The translations under genes were made by a program, and so were the position numbers. A stretch of 64,000 nucleotides of DNA, taken from positions 9,311 to 73,310 of the forward strand of contig PGZN01000017.1 of assembly GCA_002840165.1 (NCBI GenBank), read 5' to 3'. Each line of letters begins with the position of its first letter. Position 1 is the stretch's first letter. Source of the stretch: Firmicutes bacterium HGW-Firmicutes-8. GTDB taxonomy: Bacteria > Bacillota > Thermincolia > Thermincolales > UBA2595. The notes beneath the pieces are model-generated. The model saw nothing but the letters and a program-made list of their open reading frames with translations, was not told where the DNA came from and did not search any database. Positions 1 through 64,000 of this stretch are shown here, in pieces.

Positions 1-39
1 TTATGAATCTAGCATAGCTATAGGATTTCTAACATCTTA

Positions 40-290
40 AAATTTAGTTTTTTTAACAAACTTTCACGAAACAGTAGTACAGAGAAATCATGATTCACTG
101 GAAAGAAGAGACCACAGAGAGTAATCAGTTATACCTACTCCCCAGTTCAATTTAGCAAATCTGTACCTTTAGATATTATTATATAAAAAAATATTTACCA
201 CTCGGATATTCCTACTCTCGGTTTTCTCACTTAAACAGATGTAACTTCTGGCAATCATCTATATTGTCCAAGTTACTTCCTGGCTCTTTA
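40..290. repeat. Dispersed intergenic repeat, copy 1
   Basis: About 250 bp of non-coding sequence that closely matches 41113-41350: the shared landmarks are an AACAAACTTTCACGAA start, a CAGTAGTACAGAGAA stretch, GATTCACTG, a stretch ending ACAGATGTAACTTC, and TTGTCCAAGTTA. A 45-bp fragment of the 5' end recurs at 17747-17791. No reading frame is shared between copies. I see no gene in positions 1-488. Confidence 0.8.
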
Positions 291-425
291 AAAACGCGGA
301 GACCGCGGAAATAAAATATTCATTTGTTAAGTTTTTTGGTGCCAAATTTGATAAAACAAAAACTTTGAAACATGGGGAATCTGTTTCTCCGCGTGCTCCG
401 TTATCTCCGCGAACTCTGTGTTTTC
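283..425. repeat. CGCGGAGA-type inverted repeat upstream of recJ
   Basis: A left arm with GCGGAGACCGCGGA (about 290-305) faces a right arm of CTCCGCG/CTCCGTTATCTCCGCG units (about 387-415). The arms are irregular 8-9 nt units, and the same family recurs near 17556-17706, 41053-41397, 41608-41852 and 52983-53298. The right arm ends about 65 bp before the recJ start. Confidence 0.7.
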
Positions 426-488
426 TTGGGTTTTTACACTCCAAAACGAAGCGAATGGGGTATTTTTAGTAAATTTTCGGGAGGATTT

Positions 489-3400
489 ATGATAAAACAC
501 ACCAAGATTTGGCGCATACCTAAACCTAATCCTGCTCTCCAGGAGATTTTTATTTTAAAACTGGGTGTATCCAGGGTCATGGCCCAAATTCTTGTTAATA
601 GGGGTATCACTACCCTGGAAGAAGCCAGGGCTTTTTTGTCCGGGGAGGCTGGGGTTTTACATGACCCTTTTCTGATGAAGGATATTGACAAAGCAGCAGC
701 AAGAATCCGGCGGGCTTTAGAGAACGGTGAGAAAATCCGGATATTCGGTGACTATGATGTGGACGGAATTACGAGCACTGCTGTTTTGCTCAAGGTTCTT
801 ACGAAACTGGGAGCCGATGTTGACTATTACATCCCGGAGAGGTTAACGGAAGGGTATGGGATGAACCAGGAAGCTGTCGGCACGGCAGGTTTGGACGGGG
901 TATCCCTGATAGTAACGGTGGACAGCGGGATATCTTCACTGGAAGAAATTGAAGCAGCCAACAGGGCCGGAATTGATGTTATTGTCACAGACCACCACGA
1001 GCCCCCGGAGGAAACTCCCCGGGCAGTTGCGGTGGTTAACCCCAAACAAAAAGACTGCCCCTATCCTTTCCGGGATTTGGCCGGGGTAGGGGTAGCCTTT
1101 AAGTTGGCCCAGGCATTGTTAACCGTTGAGGACCCTATTTTGGAGGAGTTAAATGAACTGGTTTGCCTCGGCACGATTGCCGATATAGTCCCCCTGAAAG
1201 GGGAAAACAGGACTCTCGTCAAGAGCGGCCTGAATCTTTTGGCCCGGACAAAATCCGTTGGGTTGAGGGCTCTAATGGACCAGTGTGGGGTAAACGCCGG
1301 GCAGGTAAATTCGCGCCAGATTGCCTTTCAGGTGGCCCCCAAAATTAATGCGGCAGGACGCCTGGGAGATGCAACGGTAGGAGTGAAACTGCTCCTGAGT
1401 GAGGATGAAGAGGAAGCGGCCACCCTGGCAGCCGAACTGTGCGCCTTAAACGAAGAACGGCAGGGGATAGAAGCTGCTATTTATAAAGAGGCGTTACAGA
1501 TTATCGAAGCCGGAGGGATTAACCTGGACCGGGAAAAGGTTATAGTGCTGGCCAGAGAAGGGTGGCATCTGGGAGTTATGGGTATAGTAGCCTCCAAACT
1601 GGTCCAGGACTATTACCGTCCCGTAGTGCTTTTAAGCATCGATGGAACTAGGGCTAAAGGTTCTGCCCGGAGCATTCCCTCATTTAATATCTTCGAAGCC
1701 TTCAAACATAATAATGATTACCTGGAGAGGTATGGCGGGCATAAACAGGCTGCTGGGCTTACGATTCCGGTAGACAACATCCCGTTATTCAGCGCCGCGA
1801 TTAAGAAGTATGCAGAAGAAAATTTGGGCGATGAGGATTTAAAGCCGGAAGTATACATAGACAGTGAAATCGATTTTACTGATTTGGATGAAAACCTTTA
1901 CAAGCAGCTGCAGATGCTTGACCCGCACGGCTGTGAAAATCCCGGACCTATCTTGGTCTGCCGCCAGGCCAGTGTGATGGAATACCGTACGGTCGGCTCA
2001 GATGGTTCCCACCTGAAGATGCGGATTCGGGACAAGCAGTTTGTTTTTGACGCCATCGGGTTTAATCTCGGCCGGCGCCACACGATGCTCGCCGGGGATG
2101 ACGATTTTGATATAGTCTTCGCCCTCGAAAAAAACGAGTGGAACGGCCGGACCACTTTCCAGTTGAATGTTAAAGACTTTAAGCCTTCCGCTTTAGTCGA
2201 TAACCCCTTTCAGCAAGGTGACCTGTTTCAGGAAGATGCCGGTTCAAAAGCCGGTTTTATCGAAGAGCTGTTTCAAAATGCAGTGACTTACCTGACTGAT
2301 GATTACTATAGAGACATAGGTGATAAAGACGAATTTTACACGAAGGTGGTTGGCGTAACCTTTGAAGACAGACAGGCTGTGGCAGCCGAATTATATAATG
2401 GCGAAAAGCTGAACCTTCTAAGGCAGCCGAACAACCCATTTGATTCCAATGCGGTTAGGGTGGAAAACGGTTCCGGAGCCCAGGTTGGGTTTCTCAATGC
2501 CCGGCTGGCCAAGCATTTTGCGCCCCTGTTGGACCGGGGGGAACAGTATTTTACCTATGTCTCTCAGGTGACCGGAGGGGGAGACAAGAACTATGGTGTC
2601 AATATTATTATGCAGAAGGTCCGTGACCGGAACTGGGAAGAACAGCAGGTCCTTCTGGCCAGGCTGCGGGAAGAATTGGCCTGTCTCCCTGATGATGAGT
2701 TGATGGAGAGAATAAGACAGACCCTCCTGGGGGGGAACCCCTACCGGGAAAAACAGCTCGAGGCCTTAGACCAGCTCTTCCTGGGGCGGAATACCATGGC
2801 TATCTTTGGCACCGGCCGTGGTAAATCAGCGGTCTTTCAATCCATGGCAGCTTTTAAGGCCTTAAGGGAGCGGGAAATGACGGCGATTTTGTACCCGCTG
2901 AGGGCTCTCGTCAATGACCAATTTGAGAATATGTCTGCCCGCCTAACAGCTTTGGGGCTCAGGGTTTACCGGGGCAACGGTTCAATCTCTTCTATGGAGA
3001 GGGCTATGTTATTTGAGGCCCTGGAAAAAGAGGAAATAGACATTCTCCTGACAACTCCCGAATTTGCAGCCCGTCACATCAGAAAATTACAGTCGATGAA
3101 GAAACGGGTAGGGCTTTTTGTCGTCGACGAAAGCCATCACATCGGCATGTCTTCCCAGGCCCACCGCCCGATATACAAGCAGACAGGGGAACTGGCCGAG
3201 TCACTTGGCAGTCCTGTGGTGATTGCCGCTACTGCTACGGCCAATGAAGAGACAGCGGGCGAAATCATCAATACCCTGAAAATAGAGAAAGTCATCATAG
3301 ACCACCATATCAGGACAAACCTGCAGCTTGTTGACAGGCGGGACTGCCCGGACAAGAACGGGTATTTGAAACAGGTTGTCAGCACCGGGACGAAGACAAT

Positions 3401-4160
3401 CATATATGTTAACTCCAGGCTGCAGACGGTGGAATTGGCCGCGATGTTAAGGGAGTCCCTCCCCCAGATGGCCAACCGGATAATCTTTTACCATGCCGGG
3501 CTGAAAAGTGAGCACAGAAATACGATTGAAAAGATGTTCCGCGGTGGGGAAGTATCAGTTGTAGTAGCAACTTCGGCTTTTGGGGAAGGTATCGATATAC
3601 CTGATGTAAAACATATTGTTGTATTCCATCTTAATTTCAACTTTACTGAATTCAACCAGCAGTGCGGGCGTTGCGGCAGGGACGGCCAAACAGCCCAAAT
3701 CCACCTTCTGTGCGGCAGGCGCGATGCCGCCATAAACCAGTTTATTCTGGAGACGGCTGCCCCTGACCGGGATACCCTGGCCAAATTGTATACGGTATTA
3801 AAAGCGGCTGCCGAAAAATCCCATCCGGTCATCCTGTCCAATGAAGATATTGCCAAACAGCTGAGGTTTGCCGGAATCAGGTATGCCAGGCCCAATCTGG
3901 TTTCGGCGGGGCTCGGGATAATTGAGGAACTTGAGCTTATCCAGAGAGAGACAATAGGCCGCGACCGGCAGATTTATCTGCTTGCTGCCCCCGGGGAAAA
4001 GATTGATCTTGAACGTTCACTCAGGTTTATCGAGGGAAGGGAGGAAAAACAGGCCTTCCAGGATTTCCAGGACTATTTTTTTAAGGCCTCCTCTGAAGAA
4101 CTTCTGAGCTGCATCAACAGCCCGATCTACCCAGGCAAATTCCTTACTACCGCAATATAA
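489..4160 (+). CDS. recJ: RecJ exonuclease fused to HIRAN and RecQ-like helicase domains
   Basis: About 1223 residues, roughly twice the length of ordinary RecJ. The N-terminal half is a DHH-family 5'-3' single-strand DNA exonuclease: DYDVDG near residue 88, TDHHEPPE near 165 and the DHHA1 motif GGHKQAAG near 415. A HIRAN-like segment follows (about 615-685, with NPFDSNAVRV). The C-terminal half is a superfamily 2 helicase with GTGRGKS (about 775), DESHH (about 880), TATA, and QQCGRCGRDG, which is RecQ-like. The ATG at 489 has CGGGAGG upstream; a longer upstream frame has no ribosome site and runs into the repeat arm. It begins the recJ-relA-dtd-hisS-aspS block; the apt gene found between recJ and relA in Bacillus is absent. 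Confidence 0.93.
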   Translation: MIKHTKIWRIPKPNPALQEIFILKLGVSRVMAQILVNRGITTLEEARAFLSGEAGVLHDPFLMKDIDKAAARIRRALENGEKIRIFGDYDVDGITSTAVLLKVLTKLGADVDYYIPERLTEGYGMNQEAVGTAGLDGVSLIVTVDSGISSLEEIEAANRAGIDVIVTDHHEPPEETPRAVAVVNPKQKDCPYPFRDLAGVGVAFKLAQALLTVEDPILEELNELVCLGTIADIVPLKGENRTLVKSGLNLLARTKSVGLRALMDQCGVNAGQVNSRQIAFQVAPKINAAGRLGDATVGVKLLLSEDEEEAATLAAELCALNEERQGIEAAIYKEALQIIEAGGINLDREKVIVLAREGWHLGVMGIVASKLVQDYYRPVVLLSIDGTRAKGSARSIPSFNIFEAFKHNNDYLERYGGHKQAAGLTIPVDNIPLFSAAIKKYAEENLGDEDLKPEVYIDSEIDFTDLDENLYKQLQMLDPHGCENPGPILVCRQASVMEYRTVGSDGSHLKMRIRDKQFVFDAIGFNLGRRHTMLAGDDDFDIVFALEKNEWNGRTTFQLNVKDFKPSALVDNPFQQGDLFQEDAGSKAGFIEELFQNAVTYLTDDYYRDIGDKDEFYTKVVGVTFEDRQAVAAELYNGEKLNLLRQPNNPFDSNAVRVENGSGAQVGFLNARLAKHFAPLLDRGEQYFTYVSQVTGGGDKNYGVNIIMQKVRDRNWEEQQVLLARLREELACLPDDELMERIRQTLLGGNPYREKQLEALDQLFLGRNTMAIFGTGRGKSAVFQSMAAFKALREREMTAILYPLRALVNDQFENMSARLTALGLRVYRGNGSISSMERAMLFEALEKEEIDILLTTPEFAARHIRKLQSMKKRVGLFVVDESHHIGMSSQAHRPIYKQTGELAESLGSPVVIAATATANEETAGEIINTLKIEKVIIDHHIRTNLQLVDRRDCPDKNGYLKQVVSTGTKTIIYVNSRLQTVELAAMLRESLPQMANRIIFYHAGLKSEHRNTIEKMFRGGEVSVVVATSAFGEGIDIPDVKHIVVFHLNFNFTEFNQQCGRCGRDGQTAQIHLLCGRRDAAINQFILETAAPDRDTLAKLYTVLKAAAEKSHPVILSNEDIAKQLRFAGIRYARPNLVSAGLGIIEELELIQRETIGRDRQIYLLAAPGEKIDLERSLRFIEGREEKQAFQDFQDYFFKASSEELLSCINSPIYPGKFLTTAI

Positions 4161-4225
4161 ACTATGTTATAATATAATAATTAAGGTATCGCCGAAATCT
4201 GACATATGATAGGGAAGGTGCTCTT

Positions 4226-6391
4226 GTGAAGTACGAGCAGCTCGTCGCAGAAATTCAAAAACATAATCCCACTGTTGATATGGAGCTTCTTAAAAAGGCT
4301 TACGATTTTGCCGCTAAAGCCCATGAGGGGCAGCAGCGCGTTTCCGGTGAGCCTTTTATCAATCACCCCCTCAACGTGGCTTTTATCCTGGCCGGTCTTG
4401 AACTTGATATAGTTACTATTGCAGCCGGGCTGCTTCATGATGTCGTAGAGGATACGAATATCCCCATTGAGGCGATAGAGGAGTCGTTCGGGGCAGAGAT
4501 GGCTCTTCTGGTGGATGGTGTAACCAAATTAAGCCGTATTGAGTACAAAAGTAAGATGGAACAGCGGGTCGAGAACCTGCGTAAGATGTTCCTCGCTATG
4601 GCCAAGGATATCAGGGTAATCCTGATTAAACTTGCTGACCGGCTGCATAATATGCGGACCCTTAAACATATGAATGAGACAAAACAAAAGGAAATTGCCT
4701 TTGAGACTTTGGAGATATTCGCGCCCCTGGCCCACCGCCTGGGGATTTACAAACTCAAGTGGGAATTGGAAGACCTAGCCTTCCGCTACGAGGAACCGGA
4801 ACAATACTACCAATTGGTTGAAGGGATTGCCAAGAAACGGGTTGAAAGAGAGGCCTATATTAAAAACGTAACTGAGGTTCTCCATGAAAAGCTGACTTCA
4901 GTTGGGATTAAGACCGATATTCAGGGAAGGCCGAAAAACTTTTACAGCACCTTCAAAAAAATGGAGGAACAAAAAAAAGAATTAAGTGAGATATTCGACC
5001 TGACGGCTATCCGGGTTTTGGTTGATGGGGTAAAAGAATGCTACGGGGCGCTGGGGATAGTGCATACCCTCTGGAAACCGATTCCGGGAAGGTTTAAAGA
5101 CTATATAGCGATGCCCAAATCAAATATGTACCAGTCACTCCACACTGTCGTGATCGGCCCACAGGGAGAACCCCTGGAAATTCAAATCAGAACGATGGAG
5201 ATGCACCGGACCGCCGAATATGGTATTGCCGCGCACTGGCGTTATAAAGAAGGGTCAGGGGAGGCCGGGGAATTTGATGAAAAACTGTCCTGGCTGAGGC
5301 AGCTGCTGGAGTGGCAGAATGATATGAGGGATCCCAGGGAATTTATGGAGACCCTCAAAATTGACCTTTTTTCCGATACGGTTTTTGTATTCACCCCTAA
5401 AGGTGATGTTGTAGAACTGCCCAGGGACTCGGTGCCGATCGATTTTGCTTATAGAATCCACACCCAGGTTGGGCACCGGTGTGTTGGCGCCAAGGTGAAC
5501 GGTAAGCTTGTGCCGCTTGATTATAGATTGAAAAATGGGGATATTGTAGAAGTTGTTACGACCAAATTGGCCAATGGACCCAGCCGGGACTGGTTAAACC
5601 TCGTCCAGACATCAGAGGCCAGAAGCAAAATCAGGGCCTGGTTTAAGAAGGAAAACCGGGATGAAAATGTCATCAGGGGCAAAGATAACCTTGAGAGGGA
5701 AGTCAAAAAACTCGGGTTTGACGACTCGGCCGAGTTTGTTAAAATAGAGAAGCTTACCCAGGTCGCCAAAAAGATGAATTTTGTGTCAGTTGATGACCTG
5801 TACTGCGCTTTAGGGATGGGGGTTGTCACCCCACAGCAGGTTATTACCAGAGTCAAAGATGAAACAAAAAAGGATAAAGTTCTTAGTATCGAAGACCTGC
5901 TGACAAAGGAACCAAGAAAGCGAAAACCCCGGACCAGCTCGGGAATTATCGTTAAAGGCGAACAAGATGTTCTGATCCGCCTGGCCAGATGCTGCAACCC
6001 TGTACCCGGAGATCCGATTGTAGGTTATATCACCAGGGGCAGGGGTGTATCGGTACACCGCAAAGATTGCCGGAATGTAGTGCAGCATAACCTGGGGGAT
6101 GACGAGCGGATGATCGAGGTAACCTGGGATGCGGCCGACAAGGGTTCTTACCACGTCCACCTGGAGGTCTCAGCTATGGATAGGGCGGGGCTGCTGAATG
6201 ATGTAATGACTGTTGTTTCTGAGATGAAAATTAGTGCTGACTGGGTTAGCGCCAGGGGTACGAAGAACAGGATGGCGACTATTGACCTGGTCCTGGAAGT
6301 GGAAAGTCTGGAACAGTTGGAATCTATAATGGGGAAAATAAGGCGTGTCAAAGACATCTATGATATTTGGCGGGTCACTCCGCGGGTTTAA
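4226..6391 (+). CDS. relA: Bifunctional (p)ppGpp synthetase/hydrolase RelA/SpoT
   Basis: Long Rel protein of 721 residues that makes and degrades the alarmone (p)ppGpp. The N-terminal HD hydrolase domain keeps HDVVED at residues 71-76. The synthetase domain carries [15 protein letters not shown] and EIQIRT (about 290-335). A TGS domain (about 385-450) and a C-terminal ACT domain (about 645-720) complete the usual order. GTG start with AGGGAAGG upstream. The stop codon lies 13 nt before dtd, so the two are probably co-transcribed, as in Bacillus. Confidence 0.97.
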
Positions 6392-6404
6392 AGGAGGATG
6401 GCCG

Positions 6405-6854
6405 GTGCGGGCTGTTATACAAAGAGTCACCCGGGGTTCGGTTAACGTGAAAGAAGAAACAGCAGGCAGGATTGATAAGGGTTTAGTCGTCTTACTGGGG
6501 GTTGGGCGGGGAGACACTGAGGAAGATGCCTCATACCTCGCCGAAAAAATCGCTAATCTCCGGATCTTTGAGGACTCTGACGGTAAACTCAACCTGTCTG
6601 TGTTAGATATAAAAGGAGAAGTCCTGGCTGTTTCACAGTTCACCCTTTACGGTGACTGCCGCAAGGGACGACGCCCCAGTTTTTCTGAGGCGGCCCCGGC
6701 TTCCGAGGCGGAGTTACTGTATGGGAAGTTTGTAGAGTTCCTGCGGCAGTATGGAATTTCCGTTGGCACAGGCCGTTTCCAGACCATGATGCTGGTGGAA
6801 ATCATGAACGACGGCCCTGTAACAATGCTGCTGGATAGTAAGAAAGTATTTTAA
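6405..6854 (+). CDS. dtd: D-aminoacyl-tRNA deacylase
   Basis: 149 residues, the standard length for DTD. It hydrolyses D-amino acids wrongly attached to tRNA. The catalytic motifs SQFTLYGD and NDGPVT are both present. The GTG at 6405 follows AAGGAGGA by 6 nt; an in-frame ATG at 6345 would overlap relA and lacks a ribosome site. It sits directly behind relA, as in other Firmicutes. Confidence 0.96.
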
Positions 6855-6865
6855 ACAAGAGTTTT

Positions 6866-7029
6866 AGTTGCTAGTTGCTAGTTGCTAGTTGCTAGTTGCT
6901 AGTATCTGAGCGAACTTTTTACTGCTAAAAACATACGATATAGCCCGGTTCAGCAGCAACTTTTAACTATTGACTATAACCAGTAACCAGTAACTAGGAA
7001 CTAGCAACTAGCAACTAGCAACTAGCAAC
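6866..7029. repeat. Heptamer inverted arrays (TTGCTAG)n / (CTAGCAA)n
   Basis: Left arm of about five TTGCTAG units (6866-6903) and right arm of five to six CTAGCAA or CTAGGAA units (6991-7029), separated by about 90 bp. The arms are complementary, so the region can fold into a long hairpin. The right arm ends about 24 bp before the next start codon. Same family at 20828, 21713, 24108, 49917 and 51888. Confidence 0.9.
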
Positions 7030-7052
7030 CAATGAATAAGGGGGCCTAGAAA

Positions 7053-7673
7053 GTGATAGTAGAATGTATCCCTGTAAGCCCGATGGGGGCCAACTGTTAT
7101 GTGGTGGGTTGTGAGGAAACCAAAGAGGCGGCTGTTATTGACCCCGGCGGTGATGTTGAAAAAATCCTCAGGTATTTAAAAGATAAAGGGCTCACTTTGC
7201 TGTACATAATTGATACCCATGGTCATATCGACCACATCTCAGGTAATGACGAACTCCGTGAGGCCACAGGGGCGAAACTGATGATTCATGAACTTGATGC
7301 CGGTATGCTCACCAACGCACAGCATAACCTGTCGGCCTTAATGGGTTTTGAGACAAAGTTCAAACCTGCGGACCAACTGCTTACCGAAGGCGATACAGTT
7401 GAAATCGGTAATGTGAAACTTGAGGTGGTCCATACCCCGGGACACACCAGGGGGGGTATAAGCCTTACCACTGAGGGGGCGGTTTTTACAGGTGACACCC
7501 TGTTTAACGGCTCTATCGGCCGGACTGATTTCCCCGGCGGGGACTATGACGCCATAATCAAGTCAATCACAACAAAAATCCTTACCCTACCCGATGACAC
7601 CGCAGTCTACCCGGGGCATATGGGGAATTCCAGTGTCGCCTATGAACGCAAATACAACCCATTTTTAAGGTAA
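7053..7673 (+). CDS. Metallo-beta-lactamase fold hydrolase (glyoxalase II-like)
   Basis: 206-residue MBL-fold protein with the zinc motif THGHIDH (about residue 55) and further metal ligands in HTPGHTRGG, FTGDTLF and PGHMG. The family includes hydroxyacylglutathione hydrolases and persulfide dioxygenases; the short length and lack of a C-terminal glyoxalase II domain fit the YqgX-like general group. The position between dtd and hisS corresponds to another gene (yrvJ) in Bacillus. GTG start, weak GGGGG upstream. The substrate cannot be told from sequence. Confidence 0.88.
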   Translation: MIVECIPVSPMGANCYVVGCEETKEAAVIDPGGDVEKILRYLKDKGLTLLYIIDTHGHIDHISGNDELREATGAKLMIHELDAGMLTNAQHNLSALMGFETKFKPADQLLTEGDTVEIGNVKLEVVHTPGHTRGGISLTTEGAVFTGDTLFNGSIGRTDFPGGDYDAIIKSITTKILTLPDDTAVYPGHMGNSSVAYERKYNPFLR

Positions 7674-7681
7674 AATAAAAG

Positions 7682-7717
7682 GGACTGTCTCATAATTAAA
7701 GAGGCAGTCCTTCTGTT
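7682..7717 (+). terminator. Likely intrinsic terminator after the MBL gene
   Basis: GGACTGTCTC and GAGGCAGTCC form a 10-bp stem with one mismatch around a 9-nt loop, followed by TTCTGTTT. The same sequence is also the left tip of the larger hairpin element described next. Confidence 0.6.
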
Positions 7718-7974
7718 TGCGGGGGAAATTTTGATGTTATCAGTCAACGAAAAACCAGATGGAGTGTCTGTTGCAGTAAATCTTGCCGGATGAAAAACTA
7801 TCGTCCCGGTGCAGGGGCGTCCGTGCCCCGCACCGGGGCTCCGGCCATCCGTGGCCTCCGCTGCTCTGTTTCTCATCCGGCTGCGATAACTGCAACATGA
7901 CACTCCATCTCAGGTTTTTCTTATGACAGATAACATCAAAATTTTTACTCTCAAGGAGGACCGCCTCTTTAATT
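7683..7974. repeat. Long imperfect inverted repeat (MITE-like), split by the IS
   Basis: The left half (ACTGTCTCATAATTAAAG, GGCAGTCC, TTTTGATGTTATC, GATGGAGTGTCTGTTGCAG, GCCGGATG) is complementary to the right half read backwards from 7974. The last 9-12 bases of the right tip (AGAGACAGT) now lie beyond the IS at 9633-9641. Rejoining the sequence without the IS and one AATT copy restores the tip as a near-perfect match to the left end. No coding function is evident. Confidence 0.75.
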
Positions 7975-9628
7975 AGGGCCTGCTGAACAGGCGTTAAACC
8001 CTTGATAATACTGGTGTTGCGGTCTTTTTTATGATATAATAATGCATAGGAAATACCAAAATAAGTGCAAAAACCTTGCACGTGGAGGTGGACCTGTGTA
8101 CCGCAGCAACCAAAATCAGATGTTGTTGCCTCATGAATTTTTTCTACCCTTTGGAGGACGACTTAATGCAGAAAATCAATGGTGTCGTCTGGCTATGCTC
8201 ATACCATGGGGAGAATTTGAGGAAAGATATGCAAAATGTTTCAAGAAACGACATACCGGCCAGATAGCATTATCGGTACGTCTGGCTCTTGGAACTCTGA
8301 TCATTCAGAATCGCAAAGGATTAAGTGACCGTGATACTGTTGAAGAGATAGTTGAGAATCCATATCTGCAGTATTTCATTGGACTTAGCGGATTTATCGA
8401 AAAGAACGCTTTTGATCCATCCCTGATGGTTCATTTTCGCAGGAGATTGGGCAAAGATATTATCAATGAAGTCAATGAAGCCGTTGCCAAAGCAGGATTA
8501 CAGCAGATGAAAAAAGGCAAAGATGACGATGACGACGATGAGAACATTAGTGGCAACGGTGCCGCTGATTCTGCAGAAAACAGTATTGATGAGGAAGAAA
8601 CCGATAAAGCAAAAAAGAAAGGTAAACTGATACTGGATGCAACCTGTACTCCTGCGGACATCCATTATCCGACCGACATTGACCTATTGAACGATGTTAG
8701 AAAAGCGCTGGAAGAGATAATTGATGTATTGCACAAACCACATGTCGGCAAAGACTTAAAACCAAGAACTTACAGGGATTGTGCCCGTCGGGATTACCTG
8801 CATATTAGCAAGAAGAGAAGAAAGTCGGTAAAAGAGATCCGCAAAGCCATAGGGCAGCAGTTGAGATATGTTCGCAGGGATTTGGAGATTGTAAGGATAA
8901 TGGCCGGGAAAAGCCCTCTCCGCCTTCTTAATAAACGACAGTACCGTAATTTGTTGGTCGGTCAGGAAATATACCGCCAGCAGTTAGATATGTATACCAA
9001 ACGCAGTCATACTGTAGAAGGCCGGATTGTAAGCCTGCACATGCCATTTATAAGACCAATAGTAAGGGGTAAATCCAGTGCGGATGTTGAATTTGGCGGG
9101 AAATTGGCCATCAGCGTTGTAAATGGTTTCAGTTTTATGGAACACCTGAGTTTTGATAGTTTTAACGAAGGAATCACCCTTATTCAGTCAGTCAAGAACT
9201 ATAGAGAGCGTTTTGGATATTATCCTGAAGCAGTGATAGCAGACAAAATTTATCGCAACCGGGACAACCTACAATACTGTAAAAGCCGAGGAATCCGCCT
9301 AAGTGGTCCACCCCTCGGGCGACCGCCGAAAGACCAGGAGTTGTTGAAGGAACAAAAACGTCAGGAACGCATGGACGCAGGTATCAGGAATGCTGTGGAA
9401 GGAAAATTCGGCGAAGGAAAACGGTCATACGGGCTAAACCGCATAATGGCACGTCTCAAAGAAACCAGTGAGACAGTAATTGCTATGCAATTGTTAGTGA
9501 TGAATTTGGAGCACTGGCTCCGGATTCTCTTTGCGCTTCTTTTTAGACGCTATTTTTGGCTGGCAAAAACGGCAATATAGTGTTTGATCTGGCAATAAGG
9601 TTAAGTACACGCCTGTTCAGCAGGCCCT
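7975..9628 (+). mobile_element. Complete insertion sequence with 20-bp terminal inverted repeats
   Basis: 1654 bp. Ends AGGGCCTGCTGAACAGGCGT at 7975-7994 and its exact complement at 9609-9628. AATT flanks both ends (7971-7974 and 9629-9632), the apparent 4-bp target duplication, though AATT is itself a palindrome. It carries one transposase gene. The element looks intact and recent: repeats are perfect and the frame is open. The exact IS family needs a database comparison; the transposase resembles the IS5/IS1182-like DDE group. Confidence 0.9.
8096..9580 (+). CDS. IS transposase, DDE type
   Basis: 494 residues from the GTG at 8096, which has GGAGG 7 nt upstream; upstream in-frame codons lack this. 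The N-terminal region (about 1-120) resembles the DUF772 domain of IS5/IS1182 transposases, then an acidic low-complexity linker (KDDDDDEN, about 145-180), then a DDE region: LDATCTPADIHYP gives the first Asp, VIADKIYRN the second, and the segment RNAVEGKFGEGKRSYGLNRI contains the EGKFGEGKR motif with the catalytic Glu. Flanked by the inverted repeats of the IS. Confidence 0.92.
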   Translation: MYRSNQNQMLLPHEFFLPFGGRLNAENQWCRLAMLIPWGEFEERYAKCFKKRHTGQIALSVRLALGTLIIQNRKGLSDRDTVEEIVENPYLQYFIGLSGFIEKNAFDPSLMVHFRRRLGKDIINEVNEAVAKAGLQQMKKGKDDDDDDENISGNGAADSAENSIDEEETDKAKKKGKLILDATCTPADIHYPTDIDLLNDVRKALEEIIDVLHKPHVGKDLKPRTYRDCARRDYLHISKKRRKSVKEIRKAIGQQLRYVRRDLEIVRIMAGKSPLRLLNKRQYRNLLVGQEIYRQQLDMYTKRSHTVEGRIVSLHMPFIRPIVRGKSSADVEFGGKLAISVVNGFSFMEHLSFDSFNEGITLIQSVKNYRERFGYYPEAVIADKIYRNRDNLQYCKSRGIRLSGPPLGRPPKDQELLKEQKRQERMDAGIRNAVEGKFGEGKRSYGLNRIMARLKETSETVIAMQLLVMNLEHWLRILFALLFRRYFWLAKTAI

Positions 9629-9685
9629 AATTAGAGACAGTTTATTTGGCCAGAGAAATAGGGTGGGAAACTCCCGTTCCATGAC

Positions 9686-9994
9686 AGAGAGACTGTCCCT
9701 AAAGCGGCTTGTTGACAAATGCCCCAAAAGCAGAGGGGATGGCTGTTCGCATAAGGCTTTCCTTTGTTCCCCTTGATCCGCCACTTGCCGAAGATACTGG
9801 CAGAGCCGCAGGGCGGAGATACGGATGTCGGAGCCGCCCAGCGCCACGGACGGCGCTTGGGCGGGTGAAACCCAAGGCTCTGCCAGTATCTTCGGTTAGT
9901 GGCGGACATGGAGAACAAGAGAAACGCCGTTGGGAACAGCCATCCCCTCGCCCCATTTTATTTGTCAACAAGCCACTAAAGAGGCAGCCTCTCT
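9686..9994. repeat. Long imperfect hairpin, MITE-like
   Basis: About 310 bp. The outer arms (AGAGAGACTG, GGCTTGTTGACAAAT, GAGGGGATGGCTGTT) are mirrored by the complementary strand from 9994, and an inner pair (CCGCCACTTGCCGAAGATAC with its complement ending GTGGCGG) is mirrored too. No convincing gene is inside. The right tip overlaps the stop codon of the Nudix gene. It may be a non-autonomous mobile element or a large transcription-terminating hairpin. Confidence 0.75.
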
Positions 9995-10442
9995 AAAACC
10001 ATTTCTGGGGAATCCGGCCGATGTAAGGGTTGGATAAGTCGCACTTCCGGACAAGGTCTTTGATATACCTGCCGACATTGGGGTACATACTGACAGTGTC
10101 AAGTTCATCCGCGTCTAACCAGACATAGCCTGCCGCTGTAGTGTGTTCCGGGTTGGTCTCAGGTAAACCGCTAATAATCCGGCCCCAAAAAACACAGTGT
10201 AAAGCGGACTTCTTTTTTTCGGCCAAAATTACTTCACCCATGAAGGCCAGCTTATCGACTCCTACGATTATATTTAACTCTTCCTGCAGTTCCCGGACGA
10301 GGGTCTGGGCCAGAGTTTCGCGGTCATCCGGATTTCCGCCGGGCAGGCCGTACACGTCCTGCCCGTTGTAATTATATTTCAGGAGCAGGATTTTATTGTC
10401 CTGGAGAATTATGATGGCTGGTCTGACCTTCATAGTTACCAT
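9993..10442 (-). CDS. NUDIX hydrolase
   Basis: 149 residues. Contains a Nudix box of the form G-x5-E-x7-R-E-x2-E-E (starting GNPDDRE, then RELQEEL), with Asn in place of the usual final Gly. Such enzymes cleave nucleoside diphosphates linked to another group; the substrate is not predictable here. The ATG has AGGAAAGG 5 nt upstream; a second ATG (MKVRP) three codons later is possible. It faces the conserved block in the opposite direction, which fits an inserted gene. Confidence 0.88.
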   Translation of the reverse strand: MVTMKVRPAIIILQDNKILLLKYNYNGQDVYGLPGGNPDDRETLAQTLVRELQEELNIIVGVDKLAFMGEVILAEKKKSALHCVFWGRIISGLPETNPEHTTAAGYVWLDADELDTVSMYPNVGRYIKDLVRKCDLSNPYIGRIPQKWF

Positions 10443-10541
10443 TAATTCCTTTCCTACAAGATATTTCGCCCAGTGTTTATGAATTATTCACCTGGCAGCG
10501 GTTAACAATAAGAATATATTTTATGGACAGGAGCGCCAGAA

Positions 10542-10925
10542 ATGAAATATAGAAAATTAAACCGCCTGCTTGATGATAAAATAATGGCTGGCATCATTTT
10601 AGGATGGCTCAGCAATATTCCCAAAATGATACTGGATACGATAATGTACAAACTCGGGTTTTCAAAATTTTTCTGCTGGCATGAAACAGCAGGAGTTATG
10701 ATTGCGCAACAGTGGTTAACCGGTGTCCATGGGGTTATCATCGGGGCTTTTATGGACTATTTCTTTGCGGGAACGCTGGGGGTAATCATGATATATTTTT
10801 TGTACTACTTTGGTAATAACAGGTATCTGATTTTAAAAGGGACAGCAATAAGTATCTTTGCTTGGGTATTCATGTGTATTATATTTAATCGATCAAAGGA
10901 TCAGCATGAATATCAAATTGACTGA
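10542..10925 (+). CDS. Small integral membrane protein, probably the N-terminal part of a split gene
   Basis: 127 residues of unknown family. Hydrophobic stretches near 15-35, 65-90 and 95-115 suggest three membrane segments, and HETAG and GVHG lie between them. GGACAGGAG precedes the ATG. The reading frame ends within a cytoplasmic-looking tail (NRSKDQHEYQID), while the next frame carries a further membrane segment, so one frameshift may divide an original protein of about 165 residues. Confidence 0.6.
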   Translation: MKYRKLNRLLDDKIMAGIILGWLSNIPKMILDTIMYKLGFSKFFCWHETAGVMIAQQWLTGVHGVIIGAFMDYFFAGTLGVIMIYFLYYFGNNRYLILKGTAISIFAWVFMCIIFNRSKDQHEYQID

Positions 10926-11046
10926 CCCCTATCATACTTACCAGTCCTTTATAGTGCATACCCTGTGGGGAATAGTGATGTCTTATCTGGCAGTCAAATA
11001 TGCCCTTTCAACGATATCGAAGGAGCTGCCGGAAAGACATAAATAA
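10906..11046 (+). CDS. Short membrane ORF overlapping the previous gene, possibly its frameshifted C-terminus
   Basis: 46 residues from ATG 10906, in the +1 frame relative to the preceding gene and overlapping it by 20 nt. It has one clear membrane helix (FIVHTLWGIVMSYLAVKYAL). AAAGGA lies 5 nt upstream of the ATG, so translational coupling as a separate peptide is also possible. I cannot decide between the two from one sequence. Confidence 0.4.
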   Translation: MNIKLTDPYHTYQSFIVHTLWGIVMSYLAVKYALSTISKELPERHK

Positions 11047-11196
11047 AGTTCAACACAGCTATATTATTTACCTCTTTTGATATCGAGTTTAGCAGGGCGC
11101 CTTGAATGCGGCGTCTTCATTGTTATGCATATCCTGCCATGCTGTAGTAAACACTAACAACGTTTCCGAGGACTATTTTTGCATGGGGGTAATGCC

Positions 11197-12030
11197 ATGA
11201 GAAACAAGACGATTCTTTTGGGTTTAATGATGCTGTTGATTACCGGTATGGCTGGCTTGAACGTATTTTGGCCGGAACACAACAGGCCCCGCAAAGAACA
11301 GTCCCTGCTGCCAGCCCGGGATTATAGAAAAGTTGAAGGAGTGTTTAACAAGAAAGAGGGCTGGGGGTTTGTTAAAGCAAAAAACGGCAGGGGTCCGGAA
11401 GTCACAGCCCATCAACGCAGCCTTGTGAAACAGTATAACGCGCTGTTTACAGGGGACACGGCGAAAAAACAGGTTACAATCACATTTGACATGGGATACG
11501 AAAAAGAAAGCCTGACTCCGAAAATCTTGGAGATTTTGCAAAAAAATAAGGTCAAGGCCAGTTTTTTTGTTACGACTCATTGGATTGAGAGTAATCCTCA
11601 AATTGCCGGGCAGGTTATCAAAGACGGCCACTTCCTGATGAATCATACTGTTAAGCATAAAAGCCTGCCAACACTATCTGATGAGGAGATAAAAGATGAG
11701 ATTCTGGGGTGGGAGTCTGTAGCCCGGCAGGTTGCAGGTTATAAATCAGTATACAAGTATATGCGTCCACCGATGGGTGAGTATAGTGAACGGTCACTTA
11801 AAATTACGAAAGAGCTTGGATACCGGACAGCCTTCTGGAGTGTTGCCATCCGGGACTGGCTGCCTATGGGTGGGCCGCAGGCGGCAGTTATCGGCATAAC
11901 CGGTCAACTGCATAACGGGGCGGTTATTCTGCTGCACGGGAACTCCGAGGATTCAGTAAACGGGCTTGAGGAGATTATTATCCAAACCCAAAAAAAAGGT
12001 TATAAAATAGTGCCAATCTATCAGATTTAA
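11197..12030 (+). CDS. PdaA-like polysaccharide deacetylase
   Basis: 277 residues: an N-terminal signal or membrane anchor (about 5-22), then a NodB-type deacetylase domain (about 90-275). The first motif reads TFDMGYE, close to the TFDNGYE of PdaA-type enzymes rather than TFDDG. The metal pair is in NHTVKH, followed by RPPMGEY and LLHG. PdaA-type enzymes deacetylate N-acetylmuramate for muramic-delta-lactam in spore cortex, so a sporulation role is plausible but inferred. The ATG at 11197 has GGGGGT upstream and is preferred to 11179. Confidence 0.88.
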   Translation: MRNKTILLGLMMLLITGMAGLNVFWPEHNRPRKEQSLLPARDYRKVEGVFNKKEGWGFVKAKNGRGPEVTAHQRSLVKQYNALFTGDTAKKQVTITFDMGYEKESLTPKILEILQKNKVKASFFVTTHWIESNPQIAGQVIKDGHFLMNHTVKHKSLPTLSDEEIKDEILGWESVARQVAGYKSVYKYMRPPMGEYSERSLKITKELGYRTAFWSVAIRDWLPMGGPQAAVIGITGQLHNGAVILLHGNSEDSVNGLEEIIIQTQKKGYKIVPIYQI

Positions 12031-12141
12031 CCCTATTTCACAAAATTCATAGGTTTTTGCGTTTATTTGATGTATAATATTAATATATGGATTTTTTTCA
12101 TGCCTTCTCTGTAAACAATCACGCGAAGCGGAGGCGGTCAG

Positions 12142-12606
12142 ATGAAGAGGTATGTGTCGGCATTTCTGTTATTTATGTTTCTTATTGCCGGCTGCAGCAG
12201 CAGTAATCAGAAGGAAGTGGAAAAGGTAATCCAGGATGCCTTCAAAGCTAGGGCAGATGTTGTTTTCTTATATAAAGACAAAAAGGTGCTGCAGAACTAT
12301 TTCAGCCCCAAGGCTTTGGGACAAAGCAGGGACTACCTGGCATGGAGCCCCAAAGGCCAATGGAACAACGTGAAAAACCTTAAATACTCCACGACAATCA
12401 GGATTAATAATCTGAAAGTTGATGGAAAACAGGCTTCCGCCGAGGTTTCTGAGACGGCGGTAGTAACCTGGGATTATATAGACCCTTCAAAGGTGATGGG
12501 GACCGCTTTCGCCAAAGAGGATGCCTGGAATAACAAAAAACATATCGTAACAATGTTTCTTACTCCTGACGGCAAATGGTTGGTTGAGGAAGATGTTATC
12601 CAGTGA
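12142..12606 (+). CDS. Putative lipoprotein of unknown function
   Basis: 154 residues. A signal peptide ends in a lipobox (LIAGC, Cys about 18), so the mature protein should be anchored outside the cytoplasmic membrane. The remainder is an alpha+beta sequence with alternating strands (RINNLKVDGKQASAEV, HIVTMFLTPDGKWLV), of the kind seen in NTF2-like domains. No catalytic motif is visible. GCGGAGGCGG precedes the ATG. An upstream TATAAT-like stretch suggests its own promoter. Confidence 0.75.
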   Translation: MKRYVSAFLLFMFLIAGCSSSNQKEVEKVIQDAFKARADVVFLYKDKKVLQNYFSPKALGQSRDYLAWSPKGQWNNVKNLKYSTTIRINNLKVDGKQASAEVSETAVVTWDYIDPSKVMGTAFAKEDAWNNKKHIVTMFLTPDGKWLVEEDVIQ

Positions 12607-12671
12607 CAGGTCAGGCCAAAGTAGATTTTCAGGCCCAGGCATTATATGCTTGGGTCTTCTATATTGCATAT

Positions 12672-12724
12672 CGAGTACGGAGTACGGAGAGGAACGTACG
12701 GAGTGGTGAGTGGTGAGTGGTGAG
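12672..12724 (+). repeat. Short tandem repeats (GTACGGA; GAGTGGT)
   Basis: Units of GTACGGA then GTGAGTG/GTGGTGA lie between the lipoprotein gene and hemZ. They resemble the GGAGAGT family but without a clear opposing arm nearby. Confidence 0.6.
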
Positions 12725-12762
12725 TTTTCTCCGCTTACGGGCTCGGAGGGGGGCGAAAGAGT

Positions 12763-14289
12763 TTGCTGCTCAATAATCAAAATACACCTGTCAATATTGT
12801 TTTATTATCTCCGGAGAAGGAATTAGCCGCTGCCGGGCAGGATGTAGTTCGCCTGTTTTACCGCAACAGCAGGATTTTCTTTCAGCCGGTGGATGGTTAT
12901 GATATTGTACTGACCGTTTCCGCTTCCCGGGAGGGAAGATTTTTGACCGGAAAGGCCAGGCTTAAAACCCGAACCACCAGCCTGGAGGAAGAGGTTCCGG
13001 TAGAGAAAACAGTGTTCACAGAAGATACCGGAAACGAAAAAAAGAGGCTAATTAGACTTGCTTTATACAGACTGCTGATAAATTTTACAGAAACACCTCC
13101 CAGACCGTGGGGAATCTTAACCGGTATCAGGCCGACTAAAATCGTTCACAGGCTGTTGGACTTAGCTTGGGGAAAGCCGGAAATAATTGATTATCTCACG
13201 GCTAACTATGCCCTGGCTGCAGATAAAGCAGACCTCCTGACTGGAATAGCCGCCGAGCAAAGGCCTTTTCTGCTGAACAAAGAACAGGCTGAAAATACGA
13301 TTAGTGTATATATAGGGATCCCATTTTGCCCTACAAGATGTGCTTACTGTTCCTTTCCATCCTACCCGGTAGACAGGGCAGGCCGGTTTTTAGAGCCATT
13401 CTTAGAGGCTCTGAAACTGGAAATTAAAGGTCTTGGGCAGGCTGTCGAAAGCCTCGGCAGGAAGGCCCGGACAATCTATATCGGCGGCGGTACCCCCACT
13501 GTTCTCAACAGTGGACAGCTTAGTTCTGTTTTGGAATCTGTCAGGACAAATCTATTCTCTGATGAGACTGTTGAAATTACCTTGGAAGCAGGGCGTCCCG
13601 ATACCGTTACAGCTGAAAAACTCAGCGCGGCCCTTGAGTACGGTGTCACGAGGCTGAGTATAAACCCCCAGTCGATGAACACCCATACACTGTCATTGAT
13701 AGGCCGCTGTCATACCCCGGAAGATATTTTCAGATCCATGGAAAAGGCCCGCCAAACGGGTTTTAAGAACATAAACATGGATATGATTATCGGTCTGCCC
13801 GGGGAGGGATGCAGGGACATAAAACATACCCTGCAGGAAATCGGTAAAATGAGACCTGAAAACCTGACAGTTCATACCCTGGCTGTCAAACGGGCCTCCC
13901 GGATTAAAGAGGCTAAAGAATACTTCAACTTACCACCCAGGGAAGAGGTTGAGAAGATGCTTGAGATTACCGCCGCCGCAGCTCTTAAGATGGGAATGAA
14001 GCCTTACTACCTTTACAGGCAAAAGAACATGGTTGGCCCCCTGGAAAACATCGGATATGCCCAGCCGGGTACGGAATGTATATATAATATCCAGATCATT
14101 GAAGAACGCCAGACGATTGTGGGGCTTGGCGGGGGAGCTGGGTCCAAATTTGTGGAACCAGGAACATGGTATCTGACGAGCCGGTATAATCCCAAAGACC
14201 CGGAAACCTACATCAGGAAAGTTGACGAGTTGGTCAGGCAAAAAGTGGACATGCTTACAAAAGGATACACCGAAAAAAGAGGAAAGTGA
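12763..14289 (+). CDS. hemZ: HemZ-type coproporphyrinogen III oxidase-like radical SAM protein
   Basis: 508 residues. The HemZ-specific segment RPWGILTGIRPTKIVHRL (about 122-139) precedes a radical SAM domain with the cluster motif CPTRCAYC (about 189-196) and GGGTPT. The C-terminal half has the HemN-like arrangement. The family is named for oxygen-independent oxidation of coproporphyrinogen III, but the exact activity of HemZ is not firmly established. The TTG start has GGAGGGGGG 10 nt upstream; that stretch also resembles sequence at 21800-21845, so the start is less certain than the gene. Confidence 0.9.
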   Translation: MLLNNQNTPVNIVLLSPEKELAAAGQDVVRLFYRNSRIFFQPVDGYDIVLTVSASREGRFLTGKARLKTRTTSLEEEVPVEKTVFTEDTGNEKKRLIRLALYRLLINFTETPPRPWGILTGIRPTKIVHRLLDLAWGKPEIIDYLTANYALAADKADLLTGIAAEQRPFLLNKEQAENTISVYIGIPFCPTRCAYCSFPSYPVDRAGRFLEPFLEALKLEIKGLGQAVESLGRKARTIYIGGGTPTVLNSGQLSSVLESVRTNLFSDETVEITLEAGRPDTVTAEKLSAALEYGVTRLSINPQSMNTHTLSLIGRCHTPEDIFRSMEKARQTGFKNINMDMIIGLPGEGCRDIKHTLQEIGKMRPENLTVHTLAVKRASRIKEAKEYFNLPPREEVEKMLEITAAAALKMGMKPYYLYRQKNMVGPLENIGYAQPGTECIYNIQIIEERQTIVGLGGGAGSKFVEPGTWYLTSRYNPKDPETYIRKVDELVRQKVDMLTKGYTEKRGK

Positions 14290-14360
14290 TGGTTATCGTC
14301 GAAGTATAGATAAAACAATATTGAACCGGTTCCCCGGTTCTGCTGATTGGAGGGTGATTT

Positions 14361-15863
14361 GTGAAAATCAGGATTGCATACAAAATTTGTGTCGCATTTG
14401 GTGTAATGTTTTGGCTGCTCGTGCTGGTTGCCGGTTTAGCCTATTTTAATTTTTATCATATCGGAACTGATCTGGCTGCCGGGAATACCGCCCAACTAAA
14501 CACCATTATCGGTGACAACATGAGGAATCTGGTTTGGGAGCTGGGAACCGTCATTTTGCTGGGTTTTGCTATTTCACTGGCCTTTACGATTTACATCATA
14601 CGTAATGTGAACAGGCCTGTAAAACTGCTGACCGGCTTGGCCTCGCGGGTTTCGGGCGGGGACCTGACCGCGAATGCAAAAGATATCCTGATAATTAAAA
14701 CAAATGACGAATTGGAAGAACTGGGCGAATCATTTCGGGAAATGTATCAGAACATAAAGAAATTCCTTTCAAGTATTTTTGTGGCTACAGATAAATTGGT
14801 TCACTCGAGCGAAAGTCTGTACAACAGTGCCGAAAAAAACCTGCGGGCTGTTGAACAGGTAACATTGGCTATTGACCAGATTTCAGCCGGCAGCCAGGCC
14901 CAAAGTGCCGATACCCAGAAGACAGCCAATGTAATCGGTAAACTTAATGAAGTAACCCAGGCCATTAAAGAGAATGCTGACAGGCAGAACGAAAACGTAA
15001 ATAAAACCGTAAGTATTATTAACCAAATGTCTGTCGCGATAGATAAGGTTGCTGAAAACACAAGACTGATAGCTGATGATACACAGAACTCTTATTCCAC
15101 TGCCACTGAGGGCAAGGACCTGGTTGATGAAACAATTACCGGGATGAAAAATATTAAAACTATGGTTGATGACCTGGCAGACAAGATGACATTATTGGGG
15201 AAGCGTTCTGAGCAGATTGGTGAGATTGTCCAGGTTATTGACAATATTGCCGAACAGACCAACCTGCTTGCTTTAAATGCGGCTATCGAGGCTGCCAGGG
15301 CGGGTGAACACGGCAAGGGTTTTGCGGTGGTGGCAGATGAGGTCAGAAAACTGGCTGAGAACAGCCGCCGGTCAACAGAAGAAATCAGAAATCTCATCAT
15401 CGGTATCCAGAATGAAACTGAAACAGTTGTCGCCCAGATAAACCAAGCCACTGTGGATGTTGAGGCCAGGTCAGAAGTGGCTTGCCAGGCCGGGACAGCT
15501 CTCCGGGAAATTATTACAGCCGTTAATAAAGTGGTTGCCGAAGTTGATGAAATCAACACAGCCATCGGCTATATGAAGGATCAAAGCCGGGAGATGGTTG
15601 GCGCTGTTGATATAATTGCCTCGATTACACAGGAAAACAGCTCTGTTACTGATGAATTACTAAGCGAGAGTAAAATAGCCACTGAGTCGATTACTAATGT
15701 CTCCGCAGTATCTCAACAGAATGCCGCGTCTACTCAGGAAGTAAACGCCTCAGCCCAGCAGATTACCGCTACAACTCTGCAAATCAAAACAGAGATCAGT
15801 AATCTTAATGACTTAATACTAGAAATGCAGAAGGCCTCCCAATTATTTAAATTAAAGGATTGA
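14361..15863 (+). CDS. Methyl-accepting chemotaxis protein
   Basis: 500 residues. Two membrane segments (about 8-30 and 55-78) enclose only about 25 external residues, so there is no usual extracellular sensor domain. A HAMP domain follows (about 78-130) and then the MCP signalling coiled coil with the conserved hairpin tip [19 protein letters not shown] (about 305-325). It would relay a membrane or cytoplasmic signal to CheA/CheW. GTG start with GGAGGG 6 nt upstream. It stands apart from other chemotaxis genes here. Confidence 0.93.
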
Positions 15864-15868
15864 CAGCC

Positions 15869-15897
15869 TTGACAACCACCTCACTATTCGCTAAAAT
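15869..15897 (+). promoter_or_regulatory. Sigma-A promoter of the hisS leader
   Basis: TTGACA, 17-bp spacer, TAAAAT. The transcript would start near 15904 at the 5' end of the T-box leader. Confidence 0.8.
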
Positions 15898-15903
15898 TTA
15901 GAG

Positions 15904-16150
15904 GAGACGAAATGATTGCGTAAAGGCTAAGAACGGGAAGAGTAACCGTAACCGGCCTTCCAGGGAAGGGGTGCCAAGACTGAGAGCACCTCTAAGGTTA
16001 AAACGGTGAAAAACACCCGGGAGCCGGTAGGCCGAACCGATTAGTAGGCCTTCCCGGACGGCGCCGTTAAGCCGTAGTTAAAGGGGGTCAGCCATCAGCT
16101 GGCTAAACAGGGTGGTACCGCGGGATAGTTTCTCTCGTCCCTGGCGATGA
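15904..16150 (+). promoter_or_regulatory. T-box riboswitch, histidine-specific
   Basis: Full-length leader of about 250 nt upstream of hisS. The T-box core ACAGGGTGGTACCGCG is at 16107-16122, followed by the antiterminator/terminator stem GGGATAG...CGTCCC. A CAC triplet at 15987-15989 within GAGCACCTC is the candidate specifier and codes for histidine, matching the downstream gene. Uncharged tRNA-His should promote read-through. The terminator T-run is not compact, so its exact end is uncertain. Confidence 0.9.
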
Positions 16151-16181
16151 AGATTCATTGTCATTGACGGGGGATTTATTT

Positions 16182-16208
16182 TTTAGTTGACAGTTGACAG
16201 TTGACAGT
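16182..16208 (+). repeat. TTGACAG heptamer array
   Basis: Three to four units of TTGACAG between the T-box and hisS. A related TTGACAA array starts at 63985. Confidence 0.7.
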
Positions 16209-16244
16209 GGCCAGGTTGTTTATAGGTGTGGAGGAGGGGGTTTT

Positions 16245-17522
16245 ATGTTGACGGCGGGACCGAAAGGGACTAATGATATCCTGCCAGGCGAAATTGAGAA
16301 GTGGCACTATCTTGAGGAAGTGATTAGGGAAATATGCCGCCAGTACGGTTACAGTGAAATCAGGACACCTGTTTTCGAGCACACTGAGCTGTTTCTGCGG
16401 GGTGTCGGTGATACAACCGATGTGGTGGAAAAAGAGATGTATACCTTTATCGACAAAGGAAAGCGGAGTATCAGCCTAAGGCCTGAACAGACGGCCTCTG
16501 TCGTCAGGTCTTATGTGGAACATAAGATATATGCCCAGCCTCAGCCGACGAAGGTGTATTACCTGGGTCCGATGTTTCGGTATGCCAATGTTCAGGCCGG
16601 CAGGTACAGGCAGTTTCACCAGTTTGGGGTAGAAGTACTGGGCAGTTATGACCCGGTTGTTGACGCGGAAGTAATCACGATGGCGATGGAATTCTACCAC
16701 CGCATAGGGCTGCACGGGATGGAGCTTCATATAAACAGTGTCGGGTGTAAAGAATGCCGGCCTGTGCACAGGCAGAGACTGCTGGAGTTTTTAAACCCCA
16801 AAGAGAAAAAGCTGTGCCATCTCTGCCGGTCAAGGCTTGCCAAAAACCCCATGCGCATCCTTGACTGCAAGGAAGAACAATGCCAGGAGCTGAGCCGGGG
16901 CGCACCTGCGACAGCTGACTGTCTGTGTGAAAAATGCGCCTCTCACTTTGCGATGGTAAGGAAATACCTAGATGATGTCGGGATTCAATACAATGTAAAT
17001 GACAGGTTGGTCAGAGGTCTCGATTATTATACCAATACTGCCTTTGAGATTATGGTCAGCGATATCGGCGCCCAGAGTTCTATCGGCGGAGGGGGTAGGT
17101 ATGACGGCCTCATTGAGGAAGTCGGCGGGCCGCCAACACCCGGTATCGGCTATGCCCTGGGCCTCGAAAGGATAATTGCCGCGATGGAGCGTCAGGGCCT
17201 CGAATTCGCTAAGGACCGAACCTTTGACGTGTTTGTGGCTGCTCTCGGGGAAAAAGCCAGGGAGCAGGCATTTAAACTGGTTCTTGATTTCCGCCGGGCA
17301 GGCCTGGTGGCTGAGATGGATTTGATGGGGCGCAGCCTTAAGGCCCAGATGAAGTTTGCTGACAGGTTCAATTCCGGTTTTACCCTGATTCTTGGTGATG
17401 AAGAATTAGCCAAAGGGGTTATTGTGGTAAGAAATATGGCTGCAGGCGAGCAGACCGAAATACCCCTCGGGGGTATTCTGGACTACCTCACCAAACAAAA
17501 AAGGCGAAATAGTAGTACCTAG
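16245..17522 (+). CDS. hisS: Histidyl-tRNA synthetase
   Basis: 425 residues, normal length. Class II motifs: motif 2 with LRPEQTASVVR, the histidine-specific VRGLDYYTNTAFEI, and motif 3 with GYALGLERI, then the C-terminal anticodon-binding domain (about 330-420). The ATG at 16245 follows GGAGGAGGGGG; the frame is open further upstream but into the repeat. Controlled by the T-box above, and followed by aspS as in Bacillus. Confidence 0.97.
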   Translation: MLTAGPKGTNDILPGEIEKWHYLEEVIREICRQYGYSEIRTPVFEHTELFLRGVGDTTDVVEKEMYTFIDKGKRSISLRPEQTASVVRSYVEHKIYAQPQPTKVYYLGPMFRYANVQAGRYRQFHQFGVEVLGSYDPVVDAEVITMAMEFYHRIGLHGMELHINSVGCKECRPVHRQRLLEFLNPKEKKLCHLCRSRLAKNPMRILDCKEEQCQELSRGAPATADCLCEKCASHFAMVRKYLDDVGIQYNVNDRLVRGLDYYTNTAFEIMVSDIGAQSSIGGGGRYDGLIEEVGGPPTPGIGYALGLERIIAAMERQGLEFAKDRTFDVFVAALGEKAREQAFKLVLDFRRAGLVAEMDLMGRSLKAQMKFADRFNSGFTLILGDEELAKGVIVVRNMAAGEQTEIPLGGILDYLTKQKRRNSST

Positions 17523-17555
17523 CGCAGCAAAGCTGCAATCAATTCTAATAACAAC

Positions 17556-17706
17556 CGCGGAGAACGCGGAGATAGCGGAGTGACGCGGAGAATAAATAAT
17601 ATTAAACTAAACCAACACCAGCCTTCTATCAAAAGATTTCATTTTGTAGTAAAAATATGTTTTCCCTTCGCGGTCTCCGCGTCCTCTGCGGTCTCCGCGG
17701 TTTAAG
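17556..17706. repeat. CGCGGAGAN inverted arrays between hisS and aspS
   Basis: The left arm at 17556-17590 has four to five 9-nt units of the CGCGGAGAA type; the right arm at 17666-17702 has complementary TCTCCGCG units. It forms a potential hairpin over about 150 bp. Confidence 0.85.
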
Positions 17707-17746
17707 CTTTTCTTTACCCCTGAAGCGGTAGGGAAGTTCATACGAT

Positions 17747-17791
17747 AAAAATTTAGTTAAAAAAACAAACTTTTACGAAGTAGTAGTACAA
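17747..17791. repeat. Fragment of the dispersed 250-bp repeat
   Basis: Forty-five bases ending GAAGTAGTAGTACA match the 5' end of the repeats at 40 and 41113. It stops just before the aspS ribosome-binding site (AGGGAGGAG). Confidence 0.7.
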
Positions 17792-17808
17792 GGGAGGAGA
17801 AAATAAAG

Positions 17809-19596
17809 ATGTCTGAATCAATGCACGGACTAAAGCGGACACACCTGGCGGCGGAACTGTCTACTGCCAATGTAGGGGAAAACGTTGTTTTAATGGGATG
17901 GGCCAACACCTGCCGGGACCACGGCGGGCTTATCTTTATTGATTTAAGGGATAGGACAGGGTTGATCCAGCTGGTATTCAATCCGGAGGTGGCCGGGGAG
18001 GCTTTCGCCAAAGCCGAAAAAGTCCGCGGCGAATTTGTTGTGGCAGCTGTCGGTATAGTGCACAAACGCAGTGAGGCCACGATTAACCCCAAACTTAAGA
18101 CCGGGGAAATAGAGGTCTATGTCAGTGAATTAAGGATATTGAACAGGGCTAAAACGCCCCCGTTTTACATTGAAGAGGATATTGATGTCGATGAAAACAT
18201 CAGGCTGAAGTACAGGTATCTCGACCTCCGCAGGCCTGATATGCAGAAAAACATAATCCTGCGTCACAAGGTGACGATGGCTGCCCGCGATTTCCTCGAC
18301 AAAAAAGGATTTCTGGAAATTGAGACCCCGATGATGACAAAAAGCACTCCGGAAGGCGCCAGGGACTATTTGGTCCCAAGCAGGGTTAACCCCGGCAAAT
18401 TTTACGCCCTGCCCCAGTCACCCCAGATATTCAAACAAATTCTTATGGTGGCAGGGATGGACAAGTATTTTCAGATTGTCCGCTGTTTCCGTGACGAAGA
18501 CCTGCGGGCTGACAGGCAGCCGGAGTTTACGCAGATAGACCTGGAAATGTCTTTTATCGATGAAGATGACATCCTCGGCCTGATGGAGGAGATGACAGCC
18601 ACAACCTTTAAGGATGCGGCCGGTATCAATGTTGAGACGCCTTTTCCCAGGCTTACTTATCAGGAGGCCATGGACCGCTATGGATCGGACAAGCCGGACT
18701 TAAGGTTTGGGCTGGAATTGAAAGACTTCACAGACATGGTGAGCAAATCAGACTTTAAGGTATTTGCCGCTGTGGCCGCCTCCGGAGGTCAGGTAAAAGG
18801 CATCAATGCCAAGGGGTGTGCTGATTTCAGCAGGAAGGAGATTGACGACCTGACACAGTTTGTGGCTATTTATGGGGCTAAAGGCCTGGCCTATATTGTT
18901 GTCACCGAAGAGGGCTTAAAATCTCCTATTCTCAAGTTCTTTAAAGAAGAAGAAATAAAAGAGATGCTTGATAGATTCGAAGCCCAACCGGGAGACCTCC
19001 TGTTCTTTGTGGCAGATAAGCCGCCTGTAGTGGCGGCGGCTCTTGGCGCGTTAAGAATTGAGCTGGCCAAAAAGAAAAACCTGATTAGCTTAGATGAGTT
19101 CAGATTTGTCTGGGTAGTGGACTTCCCGCTGGTGGAATATGATGAAGTAGAACGCCGTTGGACGGCAATACACCACCCATTCACCGCACCGAAGGAAGAG
19201 GATGTAGAGTTTATGGAAACCGAACCCGGCCGGGTCCGGGCCAGGGCGTATGATATAGTCTTAAACGGTGTTGAACTGGGTGGAGGCAGTATCAGGATTC
19301 ACAGGCGGGATATCCAGGAAAAAATGTTCCAGCTGCTGGGCATGTCCCGGGAGGAGTCCCAGGAAAAATTCGGCTATATGTTGGAGGCTTTTGAATATGG
19401 GACCCCGCCTCACGGCGGTCTTGCTTTTGGCCTTGACCGCATGATTATGCTGATGGCCAAGAAGGATACCATCAGGGATGTCATCCCGTTCCCGAAAACC
19501 CAAAGCGCTGCCGACTTGATGTGCCAGGCCCCGTCAGAAGCAACCCCCAAACAGCTGCAGGAATTACATATCAGGCTGAATGTGAAGACGAAGTAG
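17809..19596 (+). CDS. aspS: Aspartyl-tRNA synthetase
   Basis: 595 residues, the bacterial length including the GAD insertion domain. An N-terminal OB-fold (about 1-110) is followed by the class II core: [55 protein letters not shown], and motif 3 with GLAFGLDRM. Ordinary bacterial AspRS or a non-discriminating form cannot be told apart without comparing anticodon-binding residues. ATG with AGGGAGGAG upstream. Second gene of the hisS-aspS pair. Confidence 0.97.
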
Positions 19597-19752
19597 TGGA
19601 GAGTGGAGAGTGGAGAGTGGAGAGTGGTTTTGGCAGGAATTGCTTAATAGCCCAATAAAATAACGATAGGATTTTAAAACAACCGTTGGTTCGCGCTTGC
19701 GCGAACCTTCCTATTTTCACTCTCCACTCACCACTTCCCACTCTCCACTTAT
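19594..19752. repeat. GGAGAGT inverted arrays bracketing a hairpin after aspS
   Basis: The left arm of four GGAGAGT units begins at the aspS stop codon (19597-19627). The right arm (CACTCTCCACT units) is at 19718-19750. Between them GGTTCGCGC-TT-GCGCGAACC (about 19689-19708) forms a perfect hairpin followed by a T-rich stretch, probably the aspS terminator. Confidence 0.85.
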
Positions 19753-19856
19753 TTGTCAAGCCCCGGATTTAACCAATGCAATCCTACAGGATGAATAAAA
19801 ACCAATGCTGTCAGCAAATACTAGTCATAGCGTGATTAAGCTGTAATAATTGACAC

Positions 19857-19885
19857 TTGATGGCTTCAGTCCAGTGTGATATATT
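19857..19885 (+). promoter_or_regulatory. Sigma-A-like promoter of 6S RNA
   Basis: TTGATG, 17-bp spacer, TATATT. It predicts a start near 19892, just ahead of the paired 5' end of the RNA. Confidence 0.65.
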
Positions 19886-19891
19886 TATACT

Positions 19892-20098
19892 ACAACAACA
19901 TAACAAAACAAACCCTACGATGCGCGTGACCAGCCGCCTAGTATTGAGCCAACACCAATACCTAGGTAGTCCTGACTCTAGCTGTGGCTTGTATGCCTCG
20001 ATATCTGAGGAAACATAAAGCAGTTGGGGGGACCCCCACCTGTTGAGATCAGGTTCAAGTTACAACGGCCTCACGGCATAGGTGGGGTATTTTGTTGT
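19892..20098 (+). ncRNA. ssrS: 6S RNA
   Basis: About 190-200 nt without an open frame. The 5' segment CCCTACGATGCGCGTGACC (from 19913) pairs with the 3' segment GGCCTCACGGCATAGGTGGGG-like strand (20068-20087), closing one long irregular rod. An internal hairpin GGGGGGACCCCC lies at about 20026-20037. A 6S RNA binds sigma-A RNA polymerase as a promoter mimic. The strongest support is position: in Bacillus, bsrA lies beside yrvM (tcdA) near aspS and rarA, and the same genes are here. A covariance search would confirm it. Confidence 0.75.
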
Positions 20099-20117
20099 TT
20101 CTAAGAGGAGTCAGTTG

Positions 20118-20825
20118 ATGTTACATAGGTTTTCACGGACGGAACTTCTAATAGGCCCTGATGGCCTAGAAAAACTACAGAAAAGCAGGGTGGCTGTTTT
20201 CGGAATTGGCGGGGTGGGCGCATCTGCCGTGGAAGCCTTAGCCCGCTGCGGAATTGGATATCTGGTCTTGGTTGATTATGATGATATCTGTCTAACAAAT
20301 ATTAACAGGCAGATACACGCCCTGCAGTCTACGGTAGGCCGGCCTAAAGTGGAATTGATGAAAGAGCGGGTCCTACAGATTAACCCCAAAGCGGTGGTAG
20401 AGGCCATCCAGGAGTTTTATTCCCCGGACAAGAGCGAGCAGCTGATCCCGGATGACTTGGACTACATAGTTGATGCGATTGATAATGTAACAGGAAAGAT
20501 TGATTTAATTACGAAGGCCAAAGTAAAGGGTATTAGGGTTGTCTCGGCCATGGGGGCCGGTAACAAGCTGGACCCTACGGCTTTTGAGGTGGCCGACATT
20601 GCCAAGACTTCGGTATGCCCATTAGCCCGGGTTGTTAGGAGAGAGTTGAAAAAAGCCGGTATCTCTGAAGGTGTCAAGGTCGTATACTCTAAAGAACAGC
20701 CGATGGTTCCATTGTCCACCAGTTGTGCTCTGAGAAGACAGATACCCGGCAGTATTTCCTTTGTCCCACCTGTTATGGGAATGATTCTGGCCGGGGTGGT
20801 TGTGAGGGATATTTTGGGAATATAA
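20118..20825 (+). CDS. tcdA: tRNA threonylcarbamoyladenosine dehydratase
   Basis: 235 residues of the ThiF/MoeB/E1-like fold. It shows the nucleotide-binding GIGGVGA (about 31-37), DYDDICLTNINRQ, and DAIDNVTGKIDL. TcdA cyclises t6A37 of tRNA using ATP. Family Cys residues are present (CPLARVVRREL). The ATG at 20118 has AAGAGGAG 7 nt upstream. It corresponds to yrvM of Bacillus in the aspS-yrvM-bsrA-yrvN order. Confidence 0.92.
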   Translation: MLHRFSRTELLIGPDGLEKLQKSRVAVFGIGGVGASAVEALARCGIGYLVLVDYDDICLTNINRQIHALQSTVGRPKVELMKERVLQINPKAVVEAIQEFYSPDKSEQLIPDDLDYIVDAIDNVTGKIDLITKAKVKGIRVVSAMGAGNKLDPTAFEVADIAKTSVCPLARVVRRELKKAGISEGVKVVYSKEQPMVPLSTSCALRRQIPGSISFVPPVMGMILAGVVVRDILGI

Positions 20826-20827
20826 TT

Positions 20828-20990
20828 AGTTGCTAGTTGCTAGTTGCTAGTTGCTAGTTGCTAGTTGCTAGTGACCAATGACCACTGAGAAGTTCCATAC
20901 TTTACGGATACCAAGGGGGATGGAAAAGTTTGTTCGGCAAACTCTCTTTTTTTTAGAACTAGCACCTAGGAACTAGCACCTAGCAACTGC
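20828..20990. repeat. Heptamer inverted arrays after tcdA
   Basis: A left arm of six TTGCTAG units (20828-20872) starts right at the tcdA stop codon. The right arm (CTAGCAC, CTAGGAA and CTAGCAA units) is at 20956-20988. The terminator at 20928-20954 sits between the arms. Confidence 0.9.
20928..20954 (+). terminator. Intrinsic terminator of tcdA
   Basis: GTTTG-TTCGG-CAAAC stem-loop followed by CTCTTTTTTTT. Confidence 0.85.
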
Positions 20991-20998
20991 TTAACAAA

Positions 20999-21049
20999 TT
21001 GACAATATTATACTGCGGTATTATAATATACCTAATACCCCGGGAGGGT
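20999..21049 (+). promoter_or_regulatory. Consensus promoter and putative CsoR-type operator
   Basis: TTGACA (20999-21004), 17-bp spacer, TATAAT (21022-21027) is a perfect sigma-A promoter. Downstream, TACCC-CGGGA-GGGTA (about 21035-21049) is an inverted repeat resembling CsoR/CstR-family operators, and it overlaps the ribosome site. This suggests autoregulation of the next two genes. Confidence 0.7.
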
Positions 21050-21053
21050 AAGT

Positions 21054-21353
21054 TTGGGAGGGATGCCAAAATTGCAGAAAGTACAGGATATCCAAGAAAA
21101 TCTGAACAAAAGACTTAAGAGAATTGAGGGTCAGGTAAAAGGGATTGGAAGAATGGTAGAAGAAGGCAAAAACTGCCAGGATATCCTGACCCAGGTCGCC
21201 GCCGCCCGGTCGGCTCTGAAGATGGTCGGCAATTTGGTGCTCAACCATTACGCTGTAGAATGCTTAGGTAAATCAGTGTCAGCCAAAGACAAAAAGATAA
21301 AACTGGATGAACTGAAAAAGCTTATTCAGACGATAACCCGTTTTGCCGACTAG
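21054..21353 (+). CDS. CsoR/CstR family repressor
   Basis: 99-residue all-helical DUF156 repressor. The two conserved cysteines are in GKNCQDIL and AVECLGK. In copper-sensing CsoR a His lies four residues before the second Cys; here that position is Tyr (YAVEC), as the persulfide sensor CstR also lacks this His. So a sulfur- or persulfide-sensing role is more likely than copper sensing, by inference. TTG start with GGAGGG 5 nt upstream; an ATG at 21063 has no proper spacing. The thioredoxin gene follows after 27 bp. Confidence 0.88.
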   Translation: MGGMPKLQKVQDIQENLNKRLKRIEGQVKGIGRMVEEGKNCQDILTQVAAARSALKMVGNLVLNHYAVECLGKSVSAKDKKIKLDELKKLIQTITRFAD

Positions 21354-21380
21354 AGTCTTTTTGAAAGGGGTTGAAAAAAT

Positions 21381-21710
21381 ATGGCAAGTGGTAACGTACT
21401 TACTCTGACTAAGGATAATTTTAAAAACGATATTCTTGATGCAGCCGGACCCGCCCTGGTTGATTTTTGGGCCCCGTGGTGTTCCCCCTGTCGGATGATT
21501 GCACCGGTGATTGATGAAATGGCGGCAGAGTATGCCGGCAAAGTTAAAATTGGCAAGGTCAATGTTGATGAAAACCGGGAAGTCGCCGTCGAGTACGGGG
21601 TAATGAGTATTCCCACTTTAGTTTTGTTTAAAGGTGGACAGGTAGTTGACAAGGTAGTGGGCTTTAAGTCTAAAAACGACTTGAAGGCATTGTTGGATAA
21701 ATACCTTTAG
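21381..21710 (+). CDS. trxA: Thioredoxin
   Basis: 109 residues, a complete thioredoxin fold. The active site reads WCSPC (Cys34, Cys37) instead of WCGPC. The cis-Pro segment SIPTLVLF is present. It is a cytoplasmic dithiol reductant. Probably transcribed with the CsoR/CstR-like gene, which links it to sulfur or metal stress. AAAGGGG precedes the ATG. Confidence 0.95.
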   Translation: MASGNVLTLTKDNFKNDILDAAGPALVDFWAPWCSPCRMIAPVIDEMAAEYAGKVKIGKVNVDENREVAVEYGVMSIPTLVLFKGGQVVDKVVGFKSKNDLKALLDKYL

Positions 21711-21712
21711 AG

Positions 21713-21971
21713 TTGCTAGTTGCTAGTTGTTAGTTGCTAGTTAGTAGAGTTGCACTGAAGAGAGTAAGAGAGTGTGGAGTATGGCTGTTCATACGCCCTG
21801 CGGGTTTCGAGGGGGGCAGAAGAGTTTGCTGCGCATGCTCTCTTTTTTATATATCTGAAAGTTCGCGTCAGCGAACTAATCATTATCTCTTGTACCGCTT
21901 AAATAACAAAACAGGCTATACTAGGAACTAGCAACTAGGAACTAGGAACTAGCACCTAGCACCTAGCAACT
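21713..21971. repeat. Heptamer inverted arrays between trxA and rarA
   Basis: Left arm of TTGCTAG/TTGTTAG units from 21713; right arm of about eight CTAGGAA, CTAGCAA and CTAGCAC units (21920-21971) ending about 18 bp before rarA. Between them are a terminator-like hairpin ending in CTCTCTTTTTT (about 21826-21850) and AGTTCGC-GTCA-GCGAACT (about 21862-21879). No gene is visible in the interval. Confidence 0.88.
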
Positions 21972-21988
21972 GGAACGGAGATGAATCG

Positions 21989-23317
21989 ATGGATTTGTTT
22001 GAGGCCAATAGGCAGAACCAACTCAAAAAGGAAGCGCCCCTGCCTGACCGGATGCGTCCCCGGTCGATTGACGAGTTTGTAGGCCAGGAAGACATAGTGG
22101 GTCCCGGGAAGCTGCTGCGCCGGGCTATTGAAGCAGACCATCTTTCATCTGTAATATTTTACGGACCTCCGGGGACCGGTAAGACCGCACTGGCCACAGT
22201 CGTCGCGAACACCACGAAAGCCTTTTTTGAAAAGCTGAATGCGGTAATTTCCGGAGTGGCAGACATAAAACAGGTTGTGAAAAACGCCAGGGACCGGTTG
22301 GGGATGTACAACCAAAGAACGATCCTTTTTATTGATGAAATACACCGTTTTAATAAATCACAGCAGGATGCCCTGCTGCCTTATGTGGAGGATGGGACAG
22401 TTATCCTGATTGGGGCCACGACCGAAAATCCCTATTTTGAAGTCAACCCGCCTCTTTTATCCAGGTCAAGGGTCTTTAGATTTAACTCCCTGGCTGACCG
22501 GGATATCGCAAAGCTGGTGAGAGTAGCCCTGGCTGACGAGGAAAGAGGACTCGGCAGGTACCACCTTGATATGCATGACGAAGCCTTAAAACATATTATT
22601 AATATTGCCAACGGTGATGCCAGGTCAGCCTTAAACGCGCTTGAGCTGGCTGTCCTGACAACACCCCCTAACGAACAGGGGGTTAGGGAAATCACCCTGG
22701 AAGTGGCTGAGGAGTCTATTCAAAAAAGGTCTGTTAGATATGACAAATCCGGGGATCAGCATTATGATGTTATCTCAGCATTTATCAAAAGCCTGCGCGG
22801 GTCTGACCCGGATGCTGCTTTACATTGGTTGGCCAGGATGATTTATGCCGGTGAAGATCCCAGGTTTATTGCCCGCAGGCTGCTTATCCATGCCGCTGAA
22901 GATGTCGGGCTGGCTGACCCTAACGCTCTGGTTGTAGCGATGTCTGCTGCCTATGCCCTGGAATATGTTGGTATGCCGGAAGCCCGCCTGCCTTTGGCAG
23001 AAGCCACCCTCTATATTGCCACAGCCCCCAAAAGTAATGCTGTTATCAAGGGGATTGACAAAGCCCTGGAAGATATTGAAAACCACAAACTGGGACCCGT
23101 ACCTGTCCACCTGAGAGACTCCAATTACAAAGGGGCAGGCCGGATGGGACATGGCAAAGGCTATAAATATCCCCATCAGTTTGCCGGAAATTACGTGAAG
23201 CAGCAGTATCTGCCGGATGAGCTGAGTGGTGCGCAGTATTACTATCCTTATGACCACGGACACGAAAAAGAGATCAAAAAGAGACTGGAAAGACTAAAGC
23301 AAAAGCCGCAGGAATAG
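21989..23317 (+). CDS. rarA: Replication-associated recombination AAA+ ATPase RarA/MgsA
   Basis: 442 residues. AAA+ domain with Walker A GPPGTGKT (59-66), Walker B FIDEIHRF (about 114-121), sensor GATTENP, and Arg finger LSRSRVF. The C-terminal half is the MgsA tetramerisation region with GSDPDAALHWLARMI and GKGYKYPH. It acts at stalled replication forks. Corresponds to yrvN next to bsrA and tcdA in Bacillus. ATG with ACGGAG upstream. Confidence 0.96.
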   Translation: MDLFEANRQNQLKKEAPLPDRMRPRSIDEFVGQEDIVGPGKLLRRAIEADHLSSVIFYGPPGTGKTALATVVANTTKAFFEKLNAVISGVADIKQVVKNARDRLGMYNQRTILFIDEIHRFNKSQQDALLPYVEDGTVILIGATTENPYFEVNPPLLSRSRVFRFNSLADRDIAKLVRVALADEERGLGRYHLDMHDEALKHIINIANGDARSALNALELAVLTTPPNEQGVREITLEVAEESIQKRSVRYDKSGDQHYDVISAFIKSLRGSDPDAALHWLARMIYAGEDPRFIARRLLIHAAEDVGLADPNALVVAMSAAYALEYVGMPEARLPLAEATLYIATAPKSNAVIKGIDKALEDIENHKLGPVPVHLRDSNYKGAGRMGHGKGYKYPHQFAGNYVKQQYLPDELSGAQYYYPYDHGHEKEIKKRLERLKQKPQE

Positions 23318-23333
23318 AAGGAGGAGGAATGCC

Positions 23334-23714
23334 GTGAAGATAACCATCACAAAGGGTCCGGTTATGTTTTTGGTATCCTCTTTTCTTTTTGCGGTAATGG
23401 GGGCTTTCGTCAAATTAGCATCTCCCTTTGCCCCGGCCAATGAGATTGCCTTTGTCGGGTGTTTTCATACCCCTGGTAATCTCCATTGTGGGAGTTATCC
23501 TGTTAACCCAGCCCAGTTTTACCAAAATGAGAATCGGTGATTTGCTGGCCTTAGCGTCTTCCATTTTGGCCGGCATGGCAGTAGTTGTTGTTCGCAAACT
23601 GGAGATATACTGACATTAATTGAAGCGATAGGGGCGTTTATGATTATGGTGAGCAGCGGTTACATAGCATACCGCGGGATTGTGGCAGTCCCTGAAAGTA
23701 TAAACTCCTGCTGA
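23334..23714 (+). pseudogene. Remnant of an EamA/DMT-family transporter
   Basis: Three pieces in different frames: an N-terminal membrane helix (FLVSSFLFAVMGAFVKLASP, from 23334), a middle part (VFIPLVISIVGVILLTQPSF, about 23464-23600), and a short C-terminal end (ending RGIVAVPESINSC). EamA proteins have about 290 residues and ten helices; here about 110 residues remain. It is a decayed, deleted gene with a still-good ribosome site (GGAGGAGG). Confidence 0.75.
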
Positions 23715-23766
23715 TTGACCTTTTTTCGAGCTGTGCATAATATATGGATAGAGAGGAGGGAACAAT

Positions 23767-23985
23767 GTGGCTGTGATAATATATACAAAAGCAGGATGTC
23801 CCTATTGTAAATCAGCTAAAGAGTCATTCAAGAACCAGGGTGTGGAGTTTGCCGAAATTAACGTTTCAGAAAATCCCGATAAAATTGGCGAACTTGTAAA
23901 ACTGGCCGGAATCCGAAAGGTTCCTGTTATCGTAGATAATGGCCGGGTGACTGTCGGTTTCAACGGCGGCGGCTGAGGAGTATAA
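23767..23985 (+). CDS. UXX-star (seleno)protein, glutaredoxin-like
   Basis: 72 residues when the UGA at 23974-23976 is read as selenocysteine. The glutaredoxin fold has CPYC (Cys11, Cys14), KVPVIV with the cis-Pro, and a Gly-rich end. The last codons are GFNGGG-U-G-V-stop, exactly the U-x-x-stop ending that names the UXX-star family. A candidate bSECIS hairpin, CGGTACC-GGT-GGTGCCG, lies at 23988-24004 with GGU in its loop. Read as ordinary stop, the protein would lose only three residues. GTG start with GAGGAGGG upstream. Redox target unknown. Confidence 0.85.
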
Positions 23986-24026
23986 TCCGGTACCGGTGGT
24001 GCCGAAGAAAATAAGTAATGAGCAAC

Positions 24027-24074
24027 AAAGGGACGCAAGGTTTATTCTATGATAAACGATGCGCCCCTTTTATT
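24027..24074 (+). terminator. Intrinsic terminator after the UXX-star gene
   Basis: AAAGGGACGCA and TGCGCCCCTTT pair around an AT-rich loop, followed by TATTC. It could act on both strands, stopping spoVG as well. Confidence 0.65.
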
Positions 24075-24107
24075 CATTTATCGCTGGCTGCTAACTACTG
24101 CTCCAAT

Positions 24108-24136
24108 TAGCAACTAGGCACTAGCAACTAGCAACT
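24108..24136. repeat. CTAGCAA half-array
   Basis: Three to four CTAGCAA or CTAGGCA units without a left arm, just beyond the spoVG stop codon. Confidence 0.7.
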
Positions 24137-24140
24137 GTTT

Positions 24141-24392
24141 TTATGCCAGCTGACGATATTCCTCCAAGACAGTATCAATGAGTGTTGTCCGGCTTTGGGC
24201 TGTGATGGGGTGAGAAATATCAACATATTTGTCGCCAACTTTTTTGTATGGCATAGCTACGAAAAGGCCGTTCTTCCCTTGGACAATTCTGATGTCATGA
24301 ACCACTAAAGCATTATCTATGGTGACTGAAGCTAAGGCCTTAAGACTGGTATCCCCATTAACTTTTCTAATCCTAACATCTGTAATATTCAT
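24141..24392 (-). CDS. spoVG: SpoVG family RNA-binding regulator
   Basis: 83 residues beginning MNITDVRIRKV, with ALVVHDIRIVQG and GLFVAMPYKK, which are typical of SpoVG. SpoVG affects sporulation, division and exoproduct genes in Firmicutes and binds nucleic acid. The ATG at 24392 is preferred over the longer frame from 24470 because homologues start here; CCAGGTAA lies upstream. It has an untranslated or short-ORF leader of about 130 nt. Confidence 0.93.
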   Translation of the reverse strand: MNITDVRIRKVNGDTSLKALASVTIDNALVVHDIRIVQGKNGLFVAMPYKKVGDKYVDISHPITAQSRTTLIDTVLEEYRQLA

Positions 24393-24399
24393 TTTCTGA

Positions 24400-24504
24400 T
24401 TACCTGGTGATAAGTATTTTAGTTTTATTGACAGAAGTGATAACCTTTGCAGTGCCGGGCCCAAGAACACTGATTAAGCCGCCCCTGTCATTTTTGATTA
24501 CCAG
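24400..24504 (-). CDS. Possible 34-residue leader peptide with a CTG start
   Basis: In the spoVG leader, AAGGAGG is followed 7 nt later not by ATG/GTG/TTG but by CTG at 24504, opening a frame of 34 codons (contains GGLISVLGPGTAKVI) that ends 7 nt before spoVG. The strong ribosome site has no other sensible start in range. CTG initiation is rare, so this is tentative. Confidence 0.35.
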   Translation of the reverse strand: MVIKNDRGGLISVLGPGTAKVITSVNKTKILITR

Positions 24505-24524
24505 GTATCCACCTCCTTAACTGG

Positions 24525-24554
24525 ATTTTACCACGAACAAATGTTCGGTGTCAA
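24525..24554 (-). promoter_or_regulatory. spoVG promoter containing a LexA (SOS) box
   Basis: On the minus strand TTGACA (24549-24554), 18-bp spacer, TAAAAT (24525-24530). The spacer holds CGAACATTTGTTCG (24534-24547), a perfect GAAC-N4-GTTC dyad that matches the Gram-positive LexA/DinR box. A bound LexA would block this promoter. Confidence 0.7.
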
Positions 24555-24571
24555 TACATTTTTTAATCAAC

Positions 24572-24600
24572 TTGACGGTTAATAAAAGGAACATTATAAT
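24572..24600 (+). promoter_or_regulatory. Promoter of the Sec-thioredoxin/ccdA/arsP cluster
   Basis: TTGACG, 17-bp spacer, TATAAT. It diverges from the spoVG promoter about 20 bp away. Confidence 0.75.
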
Positions 24601-24691
24601 AATATTAGAAAATAATCATATAGTAATGAAGAGTGACTTCACGCCCGTCCAGTAATGGTATGAATAAAAAATATAAAAAGGGGGGGACCCT

Positions 24692-25132
24692 TTGAAGTTA
24701 AAAGCAATAGTTTTAGTTGTATTAGTCGCTGCGGTGGTTGCTTTAATTACTGCCAAAGGGGTTAAAACCGAGAATACGCCGGAAGATTATTCTTCAAATA
24801 CTCCGACCTCGCAGACAGCAAGTTTAATCGAAGAAGCAAAACAGAAAGGCCAGCCGGCCTGGCTTTTGTTTCACTCAACAAAATGACCGTCCTGTATAGA
24901 GATGGAGCAGGTGTTCCATACGTTAGAACCGGAGTTTAAAGGGAAAGTTGCTTTTGTTAATATTGATGTAAATGATCCCGCGGAGCAGGCATTATGCTCT
25001 CAATATCAAATTCAGTATATTCCTACCACCTATTTTTTAAACTCGAAGGGGGAACCTACTTTTAACTATGTAGGCGTTATTCAGCAGGACGAAATGAGAG
25101 CCAAAATTATGGTATTGGCGGAGGGCAAGTAG
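24692..25132 (+). CDS. Membrane-anchored thioredoxin-like selenoprotein (U-P-S-C site)
   Basis: 146 residues if the UGA at 24884-24886 is selenocysteine (residue 65). An N-terminal helix (about 3-20) anchors or exports it. The redox site is STK-U-PSC, so Sec takes the place of the first Cys of a thioredoxin CxxC. Downstream, VAFVNIDVND and QYIPTTYF with the cis-Pro continue the thioredoxin fold in the same frame. A hairpin ATGGA-N8-TCCAT (24902-24919, GGU in the loop) lies 15 nt after the UGA as a bSECIS candidate. The frame is otherwise intact over 147 codons. GGGGGGAC precedes the TTG start. The stop codon abuts ccdA, suggesting that CcdA supplies its electrons. Confidence 0.85.
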
Positions 25133-25822
25133 ATGGAGGAACTGGTCACCCGGTACTTGTCCCAGGCGCTGCAGGGTTACTCGATACTGGCTGTGCTATT
25201 GGTGTTTTTCGCCGGTATTGTCACGAGCATAGGGCCTTGCAATATGTCGATGATCCCTGTGCTTATGGCTTATGTGGGCGGCACTTCTGATATCGGCAAA
25301 GCCCGGAGTTTCTGGTTATCGTTGTTTTTCACCCTGGGTACATCAACCACTTTTGCCTTATTAGGAGTTATTGTTTCGGTTATTGGCGGTATTTTCGGCG
25401 CTTCGAAATCAGTTTTGATTTACACTGCCGCCGCTGTAAGTATAGCAGTCGGTCTTAAGATGCTGGGGGTTATCAAATTTAACCTGCCCAACATTGGGTC
25501 AAAAATCCTGCGCAGGCCACAGCGGCAAGGAATTTGGGCCGCCTTCCTGATGGGTTTGTTGATTGGCCTAGCTGGTTCTCAATGCGGCACGCCTGTCCTC
25601 TTCGCCATCCTGTCCCTGGTTATGAGTAAAGGTAAAATTGCTTATGGGGCAGTACTGCTGTTTTTGTATGGGCTGGGCCGGGGGGTGCCGGTTATAATTG
25701 CCGGGACATTTACCGGTTTTGCCAAAGGGCTTCCTGGGCTTTCGAAATGGTCAGGCGTTTTTGAAAAAACAGCGGGAATTATATTAATCGGAATAGGGTT
25801 TTATTTTGCCTGGACGGCTTAA
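25133..25822 (+). CDS. ccdA: CcdA-family thiol-disulfide electron carrier
   Basis: 229 residues, about six membrane helices. The two conserved cysteines are in SIGPCNMSMIPVL (first helix) and GSQCGTPVL (fourth). CcdA/DsbD-type proteins carry electrons from cytoplasmic thioredoxin to extracytoplasmic thioredoxin-like partners. It begins immediately after the stop codon of the Sec-thioredoxin gene, which is the obvious partner. A cytochrome c maturation role is possible, but no such genes are nearby. Confidence 0.9.
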   Translation: MEELVTRYLSQALQGYSILAVLLVFFAGIVTSIGPCNMSMIPVLMAYVGGTSDIGKARSFWLSLFFTLGTSTTFALLGVIVSVIGGIFGASKSVLIYTAAAVSIAVGLKMLGVIKFNLPNIGSKILRRPQRQGIWAAFLMGLLIGLAGSQCGTPVLFAILSLVMSKGKIAYGAVLLFLYGLGRGVPVIIAGTFTGFAKGLPGLSKWSGVFEKTAGIILIGIGFYFAWTA

Positions 25823-25838
25823 TATGGGAGGGGAACTT

Positions 25839-26177
25839 ATGGACGAGAGGTTATTTTCTATGGAAGCGGAGTTTTTTAAGGCCTTAGCCCATCCAACCAG
25901 AGTGCGGATTCTTAAACATCTAAGAGAAGGCGAAAAATGCGTTTGCGAATTCACTGCGGATTTGGATATGGAGCAGTCAAATACATCTCAGCACCTGGCC
26001 ATTTTGCGGAAGCAGGATATCGTAAGTTACCGTAAAGAAGGCCTGAAAGTTATTTATAAAGTAAATTACCCGCAGGTTTTTGAGATACTTGACATGGTTG
26101 AAGATGTTTTAGTGTCCCAGGTTAACGCAACTTTGAATTTGCTGAATGAAAGACCGAAAAGAAGAGGAGGTGAATAG
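25839..26177 (+). CDS. arsR: ArsR/SmtB family repressor
   Basis: 112 residues, winged helix. EGEKCVCEFTADLDMEQSNTSQHL contains the CVC metal/arsenite ligand pair at the start of the recognition region, as in classical ArsR. ATG with GGGAGGGGAA upstream; the longer frame from 25806 overlaps ccdA. It is placed inside the ccdA-trx-arsP cluster and probably controls it in response to arsenite or organoarsenicals. Confidence 0.9.
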   Translation: MDERLFSMEAEFFKALAHPTRVRILKHLREGEKCVCEFTADLDMEQSNTSQHLAILRKQDIVSYRKEGLKVIYKVNYPQVFEILDMVEDVLVSQVNATLNLLNERPKRRGGE

Positions 26178-26178
26178 A

Positions 26179-26427
26179 GTGGATATTAAAATTTTAGGCC
26201 CCGGCTGCGCCAACTGCAGCAGCTTAGAGAAGCTTGTCTTCAACGTGCTGGCAGAGCTCAATGCCGATGCGAATGTAAGTAAGGTTACAGACTTTAAAGA
26301 GATAGCATCTTACGGTGTAATGTCTACCCCAGCGCTGGTTATTGACGGGCAGGTTAAGTTTTCCGGCGTAGTTCCATCTAAAGCCAAGATGACTGAAATT
26401 ATAACAGAAGCTATTAATAGAGGCTAA
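26179..26427 (+). CDS. Small thioredoxin-like protein with CANC site
   Basis: 82 residues of the glutaredoxin-sized thioredoxin family seen with arsenic permeases. Active site GPGCANC (Cys10, Cys13) and a cis-Pro at STPALVIDG. The GTG at 26179 has AGAGGAGG 8 nt upstream and follows the arsR stop directly. It could reduce an arsenical or a partner thiol. Genes of this family are often next to ArsP-type permeases. Confidence 0.85.
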   Translation: MDIKILGPGCANCSSLEKLVFNVLAELNADANVSKVTDFKEIASYGVMSTPALVIDGQVKFSGVVPSKAKMTEIITEAINRG

Positions 26428-26467
26428 TTATCAGTGAGATAAATTTATTAAACAGTGGTGAATTCTT

Positions 26468-27484
26468 ATGAATATAGCAACTCAAATCTTTGGTTGGCTG
26501 AACGACCAACTTTTAAGAATGACATGGCTCTGGGAATCTGTAAGACTTCTTGTGGAGAAGGTATTTGGTTTATCTATCCAGGAAAGACTGGGGGGAAGTA
26601 TTCATTTCTTTATCTATGATACAATAAAGATTTTCATATTATTATCGGTGCTTATATTTGGAATATCATACATTCAAAGTTACTTCCCGCCTGAAAGAAC
26701 CAAAAAAATTCTTGGAGGGATAAAAGGTATCAGGGGAAATATTGTCGGAGCATTGTTAGGAACTATTACACCATTTTGCAGTTGCTCCAGTATCCCAATT
26801 TTTATTGGTTTCACATCGGCTGGCCTGCCCTTAGGGGTGACCTTTTCGTTTTTGATATCTTCTCCTCTTGTAGATTTAGCATCATTACTGTTATTGATGT
26901 CATTCTTCGGCGCTAAAATTGCAGTCGCCTACGTTGTTGTTGGTTTGGTTTTAGCTGTTATTGGAGGAACTCTCATTGACAAGCTGGGCCTCGAAGAATA
27001 TGTAGAGGGTTATATTAGAGAAATAGAAAGTGTTGAGTCCAGTATTGTTGAAATGACACGTGAAGAAAGGATATCTTATGCAAAGGAACAGGTTAAGGCT
27101 ATTATCAAAAGAGTGTGGCTATATGTCCTAATCGGTGTTGGCATAGGAGCGGTAATTCATAACTGGATTCCCCAATCAATCATAGAAAACGTGGTGGGAG
27201 CAAATAATCCATTTGCCGTAATACTTGCTACCGTAGTGGGCATTCCTATGTATGCAGATATTTTTGGAACTTTGCCAATAGCGGAAGCCCTGTTCAAGAA
27301 AGGGGTAGGAGCTGGCACCATATTGTCATTTATGATGGCAGTGACAGCCCTATCGTTACCTTCCTTGATTATGCTCAGTAAAGTAGTAAAGCCTAAACTT
27401 TTAGCAGTATTTTTTACTATAGTTACAGTTGGAATCATTATTATTGGTTATTTGTTTAATGCATCTTCATATTTTATCGGATAG
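26468..27484 (+). CDS. arsP: ArsP-family permease (organoarsenical efflux)
   Basis: 338 residues, about eight membrane helices. The signature TPFCSCSSIPIF (about 100-111) and the second half GIPMYADIFGTLPIAEAL are characteristic of ArsP (DUF318). Studied ArsP proteins export trivalent methyl- or aromatic arsenicals. A hydrophilic loop (about 178-215) separates the two halves. With ArsM further along (40218), the host could both make and expel methylarsenite. GTGGTGAA precedes the ATG. Confidence 0.92.
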   Translation: MNIATQIFGWLNDQLLRMTWLWESVRLLVEKVFGLSIQERLGGSIHFFIYDTIKIFILLSVLIFGISYIQSYFPPERTKKILGGIKGIRGNIVGALLGTITPFCSCSSIPIFIGFTSAGLPLGVTFSFLISSPLVDLASLLLLMSFFGAKIAVAYVVVGLVLAVIGGTLIDKLGLEEYVEGYIREIESVESSIVEMTREERISYAKEQVKAIIKRVWLYVLIGVGIGAVIHNWIPQSIIENVVGANNPFAVILATVVGIPMYADIFGTLPIAEALFKKGVGAGTILSFMMAVTALSLPSLIMLSKVVKPKLLAVFFTIVTVGIIIIGYLFNASSYFIG

Positions 27485-27641
27485 CGTAATACTCCAGACG
27501 AGAAAGATTTTGCAGCAGTTTACTGAAGCAAAACCTTTTTTAAAAGTCGTATATTAATAGTTACAGTGAGAGGACTATATTATCAACTGTATCTTTCCGG
27601 CAATAGATTCCGTCTATATAAATACAGAGGAGGTTATATAC

Positions 27642-28514
27642 ATGTTTGGCAAAGTATTGTTTTGTGATGATTTTTCCGAATACAGCAAAGTTTCTTTGGA
27701 ATCGATCAAAAATGTTCCCGGTATAAAGGAATTATCCGTAATTCACATAATTGATGCGGAAGAGGAGATGCCAAAACAAAACGGTACGGACAACAGTATT
27801 GTGGCGGTCCTGAAAGAAAGAGCAAAAATGATTGAGGAGAAAGGCATCAAGGTTACTACTTTGGTTGAACAAGGCCCCCCTTCGGAAAAGATCCTGGCTG
27901 CCGCCGAACAACATAATGTGTCCCTGATAGCTGTTGGAGCCAGGGGGAAAAGCCTAATCAGGGATATTATGCTGGGTAGTGTTTCGTCAGACATTATCCG
28001 GTACGGAAAGCGGTCAGCTCTGGTTATCAGGCTTAAAAATACTGAAGCAGGGGATGTTTTAAGTTATGAACCTTTGCCAGAAAATATTTTTCGAAAAATT
28101 ATTTTTGCCACTGACTTTTCCCGTTACGCAGCTAAAGCCTTTGACTGCTTGTTAGGGAACATAAAAGGTATGGGCACGGAAGAAGTGGTCCTGACTCATA
28201 TCCTGAATAAGGGGGAATCTGCCCCCAGGATAGGATTGGCCCACATCGAGTCAGAAAATATCCTTAAAGGAAAAGCCATGAGAGTTAAAGAACTTGGGGT
28301 GGAAAGCAAAGTTGCCGTACGTTCCGGAGCCCCTGTAGCGGAAATTAATAAATTGGCTGAAGAAGAACAAGCTACATGTATTGTGGTGGGAGCTAAGGGG
28401 AAGGGATACCTCCAGGAGGTTTTACTGGGCAGCGTTGCTGAGGATCTGGTCCGCAACTCAAATCTGTCGGTCCTAGTACTAAAAGTTGACTGTGTGCAGT
28501 CTAAAAAGTGTTGA
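27642..28514 (+). CDS. Tandem universal stress protein
   Basis: 290 residues, two Usp domains. Each half has the ATP-binding Gly-rich loop: VGARGKSLIRDIMLGSVS and VGAKGKGYLQEVLLGSVA. It has ATG with GGAGG upstream. A 155-bp gap before it holds no other gene. Its exact stress role is not known. Confidence 0.92.
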   Translation: MFGKVLFCDDFSEYSKVSLESIKNVPGIKELSVIHIIDAEEEMPKQNGTDNSIVAVLKERAKMIEEKGIKVTTLVEQGPPSEKILAAAEQHNVSLIAVGARGKSLIRDIMLGSVSSDIIRYGKRSALVIRLKNTEAGDVLSYEPLPENIFRKIIFATDFSRYAAKAFDCLLGNIKGMGTEEVVLTHILNKGESAPRIGLAHIESENILKGKAMRVKELGVESKVAVRSGAPVAEINKLAEEEQATCIVVGAKGKGYLQEVLLGSVAEDLVRNSNLSVLVLKVDCVQSKKC

Positions 28515-28548
28515 AAAACTGTTAAAACAGCGGAGGGAGCGATGATGT

Positions 28549-28761
28549 ATGTCGCCGGTTCAATGTTTCGGGTGCGGTTTAGTGGCACAAGATGAGATTG
28601 GCGGAAAACGTTGTTTAGCGCTGAAAAGAATCGTCGGCAATAATGACCGGAATCAATATTGGTCTTGTTACTATTATCTGCCGGTAATCGTGGAAGACAA
28701 ACCGCTGACTGCCTTTGAGCATTTGTTACTTAAACAAGCCGAAATCGACCGCAAAAAGTGA
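28549..28761 (+). CDS. Small cysteine-containing protein, unknown function
   Basis: 70 residues. Cysteines at QCFGCG, KRCLALK and WSCYYY; the C-terminus reads PLTAFEHLLLKQAE. It shares this layout with the protein at 32450 (PLTPQQHLLMSEQE), so the two look like paralogues flanking the desulfurase/suf segment. The cysteine spacing suggests metal or Fe-S binding. GGAGGG upstream. Function not known. Confidence 0.65.
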   Translation: MSPVQCFGCGLVAQDEIGGKRCLALKRIVGNNDRNQYWSCYYYLPVIVEDKPLTAFEHLLLKQAEIDRKK

Positions 28762-28812
28762 AGTGTTATCTAGCATCCGGAGGATGTTAATGAGCGAACT
28801 GGAGGTATTTAT

Positions 28813-29970
28813 ATGCCAGTGTATCTGGATAATGCGGCCACTTCTTTCCCCAAACCGGAGGTTGTATACAGGGCTGCCGACGAATTCATGCGCGCGGTTG
28901 GCGTGAACGCCGGCCGGGGAGCATATAAGCAGGCCCTGGAAGCGGACCGGATAATCTACGAAACCAGGAGAAACGTAGCGAAACTGTTCAATGTCAAAGA
29001 TGTTTCCAGGGTAGTTTTTACTTTCAATATCACTGATTCCCTAAACTTGGCTGTGAAGGGGATTCTCAACCCCGGCGACCACGTAATTACCAGCAGCATG
29101 GAACACAATGCCGTTTGGAGACCTTTAAAGGTTCTGGAAGAGGAACGTGGTATCAGCATAACCGCAGTGCATTGCGATGTTGAAGGCAATCTCGACCCAC
29201 TAAAGGTTAAAAACGCTCTCACAGAAAAAACAAAACTCGTTGTCCTGATTCACGCCTCCAACGTAACCGGCACAGTTATGCCCATTGCGGAAGTAGGCGC
29301 CATTGCGCGGGAAAACAATATTCCGTTCCTGGTGGACTCGGCCCAGACCGCCGGTTTATATCCTATCGATGTGGAAACCATGAATATAGACCTATTGGCT
29401 TTTACCGGCCACAAGGGGTTGATGGGACCTATGGGGACCGGCGGCTTGTATATCAGAGAAGGTATTTCCATCAAACCTTTGAAAGAAGGCGGCACCGGCG
29501 GAGATTCAATCCTTGAACACCAGCCCGACTCCCTGCCGGACCGCTATGAGGCAGGCACTCCTAATGTTAGTGGGATTGCCGGTCTCGGTCGGGCGGTGAA
29601 ATTTATTTTAGACGAAGGTGTTGAGAAAATACATAACAAAGAAGCGGCTCTTACAGGGTATGCTTTGCATAAACTGTCAGGAATCGATGGGATAACTCTA
29701 TACGGTCCGAAGGACAATATTAACCGGGTAGGAGTCATTTCTCTGAACATCATGGATTTAAACCCCCAAAAAGCAGGGCATGTGCTCGATGAAAAGTACG
29801 GCATCATGGTACGCGCAGGTTTGCACTGCGCTCCATGTGCCCACAGGACAATTGGCACCATAGACAGGGGAACTATACGGATAGGTCTTGGATATTTCAA
29901 CACTCAGGAAGATATAGATTGTCTTCTTGAAGCTGTAAAAGACATTATCAAAAACAAAGACATCCAATAA
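28813..29970 (+). CDS. Class V cysteine desulfurase-like aminotransferase
   Basis: 385 residues, PLP enzyme. The lysine is in AFTGHKGLMGP, and the persulfide Cys is likely in RAGLHCAPCAH. It resembles the EF2568 type of desulfurase (TIGR01977), members of which are often found with selenium-metabolism genes. It could deliver sulfur or selenium to the suf genes that follow, or to other targets. GGAGG before the ATG. Confidence 0.88.
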   Translation: MPVYLDNAATSFPKPEVVYRAADEFMRAVGVNAGRGAYKQALEADRIIYETRRNVAKLFNVKDVSRVVFTFNITDSLNLAVKGILNPGDHVITSSMEHNAVWRPLKVLEEERGISITAVHCDVEGNLDPLKVKNALTEKTKLVVLIHASNVTGTVMPIAEVGAIARENNIPFLVDSAQTAGLYPIDVETMNIDLLAFTGHKGLMGPMGTGGLYIREGISIKPLKEGGTGGDSILEHQPDSLPDRYEAGTPNVSGIAGLGRAVKFILDEGVEKIHNKEAALTGYALHKLSGIDGITLYGPKDNINRVGVISLNIMDLNPQKAGHVLDEKYGIMVRAGLHCAPCAHRTIGTIDRGTIRIGLGYFNTQEDIDCLLEAVKDIIKNKDIQ

Positions 29971-30001
29971 ATAAATTCAGGAATAAAATGCATCTGGGAA
30001 G

Positions 30002-30538
30002 TTGGTGTTTGCTCTGCTGCTTAACGATATCAATATTACCTTTATGGAGCCTTGTATTGCCGAACCGGAAAAGATAAGATTGAAGGCAGAGATGTCAGAT
30101 GATATTACTGATGTAATGCCATATTTAAACGCTGTAATTGGTAACGCTATCTTTAACAAGAACGCGCCGTTGATAACATTTACCAAAGAATTCAGACTGA
30201 TTGTATTGTATCCAAAAAAGCTTACTATGGCCAAAGTGGTAAATCAGACTGATGCCTTACAGATTTTTGACTGGCTGAAGGATTTAATTAATGAAACCTG
30301 GGACAAAAGAGATACCATTACCCCCAATTATGAAAAGAAACATAAACCGACTGTCCCCCAGTTTTATGGTTGGCTGCCCAAGACAAACTGTAAAGAATGC
30401 GGAGAAGCAAACTGTTTTGCCTTTGCGGCTAAAATTCTTCAGGGACAACAACGGATTGAAAACTGTAAACCTTTATTTACCCCAGAGTATGCTGATGCCA
30501 GAGAAACAATTACGGAGGTATTAACGGCGATAATGTAG
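30002..30538 (+). CDS. Fe-S cluster domain protein
   Basis: 178 residues. The C-terminal part has the four-cysteine 4Fe-4S motif of PF04060 type: TNCKECGEANCFAFAAKI and, 12 residues on, NCKPLF. The N-terminal 110 residues resemble no family I recognise. TTG start is uncertain because the upstream site is weak. It lies between the desulfurase and sufC, so an accessory role in Fe-S assembly or electron transfer is plausible. Confidence 0.75.
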   Translation: MVFALLLNDINITFMEPCIAEPEKIRLKAEMSDDITDVMPYLNAVIGNAIFNKNAPLITFTKEFRLIVLYPKKLTMAKVVNQTDALQIFDWLKDLINETWDKRDTITPNYEKKHKPTVPQFYGWLPKTNCKECGEANCFAFAAKILQGQQRIENCKPLFTPEYADARETITEVLTAIM

Positions 30539-30556
30539 CTAAAGGAGTGTCTTTAG

Positions 30557-31303
30557 ATGTTGGAAATAAGGAACCTTTCATTGACTCTTGAAGGAGAAAA
30601 AGGCTCTGTAGAAATACTTGAGGACATAAATTTAACATTACAGAATCACAAACTGTATGTATTTACCGGTCCGAACGGCGGCGGGAAATCATCTCTGGCC
30701 AAAGTCATTATGGGAATCTACAGGCCAACCGGCGGTAAAATAATTTTGGACGGCGAGGATATAACTGCTTTGGGCGTAACGGAAAGGTCCAGGCTTGGCA
30801 TTGGGTACGCCTTTCAGCAGCCGCCAAGGTTTAAGGGCCTTAAAGTCAGAGAACTTATACAAATAGCTGCGGGGAACAAGCCTATTGAGGGATGCAGTTG
30901 TCTGGCCGATGTGGGACTTTGTCCTGAGGATTACCTGGACAGGGATGTTGACGCCAGTTTGTCCGGCGGCGAGTTGAAACGGATTGAAATTGCTACCCTG
31001 CTGGCCAGAAATCTTAAAGTTGCAATTTATGACGAGCCCGAAGCGGGGATTGACCTCTGGAGTTTTAGCCGCCTGCGTGAAACATTTCAGGAGCTCCACA
31101 ATAAATATGACACTACACTGGTCCTGATATCTCACCAGGAAAGAATTTTGAGTCTGGCTGATGAAATTGTTCTGATAGCCGGGGGCACAATCAGGGAACA
31201 AGGCAGCAGGGATGACATGTGGCCCGTGATAATGGATAAGTCCTGCGGGGGACGCAAAATCTGTCCGGGGGCTGGTGACGAAAATGTTGAATGCTTTAGA
31301 TAA
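30557..31303 (+). CDS. sufC: SufC-type ABC ATPase
   Basis: 248 residues. Walker A GPNGGGKSS, signature LSGGELKRIEIA, Walker B LKVAIYDEPEAGID, and H-loop ISHQE. The AYDEPEAG... region and lack of a membrane partner identify SufC-like ATPases of Fe-S assembly. It overlaps the SufB/D gene by 20 nt (31284-31303), so they are translationally linked. The C-terminus carries two extra Cys (SCGGRKIC). Confidence 0.9.
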   Translation: MLEIRNLSLTLEGEKGSVEILEDINLTLQNHKLYVFTGPNGGGKSSLAKVIMGIYRPTGGKIILDGEDITALGVTERSRLGIGYAFQQPPRFKGLKVRELIQIAAGNKPIEGCSCLADVGLCPEDYLDRDVDASLSGGELKRIEIATLLARNLKVAIYDEPEAGIDLWSFSRLRETFQELHNKYDTTLVLISHQERILSLADEIVLIAGGTIREQGSRDDMWPVIMDKSCGGRKICPGAGDENVECFR

Positions 31304-32204
31304 GCACTTATTAGAGACTGTTGCAGACCTCCATGATATTCCCCAAGGCGCTTACAACATTCGCAAAAACGGGGAGGGGATAAGCCGCCGGAGCACGGCC
31401 AATATCGAAATCAAGCCTAAGACGGACAAGCCGGGGATTGATATCATAGTCAGGCCAGGTACGATGGGTGAAAGCGTTCATATACCTGTGATTCTTACAG
31501 CCGAAGGGCTTAAAGACGCGGTTTACAATACTTTTGACATAGGCGAAGGAGCCGATATATTGGTAGTGGCCGGCTGCGGCATTCACAACCCGGGAGAAAG
31601 CGAGACCCAGCATAACGGCATACACAATTTTATTATTCGCAAAAGAGCCCGGCTTCGCTACGTTGAGAAACATTACGGCCAGGGAGAAGGCGGTGGACAG
31701 AAAACGCTCAACCCTACCACCATTATTGAGATGGAGGAAGGCGCCTATGCAGAGATGGAATTAGTGCAAATCAGGGGGGTAGATAACACAAAACGCATTA
31801 CAAAAGCGCGCCTTCACAGAAATGCGCACCTGCTGGTAACTGAGAGGATGCTCACCCACGGAGAGCAGAAGGCTGAATCTAAAATACTGGTAAAACTGGT
31901 AGGCGAAGATTCTTCTACCCAGATAATTTCGCGGTCCGTGGCTCAGGACAATTCTCAACAGTTGTTTTACCCCCGCGTGGCGGGATACAACAGGTGCCGG
32001 GCCCATGTACAGTGCGACTCGATTATCATGCACCAGGCAAAGGTCCGCTCTGTGCCGGAGATAGCGGCCAATCATGCGGATGCCCAACTAGTCCATGAAG
32101 CCGCCATCGGGAAAATAGCCGGAGAGCAATTGGTTAAATTGATGACCCTGGGGCTTAGCGAATCGGAAGCGGAGGAAACCATTCTGCAAGGGTTTTTGAA
32201 ATAA
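31284..32204 (+). CDS. sufB: SufB/SufD-like Fe-S scaffold subunit
   Basis: 306 residues, the short type. The beta-helix core includes GCGIHN, HYGQGEGGGQKTLNP and the C-terminal HADAQLVHEAAIGKI, shared with SufB/D. It pairs with SufC as a two-component SufBC. No separate sufD or sufS/U is here. The ATG at 31284 has GGTGA upstream; a GTG at 31275 is possible. Confidence 0.88.
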   Translation: MLNALDKHLLETVADLHDIPQGAYNIRKNGEGISRRSTANIEIKPKTDKPGIDIIVRPGTMGESVHIPVILTAEGLKDAVYNTFDIGEGADILVVAGCGIHNPGESETQHNGIHNFIIRKRARLRYVEKHYGQGEGGGQKTLNPTTIIEMEEGAYAEMELVQIRGVDNTKRITKARLHRNAHLLVTERMLTHGEQKAESKILVKLVGEDSSTQIISRSVAQDNSQQLFYPRVAGYNRCRAHVQCDSIIMHQAKVRSVPEIAANHADAQLVHEAAIGKIAGEQLVKLMTLGLSESEAEETILQGFLK

Positions 32205-32266
32205 AAAATTTGGCTAAACAGGTGTGACAGCTAGATAAAAAATTAATAGGGAAAGGAGGGGAAAGT

Positions 32267-32437
32267 ATGGCTGCTGTTGTAGATGAAGCGAAATGTAATG
32301 GTTGCGGGTCGTGTGCCGAGGTATGCCCGGTAGGGGCGATTACCGTAAATGACGTAGCTCATGTTGACCCTGAGATATGTGTAGACTGCGGCACCTGTGT
32401 TGATGAGTGTCCAAACGGCGCAATTTCTGTGGAGTAA
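32267..32437 (+). CDS. 2[4Fe-4S] ferredoxin
   Basis: 56 residues with two cluster motifs, CNGCGSCAEVCPVG and CVDCGTCVDECPNG. It is the classic small clostridial ferredoxin. AAAGGAGGGG precedes the ATG by 5 nt. It lies behind the suf genes, so it may be a client or an electron donor of that segment. Confidence 0.95.
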   Translation: MAAVVDEAKCNGCGSCAEVCPVGAITVNDVAHVDPEICVDCGTCVDECPNGAISVE

Positions 32438-32449
32438 TTACGTTGAGGA

Positions 32450-32698
32450 ATGTGCAAAAGGGAGGATGATTCAAATGGGGTAGACTGCATCGAGTGCGGT
32501 ATTGCCGGTGAGGAAAACGGTATCTGGAAATGTTACAAATATAATTGTACGATTGCAGAAGCGGCTAAAATACACAAAGATGCCTGCCCATATTTCATCA
32601 AGAGGATATTTGAAGACGGGGAACCTCTTACACCCCAGCAGCATCTTCTTATGAGCGAGCAGGAGCTTTCTTCCCGTCATATGAAAGGACCGGTATAA
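32450..32698 (+). CDS. Small cysteine-rich protein, unknown function
   Basis: 82 residues. Cysteines in CIECG, WKCYKYNC and DACPYF, then the C-terminal motif PLTPQQHLLMSEQE that resembles the protein at 28549. Probably binds a metal or cluster. The start at 32450 lies 12 nt after the ferredoxin stop. No family name known to me. Confidence 0.65.
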   Translation: MCKREDDSNGVDCIECGIAGEENGIWKCYKYNCTIAEAAKIHKDACPYFIKRIFEDGEPLTPQQHLLMSEQELSSRHMKGPV

Positions 32699-32716
32699 AT
32701 AACGAGGAGGTTTGCT

Positions 32717-33559
32717 ATGAAAAACGATAAAAACATAAAGGAAAACTTAAATGTCGAAATCACCTATTGTGTAGAGTGAGGTTTCTTTTCTTCAGCCTCC
32801 AGTTTGGCGGCTGCAATTAAAAACAAATTTGGGATTACTGCGAAACTGATAGAAGGGCATAATGGTATCTACGAGGTGGCTGTGAACGGTAATATGATTT
32901 ACTCAAATCAAGGCGCATGTAGTAAAAGACCGAAGGAAGACGAGATTTTTCAGGAGATCCAAAAACACACAACACCCCTTTCAGTAGAAGATTCTGATAC
33001 GGTATCATCTGATATCTTCGAACAGAGCAGGAGTTTAGACATAGAATTTATGTACCTTGACCTGAGCGTCTGCACATGGTGTCAGTCAACAGAGTCCAAC
33101 CTTGAAGAAGCTATTGCGGAAGTGGCGCTGGTTTTAAAGGCCACCGGCGTAAATGTGAATGTTAAGAAAATACACATTCAATCCGAGGAACAGGCCCGTG
33201 AATTGGGATTTATAAGTTCCCCTACAATTAGAATCAATGGACAGGATATTCAGTTGGATGTCAAAGAATCTTTATGTGATTCTTGCGGTGATTTGTGCGG
33301 AGACAATGTTGACTGCCGTATCTGGACCTACCAGGGCAAGGAATATACGGCTCCACCTAAGGGAATGATTATTGACGCGATATTGAGGGAAGTTTACGGT
33401 GGTTCGAAAAAGAGCGTGGAAACGAGTACTCCTTCGAGGGAAGTGCCAGAGAATCTAAGGAGATTTTTTACGGCTAAAAGCAAGAAGGAAGAAAATGAGA
33501 TTGTTAAAGTTGTGGATAGCTGCTGCAGTCCGTCTTCAAATGATCCTGGCTGCACATGA
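32717..33559 (+). CDS. SelW-like (Rdx) selenoprotein fused to DUF2703
   Basis: 280 residues if the UGA at 32777-32779 is selenocysteine (residue 21). The first 75 residues are an Rdx domain: ITYCVE-U-GFFSSASSLA gives the C-x-x-U redox motif of SelW, and IYEVAVNGNMIYSNQG is the typical C-terminal strand pair. Residues about 110-235 are DUF2703, with CTWCQST, SSPTIRINGQDI, ESLCDSCGDLCG and DCRIW. A Cys-rich tail follows (DSCCSPSSNDPGCT). A hairpin CAGCC...GGCTG at 32793-32813 is a bSECIS candidate. DUF2703 genes often sit in arsenic clusters. Strong GAGGAGG start at ATG 32717. Confidence 0.87.
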
Positions 33560-33572
33560 AAATAGTAAATTA

Positions 33573-33594
33573 CCCGCAGTTTGCGGGTTTTTTT
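33573..33594 (+). terminator. Intrinsic terminator after the SelW-DUF2703 gene
   Basis: CCCGCA-GTT-TGCGGG followed by seven T. It lies between two convergent genes. Confidence 0.9.
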
Positions 33595-33930
33595 ATGTTT
33601 CAATAATCTGTTTCATTACCATTTCTGCTACGGCACCCGTTAATTTAATACAGTGCTCAAGATGTTCAGGATTGCCGAATTCAAAATCTTTGATAAGCAC
33701 CCGGCAGCAGGTGCTGCCAAATTGCTTCTTGAAGTCATCATGCAGCTTTTTAGCAGCTTCAAACATGCCCGGAGTCTCAATCAACGGAGCTTTACGACCA
33801 TATTTTAATCCCAAGGCCATTACGCCTCCTGTCAATGCTCCGCATGTACAACCTGCCATGCCTATACCAACGGGAAAGCCTGAAGCCAGGCACACAGCTT
33901 CCTTAGGCAGAGGGTTGTTAATAAATGTCA
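33593..33930 (-). pseudogene. 5'-truncated C_GCAxxG_C_C family gene
   Basis: The remaining frame (100-112 codons) has GCTCGALTGG, STCCRVL and HLEHCIKLT, the hallmark C_GCAxxG_C_C pattern, but the N-terminal third with its Cys pair is missing, and an in-frame TAA lies just upstream of NNPLPKEA. A GTG start at 33895 is conceivable, so a shortened functional product is not excluded. A complete relative is at 45003. Confidence 0.7.
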
Positions 33931-33961
33931 GTTATGAACTGGAGGATGTAAAGATTTGTAG

Positions 33962-34018
33962 TTGTATTTAACCTAATTGGTGAGTATAATATAACATATA
34001 AACAAAATAGAATATGTT
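33962..34018 (+). promoter_or_regulatory. Promoter and ArsR operator of the acr3-arsDA operon
   Basis: TTGTAT (33962-33967), 17-bp spacer, TATAAT (33985-33990). Just downstream, AACATAT-N12-ATATGTT (33993-34018) is a perfect inverted repeat and the likely binding site of the ArsR protein encoded next. Confidence 0.75.
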
Positions 34019-34044
34019 GATGCGGGAGGTGAACTGTCACTCAG

Positions 34045-34410
34045 ATGAAAAAAATTGCGGAATTTTACAAAGCATTAGGTGATGAGACCCGGCTAAAAAT
34101 TATTCAGATGCTTACCGAACAAGAGATGTGTGTTTGTGAAATAATAGATAGACTGAATATGTCTCAACCTGCCGTATCCCATCATCTCAAGATTCTTAGA
34201 CAGGCTGGGCTGGTAAAAGACAGCCGGGATGGCAAATGGATCTATTATTCGATTGATGTCGATGTGTTTAAAGACGTTTTTAAAGGAGAAAATACGACAA
34301 TAATTCAAAGTTACGCCGGACCCATAAAGAGAAAAATAGAAAACGTACAACCATCACGGATGAGGACTGATCCATCTTTGTGCGAGAAGCTTACAGGAAA
34401 ACAACGGTAA
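34045..34410 (+). CDS. arsR: ArsR family arsenic repressor
   Basis: 121 residues. EQEMCVCEIIDRLNMSQPAVSHHL carries the arsenite ligands CVC in the third helix of a classical ArsR. It probably binds AACATAT-N12-ATATGTT in front of its own gene and releases it upon As(III) binding. First gene of arsR-acr3-arsD-arsA-arsA-selenoprotein. Confidence 0.93.
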   Translation: MKKIAEFYKALGDETRLKIIQMLTEQEMCVCEIIDRLNMSQPAVSHHLKILRQAGLVKDSRDGKWIYYSIDVDVFKDVFKGENTTIIQSYAGPIKRKIENVQPSRMRTDPSLCEKLTGKQR

Positions 34411-34452
34411 GTTAAAAAAATGTAAGTTAAATATAAAAGGAGGTAATGTCAA

Positions 34453-35523
34453 GTGCAGGAAAAAGAAGCAAAATTATCTTTACTGGATAGGTTATTGACC
34501 CTATGGATTTTTCTGGCTATGGCCATTGGGGTGGGAGTAGGTTATGTTTTTCCAGGGACAGCTGACCTTCTAAATAGAATGTCTGTTGGGACCACATCTA
34601 TACCCATAGCGGCAGGCTTGATAATAATGATGTATCCGCCTTTGGCTAAGGTCAATTACCGTGAACTGGGCAAGGTATTTAAGAACACCAGAGTACTCGG
34701 GTTATCTTTAGTCCAAAACTGGATCATCGGACCTGTGCTTATGTTTGTCCTGGCTATCGTGTTTCTGCGTGGTTACCCCGAATACATGGTCGGTTTAATA
34801 TTAATCGGCTTAGCCAGGTGTATTGCCATGGTTATCGTGTGGAACAGCCTGGCTAAAGGTGACTCGGAATATGCTGCAGCTTTGGTGGCATTTAACTCAA
34901 TATTTCAGGTAATTTTTTATTCTGTTTATGCCTGGGTTTTTATTACCGTTCTTCCCGGGGTCTTTGGGCTGAAGGGGATGGAAGTTGATATTTCCATGGG
35001 TGAAGTAGCCAAGAGTGTCGGTATTTACCTGGGGATACCTTTTGCTGCTGGGATGCTGACCAGGTTGTTCCTGGAACCTGCGAAAGGTAAGGAGTGGTAT
35101 GAAAAGACCTTTGTGCCCAAGATAAGCCCCCTTGCTCTAATCGCCCTTTTGTTTACTATTATAGTCATGTTTGCTTATAAGGGCAGCAATATCGTCAAGC
35201 TGCCGATGGATGTTGTGCGGATTGCCATCCCGTTAATTATTTATTTTTTGGTCATGTTTACAGTATCATTTTTTATCAGCAAAAAGGCCGGGGTCAATTA
35301 TGCTCAAACCACCAGCCTGTCCTTTACGGCGGCCAGCAACAACTTTGAGCTGGCGATCGCTGTAGCGGTAGCAGTCTTTGGCATCAATTCCGGGCAGGCT
35401 TTTGCGGCGGTAATCGGTCCCCTGATTGAGGTACCGGTGATGATTGCTTTGGTTAATGTAGCCCTCAGTTGGGGCAGGAAGTACTTTGACAAAGAAGGCC
35501 ATTCGGTCCGTTCCGCAGGGTAG
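34453..35523 (+). CDS. acr3: Acr3-family arsenite efflux permease
   Basis: 356 residues, ten predicted membrane helices. [12 protein letters not shown] carries the conserved Cys that binds arsenite in Acr3, and the motif [18 protein letters not shown] is typical. Exports As(OH)3 using the membrane potential or, with ArsA, possibly ATP. GTG start with AAGGAGG upstream. Confidence 0.96.
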
Positions 35524-35566
35524 TACCGTATCTAAATTTGTCGATGGAAGAAGAAGGAGAATTGCA

Positions 35567-35881
35567 ATGAAAGTTGAATTTTTTGAGCCTCCGATGTGCT
35601 GCAGCACCGGTCTATGCGGCCCGGCTCCCGATAAGACCCTGGTTCAGTTAGGCCAGGACATAAATAAGCTCAAAGAAAGATTTCCCGGAATCATTATAGA
35701 ACGTTACATGATTACCCAGCAGCCATTGAAGTTTAGAGATAATGAAGAGGTCTACAAACTGGTTAAGGATAACAGCAAAAATATTCTGCCGATCACAGCA
35801 TTAAACGGCAAAGTGATAAAGACCCACAACTATCCCTCTTTGGAAGAAATAATTAAAGCAATCGAAGGTGAAAACAAATGA
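35567..35881 (+). CDS. arsD: ArsD arsenite metallochaperone
   Basis: 104 residues. Early EPPMCCSTGLCGP has the three As(III)-binding Cys (11, 12 and 17 here). It transfers arsenite to ArsA. The ATG at 35567 has AAGGAG upstream; the frame is open to 35486 but without a site. It overlaps arsA by 4 nt (ATGA). Confidence 0.96.
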   Translation: MKVEFFEPPMCCSTGLCGPAPDKTLVQLGQDINKLKERFPGIIIERYMITQQPLKFRDNEEVYKLVKDNSKNILPITALNGKVIKTHNYPSLEEIIKAIEGENK

Positions 35882-36759
35882 CCAAATTTATCTTTTTCTC
35901 CGGGAAGGGCGGTGTGGGCAAGACCTCCATGGCCTGCTCCACCGCAGTATATTATGCTTTGAAAGGTGAAAAAACCCTGATTGTGACAACCGACCCGGCA
36001 TCCAACCTTGCTGATGTTTTTGAACAGGAAATCGGGCATAAGGTTACCAAAATTGACGGGATTGAAAATCTCTGGGCCATGGAAATCAACCCGGATGTGG
36101 CAACGAGGGAATACAAGGAGAACGCCCTGGCCCCCATGCGGGACCTCTTTGACGAAGAAATGCTGAGAGTTGCCGAAGAACAGTTAAGTGGTCCATGCAC
36201 CGAGGAAATGGCCGCTTTTGATAAGTTCATAGATTTCATGGAAGACGATATGTACGAGGTCGTGGTGTTTGACACCGCCCCTACCGGCCATACCATCAGG
36301 CTTTTAGAACTGCCAGTGGACTGGAGCAAACATATCGAGGAAAGCTCCAAAGGGAGTGGACAAACCTGCATGGGACCGGTCCAGTTGATTCAGGAAAGCA
36401 AGCAGAAATATGATGACGCTATTGCCAAACTGAGAGATCCGGCGGTCACCGATTTTGTCTTTGTCCTGCACCCGGAGCAGACGTCCCTGGAGGAGACCAA
36501 ACGGTCTTCCGGTGAACTCGGGGGAATGGGTATCAAGACTACTCATCTCATTATTAATGGGCTAATCCCCGCAGAAGAAGCTGTAAACCCCTTCTTCAAG
36601 CAGAGGTATGAAATGCAGCAGAAACACCTGGCGGAAATCCGCGAAGCTTTTGCCGGAATACCGGCTAAGACCATGGAACTCTTTGACAATGAATTAAAGG
36701 GGCTGGACATGTTAAAAAGATGTGCGCAGAAACTATTTGATGGGGTGGATAACTTATGA
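35878..36759 (+). CDS. arsA: ArsA arsenite-stimulated ATPase, first copy
   Basis: 293 residues, a single ATPase domain. P-loop GKGGVGKTS, TTDPASNLADVF, and the DTAPTGHT switch motif. Classic ArsA is one chain with two such halves; here two separate genes overlap by 4 nt and may form a heterodimer. The Cys in GPCTEEM and others are candidate arsenite ligands. Confidence 0.95.
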   Translation: MTKFIFFSGKGGVGKTSMACSTAVYYALKGEKTLIVTTDPASNLADVFEQEIGHKVTKIDGIENLWAMEINPDVATREYKENALAPMRDLFDEEMLRVAEEQLSGPCTEEMAAFDKFIDFMEDDMYEVVVFDTAPTGHTIRLLELPVDWSKHIEESSKGSGQTCMGPVQLIQESKQKYDDAIAKLRDPAVTDFVFVLHPEQTSLEETKRSSGELGGMGIKTTHLIINGLIPAEEAVNPFFKQRYEMQQKHLAEIREAFAGIPAKTMELFDNELKGLDMLKRCAQKLFDGVDNL

Positions 36760-37658
36760 GTAAACTGGAAGGTCTTTTATATCCGAAACAGGGTCAAAGA
36801 AAAAATATTTTCATTTCCGGCAAAGGCGGCGTAGGCAAGACCTCAGTTGCTTGTATCACCGCAGTAAATTCGGCCAAGAAAGGGTTCAAAACACTGCTGA
36901 TGACCACAGACCCGGCGGCCCATATCGGCAGTGTACTGGATAAACCCGTTTCAGATACCATAACCAAAATCGATGGCATCGACAATCTGTATGCGGTCAA
37001 GATCGACCAGAAGAAGTGCACTGAAGAATATAAAAAGGGTATTCTAGACGATGCCAGAGCCAGGTTTGACCCGAACACAGTACAAGCTATGGAAGAAGAA
37101 CTAAACTCCCCCTGTACCGAAGAAATGGCGGCTTTCCAGAAATTCATCGAATATGCCGGCGGGGACGATTTTCAGGTAATCGTTTACGACACCGCACCCA
37201 CTGGGCACACTTTAAGACTTTTAGAACTGCCGATGGAATGGAGTAAGCAGATTCAGATGAAATCAGGGTTGTCAGTTGAAGCCAGCGAGGAGGACAAAAA
37301 TCAGAAGGAACGCTTTGACCGGGTTATTGAAATGATGAAGAACAAAGAGCTTACCACCTTCGGTTTTGTCATGTACCCGGAGAAGACACCGATTATTGAA
37401 GCCTACCGGGCTTCCGAGGAGCTTAAATCCCTTGGGATAGCGACCCAATTAGTGGTAGCCAACCTGGTCATCCCGGAAGAACAGTGCCAGACCCCGTTTT
37501 TTACCAACAGGAGAAATATGCAGTTAAAATACCTGGAGGAAATAAAGGAACGGTTCGGGGAAGCAGAAATTCTTCAGCTTCCCATGTACTCAGAGGAAAT
37601 CAAAGGCCTGGAGATGCTGTCTGCTATTGCGGGGAAATTATATGAGGGGAGTAATTGA
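36756..37658 (+). CDS. arsA: ArsA arsenite-stimulated ATPase, second copy
   Basis: 300 residues. P-loop GKGGVGKTS (about 24), TTDPAAHIGSVL and DTAPTGHT. It is a clear paralogue of the preceding ArsA and overlaps it by ATGA. SPCTEEM is shared by both copies. Together with ArsD it should drive or couple arsenite efflux through Acr3. Confidence 0.95.
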   Translation: MSKLEGLLYPKQGQRKNIFISGKGGVGKTSVACITAVNSAKKGFKTLLMTTDPAAHIGSVLDKPVSDTITKIDGIDNLYAVKIDQKKCTEEYKKGILDDARARFDPNTVQAMEEELNSPCTEEMAAFQKFIEYAGGDDFQVIVYDTAPTGHTLRLLELPMEWSKQIQMKSGLSVEASEEDKNQKERFDRVIEMMKNKELTTFGFVMYPEKTPIIEAYRASEELKSLGIATQLVVANLVIPEEQCQTPFFTNRRNMQLKYLEEIKERFGEAEILQLPMYSEEIKGLEMLSAIAGKLYEGSN

Positions 37659-37659
37659 G

Positions 37660-37998
37660 ATGAGCGATAAGATTAAAATTATTGTATTCGGCCTGCGCGA
37701 CGAGGCCTGCGGTAGTGGGGGCTGAAACTGCAGCGGAGGGGATTGCGGGCCAACTCCCACCACAGGCGAGCAGTTTGAAGAACTTAAATCATTTTTATCG
37801 AAAACAGATATAGGAGACAGGGTTGAAGTGCAGTTTATCGACGTTTTCGAAGACGGTATAGATGGGCATGAAAAAGTAAAAATGTTTATGGACAGGGGAT
37901 ACCGCCTACCCCTGATCTCTATAGACAATCAAAAATTCTTTTACGGCGCGATTTCTAATAAACTGATTCATGAAACGGCAACAGAACTTTTAAAATAG
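37660..37998 (+). CDS. Unrecognised selenoprotein at the end of the ars operon
   Basis: 112 residues if UGA 37723-37725 is selenocysteine (residue 22). The frame otherwise runs unbroken for 113 codons to TAG at 37996. The N-terminus (IKIIVFGLRDEA) looks like a first beta strand of a thioredoxin-like fold; then CGSGG-U-NCSGGDCGP clusters Sec with three Cys; later VQFIDVF and LPLISI. It is faintly like YuzD-type proteins. A 6-bp hairpin (CTGCAG with TTGCGG, 37728-37748, GGAG in the loop) is a bSECIS candidate. ATG starts 2 nt after arsA. No other start fits a shorter Sec-free protein well. Confidence 0.8.
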
Positions 37999-38046
37999 GC
38001 TTGGGGCGAAGTAAAATACGAGAGTTTCGTAACATATGTTTCATGG

Positions 38047-38076
38047 GGTGTCTTAAAAGGGGACACCTCTTTTATT
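38047..38076 (+). terminator. Intrinsic terminator of the ars operon
   Basis: GGTGTC-TTAAAAGGG-GACACC followed by TCTTTTATTTTT. Confidence 0.85.
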
Positions 38077-38229
38077 TTTATTACAGGAAATTGGTCCTGA
38101 TTTCTTACAGTGAAATAAAAGTTGCTCAATTAATTAAAATTTAGTATAATCTATTTGGCTTAATAAATAAATAAATATAATTAATTATAAATAAGTATGC
38201 TAAAACTATTTAAAGAGAGTGGGATGCCA

Positions 38230-38454
38230 ATGTCCAGAAAACAGGAACAAAAAGCGCCTAAGCGTAAAGAAGATTATCCTGAAATTATGACTGTGACCCA
38301 AGTCGCGGAGTATTTTCAAATCAGTGAAATGACAACATATAAATTAGTCCAGGAAGGGACTATCCCGGCTTTTAAAATTGGCAGGCACTGGCGGGTAAAG
38401 AGAGATGACCTGGACGTATTTATTGACAAATTGATAAAGGGTGAAAGAATTTAA
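38230..38454 (+). CDS. Excisionase-type helix-turn-helix protein
   Basis: 75 residues. An HTH_17 domain (MTVTQVAEYFQISEMTTYKL, GTIPAFKIGRHWRVKRDDL) related to phage excisionases and MerR N-termini. Such small proteins are frequent stand-alone DNA-binding regulators in Firmicutes. The start at 38230 or 38224 is not settled; both ATGs are in frame behind GAGAGTGGG. Stop lies 21 nt before RNase J. Confidence 0.75.
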   Translation: MSRKQEQKAPKRKEDYPEIMTVTQVAEYFQISEMTTYKLVQEGTIPAFKIGRHWRVKRDDLDVFIDKLIKGERI

Positions 38455-38475
38455 ATTACTGGGAGTGAAGTTGTA

Positions 38476-40143
38476 TTGGGCAAGAAAAACAGCGGTCTAA
38501 GCATTATACCCCTCGGAGGTGTGGGGGAAATCGGAAAAAATATGATGGTTTTTGAGTATGGTGACGACATTATAGTTGTCGACGCGGGCGTTGCTTTCCC
38601 GGGTGAGGAATTGTATGGGATAGACCTGGTTATCCAGGATACAAGGTACCTGACAGAAAACAAAGAACGGGTAAGGGCATTCTTTATCAGCCACGGGCAT
38701 GAGGACCACATAGGGGCCTTGCCTTATGTCCTCAAAGATATTGATGTGCCTGTATATGGTACCAGGCTTACTATCGGTCTGATTAAAAAGAGATTGATAG
38801 AACATGGTATGGTTGAAGACGTTAAGCTGATTGAAATCCATCCTGATGATGTTATCAGCGCAGGAGTCTTTAAGGTTGAATTCTTCAGGGTCAACCACAG
38901 CATTCCTGATGGTGTTGGTCTGGCAATTAATACCCCTGAGGGGCTGGTGGTGCATTCCGGAGACTTTAAACTGGACCATACACCGATTGACGGCCGGGTG
39001 ACCGAACTGCATAAATTGACCGGGTACGGCGCCAGGGGTGTACTGGTATTAATATGTGACAGTACCGGAGTAGAAAATGTAGGCTATACACCTTCCGAAA
39101 AAGTGGTCGGAGAGACATTTACGAAAGAATTTGAGACGGCAAAAGGACGGATACTTGTAGCAACCTTCGCCTCAAACGTTCACCGGATCCAACAGGTAGT
39201 TAATGCTGCAGTGGAGTACGACCGCAAGATTGCTGTGGTAGGCAGGAGTATGATAAATGTAGTTGAGGCGGCAAGGGAATTAGGTTATTTATCCTGCCCG
39301 GATTCAATTATGATTGATATTGATGAAATAAATAAGCATGCCCCACACCGCATTGTAATCATAACAACCGGCAGCCAGGGGGAACCGATGGCAGCCCTGA
39401 CGCGAATTGCCGAAGGCAGCCACAGGCAGATCGTACTTCAACCGGGAGATACGGTAATTGTATCGGCATCGCCTATCCCTGGCAATGCCAAGCATGTCTA
39501 CCGGACAATTAACAGCCTCTTTAAAGGAGGCGCTCGCGTGGTCTACAAGGATGTTGCCTCTGTTCATGTATCTGGACATGCCGCCAGGGAGGAAATTAAG
39601 ACCCTGATAAACATGGTTAAACCACAATTTGCGATGCCTTTTCATGGGGAGTACAGGCATTTAGTGAAGTTTAGAAAAACAGCTTCCGAACTGGGAATTC
39701 CAGAAGAAAACGTTATTATCAGCGCTATAGGCGACAGAAATGTTTTTCGCCGGAAAGAATACAGCATGCAGGGCAAAGTCCACGCCGGCAGCATAATGAT
39801 TGACGGTCTGGGGATAGGCGATGTAGGCAACATAGTTTTACGCGACAGAAAACATTTGGCCGAAGACGGAGTTGTTGTTGCCGTGCTGACCATTGACAAG
39901 GCTACAGGGGCTGTTTTATCAGGCCCAGACATTGTGTCGCGCGGGTTTGTATATATCCGCGAATCTGAGGAACTGCTGGCCAAGATGAAGCATGAACTGG
40001 ACCGGACGGTAAAAGGCTGTGAAGCTAAACGCATCAGGGAGTGGGCGACAATCAAAGAACAGATTCGTAAGACATTAAGTAATGTTATGTATTCCGAAAC
40101 AAAACGGAAACCACTCATTTTACCGGTGATTATGGAGGTCTAG
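38476..40143 (+). CDS. rnj: Ribonuclease J
   Basis: 555 residues. Metallo-beta-lactamase/beta-CASP exo- and endoribonuclease: HGHEDHIGALPYV (zinc site), SGDFKLD, FASNVHR, and GQPMAAL-like TGSQGEPMAALTR, then SGHAAREEI and the C-terminal domain. It acts in 5'-3' mRNA decay. TTG start with weak GGGAG upstream; a start at a later codon is unlikely because the fold begins at once. Confidence 0.95.
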   Translation: MGKKNSGLSIIPLGGVGEIGKNMMVFEYGDDIIVVDAGVAFPGEELYGIDLVIQDTRYLTENKERVRAFFISHGHEDHIGALPYVLKDIDVPVYGTRLTIGLIKKRLIEHGMVEDVKLIEIHPDDVISAGVFKVEFFRVNHSIPDGVGLAINTPEGLVVHSGDFKLDHTPIDGRVTELHKLTGYGARGVLVLICDSTGVENVGYTPSEKVVGETFTKEFETAKGRILVATFASNVHRIQQVVNAAVEYDRKIAVVGRSMINVVEAARELGYLSCPDSIMIDIDEINKHAPHRIVIITTGSQGEPMAALTRIAEGSHRQIVLQPGDTVIVSASPIPGNAKHVYRTINSLFKGGARVVYKDVASVHVSGHAAREEIKTLINMVKPQFAMPFHGEYRHLVKFRKTASELGIPEENVIISAIGDRNVFRRKEYSMQGKVHAGSIMIDGLGIGDVGNIVLRDRKHLAEDGVVVAVLTIDKATGAVLSGPDIVSRGFVYIRESEELLAKMKHELDRTVKGCEAKRIREWATIKEQIRKTLSNVMYSETKRKPLILPVIMEV

Positions 40144-40161
40144 TTATTGGTGCACTAAAAA

Positions 40162-40204
40162 GAGGGGAACAGACGCCACTGTTTAAGTGGGCGCCGTTCC
40201 CCTT
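40162..40204. terminator. Bidirectional terminator between RNase J and arsM
   Basis: AGGGGAAC-A-GACGCCAC and GTGGGCGCC-GTTCCCCT pair with a short loop, with A-rich and T-rich flanks. The two genes converge on it. Confidence 0.9.
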
Positions 40205-40217
40205 AAATATTTTCTGC

Positions 40218-41012
40218 TTATTTTCTTGCTTCTACGTAGATGCTTACTACATAATCCTGCAGTGACTGGCCTTCTTCCAAACTGTCCAAAACAGCTCTTC
40301 CAATAGGGTCTGTGGTGCCTGGGTCAATACATACGGAGTCATCTTTTTCCATTGTTTTAACATCTGTTAACCCGGAGGCTGTGACAAGCCCCTTATATTC
40401 ATCAACCAGCATGGCGCCGGCAATGCAGCCAACATAGGCCTCCATGCTGGACCTAACTTTTTCCGGCAGTTTTTTAATCAGGGCAATATCTGAGATTGCG
40501 ACTCTTCCACCAGGTTTAAGGACCCGGTTTATTTCTTGAAAGACTCTTGTTTTATCTGCCGACAGGTTGATCACACAGTTGCTGATCACAACATCTACGG
40601 AGTTATCGGCTACAGGCAGGTTTTCTATCTCTCCAAGCCGGAATTCAACATTTTCAAAATTATCTTTCCTGGCGATTGACCTGGCTTTTTCAATCATTTC
40701 CGGGGTCATGTCAACACCGATGATTCTACCTGCCGGGCCTACTTTGGAAGCCGCCAGAAAACAATCAAAACCTGCCCCGGAGCCGAGGTCCAGAACTGTT
40801 TCGCCGGCTCTTAGACCGGCTAGGGCCGTTGGATTTCCGCAGCTCAGGGCCAGATTGGCCTCAGCTGGGATGGCATTGAGTTCGGTCTCTGAATAGCCCA
40901 GAGATTTGGCATATTGGCCTGCATCTCCGCAGCTGCACCCGCAGCCCGACTGCTGTTTGGCGAACAAACCGTAAGCTTCTCTGACAATTTTAGTCGTTTT
41001 GTTTTGATCCAT
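40218..41012 (-). CDS. arsM: ArsM arsenite S-adenosylmethionine methyltransferase
   Basis: 264 residues. VLDLGSGAGFDC is the SAM site. Arsenite-binding Cys are near the N-terminus (GCGCSCGD), at VISNCVINL (about 144) and in EAYVGCIAGA (about 190), as in ArsM. Converts As(III) to methylated forms. AAGGAGG upstream of the ATG. It lies alone on the minus strand next to a repeat-rich gap. Confidence 0.95.
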   Translation of the reverse strand: MDQNKTTKIVREAYGLFAKQQSGCGCSCGDAGQYAKSLGYSETELNAIPAEANLALSCGNPTALAGLRAGETVLDLGSGAGFDCFLAASKVGPAGRIIGVDMTPEMIEKARSIARKDNFENVEFRLGEIENLPVADNSVDVVISNCVINLSADKTRVFQEINRVLKPGGRVAISDIALIKKLPEKVRSSMEAYVGCIAGAMLVDEYKGLVTASGLTDVKTMEKDDSVCIDPGTTDPIGRAVLDSLEEGQSLQDYVVSIYVEARK

Positions 41013-41052
41013 TTTTAATGAACCTCCTTAAGTATATTATTTCTTTTTAAAA

Positions 41053-41397
41053 AACAACCGCGGAGAGCGCGGAGATAGTGAGATTCACTGGGAATAAGAG
41101 GGCGCGGAGAGTCACTAAAAAACAAACTTTCACGAAGTAGTAGTACAGAGAAGTCGTGATTCACTGAAACAAAGAGACCACGGAGAGTAACCAGTAATAC
41201 TTACCCCCCGGTTCAATTCAGTATCTCCGTACCTTGAGAAGTCATTAAATTTAAAACATATTTACTGCTCGGAAATTCTTACTTTCGGTTTTCTTACTTA
41301 TACAGATGTAACTTCCAGCAATAGTCTATGTTGTCCAAGTTATTTTTTATCTCCGCACTCTCCGCGTTCTCCGCATCCTCTGCGGTCTCCGCGGTTT
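41053..41397. repeat. CGCGGAGAN inverted arms enclosing repeat copy 2
   Basis: The left arm (GCGGAGAGCGCGGAGATAG, 41057-41075) and right arm (CTCCGCACTCTCCGCGTTCTCCGC..., 41351-41396) bracket the 250-bp dispersed repeat. Non-coding. Confidence 0.8.
41113..41350. repeat. Dispersed intergenic repeat, copy 2
   Basis: Matches 40-290 over nearly its whole length (see copy 1). Here it is enclosed by CGCGGAGA arms on both sides, while copy 1 has the arm only on its right. This suggests the arms and core travel together. Confidence 0.8.
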
Positions 41398-41607
41398 TTT
41401 CTGATACAGTAGCACTGTGTTGAGTAGAAAAATAATACCCGTATGAGCTGAAAACTGTTTTTTTATTTTGTTCAATATTTTATTTAAATTACAGCTTACC
41501 TGGGTAGTAGGAACTCAATTTGGGTTGTTGATTTCTCTCTGTGCACTCTATCCAGGTCTCTGTGAACTCTGTGCCTTCTTTTCTTTTGAATTACTTCGCA
41601 GCTTTTT

Positions 41608-41852
41608 AAAACCGCGGAGTTCGCGGAGATAACGGAGCACGCGGAGAAAAAAGAAAACTCATGAAATAGAAACATCAAAACTATGCCGGAAACACTTCAG
41701 TATGTGATACCACTGGCTCTTTGTGATCTTAAGACCTCAAATTCTTCTTTTTGCCCTTAGACCATTGAGCAGTGCCCATTAGTCTTTGTGGTAAAAATGT
41801 CTTTTTATCTCGAATCTCCGCGCTCTCCGCACCCTCTGCGGTCTCCGCGGTT
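41608..41852. repeat. CGCGGAGAN inverted arms, second set
   Basis: Left arm at 41611-41645 (CGCGGAGTTCGCGGAGATAACGGAG), right arm at 41816-41850 (CTCCGCGCTCTCCGCA... to CTCCGCGG). I see no gene in 41400-41900, only these repeats and AT-rich filler. Confidence 0.8.
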
Positions 41853-41917
41853 TTGTTTTATGCTTCCGATTCAATTACATAGAAATATAACTATATGTCG
41901 GGTGAAAAAATAAGTGC

Positions 41918-42190
41918 TTACAGATTAACTTCAAATCTCTTCATGATTTCCTTACAGCAGTCTTCCAGGCAGCAGCAGTCAACAAAATAGTAAACCTGTT
42001 TGCCGACCTTTTTACAGTCGACGAGGCCGGCATTTTTTAAGATGCTGAGGTGATGTGTAATAGAAGGCTGGGCCATCGAAAAGTTGTCAACTATTTCCGA
42101 TACGCACATTTCCTGCTTTTTCAGAAGTTCAATAATTTTTCGCCTGGTCTCATCAGACAAAGCCTTGAAAAACAGCGCGCATTTATCCAA
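41918..42190 (-). CDS. ArsR family repressor
   Basis: 90 residues from the TTG at 42190. KKQEMCVSEIVDNFSMAQPSITHHL keeps only one Cys of the ArsR CVC pair; a Cys-rich end (VDCCCLEDCCKEI) offers other ligands, so the metalloid site differs from the two other ArsR copies. The ATG at 42220 lies at about the transcription start and lacks a ribosome site, whereas GTGAGGTG stands 9 nt before TTG 42190. It diverges from the rhodanese operon. Confidence 0.82.
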   Translation of the reverse strand: MDKCALFFKALSDETRRKIIELLKKQEMCVSEIVDNFSMAQPSITHHLSILKNAGLVDCKKVGKQVYYFVDCCCLEDCCKEIMKRFEVNL

Positions 42191-42210
42191 TCTGATAGTC
42201 ACCTCACAAC

Positions 42211-42261
42211 GTATAGACATATATCTATATGTATTATAAACAAATGTATGGCTTTTGTCAA
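42211..42261 (-). promoter_or_regulatory. Promoter and probable operator of the divergent arsR
   Basis: Minus strand: TTGACA (42256-42261), 17-bp spacer, TATAAT (42233-42238). ACATATAGATATATGT, a near-palindrome at about 42217-42232, overlies the start site and is the likely operator of ArsR. It may also affect the divergent operon. Confidence 0.75.
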
Positions 42262-42406
42262 AAGGTTTTGGATTAATTTGTGATTTGGATTAATTAAATT
42301 AATAGCTCCCGGCAATTCTATAAAAAACTTATATTTGACCTATTCACAATAATTATAATAAAATAATTGTGAAGTAAAAGATGGTAAAGTTAGGGAGGAA
42401 AAGAGG

Positions 42407-43357
42407 ATGAATCTGAAAAAAGCTGTTGCATTTTTATTGGCTGCGATACTTCTTATTTCTGCTGCCGGCTGCGGCGGTGGTACCAGCAAAGCGCCTGAAG
42501 CGAAAAATGCTGTAACCGAAAACAATTCTAAGCCCGAAGATACCAAGAAGGGTGAACTATTTGTAGATGTTCCCTGGCTGAAGGGAAATATGCAGAATGT
42601 TATAGTTCTGGATGCCAGGGTGGACAAAGAATACAATGCCGGACATATTCCCGGGGCCTTCAACGCCATGTGGCAGGGTTTTGCCAATATGGAGGGTAAG
42701 TCGGGCGACCAAGGCTGGGGAACACTGCTTCCCAAGGAAAAGCTGGCCGAAAAATTAGGTGTGTTGGGTATTGACTCAAGTAAAACGGTAATTGTCTATG
42801 CTGACCCCAATGGTTGGGGCGAAGATGGCAGAATCCTTTGGATGCTTAGAATGGCAGGCCTTACTAATACCAAGATGCTTGATGGCGGTTGGCCGGCATG
42901 GAAGACCGCCGGCGGAGAAACAAGCACCGATGTTCCTGCTGCCAAGCCTATTAAACTGCAGATAGCTGCTCTTGACGGGGGTATGAATGCTACTACGGAA
43001 TGGATTAAGGCCAATTCCAACAAAATAAAAATTGTTGATTCCAGGGCTCAAATTGAATTTGGGGGAGCAGCCGATTTTGGCGAAAAGAGGGGTGGACATC
43101 TGCCCGGAGCCATTAATATTCCCTTTAAGGAAGTATTCAATGATGATGGGACTGTGAAAACCACATCGGATCTTAAAGACTTATTCACAAAAGCCGGTCT
43201 TACACCGGAAGATGAGATAGTTACATACTGCACCAAAGGAATCCGGTCAGCTCATATGGCGCTGCTGCTGCGGTCAGCTGGATTTGAAAAAGCCAGAAAT
43301 TATGATGCCTCTTTCTATGAGTGGGCAGGTAATGATTCTCTGCAGGTAGTGAAATAA
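42407..43357 (+). CDS. Lipoprotein with two rhodanese domains
   Basis: 316 residues. The signal peptide ends in a lipobox (LLISAAGC), so the protein is anchored outside the membrane. Rhodanese domain 1 (about 50-165) has ADPNGWGEDGR in place of the catalytic loop and is probably inactive; domain 2 (about 185-312) has the active loop YCTKGIRS. This is the thiosulfate sulfurtransferase layout. First gene of the operon that ends with the radical SAM gene. GGGAGGAAAAGAGG precedes the ATG. Confidence 0.92.
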   Translation: MNLKKAVAFLLAAILLISAAGCGGGTSKAPEAKNAVTENNSKPEDTKKGELFVDVPWLKGNMQNVIVLDARVDKEYNAGHIPGAFNAMWQGFANMEGKSGDQGWGTLLPKEKLAEKLGVLGIDSSKTVIVYADPNGWGEDGRILWMLRMAGLTNTKMLDGGWPAWKTAGGETSTDVPAAKPIKLQIAALDGGMNATTEWIKANSNKIKIVDSRAQIEFGGAADFGEKRGGHLPGAINIPFKEVFNDDGTVKTTSDLKDLFTKAGLTPEDEIVTYCTKGIRSAHMALLLRSAGFEKARNYDASFYEWAGNDSLQVVK

Positions 43358-43362
43358 GCATC

Positions 43363-44073
43363 GTGGCTGTAAACAAAGCCGTCAGGTACTGGCGGCTTGT
43401 TTTGGTTACTTTATTTCTGGCCTGCCTGGCCGGATTATATTTCTTTATACCTTCCTTCTCTAATCAGGTAAGGACCGCCGCAAGTATTTTGTCCCAGGCT
43501 GACATCAAGGGGATGAGAATATATATAAAAGGCTTTGGGGTATGGGGCCCTTTGGTATCGATGGGCTTAATGGTTCTGCAGGCCCTGGCGGCTCCGTTGC
43601 CCGCATTTGTAATTACCTTTGCCAATGCCTGGATTTTTGGCTGGGTGCGGGGCGCCATTTATTCATGGACAGGGGCCATGATTGGGGCTTCCATCTGCTT
43701 TTGGATTGTCAAGGCGTACGGGAGGCCTATCGTGGAAAAACTGGTGGGGAAAAAGAGCCTGGAGATGTCTGACCGGTTTTTTGACCAGTACGGGAGGTAC
43801 TCAATAGTTATTGCCCGGCTAATCCCAGTAGTGCCTTTCGATATAATTTCTTATGCGGCCGGAATAACGCAGATGAGTTTTTGGGGTTTTTTCTGGGCTA
43901 CCGGAATCGGGCAGCTGCCGGCCACGATTATCTACTCCTGGCTGGGAGAAAACATGTCTCCTACGGCCAAGTATGCATTTTGGGCTGTGTGCGGTTTTTT
44001 GGTGCTGTTGTTTTTTAGCCTGGCCATGAAAAAATGGTTCAAATCCAAGTTGGTGAGTGATAACAATGTTTAA
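43363..44073 (+). CDS. TVP38/TMEM64 (DedA-like) membrane protein
   Basis: 236 residues, about six membrane helices, with FANAWIFGWVRGAIYSW and RLIPVVPFDIISYAAG, typical of the VTT domain. Such proteins are thought to act as lipid scramblases or transport factors. The start (GTG 43363) is 6 nt after the rhodanese gene. Overlaps the next gene by 8 nt. Confidence 0.88.
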   Translation: MAVNKAVRYWRLVLVTLFLACLAGLYFFIPSFSNQVRTAASILSQADIKGMRIYIKGFGVWGPLVSMGLMVLQALAAPLPAFVITFANAWIFGWVRGAIYSWTGAMIGASICFWIVKAYGRPIVEKLVGKKSLEMSDRFFDQYGRYSIVIARLIPVVPFDIISYAAGITQMSFWGFFWATGIGQLPATIIYSWLGENMSPTAKYAFWAVCGFLVLLFFSLAMKKWFKSKLVSDNNV

Positions 44074-45025
44074 GAATTTTAACTGGAAACTTAGCCTGCG
44101 CCTGGGAATTTCGATGATTCTGATGGGTTGGTTCGTTTTTTCAATAAATTGGACGGAAATTGGCCGGGCTTTTGCCGTGGTAAGTTATCCTTGGCTTTTG
44201 GCAGCGGTCTTTTGGATTGTCATCGCCGTCGTAGTCAGTGTCCACAAATGGCGGTTAATTCTCCGGGCTCAGGGAATGAGACTGGAGTGGGGAGAGTTGT
44301 GGAGTATATATTGGGCCGGGTTATTTTTTAATAATTTTCTACCATCTGGTATAGGCGGTGATGGGATGCGTATTATCTGGGTCCGTAAAATTACCGGTGA
44401 CGGGCCGGGGGCGGCAGCTTCTGTCGTTACCGAACGTATCCTGGCAGCAGCCGGGTTGGCTTTGGTAGGGTTGTCAGCCTGTCTGCTGAAGGCAAACCCC
44501 AGTCCGGAAATTACAGCACTGTTTGCCCTTCTTCTTCTTGTTAGTCTGGTAGTAGTAGTGTTCATGATGTATGGCCGGCTTCCCGGATTTGTAACGAATA
44601 AGGACAGCAAGATGGCACGGTTTATAACCCTGTTCTCGGGTCACGGGAAACTTTTAGCTGAACACCCGGGGACTGTCATCTCCGTAATTTTATGGTCTGC
44701 GGTATTCCAGCTCTGTGTTGTTGGCGTAAACCACTGTATTTTTAACGGCCTGCATATTGGTCATGTGGGCTGGCTTGAGGCCATGTACGTTATACCGGCA
44801 GTTTCTGCTGCGGCCATGCTGCCTCTTGGTATCAATGGTTACGGCATCAGGGAAGGAGCATACATTACACTTTTGGCGGCCACTGGTGTACCGGCGGCTT
44901 TATCATTTGCGGCGTCGGTAATGTTTGCCTTCCTCGTAAGTATTTTCAGCCTGTGGGGCGGCTGGGTATGGCTCCGCGGCAGGGAGAAAGGAGCATACCG
45001 GGATGTCGGAATCGAAGGCCTCTAA
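44066..45025 (+). CDS. Flippase-like membrane protein (UPF0104, LPG synthase TM region type)
   Basis: 319 residues, eight or more helices. FFNNFLPSGIGGDGMRI and PLGINGYGIREGAY are hallmarks of the family that contains the flippase domain of MprF. It may move a lipid or lipid-linked intermediate. ATG at 44066 with GGTGAG upstream; GTG 44057 is an alternative. Overlaps the next gene by 23 nt. Confidence 0.88.
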   Translation: MFKNFNWKLSLRLGISMILMGWFVFSINWTEIGRAFAVVSYPWLLAAVFWIVIAVVVSVHKWRLILRAQGMRLEWGELWSIYWAGLFFNNFLPSGIGGDGMRIIWVRKITGDGPGAAASVVTERILAAAGLALVGLSACLLKANPSPEITALFALLLLVSLVVVVFMMYGRLPGFVTNKDSKMARFITLFSGHGKLLAEHPGTVISVILWSAVFQLCVVGVNHCIFNGLHIGHVGWLEAMYVIPAVSAAAMLPLGINGYGIREGAYITLLAATGVPAALSFAASVMFAFLVSIFSLWGGWVWLRGREKGAYRDVGIEGL

Positions 45026-45452
45026 GATAGTAAAAGAAACTATGAAACAGGGAAACAATTGCTGTGAAGCTGTACTCCTCGCCTGTAATGAAGTGTGGGA
45101 TCTAAGTTTGGCGGAGGATACCCTTGCCGCGACCGGTTTTTTTGGGCGCGGAATGGGGAGCGGTTGTACCTGCGGCGCCTTGGCTGGGATAATAATGGCC
45201 GCCGGGATTCTTCATCAAAGGCACTCCCGGATGTTAGATGACAGGTTCCCTGCCCGCCTGCATGCTCGTTTTATTGATGAATTTGGCTCAGCCTGCTGCC
45301 GGGTTATCAGGAAAGAACGCCCGCTGTGGCGCAAAAGACATAAACAGGCCTGTATTGATTTGACCAGCTGGACAGTGACAATGCTGATAGAAGAGTGGGA
45401 GGATGCATCCAATGCGGAAATTACGGCTCACCGTGATCATCCCAACATATAA
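45003..45452 (+). CDS. C_GCAxxG_C_C family protein
   Basis: 149 residues with the full cysteine pattern: NNCCEAVLLAC, GSGCTCGALAG, GSACCRVI and HKQACIDL. The family is thought to be a redox or metal-binding protein of unknown activity, common near metalloid and radical SAM genes. AAAGGAG lies 10 nt upstream. Overlaps the glycosyltransferase gene. An incomplete paralogue is at 33593. Confidence 0.88.
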   Translation: MSESKASKIVKETMKQGNNCCEAVLLACNEVWDLSLAEDTLAATGFFGRGMGSGCTCGALAGIIMAAGILHQRHSRMLDDRFPARLHARFIDEFGSACCRVIRKERPLWRKRHKQACIDLTSWTVTMLIEEWEDASNAEITAHRDHPNI

Positions 45453-46122
45453 CGAAGAAGAAAACATAGCCGGTCTTTTAAGCCGGTTAGTAGTTCAGCC
45501 GGATGTTGAAATAATTGTCAGTGACGGGGGCAGCACAGACCATACTGCAGAGGTGTGTGCGCGTTTTCCGGTCACTTTTGTCAGGGGGCGGCTTGGCAGG
45601 GGGAGACAGCTAAATGAAGGAGCATCCAAATCAACAGGGGATGTTCTGTTTTTTTTACATGCTGATTCAATAGTCGAAAACAGGGTTTTCGACGATATTC
45701 CGGCAGCCGTGAAAAGTGGGTTTAGGTGGGGGTGCTGTAACCTGGGGTTTGATCGGCGGGGCCTGGCATTTAAAGCCCTTGCTGCGGCTTCCGGGATGCG
45801 GGCGCGTTTATTCAGCAGCTGCTATGGTGACCAGGGAATTTATTGTGACCGGAACCTGTTCTTTTCGGCGGGCGGCTTTCCGGACATTCCATTTTTGGAG
45901 GACATCTGCTTATCCTCAAAGCTGCGCCGTTACATGTCGGCTTGCCTTTTACCGGGCCGGGTTATAACTTCCGCCCGACGTTTTAGAGAGGGCGGCTTTT
46001 TAAAGACCTTGGTCAAAATGCAGGTAATTAAAATGCTGTTCGCCTTTGGGGTTTCCGCAGAACGCCTCGTTAAGATGTACCACCCCGTTTATAAGGAGGG
46101 CCTATGCGACCGGCAATTATAG
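45412..46122 (+). CDS. Glycosyltransferase, rSAM/selenodomain-associated transferase 2 type
   Basis: 236 residues. Family 2 fold: VIIPTYNEEENI, SDGGSTDHT, GRGRQLNEGA and FFLHADS, all matching TIGR04283. Members are linked by neighbourhood with arsenosugar biosynthesis. The start at 45412 has GGAGG 9 nt upstream. Overlaps the next gene by 19 nt. Confidence 0.9.
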   Translation: MRKLRLTVIIPTYNEEENIAGLLSRLVVQPDVEIIVSDGGSTDHTAEVCARFPVTFVRGRLGRGRQLNEGASKSTGDVLFFLHADSIVENRVFDDIPAAVKSGFRWGCCNLGFDRRGLAFKALAAASGMRARLFSSCYGDQGIYCDRNLFFSAGGFPDIPFLEDICLSSKLRRYMSACLLPGRVITSARRFREGGFLKTLVKMQVIKMLFAFGVSAERLVKMYHPVYKEGLCDRQL

Positions 46123-46778
46123 TGATGAGTAGAGTGCCTCTGCCTGGCCGTACAAAAACCAGATTGATGTCCCACTTAACTGCTGAACAGTGTGCCGGAC
46201 TGCAGTGGGCGATGCTTAGGGATTTGGGACGGGTGCTGGGTCGGCTGGACATTAGTCTAATTGTTTTTTATTGTGACGGGACACCCGGAGAACTTGCCAG
46301 GGTCTTAGGGCCTGGTATATACCTCCCGCAGACAGGCACCAACTTAGGTAAACGCATGGCCACCGCAGTAGACTACTGCTTAAAACAGGGATTTGATCGC
46401 GTTGTTGTGACTGGGACCGATTACCCGGCTTTGCAGCCGGAGGATATCAGACAAGCTCTATCGGCTTTGGGAAAACGGGAAGTTGTTATCGGACCTAGTT
46501 TAGACGGCGGGTACTACCTGCTGGCTGTCAAAAAGCTGTACGCGGAAATGTTTTCGTTAAAAGAATGGTGGACAGACACGGTTTTGCAGAACACCCTCGG
46601 AAATTTGCGGGGAAGCAGTATATCATATTGTTTGCTAAAACCGGGGAGGGACTTGGATACCTTTGAGGATGCCAAGTTTTATTATCAATTAATGTTGAAA
46701 GAGAAAACCGAATTTGAGGTTTTTCCCAATAATACCTTCAGCTACCTGCACGATATTTTTGGACAACCGGAGGTCTAA
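46104..46778 (+). CDS. DUF2064 transferase, rSAM/selenodomain-associated transferase 1 type
   Basis: 224 residues. MSRVPLPGRTKTRL, GTDYPAL and GPSLDGGYYLL are typical of TIGR04282, a nucleotidyltransferase-like fold (CofC/GT-A-like). It is always found beside the transferase 2 type and probably works on the same product. AGGAGGG before the ATG. Confidence 0.9.
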   Translation: MRPAIIVMSRVPLPGRTKTRLMSHLTAEQCAGLQWAMLRDLGRVLGRLDISLIVFYCDGTPGELARVLGPGIYLPQTGTNLGKRMATAVDYCLKQGFDRVVVTGTDYPALQPEDIRQALSALGKREVVIGPSLDGGYYLLAVKKLYAEMFSLKEWWTDTVLQNTLGNLRGSSISYCLLKPGRDLDTFEDAKFYYQLMLKEKTEFEVFPNNTFSYLHDIFGQPEV

Positions 46779-46783
46779 GGAAA

Positions 46784-47656
46784 ATGGAAAAATCCTGTGT
46801 TTTAAAAAAGGTCGTTACCTGCGCAGCTTTGGATGAGCTGTGGCTCCATGTTATTTATAAATGCAACCTGAACTGCCGCCACTGCCTGTTTTCCTGCAGT
46901 CCGGAAAAGGAGGGACCGGGCCACCTTTCCCTAAGGGAAACCGTGAAATATGTGAAGGAGGCCTTGGGCCAAGGGGTACGAGCTATCTATATCACCGGTG
47001 GAGAGCCATTGATATGGCCTTATCTGAATGATTTTTTAAGCTGGTATTACACCCTGGAAAGGGTTGTGCCGTTAACTATCTTAACTAACGGAACTCTGAT
47101 TGGCTTAGAGCAGGCCAGTTTCTTCAGCAGGTTCACTTCTCAGGGGCTAAATCTAAGGGTCAGCCTGGAATGCTATACCAGGGAGAACCACGAGGAATAC
47201 CGGGGCGCCGGAAGTTTTTCTCGGGCTATACAGGGAATTAAGAACCTGAATACCTGCGGAATCCGGCCGTGGGTGGCTTATGTTAATAAATCGGGGGGCC
47301 GCTTGGGCAGCAGCCCATCACAAAAACTTGAAGATGATTTCCGGCAAAGACTGAATGCAGACCACGGGCTGCAGATTGCTGGTTTGAAGATTATTGCCGC
47401 ATACGCCAAAGGAAGGTTTGCCGGTCTTGTGCAACCTGAAGTAACTTTAGAGCAGGTTGCGGAAAAAATGGATTGTCTCCAGTGTACATATGGAGTCGCG
47501 GTTAGTAAGAATGGGATGTTCCCCTGCCCTGTGCTGGTGGATGTACCCCAGGCTGCGATGGTGGGGTCTTTAAAGGAAGTGGTGGGGAAATCGTTTACCC
47601 TAAACTATGATTTTTGCATCAGCTGTTTTGCCACCGGTACAACTTGCGGACAGTAA
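46784..47656 (+). CDS. Radical SAM protein
   Basis: 290 residues. Cluster motif CNLNCRHC near residue 27, GGEPL at about 73, and a C-terminal Cys-rich part (CLQCTYG, PCPVLV, CISCFATGTTC), like a short SPASM-type auxiliary cluster site. It resembles peptide- or cofactor-modifying radical SAM enzymes, not ArsS itself, which has a selenodomain. Last gene of the seven-gene operon. Confidence 0.9.
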   Translation: MEKSCVLKKVVTCAALDELWLHVIYKCNLNCRHCLFSCSPEKEGPGHLSLRETVKYVKEALGQGVRAIYITGGEPLIWPYLNDFLSWYYTLERVVPLTILTNGTLIGLEQASFFSRFTSQGLNLRVSLECYTRENHEEYRGAGSFSRAIQGIKNLNTCGIRPWVAYVNKSGGRLGSSPSQKLEDDFRQRLNADHGLQIAGLKIIAAYAKGRFAGLVQPEVTLEQVAEKMDCLQCTYGVAVSKNGMFPCPVLVDVPQAAMVGSLKEVVGKSFTLNYDFCISCFATGTTCGQ

Positions 47657-47658
47657 AC

Positions 47659-47727
47659 AAAAGAGAACAAGGGGCGGTTCCGGTTCCCAGAAGTTCCACT
47701 GGGTCAGACCGTACCTGTCTCTTTTTT
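47659..47727 (+). terminator. Intrinsic terminator of the rSAM operon
   Basis: Nested stem: AAAGAGA pairs with TCTCTTT, with an inner CGGT-CCCAG...CTGGG-ACCG, followed by TTTTTT. The central match is imperfect. Confidence 0.7.
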
Positions 47728-47782
47728 AATTAAGGGATTAAAAACTCAAAAAAAAATCATACTAAAATAGTGGGAATTGGGT

Positions 47783-47811
47783 TTGACATTAATAGGCGGT
47801 TATGCTAAGAT
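47783..47811 (+). promoter_or_regulatory. Promoter of the Rrf2/iscS/iscU genes
   Basis: TTGACA, 17-bp spacer, TAAGAT. The downstream stretch ATAATCC...AGGGATT may hold the binding site of the encoded Rrf2 protein. Confidence 0.75.
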
Positions 47812-47866
47812 AATCCTTGAGATAACCAAGTAAACTAGTAGGGATTAACACGAGGGAGGGCGGCCT

Positions 47867-48316
47867 TTGAAGATATCCACCAAGGGACATTACGGTGTTC
47901 AGGCGATGTTTGATTTAGCCCAGCGCTACGGTGAGGGCCCGGTATCATTAAAGAGTGTGGCCGACCGCCAGGACTTATCTGAGCATTATCTGGAACAACT
48001 TTTTGCCGGCCTGAGGAAGGCCGGACTCGTGAAAAGCGTTAGAGGAGCCCAGGGAGGGTATACCCTGGCCAGGGCTCCGGCAGAGATTAAGGTAGGGGAC
48101 ATTATCAGGGTTTTGGAAGGGCCAATAGTACCTGTGGAGTGTGTTAGTGAAGACCCGGAACAGTGTATGAAGGCTGAGTTCTGTATAACCAGAAGTGTAT
48201 GGGAAAAGGTCAGAGTCAGCATTGAAGAGGTTTTAGATTCTATTACACTGGCTGATATGTGTAAAGACTCCGAGGAGTCAAGACAAAATAGAAATTTCTC
48301 GATGTACTACATTTAA
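47867..48316 (+). CDS. Rrf2 family regulator (IscR/CymR-like)
   Basis: 149 residues. N-terminal winged helix (KGHYGVQAMFDLA, GGYTLARAP) and three Cys, VECVSEDPEQC...FC, in the position of the IscR cluster ligands. It either senses Fe-S status (IscR) or cysteine supply (CymR); the Cys favour IscR. The order Rrf2-iscS-iscU-mnmA matches the cymR-yrvO-mnmA order of Bacillus. TTG start with GAGGGAGGG. Confidence 0.9.
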   Translation: MKISTKGHYGVQAMFDLAQRYGEGPVSLKSVADRQDLSEHYLEQLFAGLRKAGLVKSVRGAQGGYTLARAPAEIKVGDIIRVLEGPIVPVECVSEDPEQCMKAEFCITRSVWEKVRVSIEEVLDSITLADMCKDSEESRQNRNFSMYYI

Positions 48317-48334
48317 TAAGGAGATGACGTTACA

Positions 48335-49546
48335 GTGGATAAGGTCTATTTGGACCACAGCGCAACGACACGGACAGATGAAGATGTTGCCAGATTGATG
48401 GTTGAATATATGACAGACCTTTATGGCAACCCATCCAGTGTCCATTCGTTCGGCAGGGTTACCCGGAAGGCTGTGGAAGAGGCGAGGGAAAAAACCGCCC
48501 GGGCTATTGGGGCTGAGCCTAATGAGATCATTTTTACGAGCGGCGGCACGGAAGCGGACAACCTGGCCATTCGCGGGGTGGCTTATGCCAATAAAAAAAG
48601 AGGTAACCATATCATTACCACTTCGATAGAGCACCACGCCGTTTTGGATACATGCAAGTCCCTGGAAAGGGAAGGCTTTCAGGTTACTTATGTACCGGTG
48701 GACGAAGAGGGTTTAATTAAGTTAGAGGAACTGAAAAAAGCTATTACAGACCAGACTATCCTGATTTCTGTGATGCATGCCAACAACGAAATCGGCACAA
48801 TTCAACCGATTAGAGAAATAGGCGCCCTAGCTAAAGAAAAGGGTATTTACTTCCACAGCGATACTGTACAGTCCCTCGGGAAAATACCGGTCAATGTTAA
48901 TGACCTGAATATTGACCTGCTGGCTGTTTCAGCCCACAAGTTTTACGGGCCTAAAGGCATAGGATGTATGTATATGAGGAAGGGAGTCCGCTTACTGCCA
49001 ATTATATTTGGCGGCGCTCAGGAACGGAAACGCCGACCGGGGACGGAAAACGTTCCCGGCATAGTTGGTTTTGGCATGGCTGTGGAGAAAGCAGTCAGTT
49101 TGCTCAATGAACAGATTCCGTATCAGACAAGGCTTAGAGACAGATTAATAAGCGGGATTAAGGAAAAAATTGATTATGTGCAGCTTAACGGCCACCCGAC
49201 CCAAAGGCTGCCGAATAATGTGAATTTGAGTTTTCGGTTTATTGAAGGGGAATCGCTTTTACTCAGTCTTGATATGAAAGGGATTGCGGCATCAAGCGGC
49301 TCGGCATGCACTTCCGGTTCACTTGACCCATCCCATGTCCTGCTGGCGATCGGCCTGCCGCACGAGATTGCGCACGGCTCACTGCGGATGACCCTGGGTA
49401 AAGACAATACCGAAGAACAAATTGATTATGTAATAGAGGTATTACCTGAGATTGTAGACAGATTGAGGGCGATGTCCCCGCTTTTTGCCGACCGGGCCAA
49501 GGCTGTGATCCCCCAAAAGAAAGGGTGCTGCTCAAATGTACAATGA
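48335..49546 (+). CDS. iscS: Cysteine desulfurase IscS/NifS
   Basis: 403 residues, PLP enzyme. PLP lysine in VSAHKFYGP; the catalytic Cys is in SSGSACTSGS. It provides persulfide for IscU and for MnmA. GTG start with AAGGAG upstream. Overlaps iscU by 11 nt. Confidence 0.96.
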   Translation: MDKVYLDHSATTRTDEDVARLMVEYMTDLYGNPSSVHSFGRVTRKAVEEAREKTARAIGAEPNEIIFTSGGTEADNLAIRGVAYANKKRGNHIITTSIEHHAVLDTCKSLEREGFQVTYVPVDEEGLIKLEELKKAITDQTILISVMHANNEIGTIQPIREIGALAKEKGIYFHSDTVQSLGKIPVNVNDLNIDLLAVSAHKFYGPKGIGCMYMRKGVRLLPIIFGGAQERKRRPGTENVPGIVGFGMAVEKAVSLLNEQIPYQTRLRDRLISGIKEKIDYVQLNGHPTQRLPNNVNLSFRFIEGESLLLSLDMKGIAASSGSACTSGSLDPSHVLLAIGLPHEIAHGSLRMTLGKDNTEEQIDYVIEVLPEIVDRLRAMSPLFADRAKAVIPQKKGCCSNVQ

Positions 49547-49913
49547 AAAAGTGATGGACCATTTTACGAACCCGCGGAATGTAGGAGAAATCGATAACCC
49601 TTCCGGGGTTGGCGAAGTAGGCAATCCAACCTGTGGGGATATCATGAGGATATCGATTAAAGTCACTGATGACGGTATTATAGAAGATGTTAAATTCAAA
49701 ACCTTTGGCTGCGGCGCGGCTGTTGCCACGAGCAGTATAGTAACTGAAATGGTCAAAGGAAAAAATCTCGATGAAGCGCTGCAGATTACTAATAAGGCGG
49801 TTGCTGAGGAGTTAGGCGGCCTGCCCCCGCAAAAGATGCACTGTTCCAACCTGGCCGCCGATGCATTACATAAGGCTATTGAGGATTATAAGATGAAGCT
49901 GGAAGGAAAATAG
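49536..49913 (+). CDS. iscU: Fe-S scaffold protein IscU/NifU
   Basis: 125 residues. Three conserved Cys: GNPTCGD, FGCGAAVATSS and MHCSNLA. The scaffold receives sulfur from IscS. AAAGGGTGCTG precedes the ATG within the iscS frame. Confidence 0.96.
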   Translation: MYNEKVMDHFTNPRNVGEIDNPSGVGEVGNPTCGDIMRISIKVTDDGIIEDVKFKTFGCGAAVATSSIVTEMVKGKNLDEALQITNKAVAEELGGLPPQKMHCSNLAADALHKAIEDYKMKLEGK

Positions 49914-49916
49914 ATT

Positions 49917-50014
49917 TTAGTTGCTAGGTGCTAGTAGGTTGTTAAAAAGGTTGGTTTGCCGTAGGCAAACCTTCCGATTTTTAACTAGCAACTAGCAACT
50001 AGTACCTAGCAACT
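49917..50014. repeat. Heptamer arms bracketing the iscU terminator
   Basis: Left arm TTGCTAGGTGCTAG (from 49920), right arm of CTAGCAA units (49984-50012). Between them GGTTTGCC-GTA-GGCAAACC with TTCCGATTTTT (about 49947-49981) is an intrinsic terminator. Confidence 0.88.
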
Positions 50015-50029
50015 ATTGAAGGTGATATT

Positions 50030-51181
50030 ATGCCAAAGAAAAAAGTCGTGGTTGCTATGAGCGGCGGTGTGGATAGTTCTCTCACGGCCGCTCTGCTGCG
50101 AGACGAGGGATATGAGGTAATTGGAGTCACTATGCAGATATGGCCTTCAGACGACCCGGAGAAAGAACTCGATCAGGGCGGCTGCTGTTCCCTGTCTGCC
50201 GTAAATGATGCCCGGCGGGTAGCAGATACGTTGGGGATTCCTTTTTATGTGATGAATTTTCGGGAACTGTTTGAACAAAAGGTTATTGACCTGTTTATTG
50301 ACGAATACCTGGCAGGGCGCACCCCTAACCCATGTATAGCCTGCAACAGGTTTATTAAGTTCGATGCCTTTTTAACCAAGGCAGTAGCTTTGGGGGCTGA
50401 TTACATAGCAACCGGGCACTATGCCAGGCTGTCCTTTGACGCCGGCCGGGGCCGGTACCTAATCAGGAAAGCCAGGGATGACAGGAAAGACCAGACCTAT
50501 GTGCTGTATAATATGACCCAGGAGCAGCTCAGCAAAACCCTTATGCCCCTCGGAGAATATAAAAAGGATGAAGTTCGCCGGATGGCTGCTTCATATGACC
50601 TGAAGGTGGCAGATAAGCCGGAAAGCCAGGAAATCTGCTTTGTCACAGACAATGATTATCACCGGTTCCTGCGCGAAAAGGTAGGCGCGAAGATAAGACC
50701 CGGCCCTTTCCTCGGCACGGGTGGTAACGTATTGGGGCGCCATCAGGGACTGGCGTATTACACAGTGGGCCAGCGCAAAGGCCTGGGGATAACCTTCGGC
50801 GAGCCAATGTATGTAGTTGCCCTCGACCCAAGTAGAAACGCGGTAATTCTGGGAAGGGAAAATGAAGTCTTCGGTCGTGAACTAGTGGCTGCAGACAACA
50901 ATTTTATTTTGTATGAAGGTGTCAGCTCCCCGCTTGCTGTTCAGGCTAAAATCCGGTATGCCGCCAGGCCTGCGGAAGCCATACTTTATCCGGGTTCGGA
51001 CGGTTCAGTTAAAATAAGTTTTACTGAGCCGCAAAGGGCTATTACACCGGGCCAGGCGGTGGTTTATTACGAAGGGGATTATTTGGTTGGGGGAGGAACA
51101 ATCACGAGTGGAGAGTGGAGAGTGGAGAGTGGAGAGTGGAGAGTGGAGAGTGGAGAGTGGAGAGTAGAGAGTAGAGAGTAA
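50030..51181 (+). CDS. mnmA: tRNA 2-thiouridylase MnmA with a repeat-encoded tail
   Basis: 383 residues. PP-loop SGGVDSS, NPCIACNRFIKF with the first catalytic Cys, and ESQEICF with the second. It makes s2U34 in tRNA with sulfur from IscS. The normal protein ends near GGGTI (about residue 359); the last 24 or so codons are GGAGAGT repeats giving the 7-residue unit SGEWRVE three times. So the natural stop has been lost by repeat insertion or growth. AAGGTGATATT before the ATG. Confidence 0.95.
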   Translation: MPKKKVVVAMSGGVDSSLTAALLRDEGYEVIGVTMQIWPSDDPEKELDQGGCCSLSAVNDARRVADTLGIPFYVMNFRELFEQKVIDLFIDEYLAGRTPNPCIACNRFIKFDAFLTKAVALGADYIATGHYARLSFDAGRGRYLIRKARDDRKDQTYVLYNMTQEQLSKTLMPLGEYKKDEVRRMAASYDLKVADKPESQEICFVTDNDYHRFLREKVGAKIRPGPFLGTGGNVLGRHQGLAYYTVGQRKGLGITFGEPMYVVALDPSRNAVILGRENEVFGRELVAADNNFILYEGVSSPLAVQAKIRYAARPAEAILYPGSDGSVKISFTEPQRAITPGQAVVYYEGDYLVGGGTITSGEWRVESGEWRVESGEWRVESRE

Positions 51182-51317
51182 TCAGTAGATGCAAGGACAT
51201 AGGTATATATTCAAATCAAAGAGAGAAATAAATTAATAAAATCTGCCTCGGCCTAGTATGGAATGAGGGAGATTTTTTATTTCCTTTGCCACTCTCCACT
51301 TCCCACTCACCACTCAA
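51108..51317. repeat. GGAGAGT inverted arrays at the mnmA 3' end
   Basis: Left arm of ten GGAGAGT units (51108-51179) inside the mnmA frame; right arm CCACTCTCCACTTCCCACTCACC (51290-51315). AT-rich filler lies between, with no gene. Confidence 0.9.
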
Positions 51318-51469
51318 CCTGCCACTCGGCGGTTTTTTTGTTTAAGGCGGTAATTTTGGGGTAAACTTTAATGAATATTGTAGCTCGTGAAAGAAGCCGG
51401 TTTGACAGCTTGCGAAGAGGAATATATAATCTTAAATAAGAACCATTCTGATTCAGAGAGGATAAAGCT

Positions 51470-51889
51470 ATGATTTACGAGGGTGTTCTGGCTGCATTAG
51501 CCTCAAACAACTGCAAACTTACACCCCAGCGCAGGGAAATATTAAAGGTTATTGTGCGGGCTAAAACCCACCTAAGCGCCAGACAGATATTTGACCGGCT
51601 GCGGAAAAAATATCCTCAGATGAGTTTTGACACCGTTTACCGGACTCTGGCCATTCTGAAGGAACTGCACATAATTAACCTCGTTGATTTCAGGGACGGT
51701 CGGAGCAGGTATGAACTGAACCGACACCAGGACCACGACCACCGGATTATTTGTCTGAAATGCGGAGGGGCATGGAAATTACCTGAATGTCCGGTGAAAA
51801 ACCTGACAAGTGTTAACAACCTTGATGATTTTAAAGTCACCGGCCACCGGTTTGACATTTTCGGCTACTGCCGGTCATGCCAGTCTTAG
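51470..51889 (+). CDS. Fur family regulator (PerR/Zur-like)
   Basis: 139 residues. HTH with TPQRREILKVI, the metal region HQDHDHRIICLKCG, and the second pair CRSC at the end, making the structural zinc site. Family members sense iron, zinc or peroxide; I cannot choose. AGAGAGGA upstream of the ATG. Just before the ArsP_2-type permease, with a repeat array between. Confidence 0.88.
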   Translation: MIYEGVLAALASNNCKLTPQRREILKVIVRAKTHLSARQIFDRLRKKYPQMSFDTVYRTLAILKELHIINLVDFRDGRSRYELNRHQDHDHRIICLKCGGAWKLPECPVKNLTSVNNLDDFKVTGHRFDIFGYCRSCQS

Positions 51890-52047
51890 TTGCTAGTTGC
51901 TGGTGCTCAGAATATAGTGATAGTGCCTAGGGCCTCGGAACTAGCAACTAGCAACTAGCAACTAGGAACTAGGAACTAGGAACTAGCAACTAGGAACTAG
52001 CAACTAGCAACTAGGAACTAGCAACTAGCAACTAGCAACTAGCAACT
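51888..52047. repeat. Longest CTAGCAA array of the window
   Basis: A short left arm (51889-51905, TTGCTAGTTGCTGG) and a right arm of about 16 CTAGCAA/CTAGGAA units (51938-52047). The right arm ends 21 bp before the next start codon. Confidence 0.9.
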
Positions 52048-52068
52048 AATAGAAGGTAGGCAAGTCCA

Positions 52069-52971
52069 ATGCTTGATGTCATTTGGGAACCACTAATTGA
52101 TACTGTTAAAATGATTCCTTTACTTTTGCTAATTTATATTGGGATTGAATTCATCGAATATAAATTCGGAAGTAAAGTAAGGGCCAAGGTTAAAAACGCC
52201 GGTAAAGCAGGCCCTGTCCTGGGAGCGGCTTTTGGGTCTATCCCCCAGTGCGGTTTTTCCGTCATCTCCACTGCTCTTTACACCCAAAAGCTGATTACTA
52301 TGGGGACCCTGATGGCTGTTTATATTTCAACTTCTGATGAGGCTGTTCCGATTATTCTCGCCCATCCTCAAAAAGCGGGGATTATCATACCCCTTATTAC
52401 TGTTAAGGTGATCATTGCATTATTGGCAGGGTACAGTATAGACTATTTGTTTCATAGAACAGGCAGGTCTGTAACGGAAAGCGAAATTGCCGCCTCCCGC
52501 GATGAATCCGGGCAGGAACAGCATAATCTGATCAAAGATGCAGGATGCTGCGGCCATGATCTGGCCCTAGAAAAACCCGATTACAAGGTAATGATTATTC
52601 ATCCTGTAATACACACCTTTAAGGTTGCCGTTTTTATATTTGCTGCTTCTGTTATGATTAGTTTGGTGTTTAAGACAGGAGGAGAGACCTTGGGCAGCTT
52701 GTTCGGGAGACACAGCGCCCTTCAGCCTATCGTCACAGCTTTAGTTGGCCTGATTCCCAATTGTGCCGCCTCGGTGGGAATCACGCAGGTCTTTTTAAAA
52801 GGAGGCATCAGTTTTGGTTCAGCTGTCGCCGGATTAAGCGCCAGTGCCGGTCTGGGTATGCTGGTGCTATTTAAAGAAAACCGGAACCTCAAGGACACCC
52901 TGAGAATTATCGGTATCCTTTACGGCATAAGTGTCACTGCCGGTTTAGCTATCCAGTATTTTTACGGGTAG
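52069..52971 (+). CDS. Putative 10-TM metal exporter (ArsP_2/DUF2899 type)
   Basis: 300 residues. GSIPQCGFSVISTALY and GLIPNCAASVGITQV carry the paired Cys of the ArsP_2 family, some members of which are annotated as manganese transporters. A central hydrophilic loop has CCGHD. It is distinct from ArsP (26468). AGAAGGTAGG precedes the ATG. It follows a Fur family gene, but a repeat array separates them. Confidence 0.83.
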   Translation: MLDVIWEPLIDTVKMIPLLLLIYIGIEFIEYKFGSKVRAKVKNAGKAGPVLGAAFGSIPQCGFSVISTALYTQKLITMGTLMAVYISTSDEAVPIILAHPQKAGIIIPLITVKVIIALLAGYSIDYLFHRTGRSVTESEIAASRDESGQEQHNLIKDAGCCGHDLALEKPDYKVMIIHPVIHTFKVAVFIFAASVMISLVFKTGGETLGSLFGRHSALQPIVTALVGLIPNCAASVGITQVFLKGGISFGSAVAGLSASAGLGMLVLFKENRNLKDTLRIIGILYGISVTAGLAIQYFYG

Positions 52972-52982
52972 AAAAAACCAAA

Positions 52983-53298
52983 AAAGCAGCCGCGGATGAC
53001 GCGGATAAACGCGGATGAAAAAATTGAACCACAAAGTCTAACAGGCACTACTCAATGGTCGAAGACACAAAGAGACAGTGGTTAAAATAAAAAAAACAAT
53101 TACAGGTCAAACGAATCCACTTTTCTACCCAATAGAAAAGTCGGCTTACAATTCATATTTGCTTCGCTGCAAGCTGCACTTTTATGGGATTTGAAAAGTA
53201 AATTTGTATGGTCTGTGACTGTTTTTTGGTTTTTTGTGTCCGGATTTATTGTTTTATCCGCGTCGTTCTAATCCGCGTTTATCCGCGTTATCCGCGGC
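52983..53298. repeat. GCGGATNNC-type inverted arms
   Basis: Left arm GCCGCGGATGACGCGGATAAACGCGGATG (as short units, 52988-53018), right arm CCGCGT.../ATCCGCGTT.../TATCCGCGG (53258-53298). A variant of the CGCGGAGA family. The interval holds no gene I can support. Confidence 0.8.
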
Positions 53299-53422
53299 TT
53301 TTTTCGTATTTTTGATTGCAATTCTGCTGCGTTAGGTACTCTGTGGAAGAAGAGGTAGTCACATGGCTGCCGCATTTTTTTGTTTTTTTTTGGTCATAAT
53401 AGAAAAGAGCCTGTGAAAGGTG

Positions 53423-53599
53423 GTGTCTGGGTTGGCATTTGTGACGCAGTTAGGGTTAAGTCTCGGTTTGGCTGGGGCAGCGGGGTTGAGGGCATATCTA
53501 CCGCTCCTGGTAATTGGATTGTTAACGAGGTTTTCCGCTACCCTGGCTTACAGGCCGCCTTTCAAAATACTGGCCTCCGTCCCGGGAGGTAAAAAATAA
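53423..53599 (+). pseudogene. N-terminal remnant of a DUF4126-like membrane protein
   Basis: 58 codons: GLSLGLAGAAGLRAYLPLL and FSATLAYRPPF-like segments match the start of DUF4126 proteins, which are about three times longer. Stop codon at 53597-53599 touches the next ATG. Probably truncated, though the short frame could still be made. Confidence 0.5.
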
Positions 53600-54114
53600 T
53601 GATGTTAAAAGGGAGAGAGATCTTAAGCCTGCCTGTGGTAACCTCTGATGCCGGGAAACAAATAGGGGAAGTGAAGGATATAATTTACGACCCCACCCAG
53701 AATAAAATCCTTGGCTATTTGGTGGAAATCGGGGGCTGGTTAAGAGACGGCAAGGGGTTTCTGCACAGTGATTTACTAAGACGGGAAGATGATTGTTTAG
53801 TAGTAGAAAACGAGTCGATAATCAGAAAGATTGGTTCGATACCGGAACTTAAACAGGTACTCGATGAAAAAAGAGACATCCGCGGATTACGGGTTGAGCG
53901 GGATGACGGTCGGCATATCGGGGTAATCAGAGACCTCGTACTGGATGAAGAGACCGGCGAAATTACAGGTTATGAAGTGTCAGACGGGGTCATTCAGGAT
54001 CTTCTTAACGGCCGAACAACTATCCCCAACACGGGAATCAGCATTGCATCCGACAAAGTCGTGACTTCAATGGGGGTAGATTATGATACCGAAATGAAAG
54101 GGGAATTACGATGA
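53599..54114 (+). CDS. Protein with two PRC-barrel domains
   Basis: 171 residues. PRC barrels at about 1-75 (GKQIGEVKDIIYD) and 85-160 (GRHIGVIRDLVLD). Such small proteins bind RNA or partners, for example in spore or ribosome maturation; function here unknown. CCGGGAGG before ATG (the second ATG is 3 nt later). Overlaps the next gene by 4 nt. Confidence 0.88.
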   Translation: MMLKGREILSLPVVTSDAGKQIGEVKDIIYDPTQNKILGYLVEIGGWLRDGKGFLHSDLLRREDDCLVVENESIIRKIGSIPELKQVLDEKRDIRGLRVERDDGRHIGVIRDLVLDEETGEITGYEVSDGVIQDLLNGRTTIPNTGISIASDKVVTSMGVDYDTEMKGELR

Positions 54115-54278
54115 ACTGTCCGGTTTGCGGGAGCAAGGCTACCGGGAGGGTGGGGGTTGACCAGTACTACTGCTGGGACTGCTGTGTAGAGTATAAAAAG
54201 CATAGAGATGAAGTAAGCATCTACGAAGTAGCCGAAGACGGGAGCTTGATGGCTTACGGCGGCCAGGAAGAGATTTGA
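54111..54278 (+). CDS. Small zinc-ribbon protein
   Basis: 55 residues with CPVCG near the start and CWDCC about 15 residues later, a four-Cys zinc site, then an acidic tail. Starts at ATGA overlapping the PRC gene, so translation is coupled. Not a family I can name. Confidence 0.75.
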   Translation: MNCPVCGSKATGRVGVDQYYCWDCCVEYKKHRDEVSIYEVAEDGSLMAYGGQEEI

Positions 54279-54306
54279 TGGGTAACAGGTAAAAGGGGGT
54301 GAAGAT

Positions 54307-54492
54307 ATGCGCAAGGGTTTCTTGAATGGAATGCTGGCAGGCGGCTTAATCGCTGCTGTTCTGACGATGTTTATGGCCCCCCAGTTTAAAAAAGAGAGAA
54401 AAGAAATGGCCAAGGATACGAAACACGTTAAGAACAGAGCGCGCAGGGTTATCAAGGGGGTTAAAAACGTGGCTGAGGACTGGATGAAGTAA
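54307..54492 (+). CDS. YtxH-like small membrane protein
   Basis: 61 residues. One helix (MLAGGLIAAVLTMFMAPQ, residues 9-26) followed by a basic coiled tail, as in the YtxH/general stress family. GGGGGTGAAG upstream of the ATG. Lies directly before the AI-2E family gene. Confidence 0.75.
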   Translation: MRKGFLNGMLAGGLIAAVLTMFMAPQFKKERKEMAKDTKHVKNRARRVIKGVKNVAEDWMK

Positions 54493-54497
54493 AATCT

Positions 54498-55538
54498 ATG
54501 GATATAGTACAGGCCAAAATTATCTACCGGCGATTGTTCCTCATTGCGGTATCAATTGCCGGCTTATACTTTTTATACAGAGTTAGGATTGTCCTGATCC
54601 CATTTATATTTGCTTTTTTTATGGCATATTTGTTTAACCCTCTTGTCCAGAGAATCGAAAGCAAAAAAGTTCCCCGGAGATTGGCTATTCTTTTCGTTTA
54701 TATCGTAGTTTTCGGACTGTTCACGATGATAATAGTATATGGCGTGCCGCATATCATTGAAGAATTCAACAGGCTTGGCCGGGCCATTCCTGAGTTGACG
54801 CAGGAAGTCAAGGGGATTACTTCCCACATCGAGAAAAAGTACAGTAAATTCACTCTGCCTGAAGGAATTAAACAGGTATTGGATGAGCGCATCAAGCATT
54901 TGGAAGATGTTCTGATAAATACTGTGAGGGCCGGCGCAAGCGCTCTGATCAGGATGGTTTCTTACCTGCTGGGCTTGGTGGTGGCGCCTATTTTTGCCTT
55001 CTATATGCTCAAAGACATCGAGCGGATAAAAGAGTCGTTTACCCTTACTATTCCACGTAATTACCGCAGTGATGTGATGGCTATCGGCAGGGACCTAGAT
55101 GAAATAATGAACGGGTTTTTCCGGGGCCACCTGTTGATTTCTCTGATTGTAGGGACCCTCACCGGTTTGGGTACATATATCATCGGCCTGGACTTCTCTT
55201 TTATCATCGGGATTATATCAGGGGTGGCTGAACTGGTTCCCTACCTGGGGCCTTTTATCACCGCTGTGCCGATGGTCGCCCTCGCCTTGCTGGTTTCCAA
55301 AAAGACAGCGGTATATGCCGTAATAGTGATATTGGTTGTCCAACAGCTTGAGAATGCGGTAATCTCCCCGAAAATACTCGGTAAGAGCATGGGCCTTCAT
55401 CCCCTTGTTGTTATTTTTGCCCTGCTCGCCGGTGGTGAATTATATGGTTTTCTAGGCATCCTTCTGGCGGTTCCGGCAGCCGCAGCCCTAAAGGTAATCC
55501 TTCGCTATATCTATCTGAAACTGGTTGACGTAAAGTGA
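54498..55538 (+). CDS. AI-2E family permease (UPF0118)
   Basis: 346 residues, eight helices. LIPFIFAFFMAYLFNPLVQ, PYLGPFITAVP and the C-terminal LGKSMGLHPLVVIF are typical. Members act as Na+/H+ or small-molecule exporters; the substrate is open. The same gene precedes alaS in many Firmicutes. Confidence 0.9.
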   Translation: MDIVQAKIIYRRLFLIAVSIAGLYFLYRVRIVLIPFIFAFFMAYLFNPLVQRIESKKVPRRLAILFVYIVVFGLFTMIIVYGVPHIIEEFNRLGRAIPELTQEVKGITSHIEKKYSKFTLPEGIKQVLDERIKHLEDVLINTVRAGASALIRMVSYLLGLVVAPIFAFYMLKDIERIKESFTLTIPRNYRSDVMAIGRDLDEIMNGFFRGHLLISLIVGTLTGLGTYIIGLDFSFIIGIISGVAELVPYLGPFITAVPMVALALLVSKKTAVYAVIVILVVQQLENAVISPKILGKSMGLHPLVVIFALLAGGELYGFLGILLAVPAAAALKVILRYIYLKLVDVK

Positions 55539-55566
55539 AGACGTAAAGTGAAGACGTAAAGTGAAG
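55526..55566 (+). repeat. 13-bp tandem repeat at the end of the permease gene
   Basis: GACGTAAAGTGAA occurs three times; the first unit contains the stop codon of the permease gene. The last unit runs up to the alaS promoter. Confidence 0.85.
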
Positions 55567-55568
55567 CG

Positions 55569-55597
55569 TTGACAACAAACAACCTTTTAGGTATAAT
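55569..55597 (+). promoter_or_regulatory. Consensus promoter of alaS
   Basis: TTGACA, 17-bp spacer, TATAAT. A start near 55604 would place +1 only about 5 nt before the T-box antiterminator. Confidence 0.85.
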
Positions 55598-55603
55598 TTT
55601 AAA

Positions 55604-55680
55604 CGAATACCAGGGTGGTACCGCGAAAGACAGCCTTTCGTCCCTGGAGTGGTTCTGCCACTTCGGACGGATGGCTTTTT
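55604..55680 (+). promoter_or_regulatory. T-box antiterminator and terminator without Stem I (alaS leader)
   Basis: The T-box core ACCAGGGTGGTACCGCG (55609-55625) and CCTTTCGTCCCTGG form the antiterminator. AGCC...CGTCC and GGACG...GGCT with seven T (about 55633-55681) form the terminator. Stem I and the specifier loop, usually about 150 nt upstream, are absent: the promoter and the previous gene occupy that space. Confidence 0.85.
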
Positions 55681-55710
55681 TTGGTTAGAAATGCAAAGTA
55701 GGAGGGAATT

Positions 55711-58359
55711 TTGTTGACCGGAAACGAAATACGGGAGAAGTTTTTAAAATACTTCGAGAGTAAGGGCCATACTGTTGCAGCCAGTTCCTCACTGGTTCCC
55801 CATGAAGACCCTACTTTGTTGTTTACAAATGCCGGGATGAACCAGTTTAAAGATGTATTTCTGGGACTGGACAGGCGTCCCTATACGCGGGCAGCCACTT
55901 CGCAAAAGTGTGTGCGGGCCGGGGGGAAACATAATGACCTGGAAACTGTCGGCCGCACTGCCAGGCACCATACCTTTTTTGAAATGCTCGGCAATTTTTC
56001 GTTTGGGGATTACTTTAAAAAAGATGCGATTACTTATGCGTGGGAATTCCTTACCGAAGTCCTGGGCCTTCCGGAAGACAAGCTGTATCCCACTGTTTAC
56101 AAGGATGATGATGAAGCCTTTAAGCTGTGGCAGGAAGTGGCCGGGGTCCCGGAGGGGAGAATTGTCCGCCTGGGCGAAAAGGACAACTTCTGGTCAATGG
56201 GTGAAACCGGGCCATGTGGGCCGTGTAGTGAGATTATATATGACCGCGGTATCGAATTTAAATGCTATGAACCGGAATGCTTTCTCGGCAAGTGTGACTG
56301 TGACCGTTGGCTGGAGATTTGGAACCTTGTTTTTATGCAGTATAACCGTGATGAAAAAGGGAAGATGACCCCTCTGCCAAAGCCCAGCATCGATACCGGA
56401 ATGGGTTTGGAACGGATAACGTCTGTAATCCAGAAGGTCCCAACGAACTATGATACAGACCTGTTAAAAGAAATAATCACAGCCGTGGAAAAAATGTGCG
56501 GCCAGAGATATCCCGGTAATGAAGGCGGGTTTCCTTTCAGGGTAATTGCCGACCATGCCCGGGCCTGTACTTTTCTTATAGCCGATGGCGTACTTCCGAG
56601 TAATGAAGGCAGGGGATACGTGCTGCGCCGTATTTTGCGGCGGGCCGTACGGTTAGGCAAATCCCTGGGGATTAACCGCCCGTTTCTTTTTGAACTTGTT
56701 TCTGTTGTAGCGAAACTTATGGGTCAGGCTTACCCTGAGGTTGTGGAGAAGCGGGACTACGTGGAACGGGTCATCAAAATTGAGGAAGAACGGTTCCATG
56801 AGACACTCCACGACGGTATGAAGATGGTTGAAGAAATGGTGGCTGGAATTCAAGCAGCCGGCGGCGCTCAGATCGGTGGACAGGAGGCCTTTGTTCTATA
56901 TGACACTTACGGTTTTCCCCTGGACCTGACCGAGGATATCGCGGAGGAAAACAACCTGACCGTTGACCGGGCCGGATTTGAAAAAGCTATGCAGGAACAG
57001 CGTGACAGGGCCAGGGCAGCCCGCCAGGATGTCAGCATGCTGGCCGGCCAGGAGATATACGCCGAAATCGACCGGAAAATGGGGGCAACCGAGTTTACCG
57101 GCTATGACAAAACGGCCTCCAAGGTTAATATTATTGGTCTGATTGTCGATAATGAACCTGTCTTTGACGCGACAGCCGGGCAGAAGGTTGAACTTATCCT
57201 TGACCAGACGCCTTTTTATGGAGAAACCGGCGGCCAGGTGGGCGACACCGGCTGTCTTACGAAGGCAGGTACGAGAGTTCTGATAACTGATACTAAAAAG
57301 GCTTTTAACGGCCTGTTTATCCACTTTGGCACGGTCGAAAAAGGCACTGTTTCTTTTGGCGATTTTATGGATGCCGAAATCGACGTTGACCGCCGGGAGC
57401 GGATTGCCCGCAACCACTCGGCGACACACCTGCTCCACAAGGCTTTAAAAGAAATCCTGGGTGAACATGTTAACCAGGCCGGTTCGCTCGTCGAACCTGA
57501 CAGGCTGCGCTTTGATTTTACGCATTTTCAGCCTGTCACGGCCGGGGAGTTGAAGAAGATCGAGGCCCGGGTAAATGAAATGATCATGGCTAATTTGCCT
57601 GTCAAGACAACAGTAAGCTCTCTTGAAGAAGCCAGAAAAACCGGGGCTACAGCCCTTTTCGGAGAGAAATATGGGGATGAAGTAAGGGTCGTCAAAATGG
57701 GTGATTACAGCACCGAATTATGCGGGGGCATACATCTGGAATCAACTGCCGGGGCCGGTATTTTTAAGGTTCTGGCTGAGAGCGGAATCGGCGCAGGACT
57801 GCGCAGGATTGAGGCTCTTACCGGAGACGGTGTGCTTCAGTATATAGCGGAAAAAGAATCGGTCCTGGAGGAAGTCAGCGCGGCTCTTAAAACAACTCCC
57901 CATGAACTGTTCCGCCGGGCTGAAGGTATAGTCCGGGAATTGAAAGAAAAAGAAAAAGAGCTGGAGACACTGCAGGCCAAGCTGGCCAAGTATGAGTCAC
58001 AGGGTATCATCGATGGGGTCAGGGAAATCCAGGGGGTAAAAGCCCTGTCTGCCCAAGTTACCGCTCAGGATATGGATGCCCTTAGAAATATGGGGGATAT
58101 GCTTAGGGATAAACTGGGTAGCGGCGTTGTAGTGCTGGGAGCAGTTCATGAAGACAAGGTTAATTTTGTGGCCATGGTTACCAAAGACCTTTTGGACCGG
58201 GGCCTTCATGCCGGGAATATCATCCGGGAAGTCGCCAAAACGGCAGGCGGCGGCGGGGGCGGCAGACCCGATATGGCTCAGGCCGGGGGTAAAGAACCGG
58301 CTAAAATTACCCAAGCACTGGACAAAGCCTATGAAGTCATCGAATCCCAAATTAAATAA
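55711..58359 (+). CDS. alaS: Alanyl-tRNA synthetase
   Basis: 882 residues, full length. Class II core (about 1-450) with LFTNAGMNQFKDVFLG and GRTARHHTFFEMLGNFSFGDYF-type core (as HHTFFEMLGNFSFGDYF), editing domain with the zinc ligands HSATHLLH and CGGIHL, and the C-terminal DHHA1-type domain ending GGGGGGRPDMAQAGG. TTG start with GGAGGG upstream. Confidence 0.97.
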   Translation: MLTGNEIREKFLKYFESKGHTVAASSSLVPHEDPTLLFTNAGMNQFKDVFLGLDRRPYTRAATSQKCVRAGGKHNDLETVGRTARHHTFFEMLGNFSFGDYFKKDAITYAWEFLTEVLGLPEDKLYPTVYKDDDEAFKLWQEVAGVPEGRIVRLGEKDNFWSMGETGPCGPCSEIIYDRGIEFKCYEPECFLGKCDCDRWLEIWNLVFMQYNRDEKGKMTPLPKPSIDTGMGLERITSVIQKVPTNYDTDLLKEIITAVEKMCGQRYPGNEGGFPFRVIADHARACTFLIADGVLPSNEGRGYVLRRILRRAVRLGKSLGINRPFLFELVSVVAKLMGQAYPEVVEKRDYVERVIKIEEERFHETLHDGMKMVEEMVAGIQAAGGAQIGGQEAFVLYDTYGFPLDLTEDIAEENNLTVDRAGFEKAMQEQRDRARAARQDVSMLAGQEIYAEIDRKMGATEFTGYDKTASKVNIIGLIVDNEPVFDATAGQKVELILDQTPFYGETGGQVGDTGCLTKAGTRVLITDTKKAFNGLFIHFGTVEKGTVSFGDFMDAEIDVDRRERIARNHSATHLLHKALKEILGEHVNQAGSLVEPDRLRFDFTHFQPVTAGELKKIEARVNEMIMANLPVKTTVSSLEEARKTGATALFGEKYGDEVRVVKMGDYSTELCGGIHLESTAGAGIFKVLAESGIGAGLRRIEALTGDGVLQYIAEKESVLEEVSAALKTTPHELFRRAEGIVRELKEKEKELETLQAKLAKYESQGIIDGVREIQGVKALSAQVTAQDMDALRNMGDMLRDKLGSGVVVLGAVHEDKVNFVAMVTKDLLDRGLHAGNIIREVAKTAGGGGGGRPDMAQAGGKEPAKITQALDKAYEVIESQIK

Positions 58360-58365
58360 AAACAA

Positions 58366-58408
58366 CTAATTAAGAAGAGGCTGCTTGAGGCAGCCCCTTC
58401 TTAATTAG
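58366..58408. terminator. Bidirectional terminator after alaS
   Basis: CTAATTAAGAAGAGGCTGC and its complement pair around TTGA, with one mismatch. It overlaps the stop codon of the convergent minus-strand gene. Confidence 0.95.
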
Positions 58409-58794
58409 TTAACATATTCTGTTAGCCACTCGACCTGGTCAAGTTCCATTCTGAGGATCTCATAGTGGATGTTCATATTGAGGTCCCCTACGGTAATAAT
58501 AAACTTTTTGTCATCCTGCAGGTCGTGTAAAAACCTCGCTACATGTTCGACCGGCCTCTTACGGGCATCTAAGAAGTTTTCCGGGTCACGCTTGTCAAAA
58601 ACCGTTATTTCTGCCATCCCGGTGGGCAGCATTTCAAAAGTTACCTGTAGATTCTCGGGGCCAATATCGGATAAAATGGAAGCCAAACCTATTACCATGT
58701 CTTCGTTTTCCCCCAGGAAAGCAATAGTTAGTTCATTAGGAGGAACTAACCGACCGAAAAAATAACCGATAGAGCTGCAATATCCATGTGCCAT
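58405..58794 (-). CDS. Protein of unknown function
   Basis: 129 residues. Alternating strands and helices (ELTIAFLGENEDMVIGLASIL, KFIITVGDLNMNIHYEIL in part) suggest a small alpha+beta fold. No motif I recognise. Starts with GGAGGGG upstream of the ATG on the minus strand. Codon use resembles the neighbours, so it is likely real. It breaks the alaS-ireB order. Confidence 0.75.
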   Translation of the reverse strand: MAHGYCSSIGYFFGRLVPPNELTIAFLGENEDMVIGLASILSDIGPENLQVTFEMLPTGMAEITVFDKRDPENFLDARKRPVEHVARFLHDLQDDKKFIITVGDLNMNIHYEILRMELDQVEWLTEYVN

Positions 58795-59046
58795 AGTAAC
58801 CCCTCCTATTTAAAATGGTTTCTCTAAAAACCTTTTTTAAGGGTAACACTGGGCAAAACACGGATCCCGGGAATATTAACTTTTACTAGAAAGAATTTCC
58901 GTCTGTCATCATTGTAACACATCTCACAAATCAATACCAGAAAAAAAAGACCTTCCGGCAGACCTATAATTTTTTTGGCAGTCAAGAGGAAATAGATTAG
59001 GTATGGAGAATACTAGTATTATCAAGCGGCAAGGGAGGGAACCTAG

Positions 59047-59301
59047 ATGAACAGGAATCTGGAAGAAACGATGATGTTCCAGGTAAAAGCGGAAGACTAT
59101 AATGAAGTCAAGGAAACGCTTTTCAAGGTATTTGAAGCCCTTAAGGAAAAGGGCTACAATCCAATCAACCAGATTGTAGGCTACCTGTTATCAGGAGACC
59201 CGGCTTACATAACCAGTCATAATAATGCCAGAAGTATGATCAGAAAAATTGAAAGAGACGAATTGATTGAAGAGCTTGTAAAACAATATCTCCAAAAATA
59301 A
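59047..59301 (+). CDS. ireB: IreB family regulatory phosphoprotein (UPF0297)
   Basis: 84 residues: [15 protein letters not shown] and [18 protein letters not shown] are the family signature. In enterococci IreB is phosphorylated by the IreK Ser/Thr kinase on an N-terminal Thr; T8 here fits. Part of the alaS-ireB-ruvX block. GGGAGGG precedes the ATG. Confidence 0.93.
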
Positions 59302-59356
59302 TATATCAATACTTCGAGGGTGGCGCTGCCGCCCTCGGATTATTATAGGTGGTCTG

Positions 59357-60304
59357 ATGGAGTACAGAAAATTAGGTTTAACAGATATAAAGGTATCCAG
59401 GCTGTGTTTTGGTGTCCTGACGGTTGGGCCTCTTCAGGCGAACCTGCCTGTGACCGAGGGAGCCGGGGTAATCCGATATGCGCTGGAGAATGGGGTTAAC
59501 TTTTTTGATACTGCCCAGTGTTACAAGACCTACCCCTATATCAGGGAAGCCATGAAAGGCTGTTCCGATAAAGCCGTTATTGCATCGAAGTCATATGCCT
59601 ACACTGCGGAGATGATGGCAGACAGTGTCGAGGAAGCCCGCAAGGAAATGGACAGGGATGTCATCGATATTTTTCTCCTGCACGAACAGGAGTCTGCTCT
59701 GACGATTAAGGGTCACTGGGAAGCATATGAATACTTATTAAAATGCAAACAAAGAGGAGTTATTAGGGCAGCAGGCATTTCTACCCATACCGTAGCCGGG
59801 GTTAGGGCGGCGGCGAGGATACCGGAAATAGATGTAATTCACCCTCTGTATAATATGAACGGTGTAGGAATTATGGACGGCACAGTTAATGATATGACAG
59901 CCGCCATAGCCGAAGCGGCCAAGGCCGGAAAAGGCATATATGGGATGAAGGCGCTTGGGGGTGGCAACCTCCTGTCGGATGTCGAAAAAGCCTTTTCTTT
60001 TGTTTTGCGGAATGATGACCTTCAGGCTGTAGCCGTAGGCGCCAAAACGATAGATGAAGTGGCTATGAATATTATGCTGTTTAACGGAGAACCGGTACCT
60101 GAGACAGTCAGGGACAAAGTTAAATCTGTTCCGCGCACCCTGCATATTGAAGAATGGTGCCGCGGCTGTGGTAAATGTGTCAGCCGGTGCAGCGCCGGAG
60201 CCATTCAGCTGATTGATGGCAGGGCCAAAGCAGATGCCGCTGCCTGTCGGCTTTGTGGTTACTGCGGACCGGTCTGTGAAGATTTTTGCATCAAGATAAT
60301 CTAG
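59357..60304 (+). CDS. Aldo/keto reductase with C-terminal 4Fe-4S domain
   Basis: 315 residues. AKR barrel (about 1-255) with FDTAQCYKTY, ASKSYAYT and HEQESA; then two 4Fe-4S motifs, CRGCGKCVSRC and CRLCGYCGPVC. The Tyr of the AKR tetrad is in the TAQCY segment and Lys in ASKSY. The substrate is unknown. Inserted between ireB and ruvX. Confidence 0.9.
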   Translation: MEYRKLGLTDIKVSRLCFGVLTVGPLQANLPVTEGAGVIRYALENGVNFFDTAQCYKTYPYIREAMKGCSDKAVIASKSYAYTAEMMADSVEEARKEMDRDVIDIFLLHEQESALTIKGHWEAYEYLLKCKQRGVIRAAGISTHTVAGVRAAARIPEIDVIHPLYNMNGVGIMDGTVNDMTAAIAEAAKAGKGIYGMKALGGGNLLSDVEKAFSFVLRNDDLQAVAVGAKTIDEVAMNIMLFNGEPVPETVRDKVKSVPRTLHIEEWCRGCGKCVSRCSAGAIQLIDGRAKADAAACRLCGYCGPVCEDFCIKII

Positions 60305-60319
60305 GGGGGAATAATAATT

Positions 60320-60736
60320 TTGCGGATACTGGGCTTGGATGTCGGCAGTAAAACGATAGGGGTTGCCTTAAGTGACGAGATGGGGTGGACCGCCCAGGGA
60401 CTAGAAGTCATTAGGCGAAAAGGAATTGAAAATGACCTTCGCCGGTTGGCTGAAATAATCGATGCCAATATGGTCCAAAAGGTTGTTGCCGGCCTGCCCA
60501 AGAATATGAACGGGACTTTGGGTCCACAGGCCAAAGCTGTTCAGGAATTCATGGCCCTGCTGGCAGCGAGGTTCAATATTCCGGTTGATACATGGGATGA
60601 AAGACTGACGACCGTGGCCGCTGAAAAAGTGCTTATAGAAGCCAATATGAGTAGGGCCAAAAGGAAGAAAGTGATAGACAAAATGGCAGCTGTCATGATA
60701 TTACAGGGTTATCTTAATGCAGGTGGGAAGGAATAA
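60320..60736 (+). CDS. ruvX: Holliday junction resolvase-like RuvX/YqgF
   Basis: 138 residues. RNase H-like fold: [29 protein letters not shown] and WDERLTT. Acts in pre-16S rRNA processing and possibly Holliday junctions. TTG start with GGGGGGAA upstream. Confidence 0.95.
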
Positions 60737-60778
60737 GTTAAAGAAAAACGGATATAATAAGGCAAAACCGTTTTCAAG

Positions 60779-60807
60779 TTGACAATAGATTTTTTGTAAT
60801 ATACAAT
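60779..60807 (+). promoter_or_regulatory. Promoter of the DUF1292 gene
   Basis: TTGACA, 17-bp spacer, TACAAT. Confidence 0.75.
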
Positions 60808-60836
60808 ACAACTAATTAAAACTATGAGGTGATATC

Positions 60837-61106
60837 ATGACACATGAAGATGAAGTACTTACCCTGACAGACGAAGAGGGCAATGAACACAAGTTTTCAG
60901 TTATTGACATAATTGAAATGGATGGTTCAGAGTATGCGATTCTGCTGCCTTTGGAGGAAGGGGAGGGAGACGAAGAGGAGGCAATCATCCTTAAGATTGA
61001 TACAGATGATGATGGAAACGAAGTCTTGGTTGATATTGATGATGATGAAGAATGGGAAAAAGTTGCCGATACTTGGACATCAATGGTTGAAGAGGAGGAA
61101 GCTTAA
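60837..61106 (+). CDS. DUF1292 (YrzB) protein
   Basis: 89 residues, strongly acidic. LTLTDEEGNEHKFSVID and SEYAILLPLEE match DUF1292. Function unknown; always near ruvX in Firmicutes. TGAGGTG upstream of the ATG. Confidence 0.93.
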   Translation: MTHEDEVLTLTDEEGNEHKFSVIDIIEMDGSEYAILLPLEEGEGDEEEAIILKIDTDDDGNEVLVDIDDDEEWEKVADTWTSMVEEEEA

Positions 61107-61122
61107 AAGGCTTCCTTTTTTT
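61097..61122 (+). terminator. Intrinsic terminator overlapping the DUF1292 stop codon
   Basis: GGAAGC-TTAAAAG-GCTTCC then seven T; the stop TAA is in the loop. Confidence 0.85.
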
Positions 61123-61152
61123 ATTTTTTATAGAAATATTTTTTTTGTAAAC

Positions 61153-61188
61153 AAAGAGTCTGCCTCTATTGTGAGTTGTAGACTCTTT
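61153..61188 (+). terminator. Second hairpin, possible terminator
   Basis: AAAGAGTCT and AGACTCTTT form a 9-bp stem with a long loop, and T-rich flanks. Backup terminator or regulatory hairpin. Confidence 0.5.
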
Positions 61189-61290
61189 ATTCACGACAAG
61201 ATTCGTCGATATTGTAGAGGAATTAACCGGAATAATGTATAATATATCTTAAATGTGTGAGAGACAATGCAAATTTATGAGGTGTCATTG

Positions 61291-62871
61291 ATGAGCAGAA
61301 AGGTTAAAATAGCTGTCTTAATTTTTGTAGTTCTTTTGACATCTGCCGTAGTATCATTCGTATCTGTGGTTGCTGTTGCCGGCAGCAGCGACAAAATCTT
61401 CTCCGGGGTTTCCTTCCGGGGGAGTGACTTGGGGAATATGACGAAGGATGAAGCCAGGCAGTCATTGACGGACTATGCTGATAACCTTGGGGCAAAAACA
61501 GTTAATGCAGTATATAAAGGCGGCAGTGGGGCCTTTAAGCTTTCAGATGTCGAGTTTAAGGTGAATACAACCCTCATCGTAGATAAGGCCTGGCTGTCCG
61601 GGAGGCAGGGAAACTTTCTGGAACAGTGGCAGGAACGTAGAAGAATAGCCCAAAAGGGGACCGAAATCCCACTGGAATTTTCATTTTCTAAGACCAAGGT
61701 GCAGGTTGTGCTGGATAAACTCACTGAGAAAATCAGAATCCCTCCCAAAGATGCTAAACTTATCGTTACACCCGAGGAAACAGTAATGATAGCAGAAAGT
61801 TCCAAAGGCTGGGGTGTTGATATCGAAGATTCATATAAGCAGTTACAGGAAATCATCAAACAAGACCGGGAACCGTCCATGAAGATTAAAATGGTAGAAA
61901 TTATTCCCAAGGAAACCACAAAGAATATCAGAAAGCTAAGGATAAACGGGGTTCTGGCTAAGCACACTACCCGCTTTAATACTGCCAAGATAAACCGGAC
62001 ATATAACATTAGGGTGGCGGCAGCGGCCTTAGATGGTCAGGTAATTAAACCCGGTGAGGTATTTTCATTTAACAAAATAGTCGGGCCCCGCAGCCAGGAT
62101 GCCGGTTACAAAACGGCCCTGATCATATTGAATAATGAATTTGTGGAAGATTTGGGTGGTGGAGTCTGCCAGGTTTCATCAACCCTGTACAACGCCTTAT
62201 TGAGGGCTGATGTGCAGATCCTGCAGAGGTCCAGCCATTCGCTGGTCATAGACTATGTCCCTCTTGGTCAGGATGCCGCGGTTGCCTACGGGGTCAAAGA
62301 CCTTAAATTCAAGAATAACCTGCCGTGCGCGATTATCATCAAGTCTGCGGTGGTTGGAAACTCCCTTACCTTTAAGCTGTTAGGTGACACGGCCCTGCGG
62401 AAGACAGTATCTATCAGCAACACTATTATCAAAGAATATCCCTTTAAAACTGTTTACAAAGACGATCCTACTTTACCTTTTGGGAAACAGGTGGTCGAGC
62501 AGAAAGGCGCCAAGGGGTATGTGGTAACTTCCCTGATAGCAGTCTACCAGGGTGGAAAACTAATTAGTAAAAGATTTCTCTCTTCAAGCAATTATAATCC
62601 TACAGACCACCTGATCCGGGTGGGTATAGGGGAAGCCCCTGCCGGACCCGCTACCGTTATCAAGCCAGGTGTTACCCCGGGTCAACCCGTACCTCAGATC
62701 CCTATGCAACCAAATGATACAGGGGATACCGTTACTCCTCCGGTGACACCAAGCCCAACTACATCTCCCCCGGTCACATCGCCGCCTGGGCCCATAACAC
62801 CAACTACGGACCCTTCGCCTCCTCCCCGGGACTCCCAGCAGCCACTGGAGCCGGCTCAACCGATTCAGTAG
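61291..62871 (+). CDS. VanW family protein with Pro/Thr-rich tail
   Basis: 526 residues. N-terminal helix (about 5-28), a peptidoglycan-binding-like region (about 35-210), the VanW domain (about 215-350: FSFNKIVGPRSQDAGY, GGGVCQVSSTLYNALLRA), a G5-like stretch, and a Pro/Thr-rich low-complexity tail (about 465-526), likely spanning the wall. Extracytoplasmic. The ATG at 61291 has GAGGTG 6 nt upstream. Confidence 0.9.
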   Translation: MSRKVKIAVLIFVVLLTSAVVSFVSVVAVAGSSDKIFSGVSFRGSDLGNMTKDEARQSLTDYADNLGAKTVNAVYKGGSGAFKLSDVEFKVNTTLIVDKAWLSGRQGNFLEQWQERRRIAQKGTEIPLEFSFSKTKVQVVLDKLTEKIRIPPKDAKLIVTPEETVMIAESSKGWGVDIEDSYKQLQEIIKQDREPSMKIKMVEIIPKETTKNIRKLRINGVLAKHTTRFNTAKINRTYNIRVAAAALDGQVIKPGEVFSFNKIVGPRSQDAGYKTALIILNNEFVEDLGGGVCQVSSTLYNALLRADVQILQRSSHSLVIDYVPLGQDAAVAYGVKDLKFKNNLPCAIIIKSAVVGNSLTFKLLGDTALRKTVSISNTIIKEYPFKTVYKDDPTLPFGKQVVEQKGAKGYVVTSLIAVYQGGKLISKRFLSSSNYNPTDHLIRVGIGEAPAGPATVIKPGVTPGQPVPQIPMQPNDTGDTVTPPVTPSPTTSPPVTSPPGPITPTTDPSPPPRDSQQPLEPAQPIQ

Positions 62872-62896
62872 ACCGATTGAAAGAAGTGATATTTTC

Positions 62897-63973
62897 ATGG
62901 AGACCAATATCACGGATGCCAGGACAAGCACAAGGTCCGGGCGGAATGTTGTTTTATTCATAATTATTCTGATACTGCTTTTGTCTGCTGTATCGGCGGT
63001 CGCATACTATCGTTTTACGAGCCTGCTCACTCCGGTTTCAGGTCCGGGGCAGGCTGTGGCCAAGGTCATCACAGTTCCGCCGGGGGCTAACCCGGTGCAG
63101 ATCGGAAACCTGCTCGAAAGCAAGGGACTTATCAAAAACGGAACGGCTTTTCGTTTTTATGCCAAGTTATCCGGTTTGGATAACAGGCTGCAGGCCGGTG
63201 AATTTAAACTTAATTCGGGTTTATCAACCCCGGAAATTATTGAACGAATAGCCAAAGGAGATACCTATAAACTGGTTTTTACTATTCCGGAAGGTTACAC
63301 TTTAAAACAGATAGCCGATAAGCTGGCTGAAAAAAAGCTGGTTAACCGGGACCGGTTTTTGAATCTGGCCGCCAATGGTAATTTTAATTACAGTTTTCTG
63401 CAGGGGCTTCCTAACGGGCCTAACAGGCTGGAAGGGTATCTCTTTCCTGATACCTATCAGATCGCTGACAAGACCACTGAAGAAAAAATAATGAACATGA
63501 TGCTGACCCGCTTTGCGAAGGAATCCGCGGCTCTGAATCTGGAGGCGATGGCAGCTAAACAGGGGCTTACTTTGAAAGAGGCTGTCACACTGGCCTCAAT
63601 TATCGAACGGGAAGCCCAAAAAGACGAAGAGAGGCCAAAGGTTGCGGCAGTCTTCCTAAACAGGTTAAAAAAAGGCTGGAAACTCGAATCCTGTGCTACA
63701 ATTCAATATATTTTAGGTGAGCCCAAAGCCAGGTTGTTTGCGAAAGACCTACAGATAGAATCGCCTTATAACACATACAAGTATTCCGGACTTCCGCCCG
63801 GACCGATATCTTCCCCCGGCGGACCTTCCCTCCGGGCTGCAGTAAATCCGGCTGATGTTGATTACTTCTTTTTTGTTGTTGCTGAAGACGGTAAGCACAT
63901 TTTCAGCCGCACCCTGAAGGAGCATAACCGTAACAAAGCCGTTTATCTGGACAGGCTAAAAACGGGGCAGTAG
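62897..63973 (+). CDS. mltG: Endolytic transglycosylase MltG
   Basis: 358 residues. One N-terminal helix (about 15-37), a LysM-like region (VPPGANPVQIGNLLE), and the catalytic YceG domain with SIIEREAQKDEERPKVAAVF-type motif (Glu catalytic, as SIIEREA) and PYNTYKYSGLPPGPISSPG. Cuts nascent glycan strands. Corresponds to yrrL beside the DUF1292 gene in Bacillus. Confidence 0.95.
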   Translation: METNITDARTSTRSGRNVVLFIIILILLLSAVSAVAYYRFTSLLTPVSGPGQAVAKVITVPPGANPVQIGNLLESKGLIKNGTAFRFYAKLSGLDNRLQAGEFKLNSGLSTPEIIERIAKGDTYKLVFTIPEGYTLKQIADKLAEKKLVNRDRFLNLAANGNFNYSFLQGLPNGPNRLEGYLFPDTYQIADKTTEEKIMNMMLTRFAKESAALNLEAMAAKQGLTLKEAVTLASIIEREAQKDEERPKVAAVFLNRLKKGWKLESCATIQYILGEPKARLFAKDLQIESPYNTYKYSGLPPGPISSPGGPSLRAAVNPADVDYFFFVVAEDGKHIFSRTLKEHNRNKAVYLDRLKTGQ

Positions 63974-63984
63974 TGGCATAATAA

Positions 63985-64000
63985 TTGACAATTGACAATT
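63985..64000 (+). repeat. Start of a TTGACAA array at the window edge
   Basis: Two to three units of TTGACAA; continues beyond the window. Confidence 0.6.

Follow-up and report, generated by a model that had tools for sequence, protein, structure and literature searches.

The known bacterial SelW-like proteins are, to our knowledge, all small single-domain proteins. They constitute a recognized prokaryotic selenoprotein family (PMC13188914, PMC1794560). DUF2703, an uncharacterised family, has been placed independently in the thioredoxin clan (PMC3091736), and in Rhodococcus aetherivorans BCP1 a DUF2703 gene of an ars cluster is induced by arsenate and encodes a proposed thioredoxin (PMC6514093). 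Hypothetical protein DF (NF049942; deep-Sep) is a selenoprotein predicted in Desulfosediminicola, with no Rdx domain reported there (PMC12013277).

The window analysed here, a stretch of 64,000 nucleotides from Firmicutes bacterium HGW-Firmicutes-8, contains a gene (32717-33559, + strand) that joins an Rdx (SelW) domain to DUF2703 in one frame, with a predicted selenocysteine (Sec) at codon 21. The two families are known ones, combined here in a new way; the literature searched, which did not extend to the Haft selenoprotein papers, yielded no account of a selenoprotein that fuses SelW to DUF2703.

Decoding of the in-frame TGA

A Shine-Dalgarno-like GAGGAGG (32704-32710, +) lies 5' of the ATG. 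Translation of 32717-33559 meets a sole internal TGA, at codon 21 (32777-32779, +), within the peptide Y-C-V-E-U-G. Residues 12-82 of the read-through protein (32750-32962, +) match the Rdx profile PF10262 of Pfam (43.7 bits against a cut-off of 22.6), and the NCBIfam profile TIGR02174 (CXXU_selWTH) also exceeds its threshold (35.6 against 34.2 bits), identifying a SelW-like thioredoxin-fold domain with the putative active site C18-V-E-U21. The match straddles the TGA; therefore, the Rdx domain requires read-through. The frame runs on, as the initial annotation had proposed, into DUF2703 (PF10865; residues 107-222; 33035-33382, +; 129.8 bits against 23.6), with its C187 cysteine cluster and a CC pair (C269-C270; 33521-33526, +) in a flexible tail.

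The source genome encodes a tRNA-Sec (74 bits) with anticodon UCA, as well as SelA (637 bits), SelB (372 bits) and SelD (396 bits); selD adjoins selA and has an in-frame TGA of its own. Four genomes of the same class, including Thermincola ferriacetica MAGs and HGW-Firmicutes-14, carry the CVEU fusion as well, again with TGA as codon 21, and G328, a genome of another class, has an Rdx-DUF2703 fusion with CRVU. Synonymous divergence between lineages has mostly reached saturation, and is saturated or near-saturated for the four class relatives, while within the class the Rdx codons flanking the TGA on either side show pN/pS or dN/dS ratios of 0.14-0.29, indicating purifying selection. Thus, retention of the codon-21 TGA in four relatives despite synonymous saturation, together with this selection, is far beyond chance.

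The fusion orthologue of genome G152 (L080, 9209-10159, - strand) has CGA (Arg) at the CxxU site, an intact SECIS-like hairpin and a tRNA-Sec in its genome. Recoding of this CGA as Sec was rejected because the tRNA-Sec carries the normal UCA anticodon, so the codon most likely specifies Arg; the Arg form is apparently either a recent Sec loss or a sequence error.

The TGA is followed by the putative SECIS hairpin CAGCC-U-CCA-GUU-UGG-C-GGCUG (32793-32813, +; -10.9 kcal/mol), whose GUU loop presents its apical G 22 nt 3' of the TGA. The bacterial SECIS model used here comprises a loop G, a spacing of 16-37 nt, an MFE of -7.5 or below and an upper stem of 4-16 bp. Loop and spacing conform to the published bacterial rules (PMC13188914), but the upper stem consists of 3 bp, one U-C mismatch and 5 bp, whereas the model asks for at least 4 uninterrupted bp; the hairpins of G001 and G328 have uninterrupted stems. 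All 15 SelW-type genes compared (seven fusions and eight standalone SelW genes) have the apical G at this same 22-nt offset. Paired positions number 89 of 105, against 67.9 +/- 3.3 under synonymous codon resampling (maximum 80 in 5000 resamplings), and 71 of 84 in a non-redundant set, against 52.9 +/- 2.9. Covariation in the hairpin is 0.411, compared with 0.194 after shuffling, and no shuffle reached the observed value. In RNA folding downstream of the UGA, the check suggested at the outset, the simple MFE z-score of the post-TGA region is unremarkable (-0.2 to -1.2); the hairpin is visible only in the comparative and synonymous-codon tests. With Rdx scores above cut-offs across the TGA, the Sec machinery and the SECIS-like hairpin, the original reading of UGA codon 21 as part of the C-V-E-U of an Rdx domain stands, and comparison of the sequences supports decoding of this codon as Sec, aided by the SECIS hairpin 22 nt downstream.

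The DUF2703 domain, its distribution and its arsenic gene neighbourhood

An AlphaFold2 model of the fusion (pLDDT 84.8, pTM 0.59) has a flexible linker at residues 88-101. DSSP of the model and matches of residues 6-87 to SelW structures, with Z scores of 12-13 (SelW-like 2obk: Z 12.9 over 78 residues, 1.6 A), point to a SelW-like N-terminal domain, and residues 103-231 match thioredoxin-like folds at Z 7-8; DUF2703 alone reaches 8-8.7, a middling value. The DUF2703 part of the model has a CxxC (C119, C122; 33071-33082, +) at the start of the first helix, the thioredoxin active-site position, and an SPT before a strand. A second cysteine cluster, C187-x2-C190-x3-C194-x5-C200, lies at 33275-33316 (+). 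Across 25 aligned DUF2703 rows, C119, C122, C187, C190 and C200 are invariant, as is P169 of the SPT loop. By sequence and predicted structure, DUF2703 is a second thioredoxin-like unit: it has its own CxxC, an SPT loop of the cis-Pro type, a conserved cluster of three to four Cys and a flexible tail that bears Cys residues.

Among 398 genomes of the phylum, 68 have a strong DUF2703 match, and in seven of these (five of the class, G152 and G328) the protein includes Rdx. Six genomes besides the source thus share the fusion, so that DUF2703 relatives do not uniformly begin downstream of the UGA, the outcome named initially as contrary to the proposal, though Rdx is absent from 61 of the 68. The Cys (CxxC) homologues then sought were not found: the 398 genomes yielded no such version of the fusion, and the sole non-Sec orthologue has Arg. 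This agrees with the few Cys homologues of bacterial SelW-like proteins in Sec-using organisms (PMC1794560). Unlike the fusion, the standalone DUF2703 relatives examined have no Rdx or selenodomain; they begin with a Cys-rich tail or a ferredoxin domain, and one case has an ArsM C-terminus. In genome G115 (L084, from 4134 onward), a ferredoxin-like domain, DUF2703 and an arsenite methyltransferase (ArsM) share a single open frame. A single origin of the fusion is uncertain: the tree has long branches, and G328 and G152 call for several changes of label in it. Viral contigs contained no relative, and plasmids only two DUF2703 proteins, both without the Rdx part.

An ars operon (34045-37658, +) lies 3' of the fusion gene and encodes ArsR (34045), Acr3 (34453), ArsD (35486), ArsA (35878) and an ArsA-like protein (36756), the last assigned because its sequence resembles that of the ArsA encoded before it. 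Most fusions are located near arsenic genes: that of G002 adjoins ArsR-Acr3, that of G328 Acr3-ArsR-ArsP and that of G152 ArsR-ArsA-ArsD, while the G001 fusion lies inside an ArsP/Trx/ArsR/ArsE/ArsM cluster and G007 has a similar neighbourhood, with ArsM plus a second DUF2703 gene. In G004, tblastn recognised no ars gene in the 18 kb stretch searched. The claimed frequency of DUF2703 in arsenic clusters is borne out statistically: Acr3, ArsA, ArsD, ArsM or ArsP occurs in 12 of 20 regions (11-16 kb) around standalone DUF2703 genes and in 1 of 32 control regions, almost all of which come from those genomes (Fisher P = 6e-6, for loci that are not phylogenetically independent). Eight DUF2703 loci lack Acr3 and ArsA/D/M/P within 8 kb. 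Sigma-70-family factor genes adjoin some DUF2703 genes (L025, L029, L037).

The window fusion gene has its own terminator, lies 3' of a SUF-like cluster and is separated from the ars operon by a 486 bp gap. Upstream, and mostly tightly spaced, are SufS-, SufC- and SufBD-like genes and an 82-aa Cys-rich ORF, together with a small ferredoxin (32268-32438, +) that belongs to the same gene run and bears two CxxCxxCxxxC motifs. Small Cys-rich ORFs at 28549-28761 and 32450-32698, ending in ...PLTAFEHLLLKQAEI and PLTPQQHLLMSEQEL, flank the SUF-like cluster; they are similar to each other and have no Pfam or NCBIfam match. A fragment upstream of the G007 fusion (L040, 7228-7458) shares 89% identity over 44 aa with the beginning of the window cysteine desulfurase, hinting at an ancestral linkage of SUF-like cluster and fusion. 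Between the fusion terminator and the ars operon, on the opposite strand, is a C_GCAxxG_C_C gene (33593-33895, -) that represents a truncated remnant, since the profile match begins only at position 25 and no minus-strand frame supplies an N-terminus; an apparently intact relative occurs in the G152 ars cluster (L080, 4995-5465). Rfam models also place a T-box leader (15920-16145) and a 6S RNA (19909-20092) in the window.

A candidate second selenocysteine at the C-terminus

The TGA at 33557-33559 (+) is the annotated stop. As a correction to the initial frame end at 33559, the frame may continue to the TAG at 33563-33565 (+), because the terminal TGA may itself encode Sec (G-C-T-U-K-stop). 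In all five class fusions, a single codon, for Lys or Ser, separates this TGA from a TAG or TAA; next comes the conserved hairpin ACCCGCA-GTT-TGCGGGT, whose GUU loop lies about 19 nt after the terminal TGA (G002 is one base shorter and G004 has an altered first pair). This layout is seen at 33557-33588 in the window and in L037, L038, L039 and L040. The window hairpin (33572-33588, +) forms an intrinsic terminator with the T-run that follows it and is a candidate second SECIS, its apical G 19 nt 3' of the terminal TGA.

Of the 247 ORFs that end with TGA in about 1.3 Mb from three class genomes, 14 show the TGA-N-TAA/TAG layout, and its combination with a G-loop hairpin occurs there four times, three of them in fusion genes. 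The order TGA, one codon and stop is absent from all 12 of the other DUF2703 genes with a final TGA that were listed. A G002 paralogue without Rdx (L038, about 10160-10964, -) ends GSC-TGA-AAC-TGA and is followed by ATCCGTA-GTT-TACGGAT, with two compensatory C-G to T-A changes, an unchanged loop and no clear T-run. In the G152 fusion a Gly codon takes the position of the terminal TGA, the frame ends K-TAG with its length matching, and the hairpin is missing; the G328 fusion ends with TAA, without a 3' hairpin. The 3' hairpin as a repeated generic terminator was rejected: no second copy of its exact sequence turned up in 385 kb of that genome, and the other loci compared gave one occurrence of the relaxed stem. 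A comparison with other conserved terminators is weak because it includes only four non-fusion pairs.

Two Sec residues per protein, Sec21 and a penultimate Sec from the terminal TGA (C-T-U-K/S-stop, or C-U-S-stop in G002), are a tentative prediction, slightly less likely than not. Against it, the 3' hairpin in the fusions is an ordinary terminator as well, G004 has no Cys directly before the terminal TGA, the covariation comes from one paralogue, and one extra residue is beyond the reach of conservation tests. If this TGA encodes Sec, the protein would have a tail selenol where many DUF2703 relatives end in a Cys pair, resembling the C-terminal selenenylsulfide of thioredoxin reductase, and one short 3'-UTR hairpin would serve both Sec insertion and transcription termination. 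Ordinary gene calling would cut the protein at the internal TGA, and the 3' layout suggests that it might also end it two residues early at the C-terminus.

Possible function and relation to known systems

On balance we slightly favour a two-module selenol/dithiol oxidoreductase that serves arsenic detoxification, with Sec decoded at codon 21. The SelW-like N-terminal domain would supply a Cys-x-x-Sec redox pair, and an intramolecular selenol/dithiol relay would link the two domains. Arsenic may be handled by the cysteines of DUF2703, either as As(III) or MAs(III) thiolates or as disulfides formed after reduction of pentavalent arsenic; the Cys/Sec pair would re-reduce or unload these cysteines, and the neighbouring Acr3/ArsA-ArsD, ArsP or ArsM could then take the product for export or methylation. 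A conceivable electron donor is the small ferredoxin encoded upstream. Counting against an arsenic relay are the separate terminator and intergenic gap, the absence of a recognised ars gene in G004, the eight DUF2703 loci without Acr3 or ArsA/D/M/P within 8 kb and the fact that most DUF2703 proteins manage without a selenodomain; the literature searched has no report of arsenic binding or reduction by DUF2703.

The same cysteines could instead act as ligands rather than redox catalysts, in a metallochaperone or buffer that binds As(III) or methylarsenite tightly through As-S and As-Se bonds and passes it to ArsA/Acr3 or ArsP. As(III) is typically coordinated by three thiolates, and none of C187, C190 and C200 varies among the rows aligned; the CC pairs of the flexible tails and the neighbouring ArsD, ArsA and Acr3, with ArsD handing arsenic on as a metallochaperone, point the same way. 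DUF2703 is also fused to ArsD in other proteins, according to Pawlowski et al. (PMC3091736). Nevertheless, this role is unlikely for the fusion, which has no ArsD profile match in a window that already encodes ArsD, and which combines CxxU/CxxC with a cis-Pro, a classic oxidoreductase arrangement. Less probable still is a selenol-dependent enzyme that reduces disulfides generally, in proteins oxidised or stressed by arsenic, with no specificity for arsenic species and with an ars location that would reflect co-regulation only: SelW-like proteins are generic thioredoxin-fold redox proteins, and related genomes hold standalone Sec-containing SelW proteins, but the covalent partner DUF2703 is enriched at ars loci and the fusions outside the class, in G152 and G328, are likewise found there. 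That codon-21 UGA is a true stop, with translation of DUF2703 starting internally and Rdx reduced to a decaying remnant, would suit the absence of Rdx from most DUF2703 proteins and the Arg of G152; it is very hard to reconcile with purifying selection on the post-TGA Rdx codons, a conserved SECIS hairpin, complete Sec machinery, the same codon in five class genomes and an Arg form that also keeps the frame open.

As a selenol/dithiol oxidoreductase or otherwise, the fusion connects selenium biochemistry directly with arsenic detoxification genes in anaerobes and gives the DUF2703 family a testable partner activity. It shares the CxxU, fold and SECIS position of bacterial SelW-like selenoproteins (PF10262/TIGR02174), such as those of Desulfotomaculum reducens and Symbiobacterium, but differs from known members in that its Rdx domain is joined to DUF2703 and located in ars clusters. 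The Rhodococcus DUF2703 protein (PMC6514093) similarly places a CxxC thioredoxin-like domain beside ars genes. The DF profile (NF049942) aligns to residues 128-221 of the fusion, within DUF2703, at 58.6 bits, below its cut-off of 70. ArsD resembles the fusion in its thioredoxin fold, Cys-based arsenic handling and presence in the same operons, but it has no CxxU domain, and its profile (PF06953) does not match the fusion protein at E <= 0.5. The arsenite methyltransferase/AhpD (NF041537) and arsenite methyltransferase/DUF2284 (NF041536) selenoproteins provide a precedent for a Sec redox domain fused to an arsenic protein; although their domains are unrelated to those of the fusion, its functional neighbourhood is the same as for other arsenic-linked selenoproteins.

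Follow-up and report, generated by a model that had tools for sequence, protein, structure and literature searches.

The window analysed here, a stretch of 64,000 nucleotides from Firmicutes bacterium HGW-Firmicutes-8, carries a set of arsenic genes on its forward strand. The series starts with arsR (34045..34410; NF033788, 112 bits), followed by acr3, coding for the arsenite efflux permease (34453..35523; TIGR00832, 462 bits, over cut-off), and by arsD (35567..35881; NF033727, 104.8 bits, over cut-off), which by alignment encodes a canonical MCCSTGLCGP metallochaperone. Two half-size arsA ATPase genes of about 300 aa each come next, at 35878..36759 and 36756..37658 (TIGR00345, 269.7 and 228.3 bits). 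The gene under study (37660..37998, +) has GAGGGGAG upstream of its ATG, which is separated by 1 nt from the stop codon (37656-37658) of the second arsA. Judged from this spacing, the ars genes upstream and a terminator-like hairpin with a T tail on its 3' side (38045..38069, +), it is the last gene of an arsR-acr3-arsD-arsA-arsA operon, right after the second arsA and ahead of the terminator, as in the original prediction made from the sequence. The frame described there, open for 113 codons but for a single UGA at codon 22, is also read here as 112 residues and a TAG, with its lone TGA (37723..37725, +) in the context CGSGG-U-NCSGGDCGP. A search of the genome itself returned no second copy of the gene.

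Elsewhere in the window, a second likely selenoprotein, membrane-anchored and thioredoxin-like (Pfam Thioredoxin, 1.2e-11), is encoded at 24692-25132 (+) with an in-frame TGA in U-P-S-C. It is followed by genes for CcdA (25133-25822), ArsR (25806-26177) and an ArsP-like permease (26468-27484), and Cys homologues of its product are encoded by the next gene after members of the studied family at loci L082 and L083. Ahead of arsR, a DUF2703 protein (32804-33559, +) resembles the 'DF family (seleno)protein' NF049942 (57.5 bits, cut-off 70) and has a SelT/W/H-like start, in its Cys form in this window. Between this gene and arsR, a C-GCAxxG-C-C family protein (PF09719; 33593-33895, -) lacks the N-terminal part and is probably a truncated remnant. 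An ArsM-type arsenite methyltransferase, whose family has known Sec members, is encoded in its Cys form at 40218-41012 (-).

Relatives of the 112-residue product were sought in 399 genomes of the window's phylum, using the window protein with U written as C as the query, and were found in 51 of them, about half of the matched stretches containing exactly one TGA. After orientation and choice of the start, the TGA lies within the Cys/Gly loop in 32 of 63 loci, and most others have Cys there. The homologues keep the frame across the UGA and have UGA or Cys in the same column; the Cys homologues that the original prediction had suggested looking for thus exist, alongside others with Sec. In the clade of the window gene, this column holds TGA in two lineages, the window genome (G000) and G037/G251 (L043, L044), in an unambiguous alignment. 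It holds TGC or TGT at L009, L010, L041, L042, L045 and L046, the genomes concerned being Desulfosporosinus metallidurans, Desulfosporosinus sp. I2, G341, G381, G005 and G091. On the family tree, about 10 changes between Sec and Cys are needed, at least six of which are forced by well supported branches (starred). In closely related pairs of Sec genes, dN/dS downstream of the UGA is about 0.1 (e.g., dS 0.32 with dN 0.03, dS 0.88 with dN 0.12), so the post-UGA sequence is under strong purifying selection in these relatives. The frame at 37660-37998 goes far beyond what chance would give. One Cys member of the family (L065, 6001-6363) has an in-frame TAG at codon 12. Neither plasmids (tblastn) nor viral contigs yielded relatives.

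The genome of the window carries selB, tRNA-Sec (selC), selA and selD, each over curated cut-offs, a check proposed with the original prediction; its selD itself has an in-frame TGA. Among the genomes searched, selA is over its cut-off in 50 of the 51 with a family member versus 206 of the 348 others (256 of 399 overall; Fisher p 7e-10), and the lone family genome without such a hit has selA in two pieces. UGA-22 is almost certainly read as selenocysteine by the SelA/B/C/D of this genome, giving a Sec protein, and we infer that Sec is actually inserted in the window strain. The selenoprotein gene originally proposed is thus supported by relatives with UGA or Cys, by the conserved domain past the UGA and by the Sec machinery. 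That the UGA is a stop, leaving a pseudogene or a 21-residue product, is very improbable: such a reading could draw on the weakness of the isolated SECIS hairpin of the window gene, but it conflicts with the same-column UGA in an independent lineage and Cys elsewhere, with the purifying selection past the UGA in relatives and with the complete machinery. An end at codon 21 is very unlikely because the post-UGA sequence is a conserved thioredoxin-fold domain. A code with TGA as tryptophan was judged unlikely, given that UGA alternates with Cys and that the genome has the full Sec machinery.

In the published model of the bacterial SECIS (bSECIS), an apical loop of 3-9 nt, with G in the first two places, lies 16-37 nt after the UGA on a stem of 4-16 bp, with an MFE <= -7.5 (PMC13188914). 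This rule fits 17 of 30 family Sec genes versus 1.4 expected under synonymous resampling, and a stricter GG-loop test gives p < 0.05 in 16 of 30 Sec genes versus 3 of 28 Cys genes, both sets of counts coming from related sequences and not being independent. In the window gene, a candidate apical hairpin, GGGAUUG[CGGGC]CAA(C)UCCC (37739..37758, +; p ~0.075), has one bulged C and places its loop 20 nt after the UGA; loop, spacing and stem fit the published geometry, but with -4.3 kcal/mol in isolation it misses the -7.5 rule. The 6-bp hairpin 3' of the UGA put forward in the original prediction, CUGCAG/UUGCGG (37728-37748), is able to form, yet its stability is low (-5.3 kcal/mol, z -1.4) and it is unconvincing; by the published geometry 37739-37758 is the better SECIS candidate. 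No SECIS stands out at the window gene in plain folding z-scores (z -1.0; -0.66 versus synonymous resampling), so that none is claimed from energy alone. Rfam gave neither a SECIS nor another RNA at the gene. The SECIS of the window gene is a candidate, not a demonstration.

In an alignment of 36 family rows (A1), the invariant positions are C/U22, C29, D61, P84 and G96. For subtypes of the form GSR...C-x4-UGP, the alignment puts Sec near or at the C29 column, and the position of Sec in the loop may therefore differ between subtypes. This GSR subtype, found at L070, L076, L078, L079, L081 and L085, comes from the window's own family, with none in the window genome; it stands just after queC-like genes and has a strong bSECIS (CAGUCUCAGGCUGAGACUG in most). 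An AlphaFold2 monomer of the window protein (pLDDT 84, pTM 0.74) displays a thioredoxin-like order of elements, with an active loop (19-28) whose position is not fixed (pLDDT < 50). Foldseek ranked 1xg8 first (TM 0.66), with thioredoxins among the nearest solved folds; the ArsD structures 3kgk/3mwh appear among the thioredoxin folds with the lowest rmsd (3.0-3.3) of the listed hits, all fold matches being weak (none below E 1e-3) and not ArsD-specific. HMMER against PDB also gave 1xg8 as the best solved relative by sequence (E 3e-8), and DUF1462/YuzD (PF07315, solved as 1xg8) is the top Pfam match for half of the members (lowest E 1.8e-6). The window protein itself, however, stays below the Pfam gathering cut-off of 25 bits for PF07315 (16.3 bits, E 0.012), and it has no match to the ArsD models NF033727 and PF06953, which weakly match 4 of the 36 family members. 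Judged by curated cut-offs, it belongs neither to ArsD nor to DUF1462. Its fold is predicted to be thioredoxin-like, near DUF1462 (YuzD) and ArsD.

The protein resembles ArsD (PF06953, NF033727) in size, in how its strands and helices succeed each other, in a Cys-rich loop that closes with C-G-P, in having arsA as a neighbour and in a similar C-terminal half, LP-L-x-x-ING-x-x-x-x-G. A single profile comparison with ArsD (probability 95, E 3.7e-8) placed C29-G-P on the third ligand Cys-G-P and U22 on the vicinal Cys pair. The two differ in that ArsD has the vicinal Cys12-Cys13 and Cys18 (CC-x4-C), whereas the window protein has U22-x-C24-x4-C29 and the family loop is Sec (or Cys)-x-Cys-x3-5-Cys; moreover, a true ArsD is encoded in the same operon. 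ArsD uses Cys12, Cys13 and Cys18 in handing As(III) to ArsA (PMC12607644), for which reason the U-C-C loop is suggestive of an arsenical carrier. The best reading, of moderate confidence, is an ArsD-like selenolate/thiolate carrier of As(III). In such a mechanism, a thioredoxin-like protein with Sec22, Cys24 and Cys29 in its N-terminal loop, where ArsD has its three As(III) ligands, would capture As(III), and perhaps also an organoarsenical, via Se and two thiols and pass As(III) to ArsA, with export by Acr3. It would be a second, selenolate-based arsenical carrier alongside the ordinary ArsD, Sec giving tighter or faster exchange. We think that the protein works like ArsD, with As(III) binding and hand-over to ArsA, both raised in the original prediction, as its putative steps. 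Against the carrier stand the lack of a match to ArsD models, the weak and unspecific fold matches, the low pLDDT of the active loop and the weak SECIS of the window gene.

The link to an arsenite operon, noted in the original prediction for this one gene, recurs across the family. An Acr3, ArsD, ArsA or ArsP gene lies within 6 kb of 21 of the 63 family loci versus none of 20 control loci, a small control made of random regions from 10 of the genomes. The gene directly follows arsD-arsA-arsA in G381, G341, G251 and G037, and is a little further downstream of it in Desulfosporosinus (L009). Of the eight tree rows in the window gene's starred clade, five lie with arsD-arsA-arsA, four of them immediately behind the second arsA; the genomes come from different families. 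A role in arsenical handling is probable. Since ars genes are absent within 6 kb of two thirds of the loci, the wider family deals with more than arsenic, and this proportion also weighs against the carrier. The many loci without ars genes, like the GSR subtype found after queC-like genes in the window's own family, would suit a selenoprotein with another substrate (e.g., selenium/sulfur trafficking or another soft metal) that is in the ars operon by chance; the five of eight rows with arsD-arsA-arsA in different families speak against this, and it appears improbable.

Frequent neighbours of family members are Thioredoxin_3 (ArsE-like), a membrane thioredoxin, CcdA, a ferredoxin-like protein and pyridine nucleotide reductases, a setting that also fits a reductase and thus counts against a carrier. 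In a Sec-dependent thiol-redox enzyme, Sec22 would attack a bond (As-S, disulfide or As(V)/organoarsenical), with a thioredoxin/CcdA system re-reducing it; the protein would reduce arsenicals or maintain ArsD/ArsA thiols in the reduced state, but not carry As(III). Thioredoxins, CcdA and ferredoxin-like proteins stand beside family members in L048, L050, L082, L083 and L092, a pyridine nucleotide-disulphide reductase adjoins the member in L057 and a thioredoxin that in L094; thioredoxins are among the nearest solved folds, and a redox function is assumed for the majority of known selenoproteins (PMC13188914). The ars clade, however, has no classical UxxC or CxxU at a helix start, its three-residue U-x-C-x3-5-C layout resembles a metalloid site, and its partners are ArsD and ArsA rather than redox proteins. 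The redox enzyme is considered less likely, and a carrier is somewhat favoured over a reductase. The thioredoxin-like MTH895/ArsE (TIGR00412) also occurs in ars loci, and a protein of this type is a neighbour of several family members, but it is a CxxC thioredoxin and gave one weak family match only (E 0.028).

Sec is already known in metalloid and organometal handling from Sec-ArsM, Sec-ArsC, the SAO system (SaoL, SaoC, SaoB, SaoT) and the HUIPC Trx-like protein (PMC13188914). The studied family shares this use of Sec, but the families differ: no ArsD-like component of an Acr3-ArsD-ArsA operon is listed among them, and HUIPC Trx-like weakly matches only four family members (E 0.0013). The family is absent from the May 2026 table of 119 selenoprotein families (PMC13188914) and not recognisable among the new families of deep-Sep, no NCBIfam model exceeds its cut-off, and a literature search, which covered papers outside subscription, found nothing on it. 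By the catalogue, deep-Sep and NCBIfam tests, it is a new selenoprotein family. Far from being an isolated oddity, the window gene belongs to a large family that had not been catalogued before.

Selenium and arsenic antagonise each other, and this family places selenium at the centre of arsenite export. It adds an uncatalogued selenoprotein family, present in roughly one in eight of the genomes sampled from the phylum, and because about half of its members have an in-frame UGA, a standard gene caller would cut such genes short or overlook them. On the most far-reaching view, this new and widespread Bacillota family may have an ars-operon branch serving as a selenolate arsenic metallochaperone that feeds ArsA beside ArsD, while other branches may use the same Sec/Cys loop for export of other soft metals or organoarsenicals (ArsP, Acr3) and for redox tasks. 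An operon encoding an ordinary ArsD alongside an ArsD-like protein with Sec makes it possible to test directly what a selenolate ligand contributes to the transfer of metalloids.

Follow-up and report, generated by a model that had tools for sequence, protein, structure and literature searches.

What does a radical SAM (rSAM) enzyme do in a run of genes that also encodes two transferases of families named for arsenosugar synthesis? The window, by which we mean the whole 64,000-nucleotide stretch of DNA analyzed here, poses this question. ArsS has been reported as the arsenic adenosylating enzyme in oxo-arsenosugar synthesis (PMC12159101). In the literature searched, we found neither a description of the steps after ArsS in arsenosugar or arsenolipid synthesis nor a functional study connecting TIGR04282, TIGR04283, DUF2064 or TVP38 with arsenic. 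The name "arsenosugar biosynthesis glycosyltransferase" given to TIGR04282 and TIGR04283 proteins appears to rest on association.

An original prediction, made from the nucleotide sequence, had described a seven-gene operon with a divergent arsR gene at its head. All seven open reading frames were confirmed (42407-47656, +) in the order two-domain rhodanese lipoprotein, TVP38, LPG-type flippase, C_GCAxxG_C_C, TIGR04283, TIGR04282 and radical SAM, and the genes overlap or lie 5 bp apart (successive distances of +5, -17, -23, -50, -19 and +5 bp). The arsR gene stands where it was said to be, and NCBIfam and Pfam agree with the predicted family names for every gene (Table 1). A candidate promoter precedes the first gene, and a terminator-like stem follows the last; the next promoter-like site, at 47783, lies ahead of an iscR-like regulator gene downstream. 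Within coding sequences, promoter-like consensus matches occurred at about the chance rate. Judged by spacing and flanking signals, the seven genes likely form one operon. A hairpin-like site at 43376-43398, within the start of the TVP38 gene, is a possible attenuator or a chance occurrence.

Table 1. Features of the seven-gene operon and its surroundings (window positions; scores in bits with model cut-offs in parentheses)
Feature	Position	Strand	Evidence
Arsenic resistance operon arsR-acr3-arsD-arsA-arsA	34045-37658	+	Family models
arsR	34045-34410	+	
acr3	34453-35523	+	461.7 (282.8)
arsD	35486-35881	+	103.8 (90)
Two arsA genes	35878-36759, 36756-37658	+	
ArsM arsenite methyltransferase	40218-41012	-	NF008823 326 (263)
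ArsR-family repressor, divergent	41918-42220	-	NF033788 88.7 (55)
Palindrome ACATATATCTATATGT covering arsR start	42217-42232		
arsR promoter TTGACA-N17-TATAAT, sigma-A-type	42233-42261	-	Consensus scan, 12/12
Candidate operon promoter TTGACC-N18-TAAAAT, 5' of first gene	42335-42364	+	Consensus scan
Palindrome TTCACAATAATT-N7-AATAATTGTGAA	42343-42373		Overlaps candidate operon promoter
Lipoprotein with two rhodanese domains	42407-43357	+	PF00581 119
TVP38/VTT (DedA-like) membrane protein, GTG start	43363-44073	+	PF09335 108
Flippase-like membrane protein (LPG synthase TM domain), GTG start	44057-45025	+	PF03706 134; TIGR00374 44.9 (43.2)
C_GCAxxG_C_C family putative redox/metal protein	45003-45452	+	TIGR01909 63 (47); PF09719 74
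TIGR04283 family GT2 glycosyltransferase	45403-46122	+	219.3 full length (182)
TIGR04282 family CofC-like nucleotidyltransferase (DUF2064)	46104-46778	+	171.8 full length (134)
Radical SAM protein, window type	46784-47656	+	CX3CX2C at C27-C31-C34; C-terminal C234, C248, C278, C281, C288
Terminator-like stem and U-tract, 3' of rSAM gene	47659-47727	+	-26.5 kcal/mol, z -1.78

Are the transferases likely to be active? The two genes are adjacent, both products score above their family cut-offs and retain the residues expected for catalysis, and they are accompanied in the window by no ArsS. The GT2 protein was modeled with a pLDDT of 93.5 and has NDP-sugar GT2 enzymes as its closest folds. The CofC-like protein has 3cgx as a structural relative, and its K18, R20, D106, D134, D183 and D185 are unchanged across 17 homologues. 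The rhodanese lipoprotein carries a lipobox Cys22 and a catalytic-type Cys275 in its second domain; its nearest solved structures are sulfurtransferases. By homology, the flippase-like and TVP38 proteins may act in membrane transfer, and the parts that the rhodanese and C_GCAxxG_C_C proteins would play are read in the same way. The words "lipid" and "membrane transfer" in the original prediction are carried by the TVP38 and flippase homologies and have no other basis.

That prediction had mentioned neither the arsenic resistance operon 5 kb upstream nor the arsM gene beyond arsR. The acr3 and arsM genes are the sole copies found, at the thresholds used, in the 2.66-Mb source assembly (about 91% complete), and neither is more than about 7 kb from the seven-gene operon. 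Hence, the operon sits in an arsenic island. The arsR-acr3-arsDAA operon of the same island is an ordinary efflux system with its own transcription unit. Beside it lies a second C_GCAxxG_C_C gene (33593-33895, -), whose frame starts at profile position 26 and may lack its N terminus. A protein encoded at 32804-33559 (+) shows sub-cut-off matches to models of the DF family and of SelT/SelW/SelH-type (seleno)proteins.

We wondered if ArsR might control the seven genes. The divergent repressor has a Cys-rich C terminus (C82-84, C88, C89). The palindrome covering the arsR start has a two-mismatch copy at 41883-41898, and 5 strand-wise matches were counted, self-complementary ones included, against 0.49 expected. 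It is not found at the operon promoter, where a different palindrome lies. ArsR could plausibly regulate the operon, although no shared site supports this. Copies of a CTCTGCGGTCTCCGCGGTTTT-type repeat, in direct and inverted orientation, are scattered over 41056-41870 between arsM and arsR.

Does the gene set recur? Genome-wide statements here rest on family searches, and partner-gene content comes from comparing the regions around TIGR04282/TIGR04283 genes with the window proteins. Both families scored above cut-off in the identical 13 of 149 genomes of the phylum (hypergeometric 6e-19); the distance between the two genes was 14-39 bp in ten genomes and 1.1 kb in another, and in two they lay on separate contigs. 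A larger sample of 398 genomes gave 26 above cut-off and 31 at E 1e-20. Alongside the pair, many cassettes hold genes for rhodanese, TVP38, flippase and C_GCAxxG proteins in variable order, and some also one for a YdjY-domain lipoprotein. A search for the same set in other genomes, which the original prediction had proposed as a check, supports its recurrence. A small membrane protein also recurs in cassettes (L032 7271-7705, L117 7110-7313, L120 5858-6244); the L032 copy matched nothing in Pfam or NCBIfam.

Which enzyme fills the rSAM slot differs among genomes: 11 have ArsS, 5 the window type, 4 a BioB-like rSAM (52 bits against the BioB model, cut-off 225) and 8 none. Every sampled ArsS genome has the cassette (p about 5e-6), and all five genomes of the 398 that match the window-type profile have TIGR04282 (p about 2e-6). 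One of the genomes counted, G087, was given little weight: its window-type rSAM (L116 5454-6322) is split over two frames and its CofC-like gene is only a fragment, so this cassette is probably decaying. A contig end truncates G262, which was left out of the typing. Six of the eight cassettes without an rSAM have an APH-type kinase and two have neither. Most of the kinase forms have an ABC importer and two have a nucleoside hydrolase; G138 was counted among them by its gene make-up, with no importer seen in the stretch examined. Loci L114, L115, L121, L134, L137 and L142 are such rSAM-less cassettes with a kinase and, mostly, a spermidine-like ABC importer, possibly a salvage form. We conclude that, among TIGR04282/TIGR04283 (arsenosugar-type) cassettes, the window operon is a variant whose rSAM is uncharacterized. 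That the transferases and membrane proteins stay constant while the rSAM is exchanged marks the genes of a shared downstream pathway and offers three rSAM enzymes for comparison.

Perhaps the window rSAM is simply a divergent ArsS? It scores 77.8 bits against the ArsS model TIGR04167 (cut-off 300), over residues 14-227 only. In a tree of 50 sequences, the 22 ArsS rows fall on one side of a branch with support of 100/100, and the window type forms a group of its own with 4 members, with weak support for a position beside ArsS (84/50). The sub-cut-off score and separate clade rule this identity out, in line with the predicted "not an obvious ArsS." Membership of the Rv1681 family (NF049973) was likewise rejected (94.5 bits against a cut-off of 380, core domain only), and the protein matches Radical_SAM, with no NCBIfam model scoring above its cut-off. 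Canonical SPASM rSAMs have a seven-cysteine C-terminal motif; the window enzyme, with just five conserved C-terminal cysteines, is not one of them. The comparison with ArsS and SPASM families that had been called for places it outside ArsS and the canonical SPASM type.

The window rSAM nevertheless resembles ArsS in several respects. Profile alignment showed the two to be co-linear across the entire protein length, and in the middle segment (residues 119-225) 96 columns matched ArsS compared to 44 for generic SPASM proteins. Both have CX3CX2C, five C-terminal cysteines and an LE-x-DFR/Y...GRF middle segment, and they occupy the same place in the TIGR04282/TIGR04283 cassette. Their identity, however, is 22-26%, and the C-terminal part is shorter in the window type. 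The eight cluster cysteines (C27, C31, C34, C234, C248, C278, C281, C288) do not vary among 13 sequences drawn from the window type, from ArsS and from a proteobacterial rSAM type found beside GT2 genes. Together, the full-length alignment, the ArsS-like middle segment and the common cysteines make the window rSAM a candidate substitute for ArsS. Its AlphaFold model (pLDDT 71) confirmed the core and left the C-terminal half mostly at low confidence; a fold search returned generic radical SAM folds only, including SkfB and SuiB.

Two further groups of rSAMs bear comparison. The N type of Nitrosomonas and relatives (L042, L049, L035, L043) shares with the window rSAM an ALDELWLH start and a C-terminal CxxCFxxGxxC, but is about 25% identical and has another middle segment. 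It lies next to GT2 genes and, in Nitrosomonas, ArsM (gene order GT2-ArsM-rSAM-TVP38); no flippase or C_GCAxxG gene was found adjoining it. The second group comprises rSAM-ArsM domain fusions of about 1035-1060 amino acids (L036, L038 386-3502, L039, L045, L046, L048, L050, L054), mostly from Desulfobacteraceae/Desulfocapsaceae-like bacteria. These share the rSAM core with its HCLFSCS motif; in contrast to the window enzyme, fusions such as L036 and L038 (about 1035 amino acids) are joined to ArsM and an MbdU-like part, and their rSAM C-terminal domain is unlike that of the window type. In L038, the MbdU-like part is C-terminal, and CofC-like and GT2 genes lie downstream.

Is arsenic the substrate? 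The original prediction had proposed a sulfur- or arsenic-containing lipid or glycoconjugate. The arsenic setting proved stronger than it had stated, with arsR-acr3-arsDAA and arsM within 9 kb. Elsewhere, one ArsS cassette (G308) ends in rhodanese-arsR-nitroreductase-arsM (the third a nitroreductase-like gene), and in G237 an arsR-acr3 pair lies about 5 kb from the GT2 gene of the cassette. arsM or acr3 was found near cassettes 4 times compared to 0.39 expected (p = 0.0007), in a comparison chosen after seeing the data. Yet genomes differ in whether they bear out the link to arsenic. ArsM failed as a marker of every cassette: two models found none in G002, the closest complete relative (100% complete, with a cassette and a 61% identical rSAM), and it was undetected in 8 of the 11 ArsS-cassette genomes. 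An obligate arsenic role is hence disfavored. ArsM was present in 6 of 15 cassette genomes and 32 of 134 others (p = 0.21), which is not a significant enrichment. With ArsM missing from many cassette genomes and not significantly enriched, we judge it about as probable as not that arsenic is what the cassette handles. ArsM-less genomes could use methylarsenicals from neighbors or an unrecognized methyltransferase, or handle something else. These counts also counsel caution, as the database name "arsenosugar biosynthesis" has been given to many genomes without a detectable arsenite methyltransferase. The predicted sulfur option has the rhodanese lipoprotein alone in its favor, and many cassettes lack that gene.

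We propose, with a probability of roughly one half, that the recurrent cassette produces, for export, a glycoconjugate built on a 5'-modified ribose and most likely organoarsenical, and that the window uses an alternative ArsS-like rSAM. Arsenite would be methylated by ArsM, and the rSAM, in the slot that ArsS fills in sister cassettes, would attach the arsenic, through a carbon-arsenic bond, to a 5'-deoxyadenosyl group or one like it. Housekeeping phosphorolysis would remove the adenine and leave a sugar-1-phosphate, which the CofC-like enzyme could convert to a nucleotide sugar; the GT2 enzyme would then transfer the sugar, with glycerol, a phospholipid or a polyprenyl phosphate as conceivable acceptors. 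Passage of the product over the membrane might fall to the flippase-like and TVP38 proteins, and redox or sulfur chemistry to the C_GCAxxG protein and to the rhodanese lipoprotein on the outside. The route of sugar activation is suggested by the kinase and nucleoside hydrolase of some cassettes, which would take a nucleoside to free sugar, sugar-1-phosphate and, through the CofC-like enzyme, a nucleotide sugar for GT2 transfer. Forms with an rSAM would make the nucleoside in-house and rely on a housekeeping phosphorylase.

This pathway is supported by the recurrence of TIGR04282 and TIGR04283 with the same partners, ArsS among them in some cassettes, by the co-linearity and common cluster cysteines of the window rSAM and ArsS, and by ArsM fused to or next to related rSAMs and acr3 and arsM near the operon. 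It is weakened by the ArsM-less genomes described above, by an rSAM model whose C-terminal half is mostly of low confidence, by the absence of the ArsR palindrome from the operon promoter and by the fact that ArsR-like genes adjoin just a few other cassettes. A bolder version, tentative and on balance doubtful, is that the window rSAM joins carbon to arsenic (or another element) by a non-ArsS reaction, leading to an undescribed class of exported organoarsenical glycoconjugates or lipids in anaerobic bacteria, with ArsS, BioB-like and window-type enzymes as alternative entries to one downstream pathway.

Could the product instead contain no arsenic? The cassette might make and export a glycoconjugate whose 5'-modified nucleoside or sugar bears sulfur or selenium or is simply deoxy, with the ars genes as neighbors by chance or through shared stress. 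This is possible, if on the unlikely side. The ArsM-less majority of cassette genomes, G002 and most ArsS carriers included, would fit, as would the rhodanese lipoprotein of several cassette forms; the rSAM-less forms with kinase, mostly importer and some hydrolase are as expected for modified-nucleoside salvage. It sits poorly with arsM and acr3 near cassettes above expectation, with ArsS in the same slot and with ArsM beside or fused to related rSAMs.

ArsS in that slot would also go unexplained if the operon were an envelope module, with TVP38 and the flippase serving to recycle polyprenyl phosphate carriers or flip them, the two transferases adding to a surface glycan and the rSAM altering the sugar. 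The TVP38 protein does match UptA, weakly (56 bits, below the cut-off of 250), and the GT2 fold resembles surface-glycan enzymes, but genes for a polymerase, a ligase or sugar biosynthesis are missing from the operon, and we consider this improbable. An rSAM acting as a peptide maturase of SPASM type, with no connection to the transferases, would account for the core domain, which scores with SPASM maturases, and for SkfB and SuiB among the nearest folds. Set against the five C-terminal cysteines, the lack of any noted precursor peptide gene and a transferase cassette in all window-type genomes, it is very unlikely. Among these readings, we favor the pathway to an exported, probably arsenic-containing glycoconjugate. 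Downstream of the operon, a separate observation is an MnmA-like gene (50030-51181, +) whose end encodes the peptide SGEWRVE repeatedly, probably through in-frame reading of a tandem repeat.
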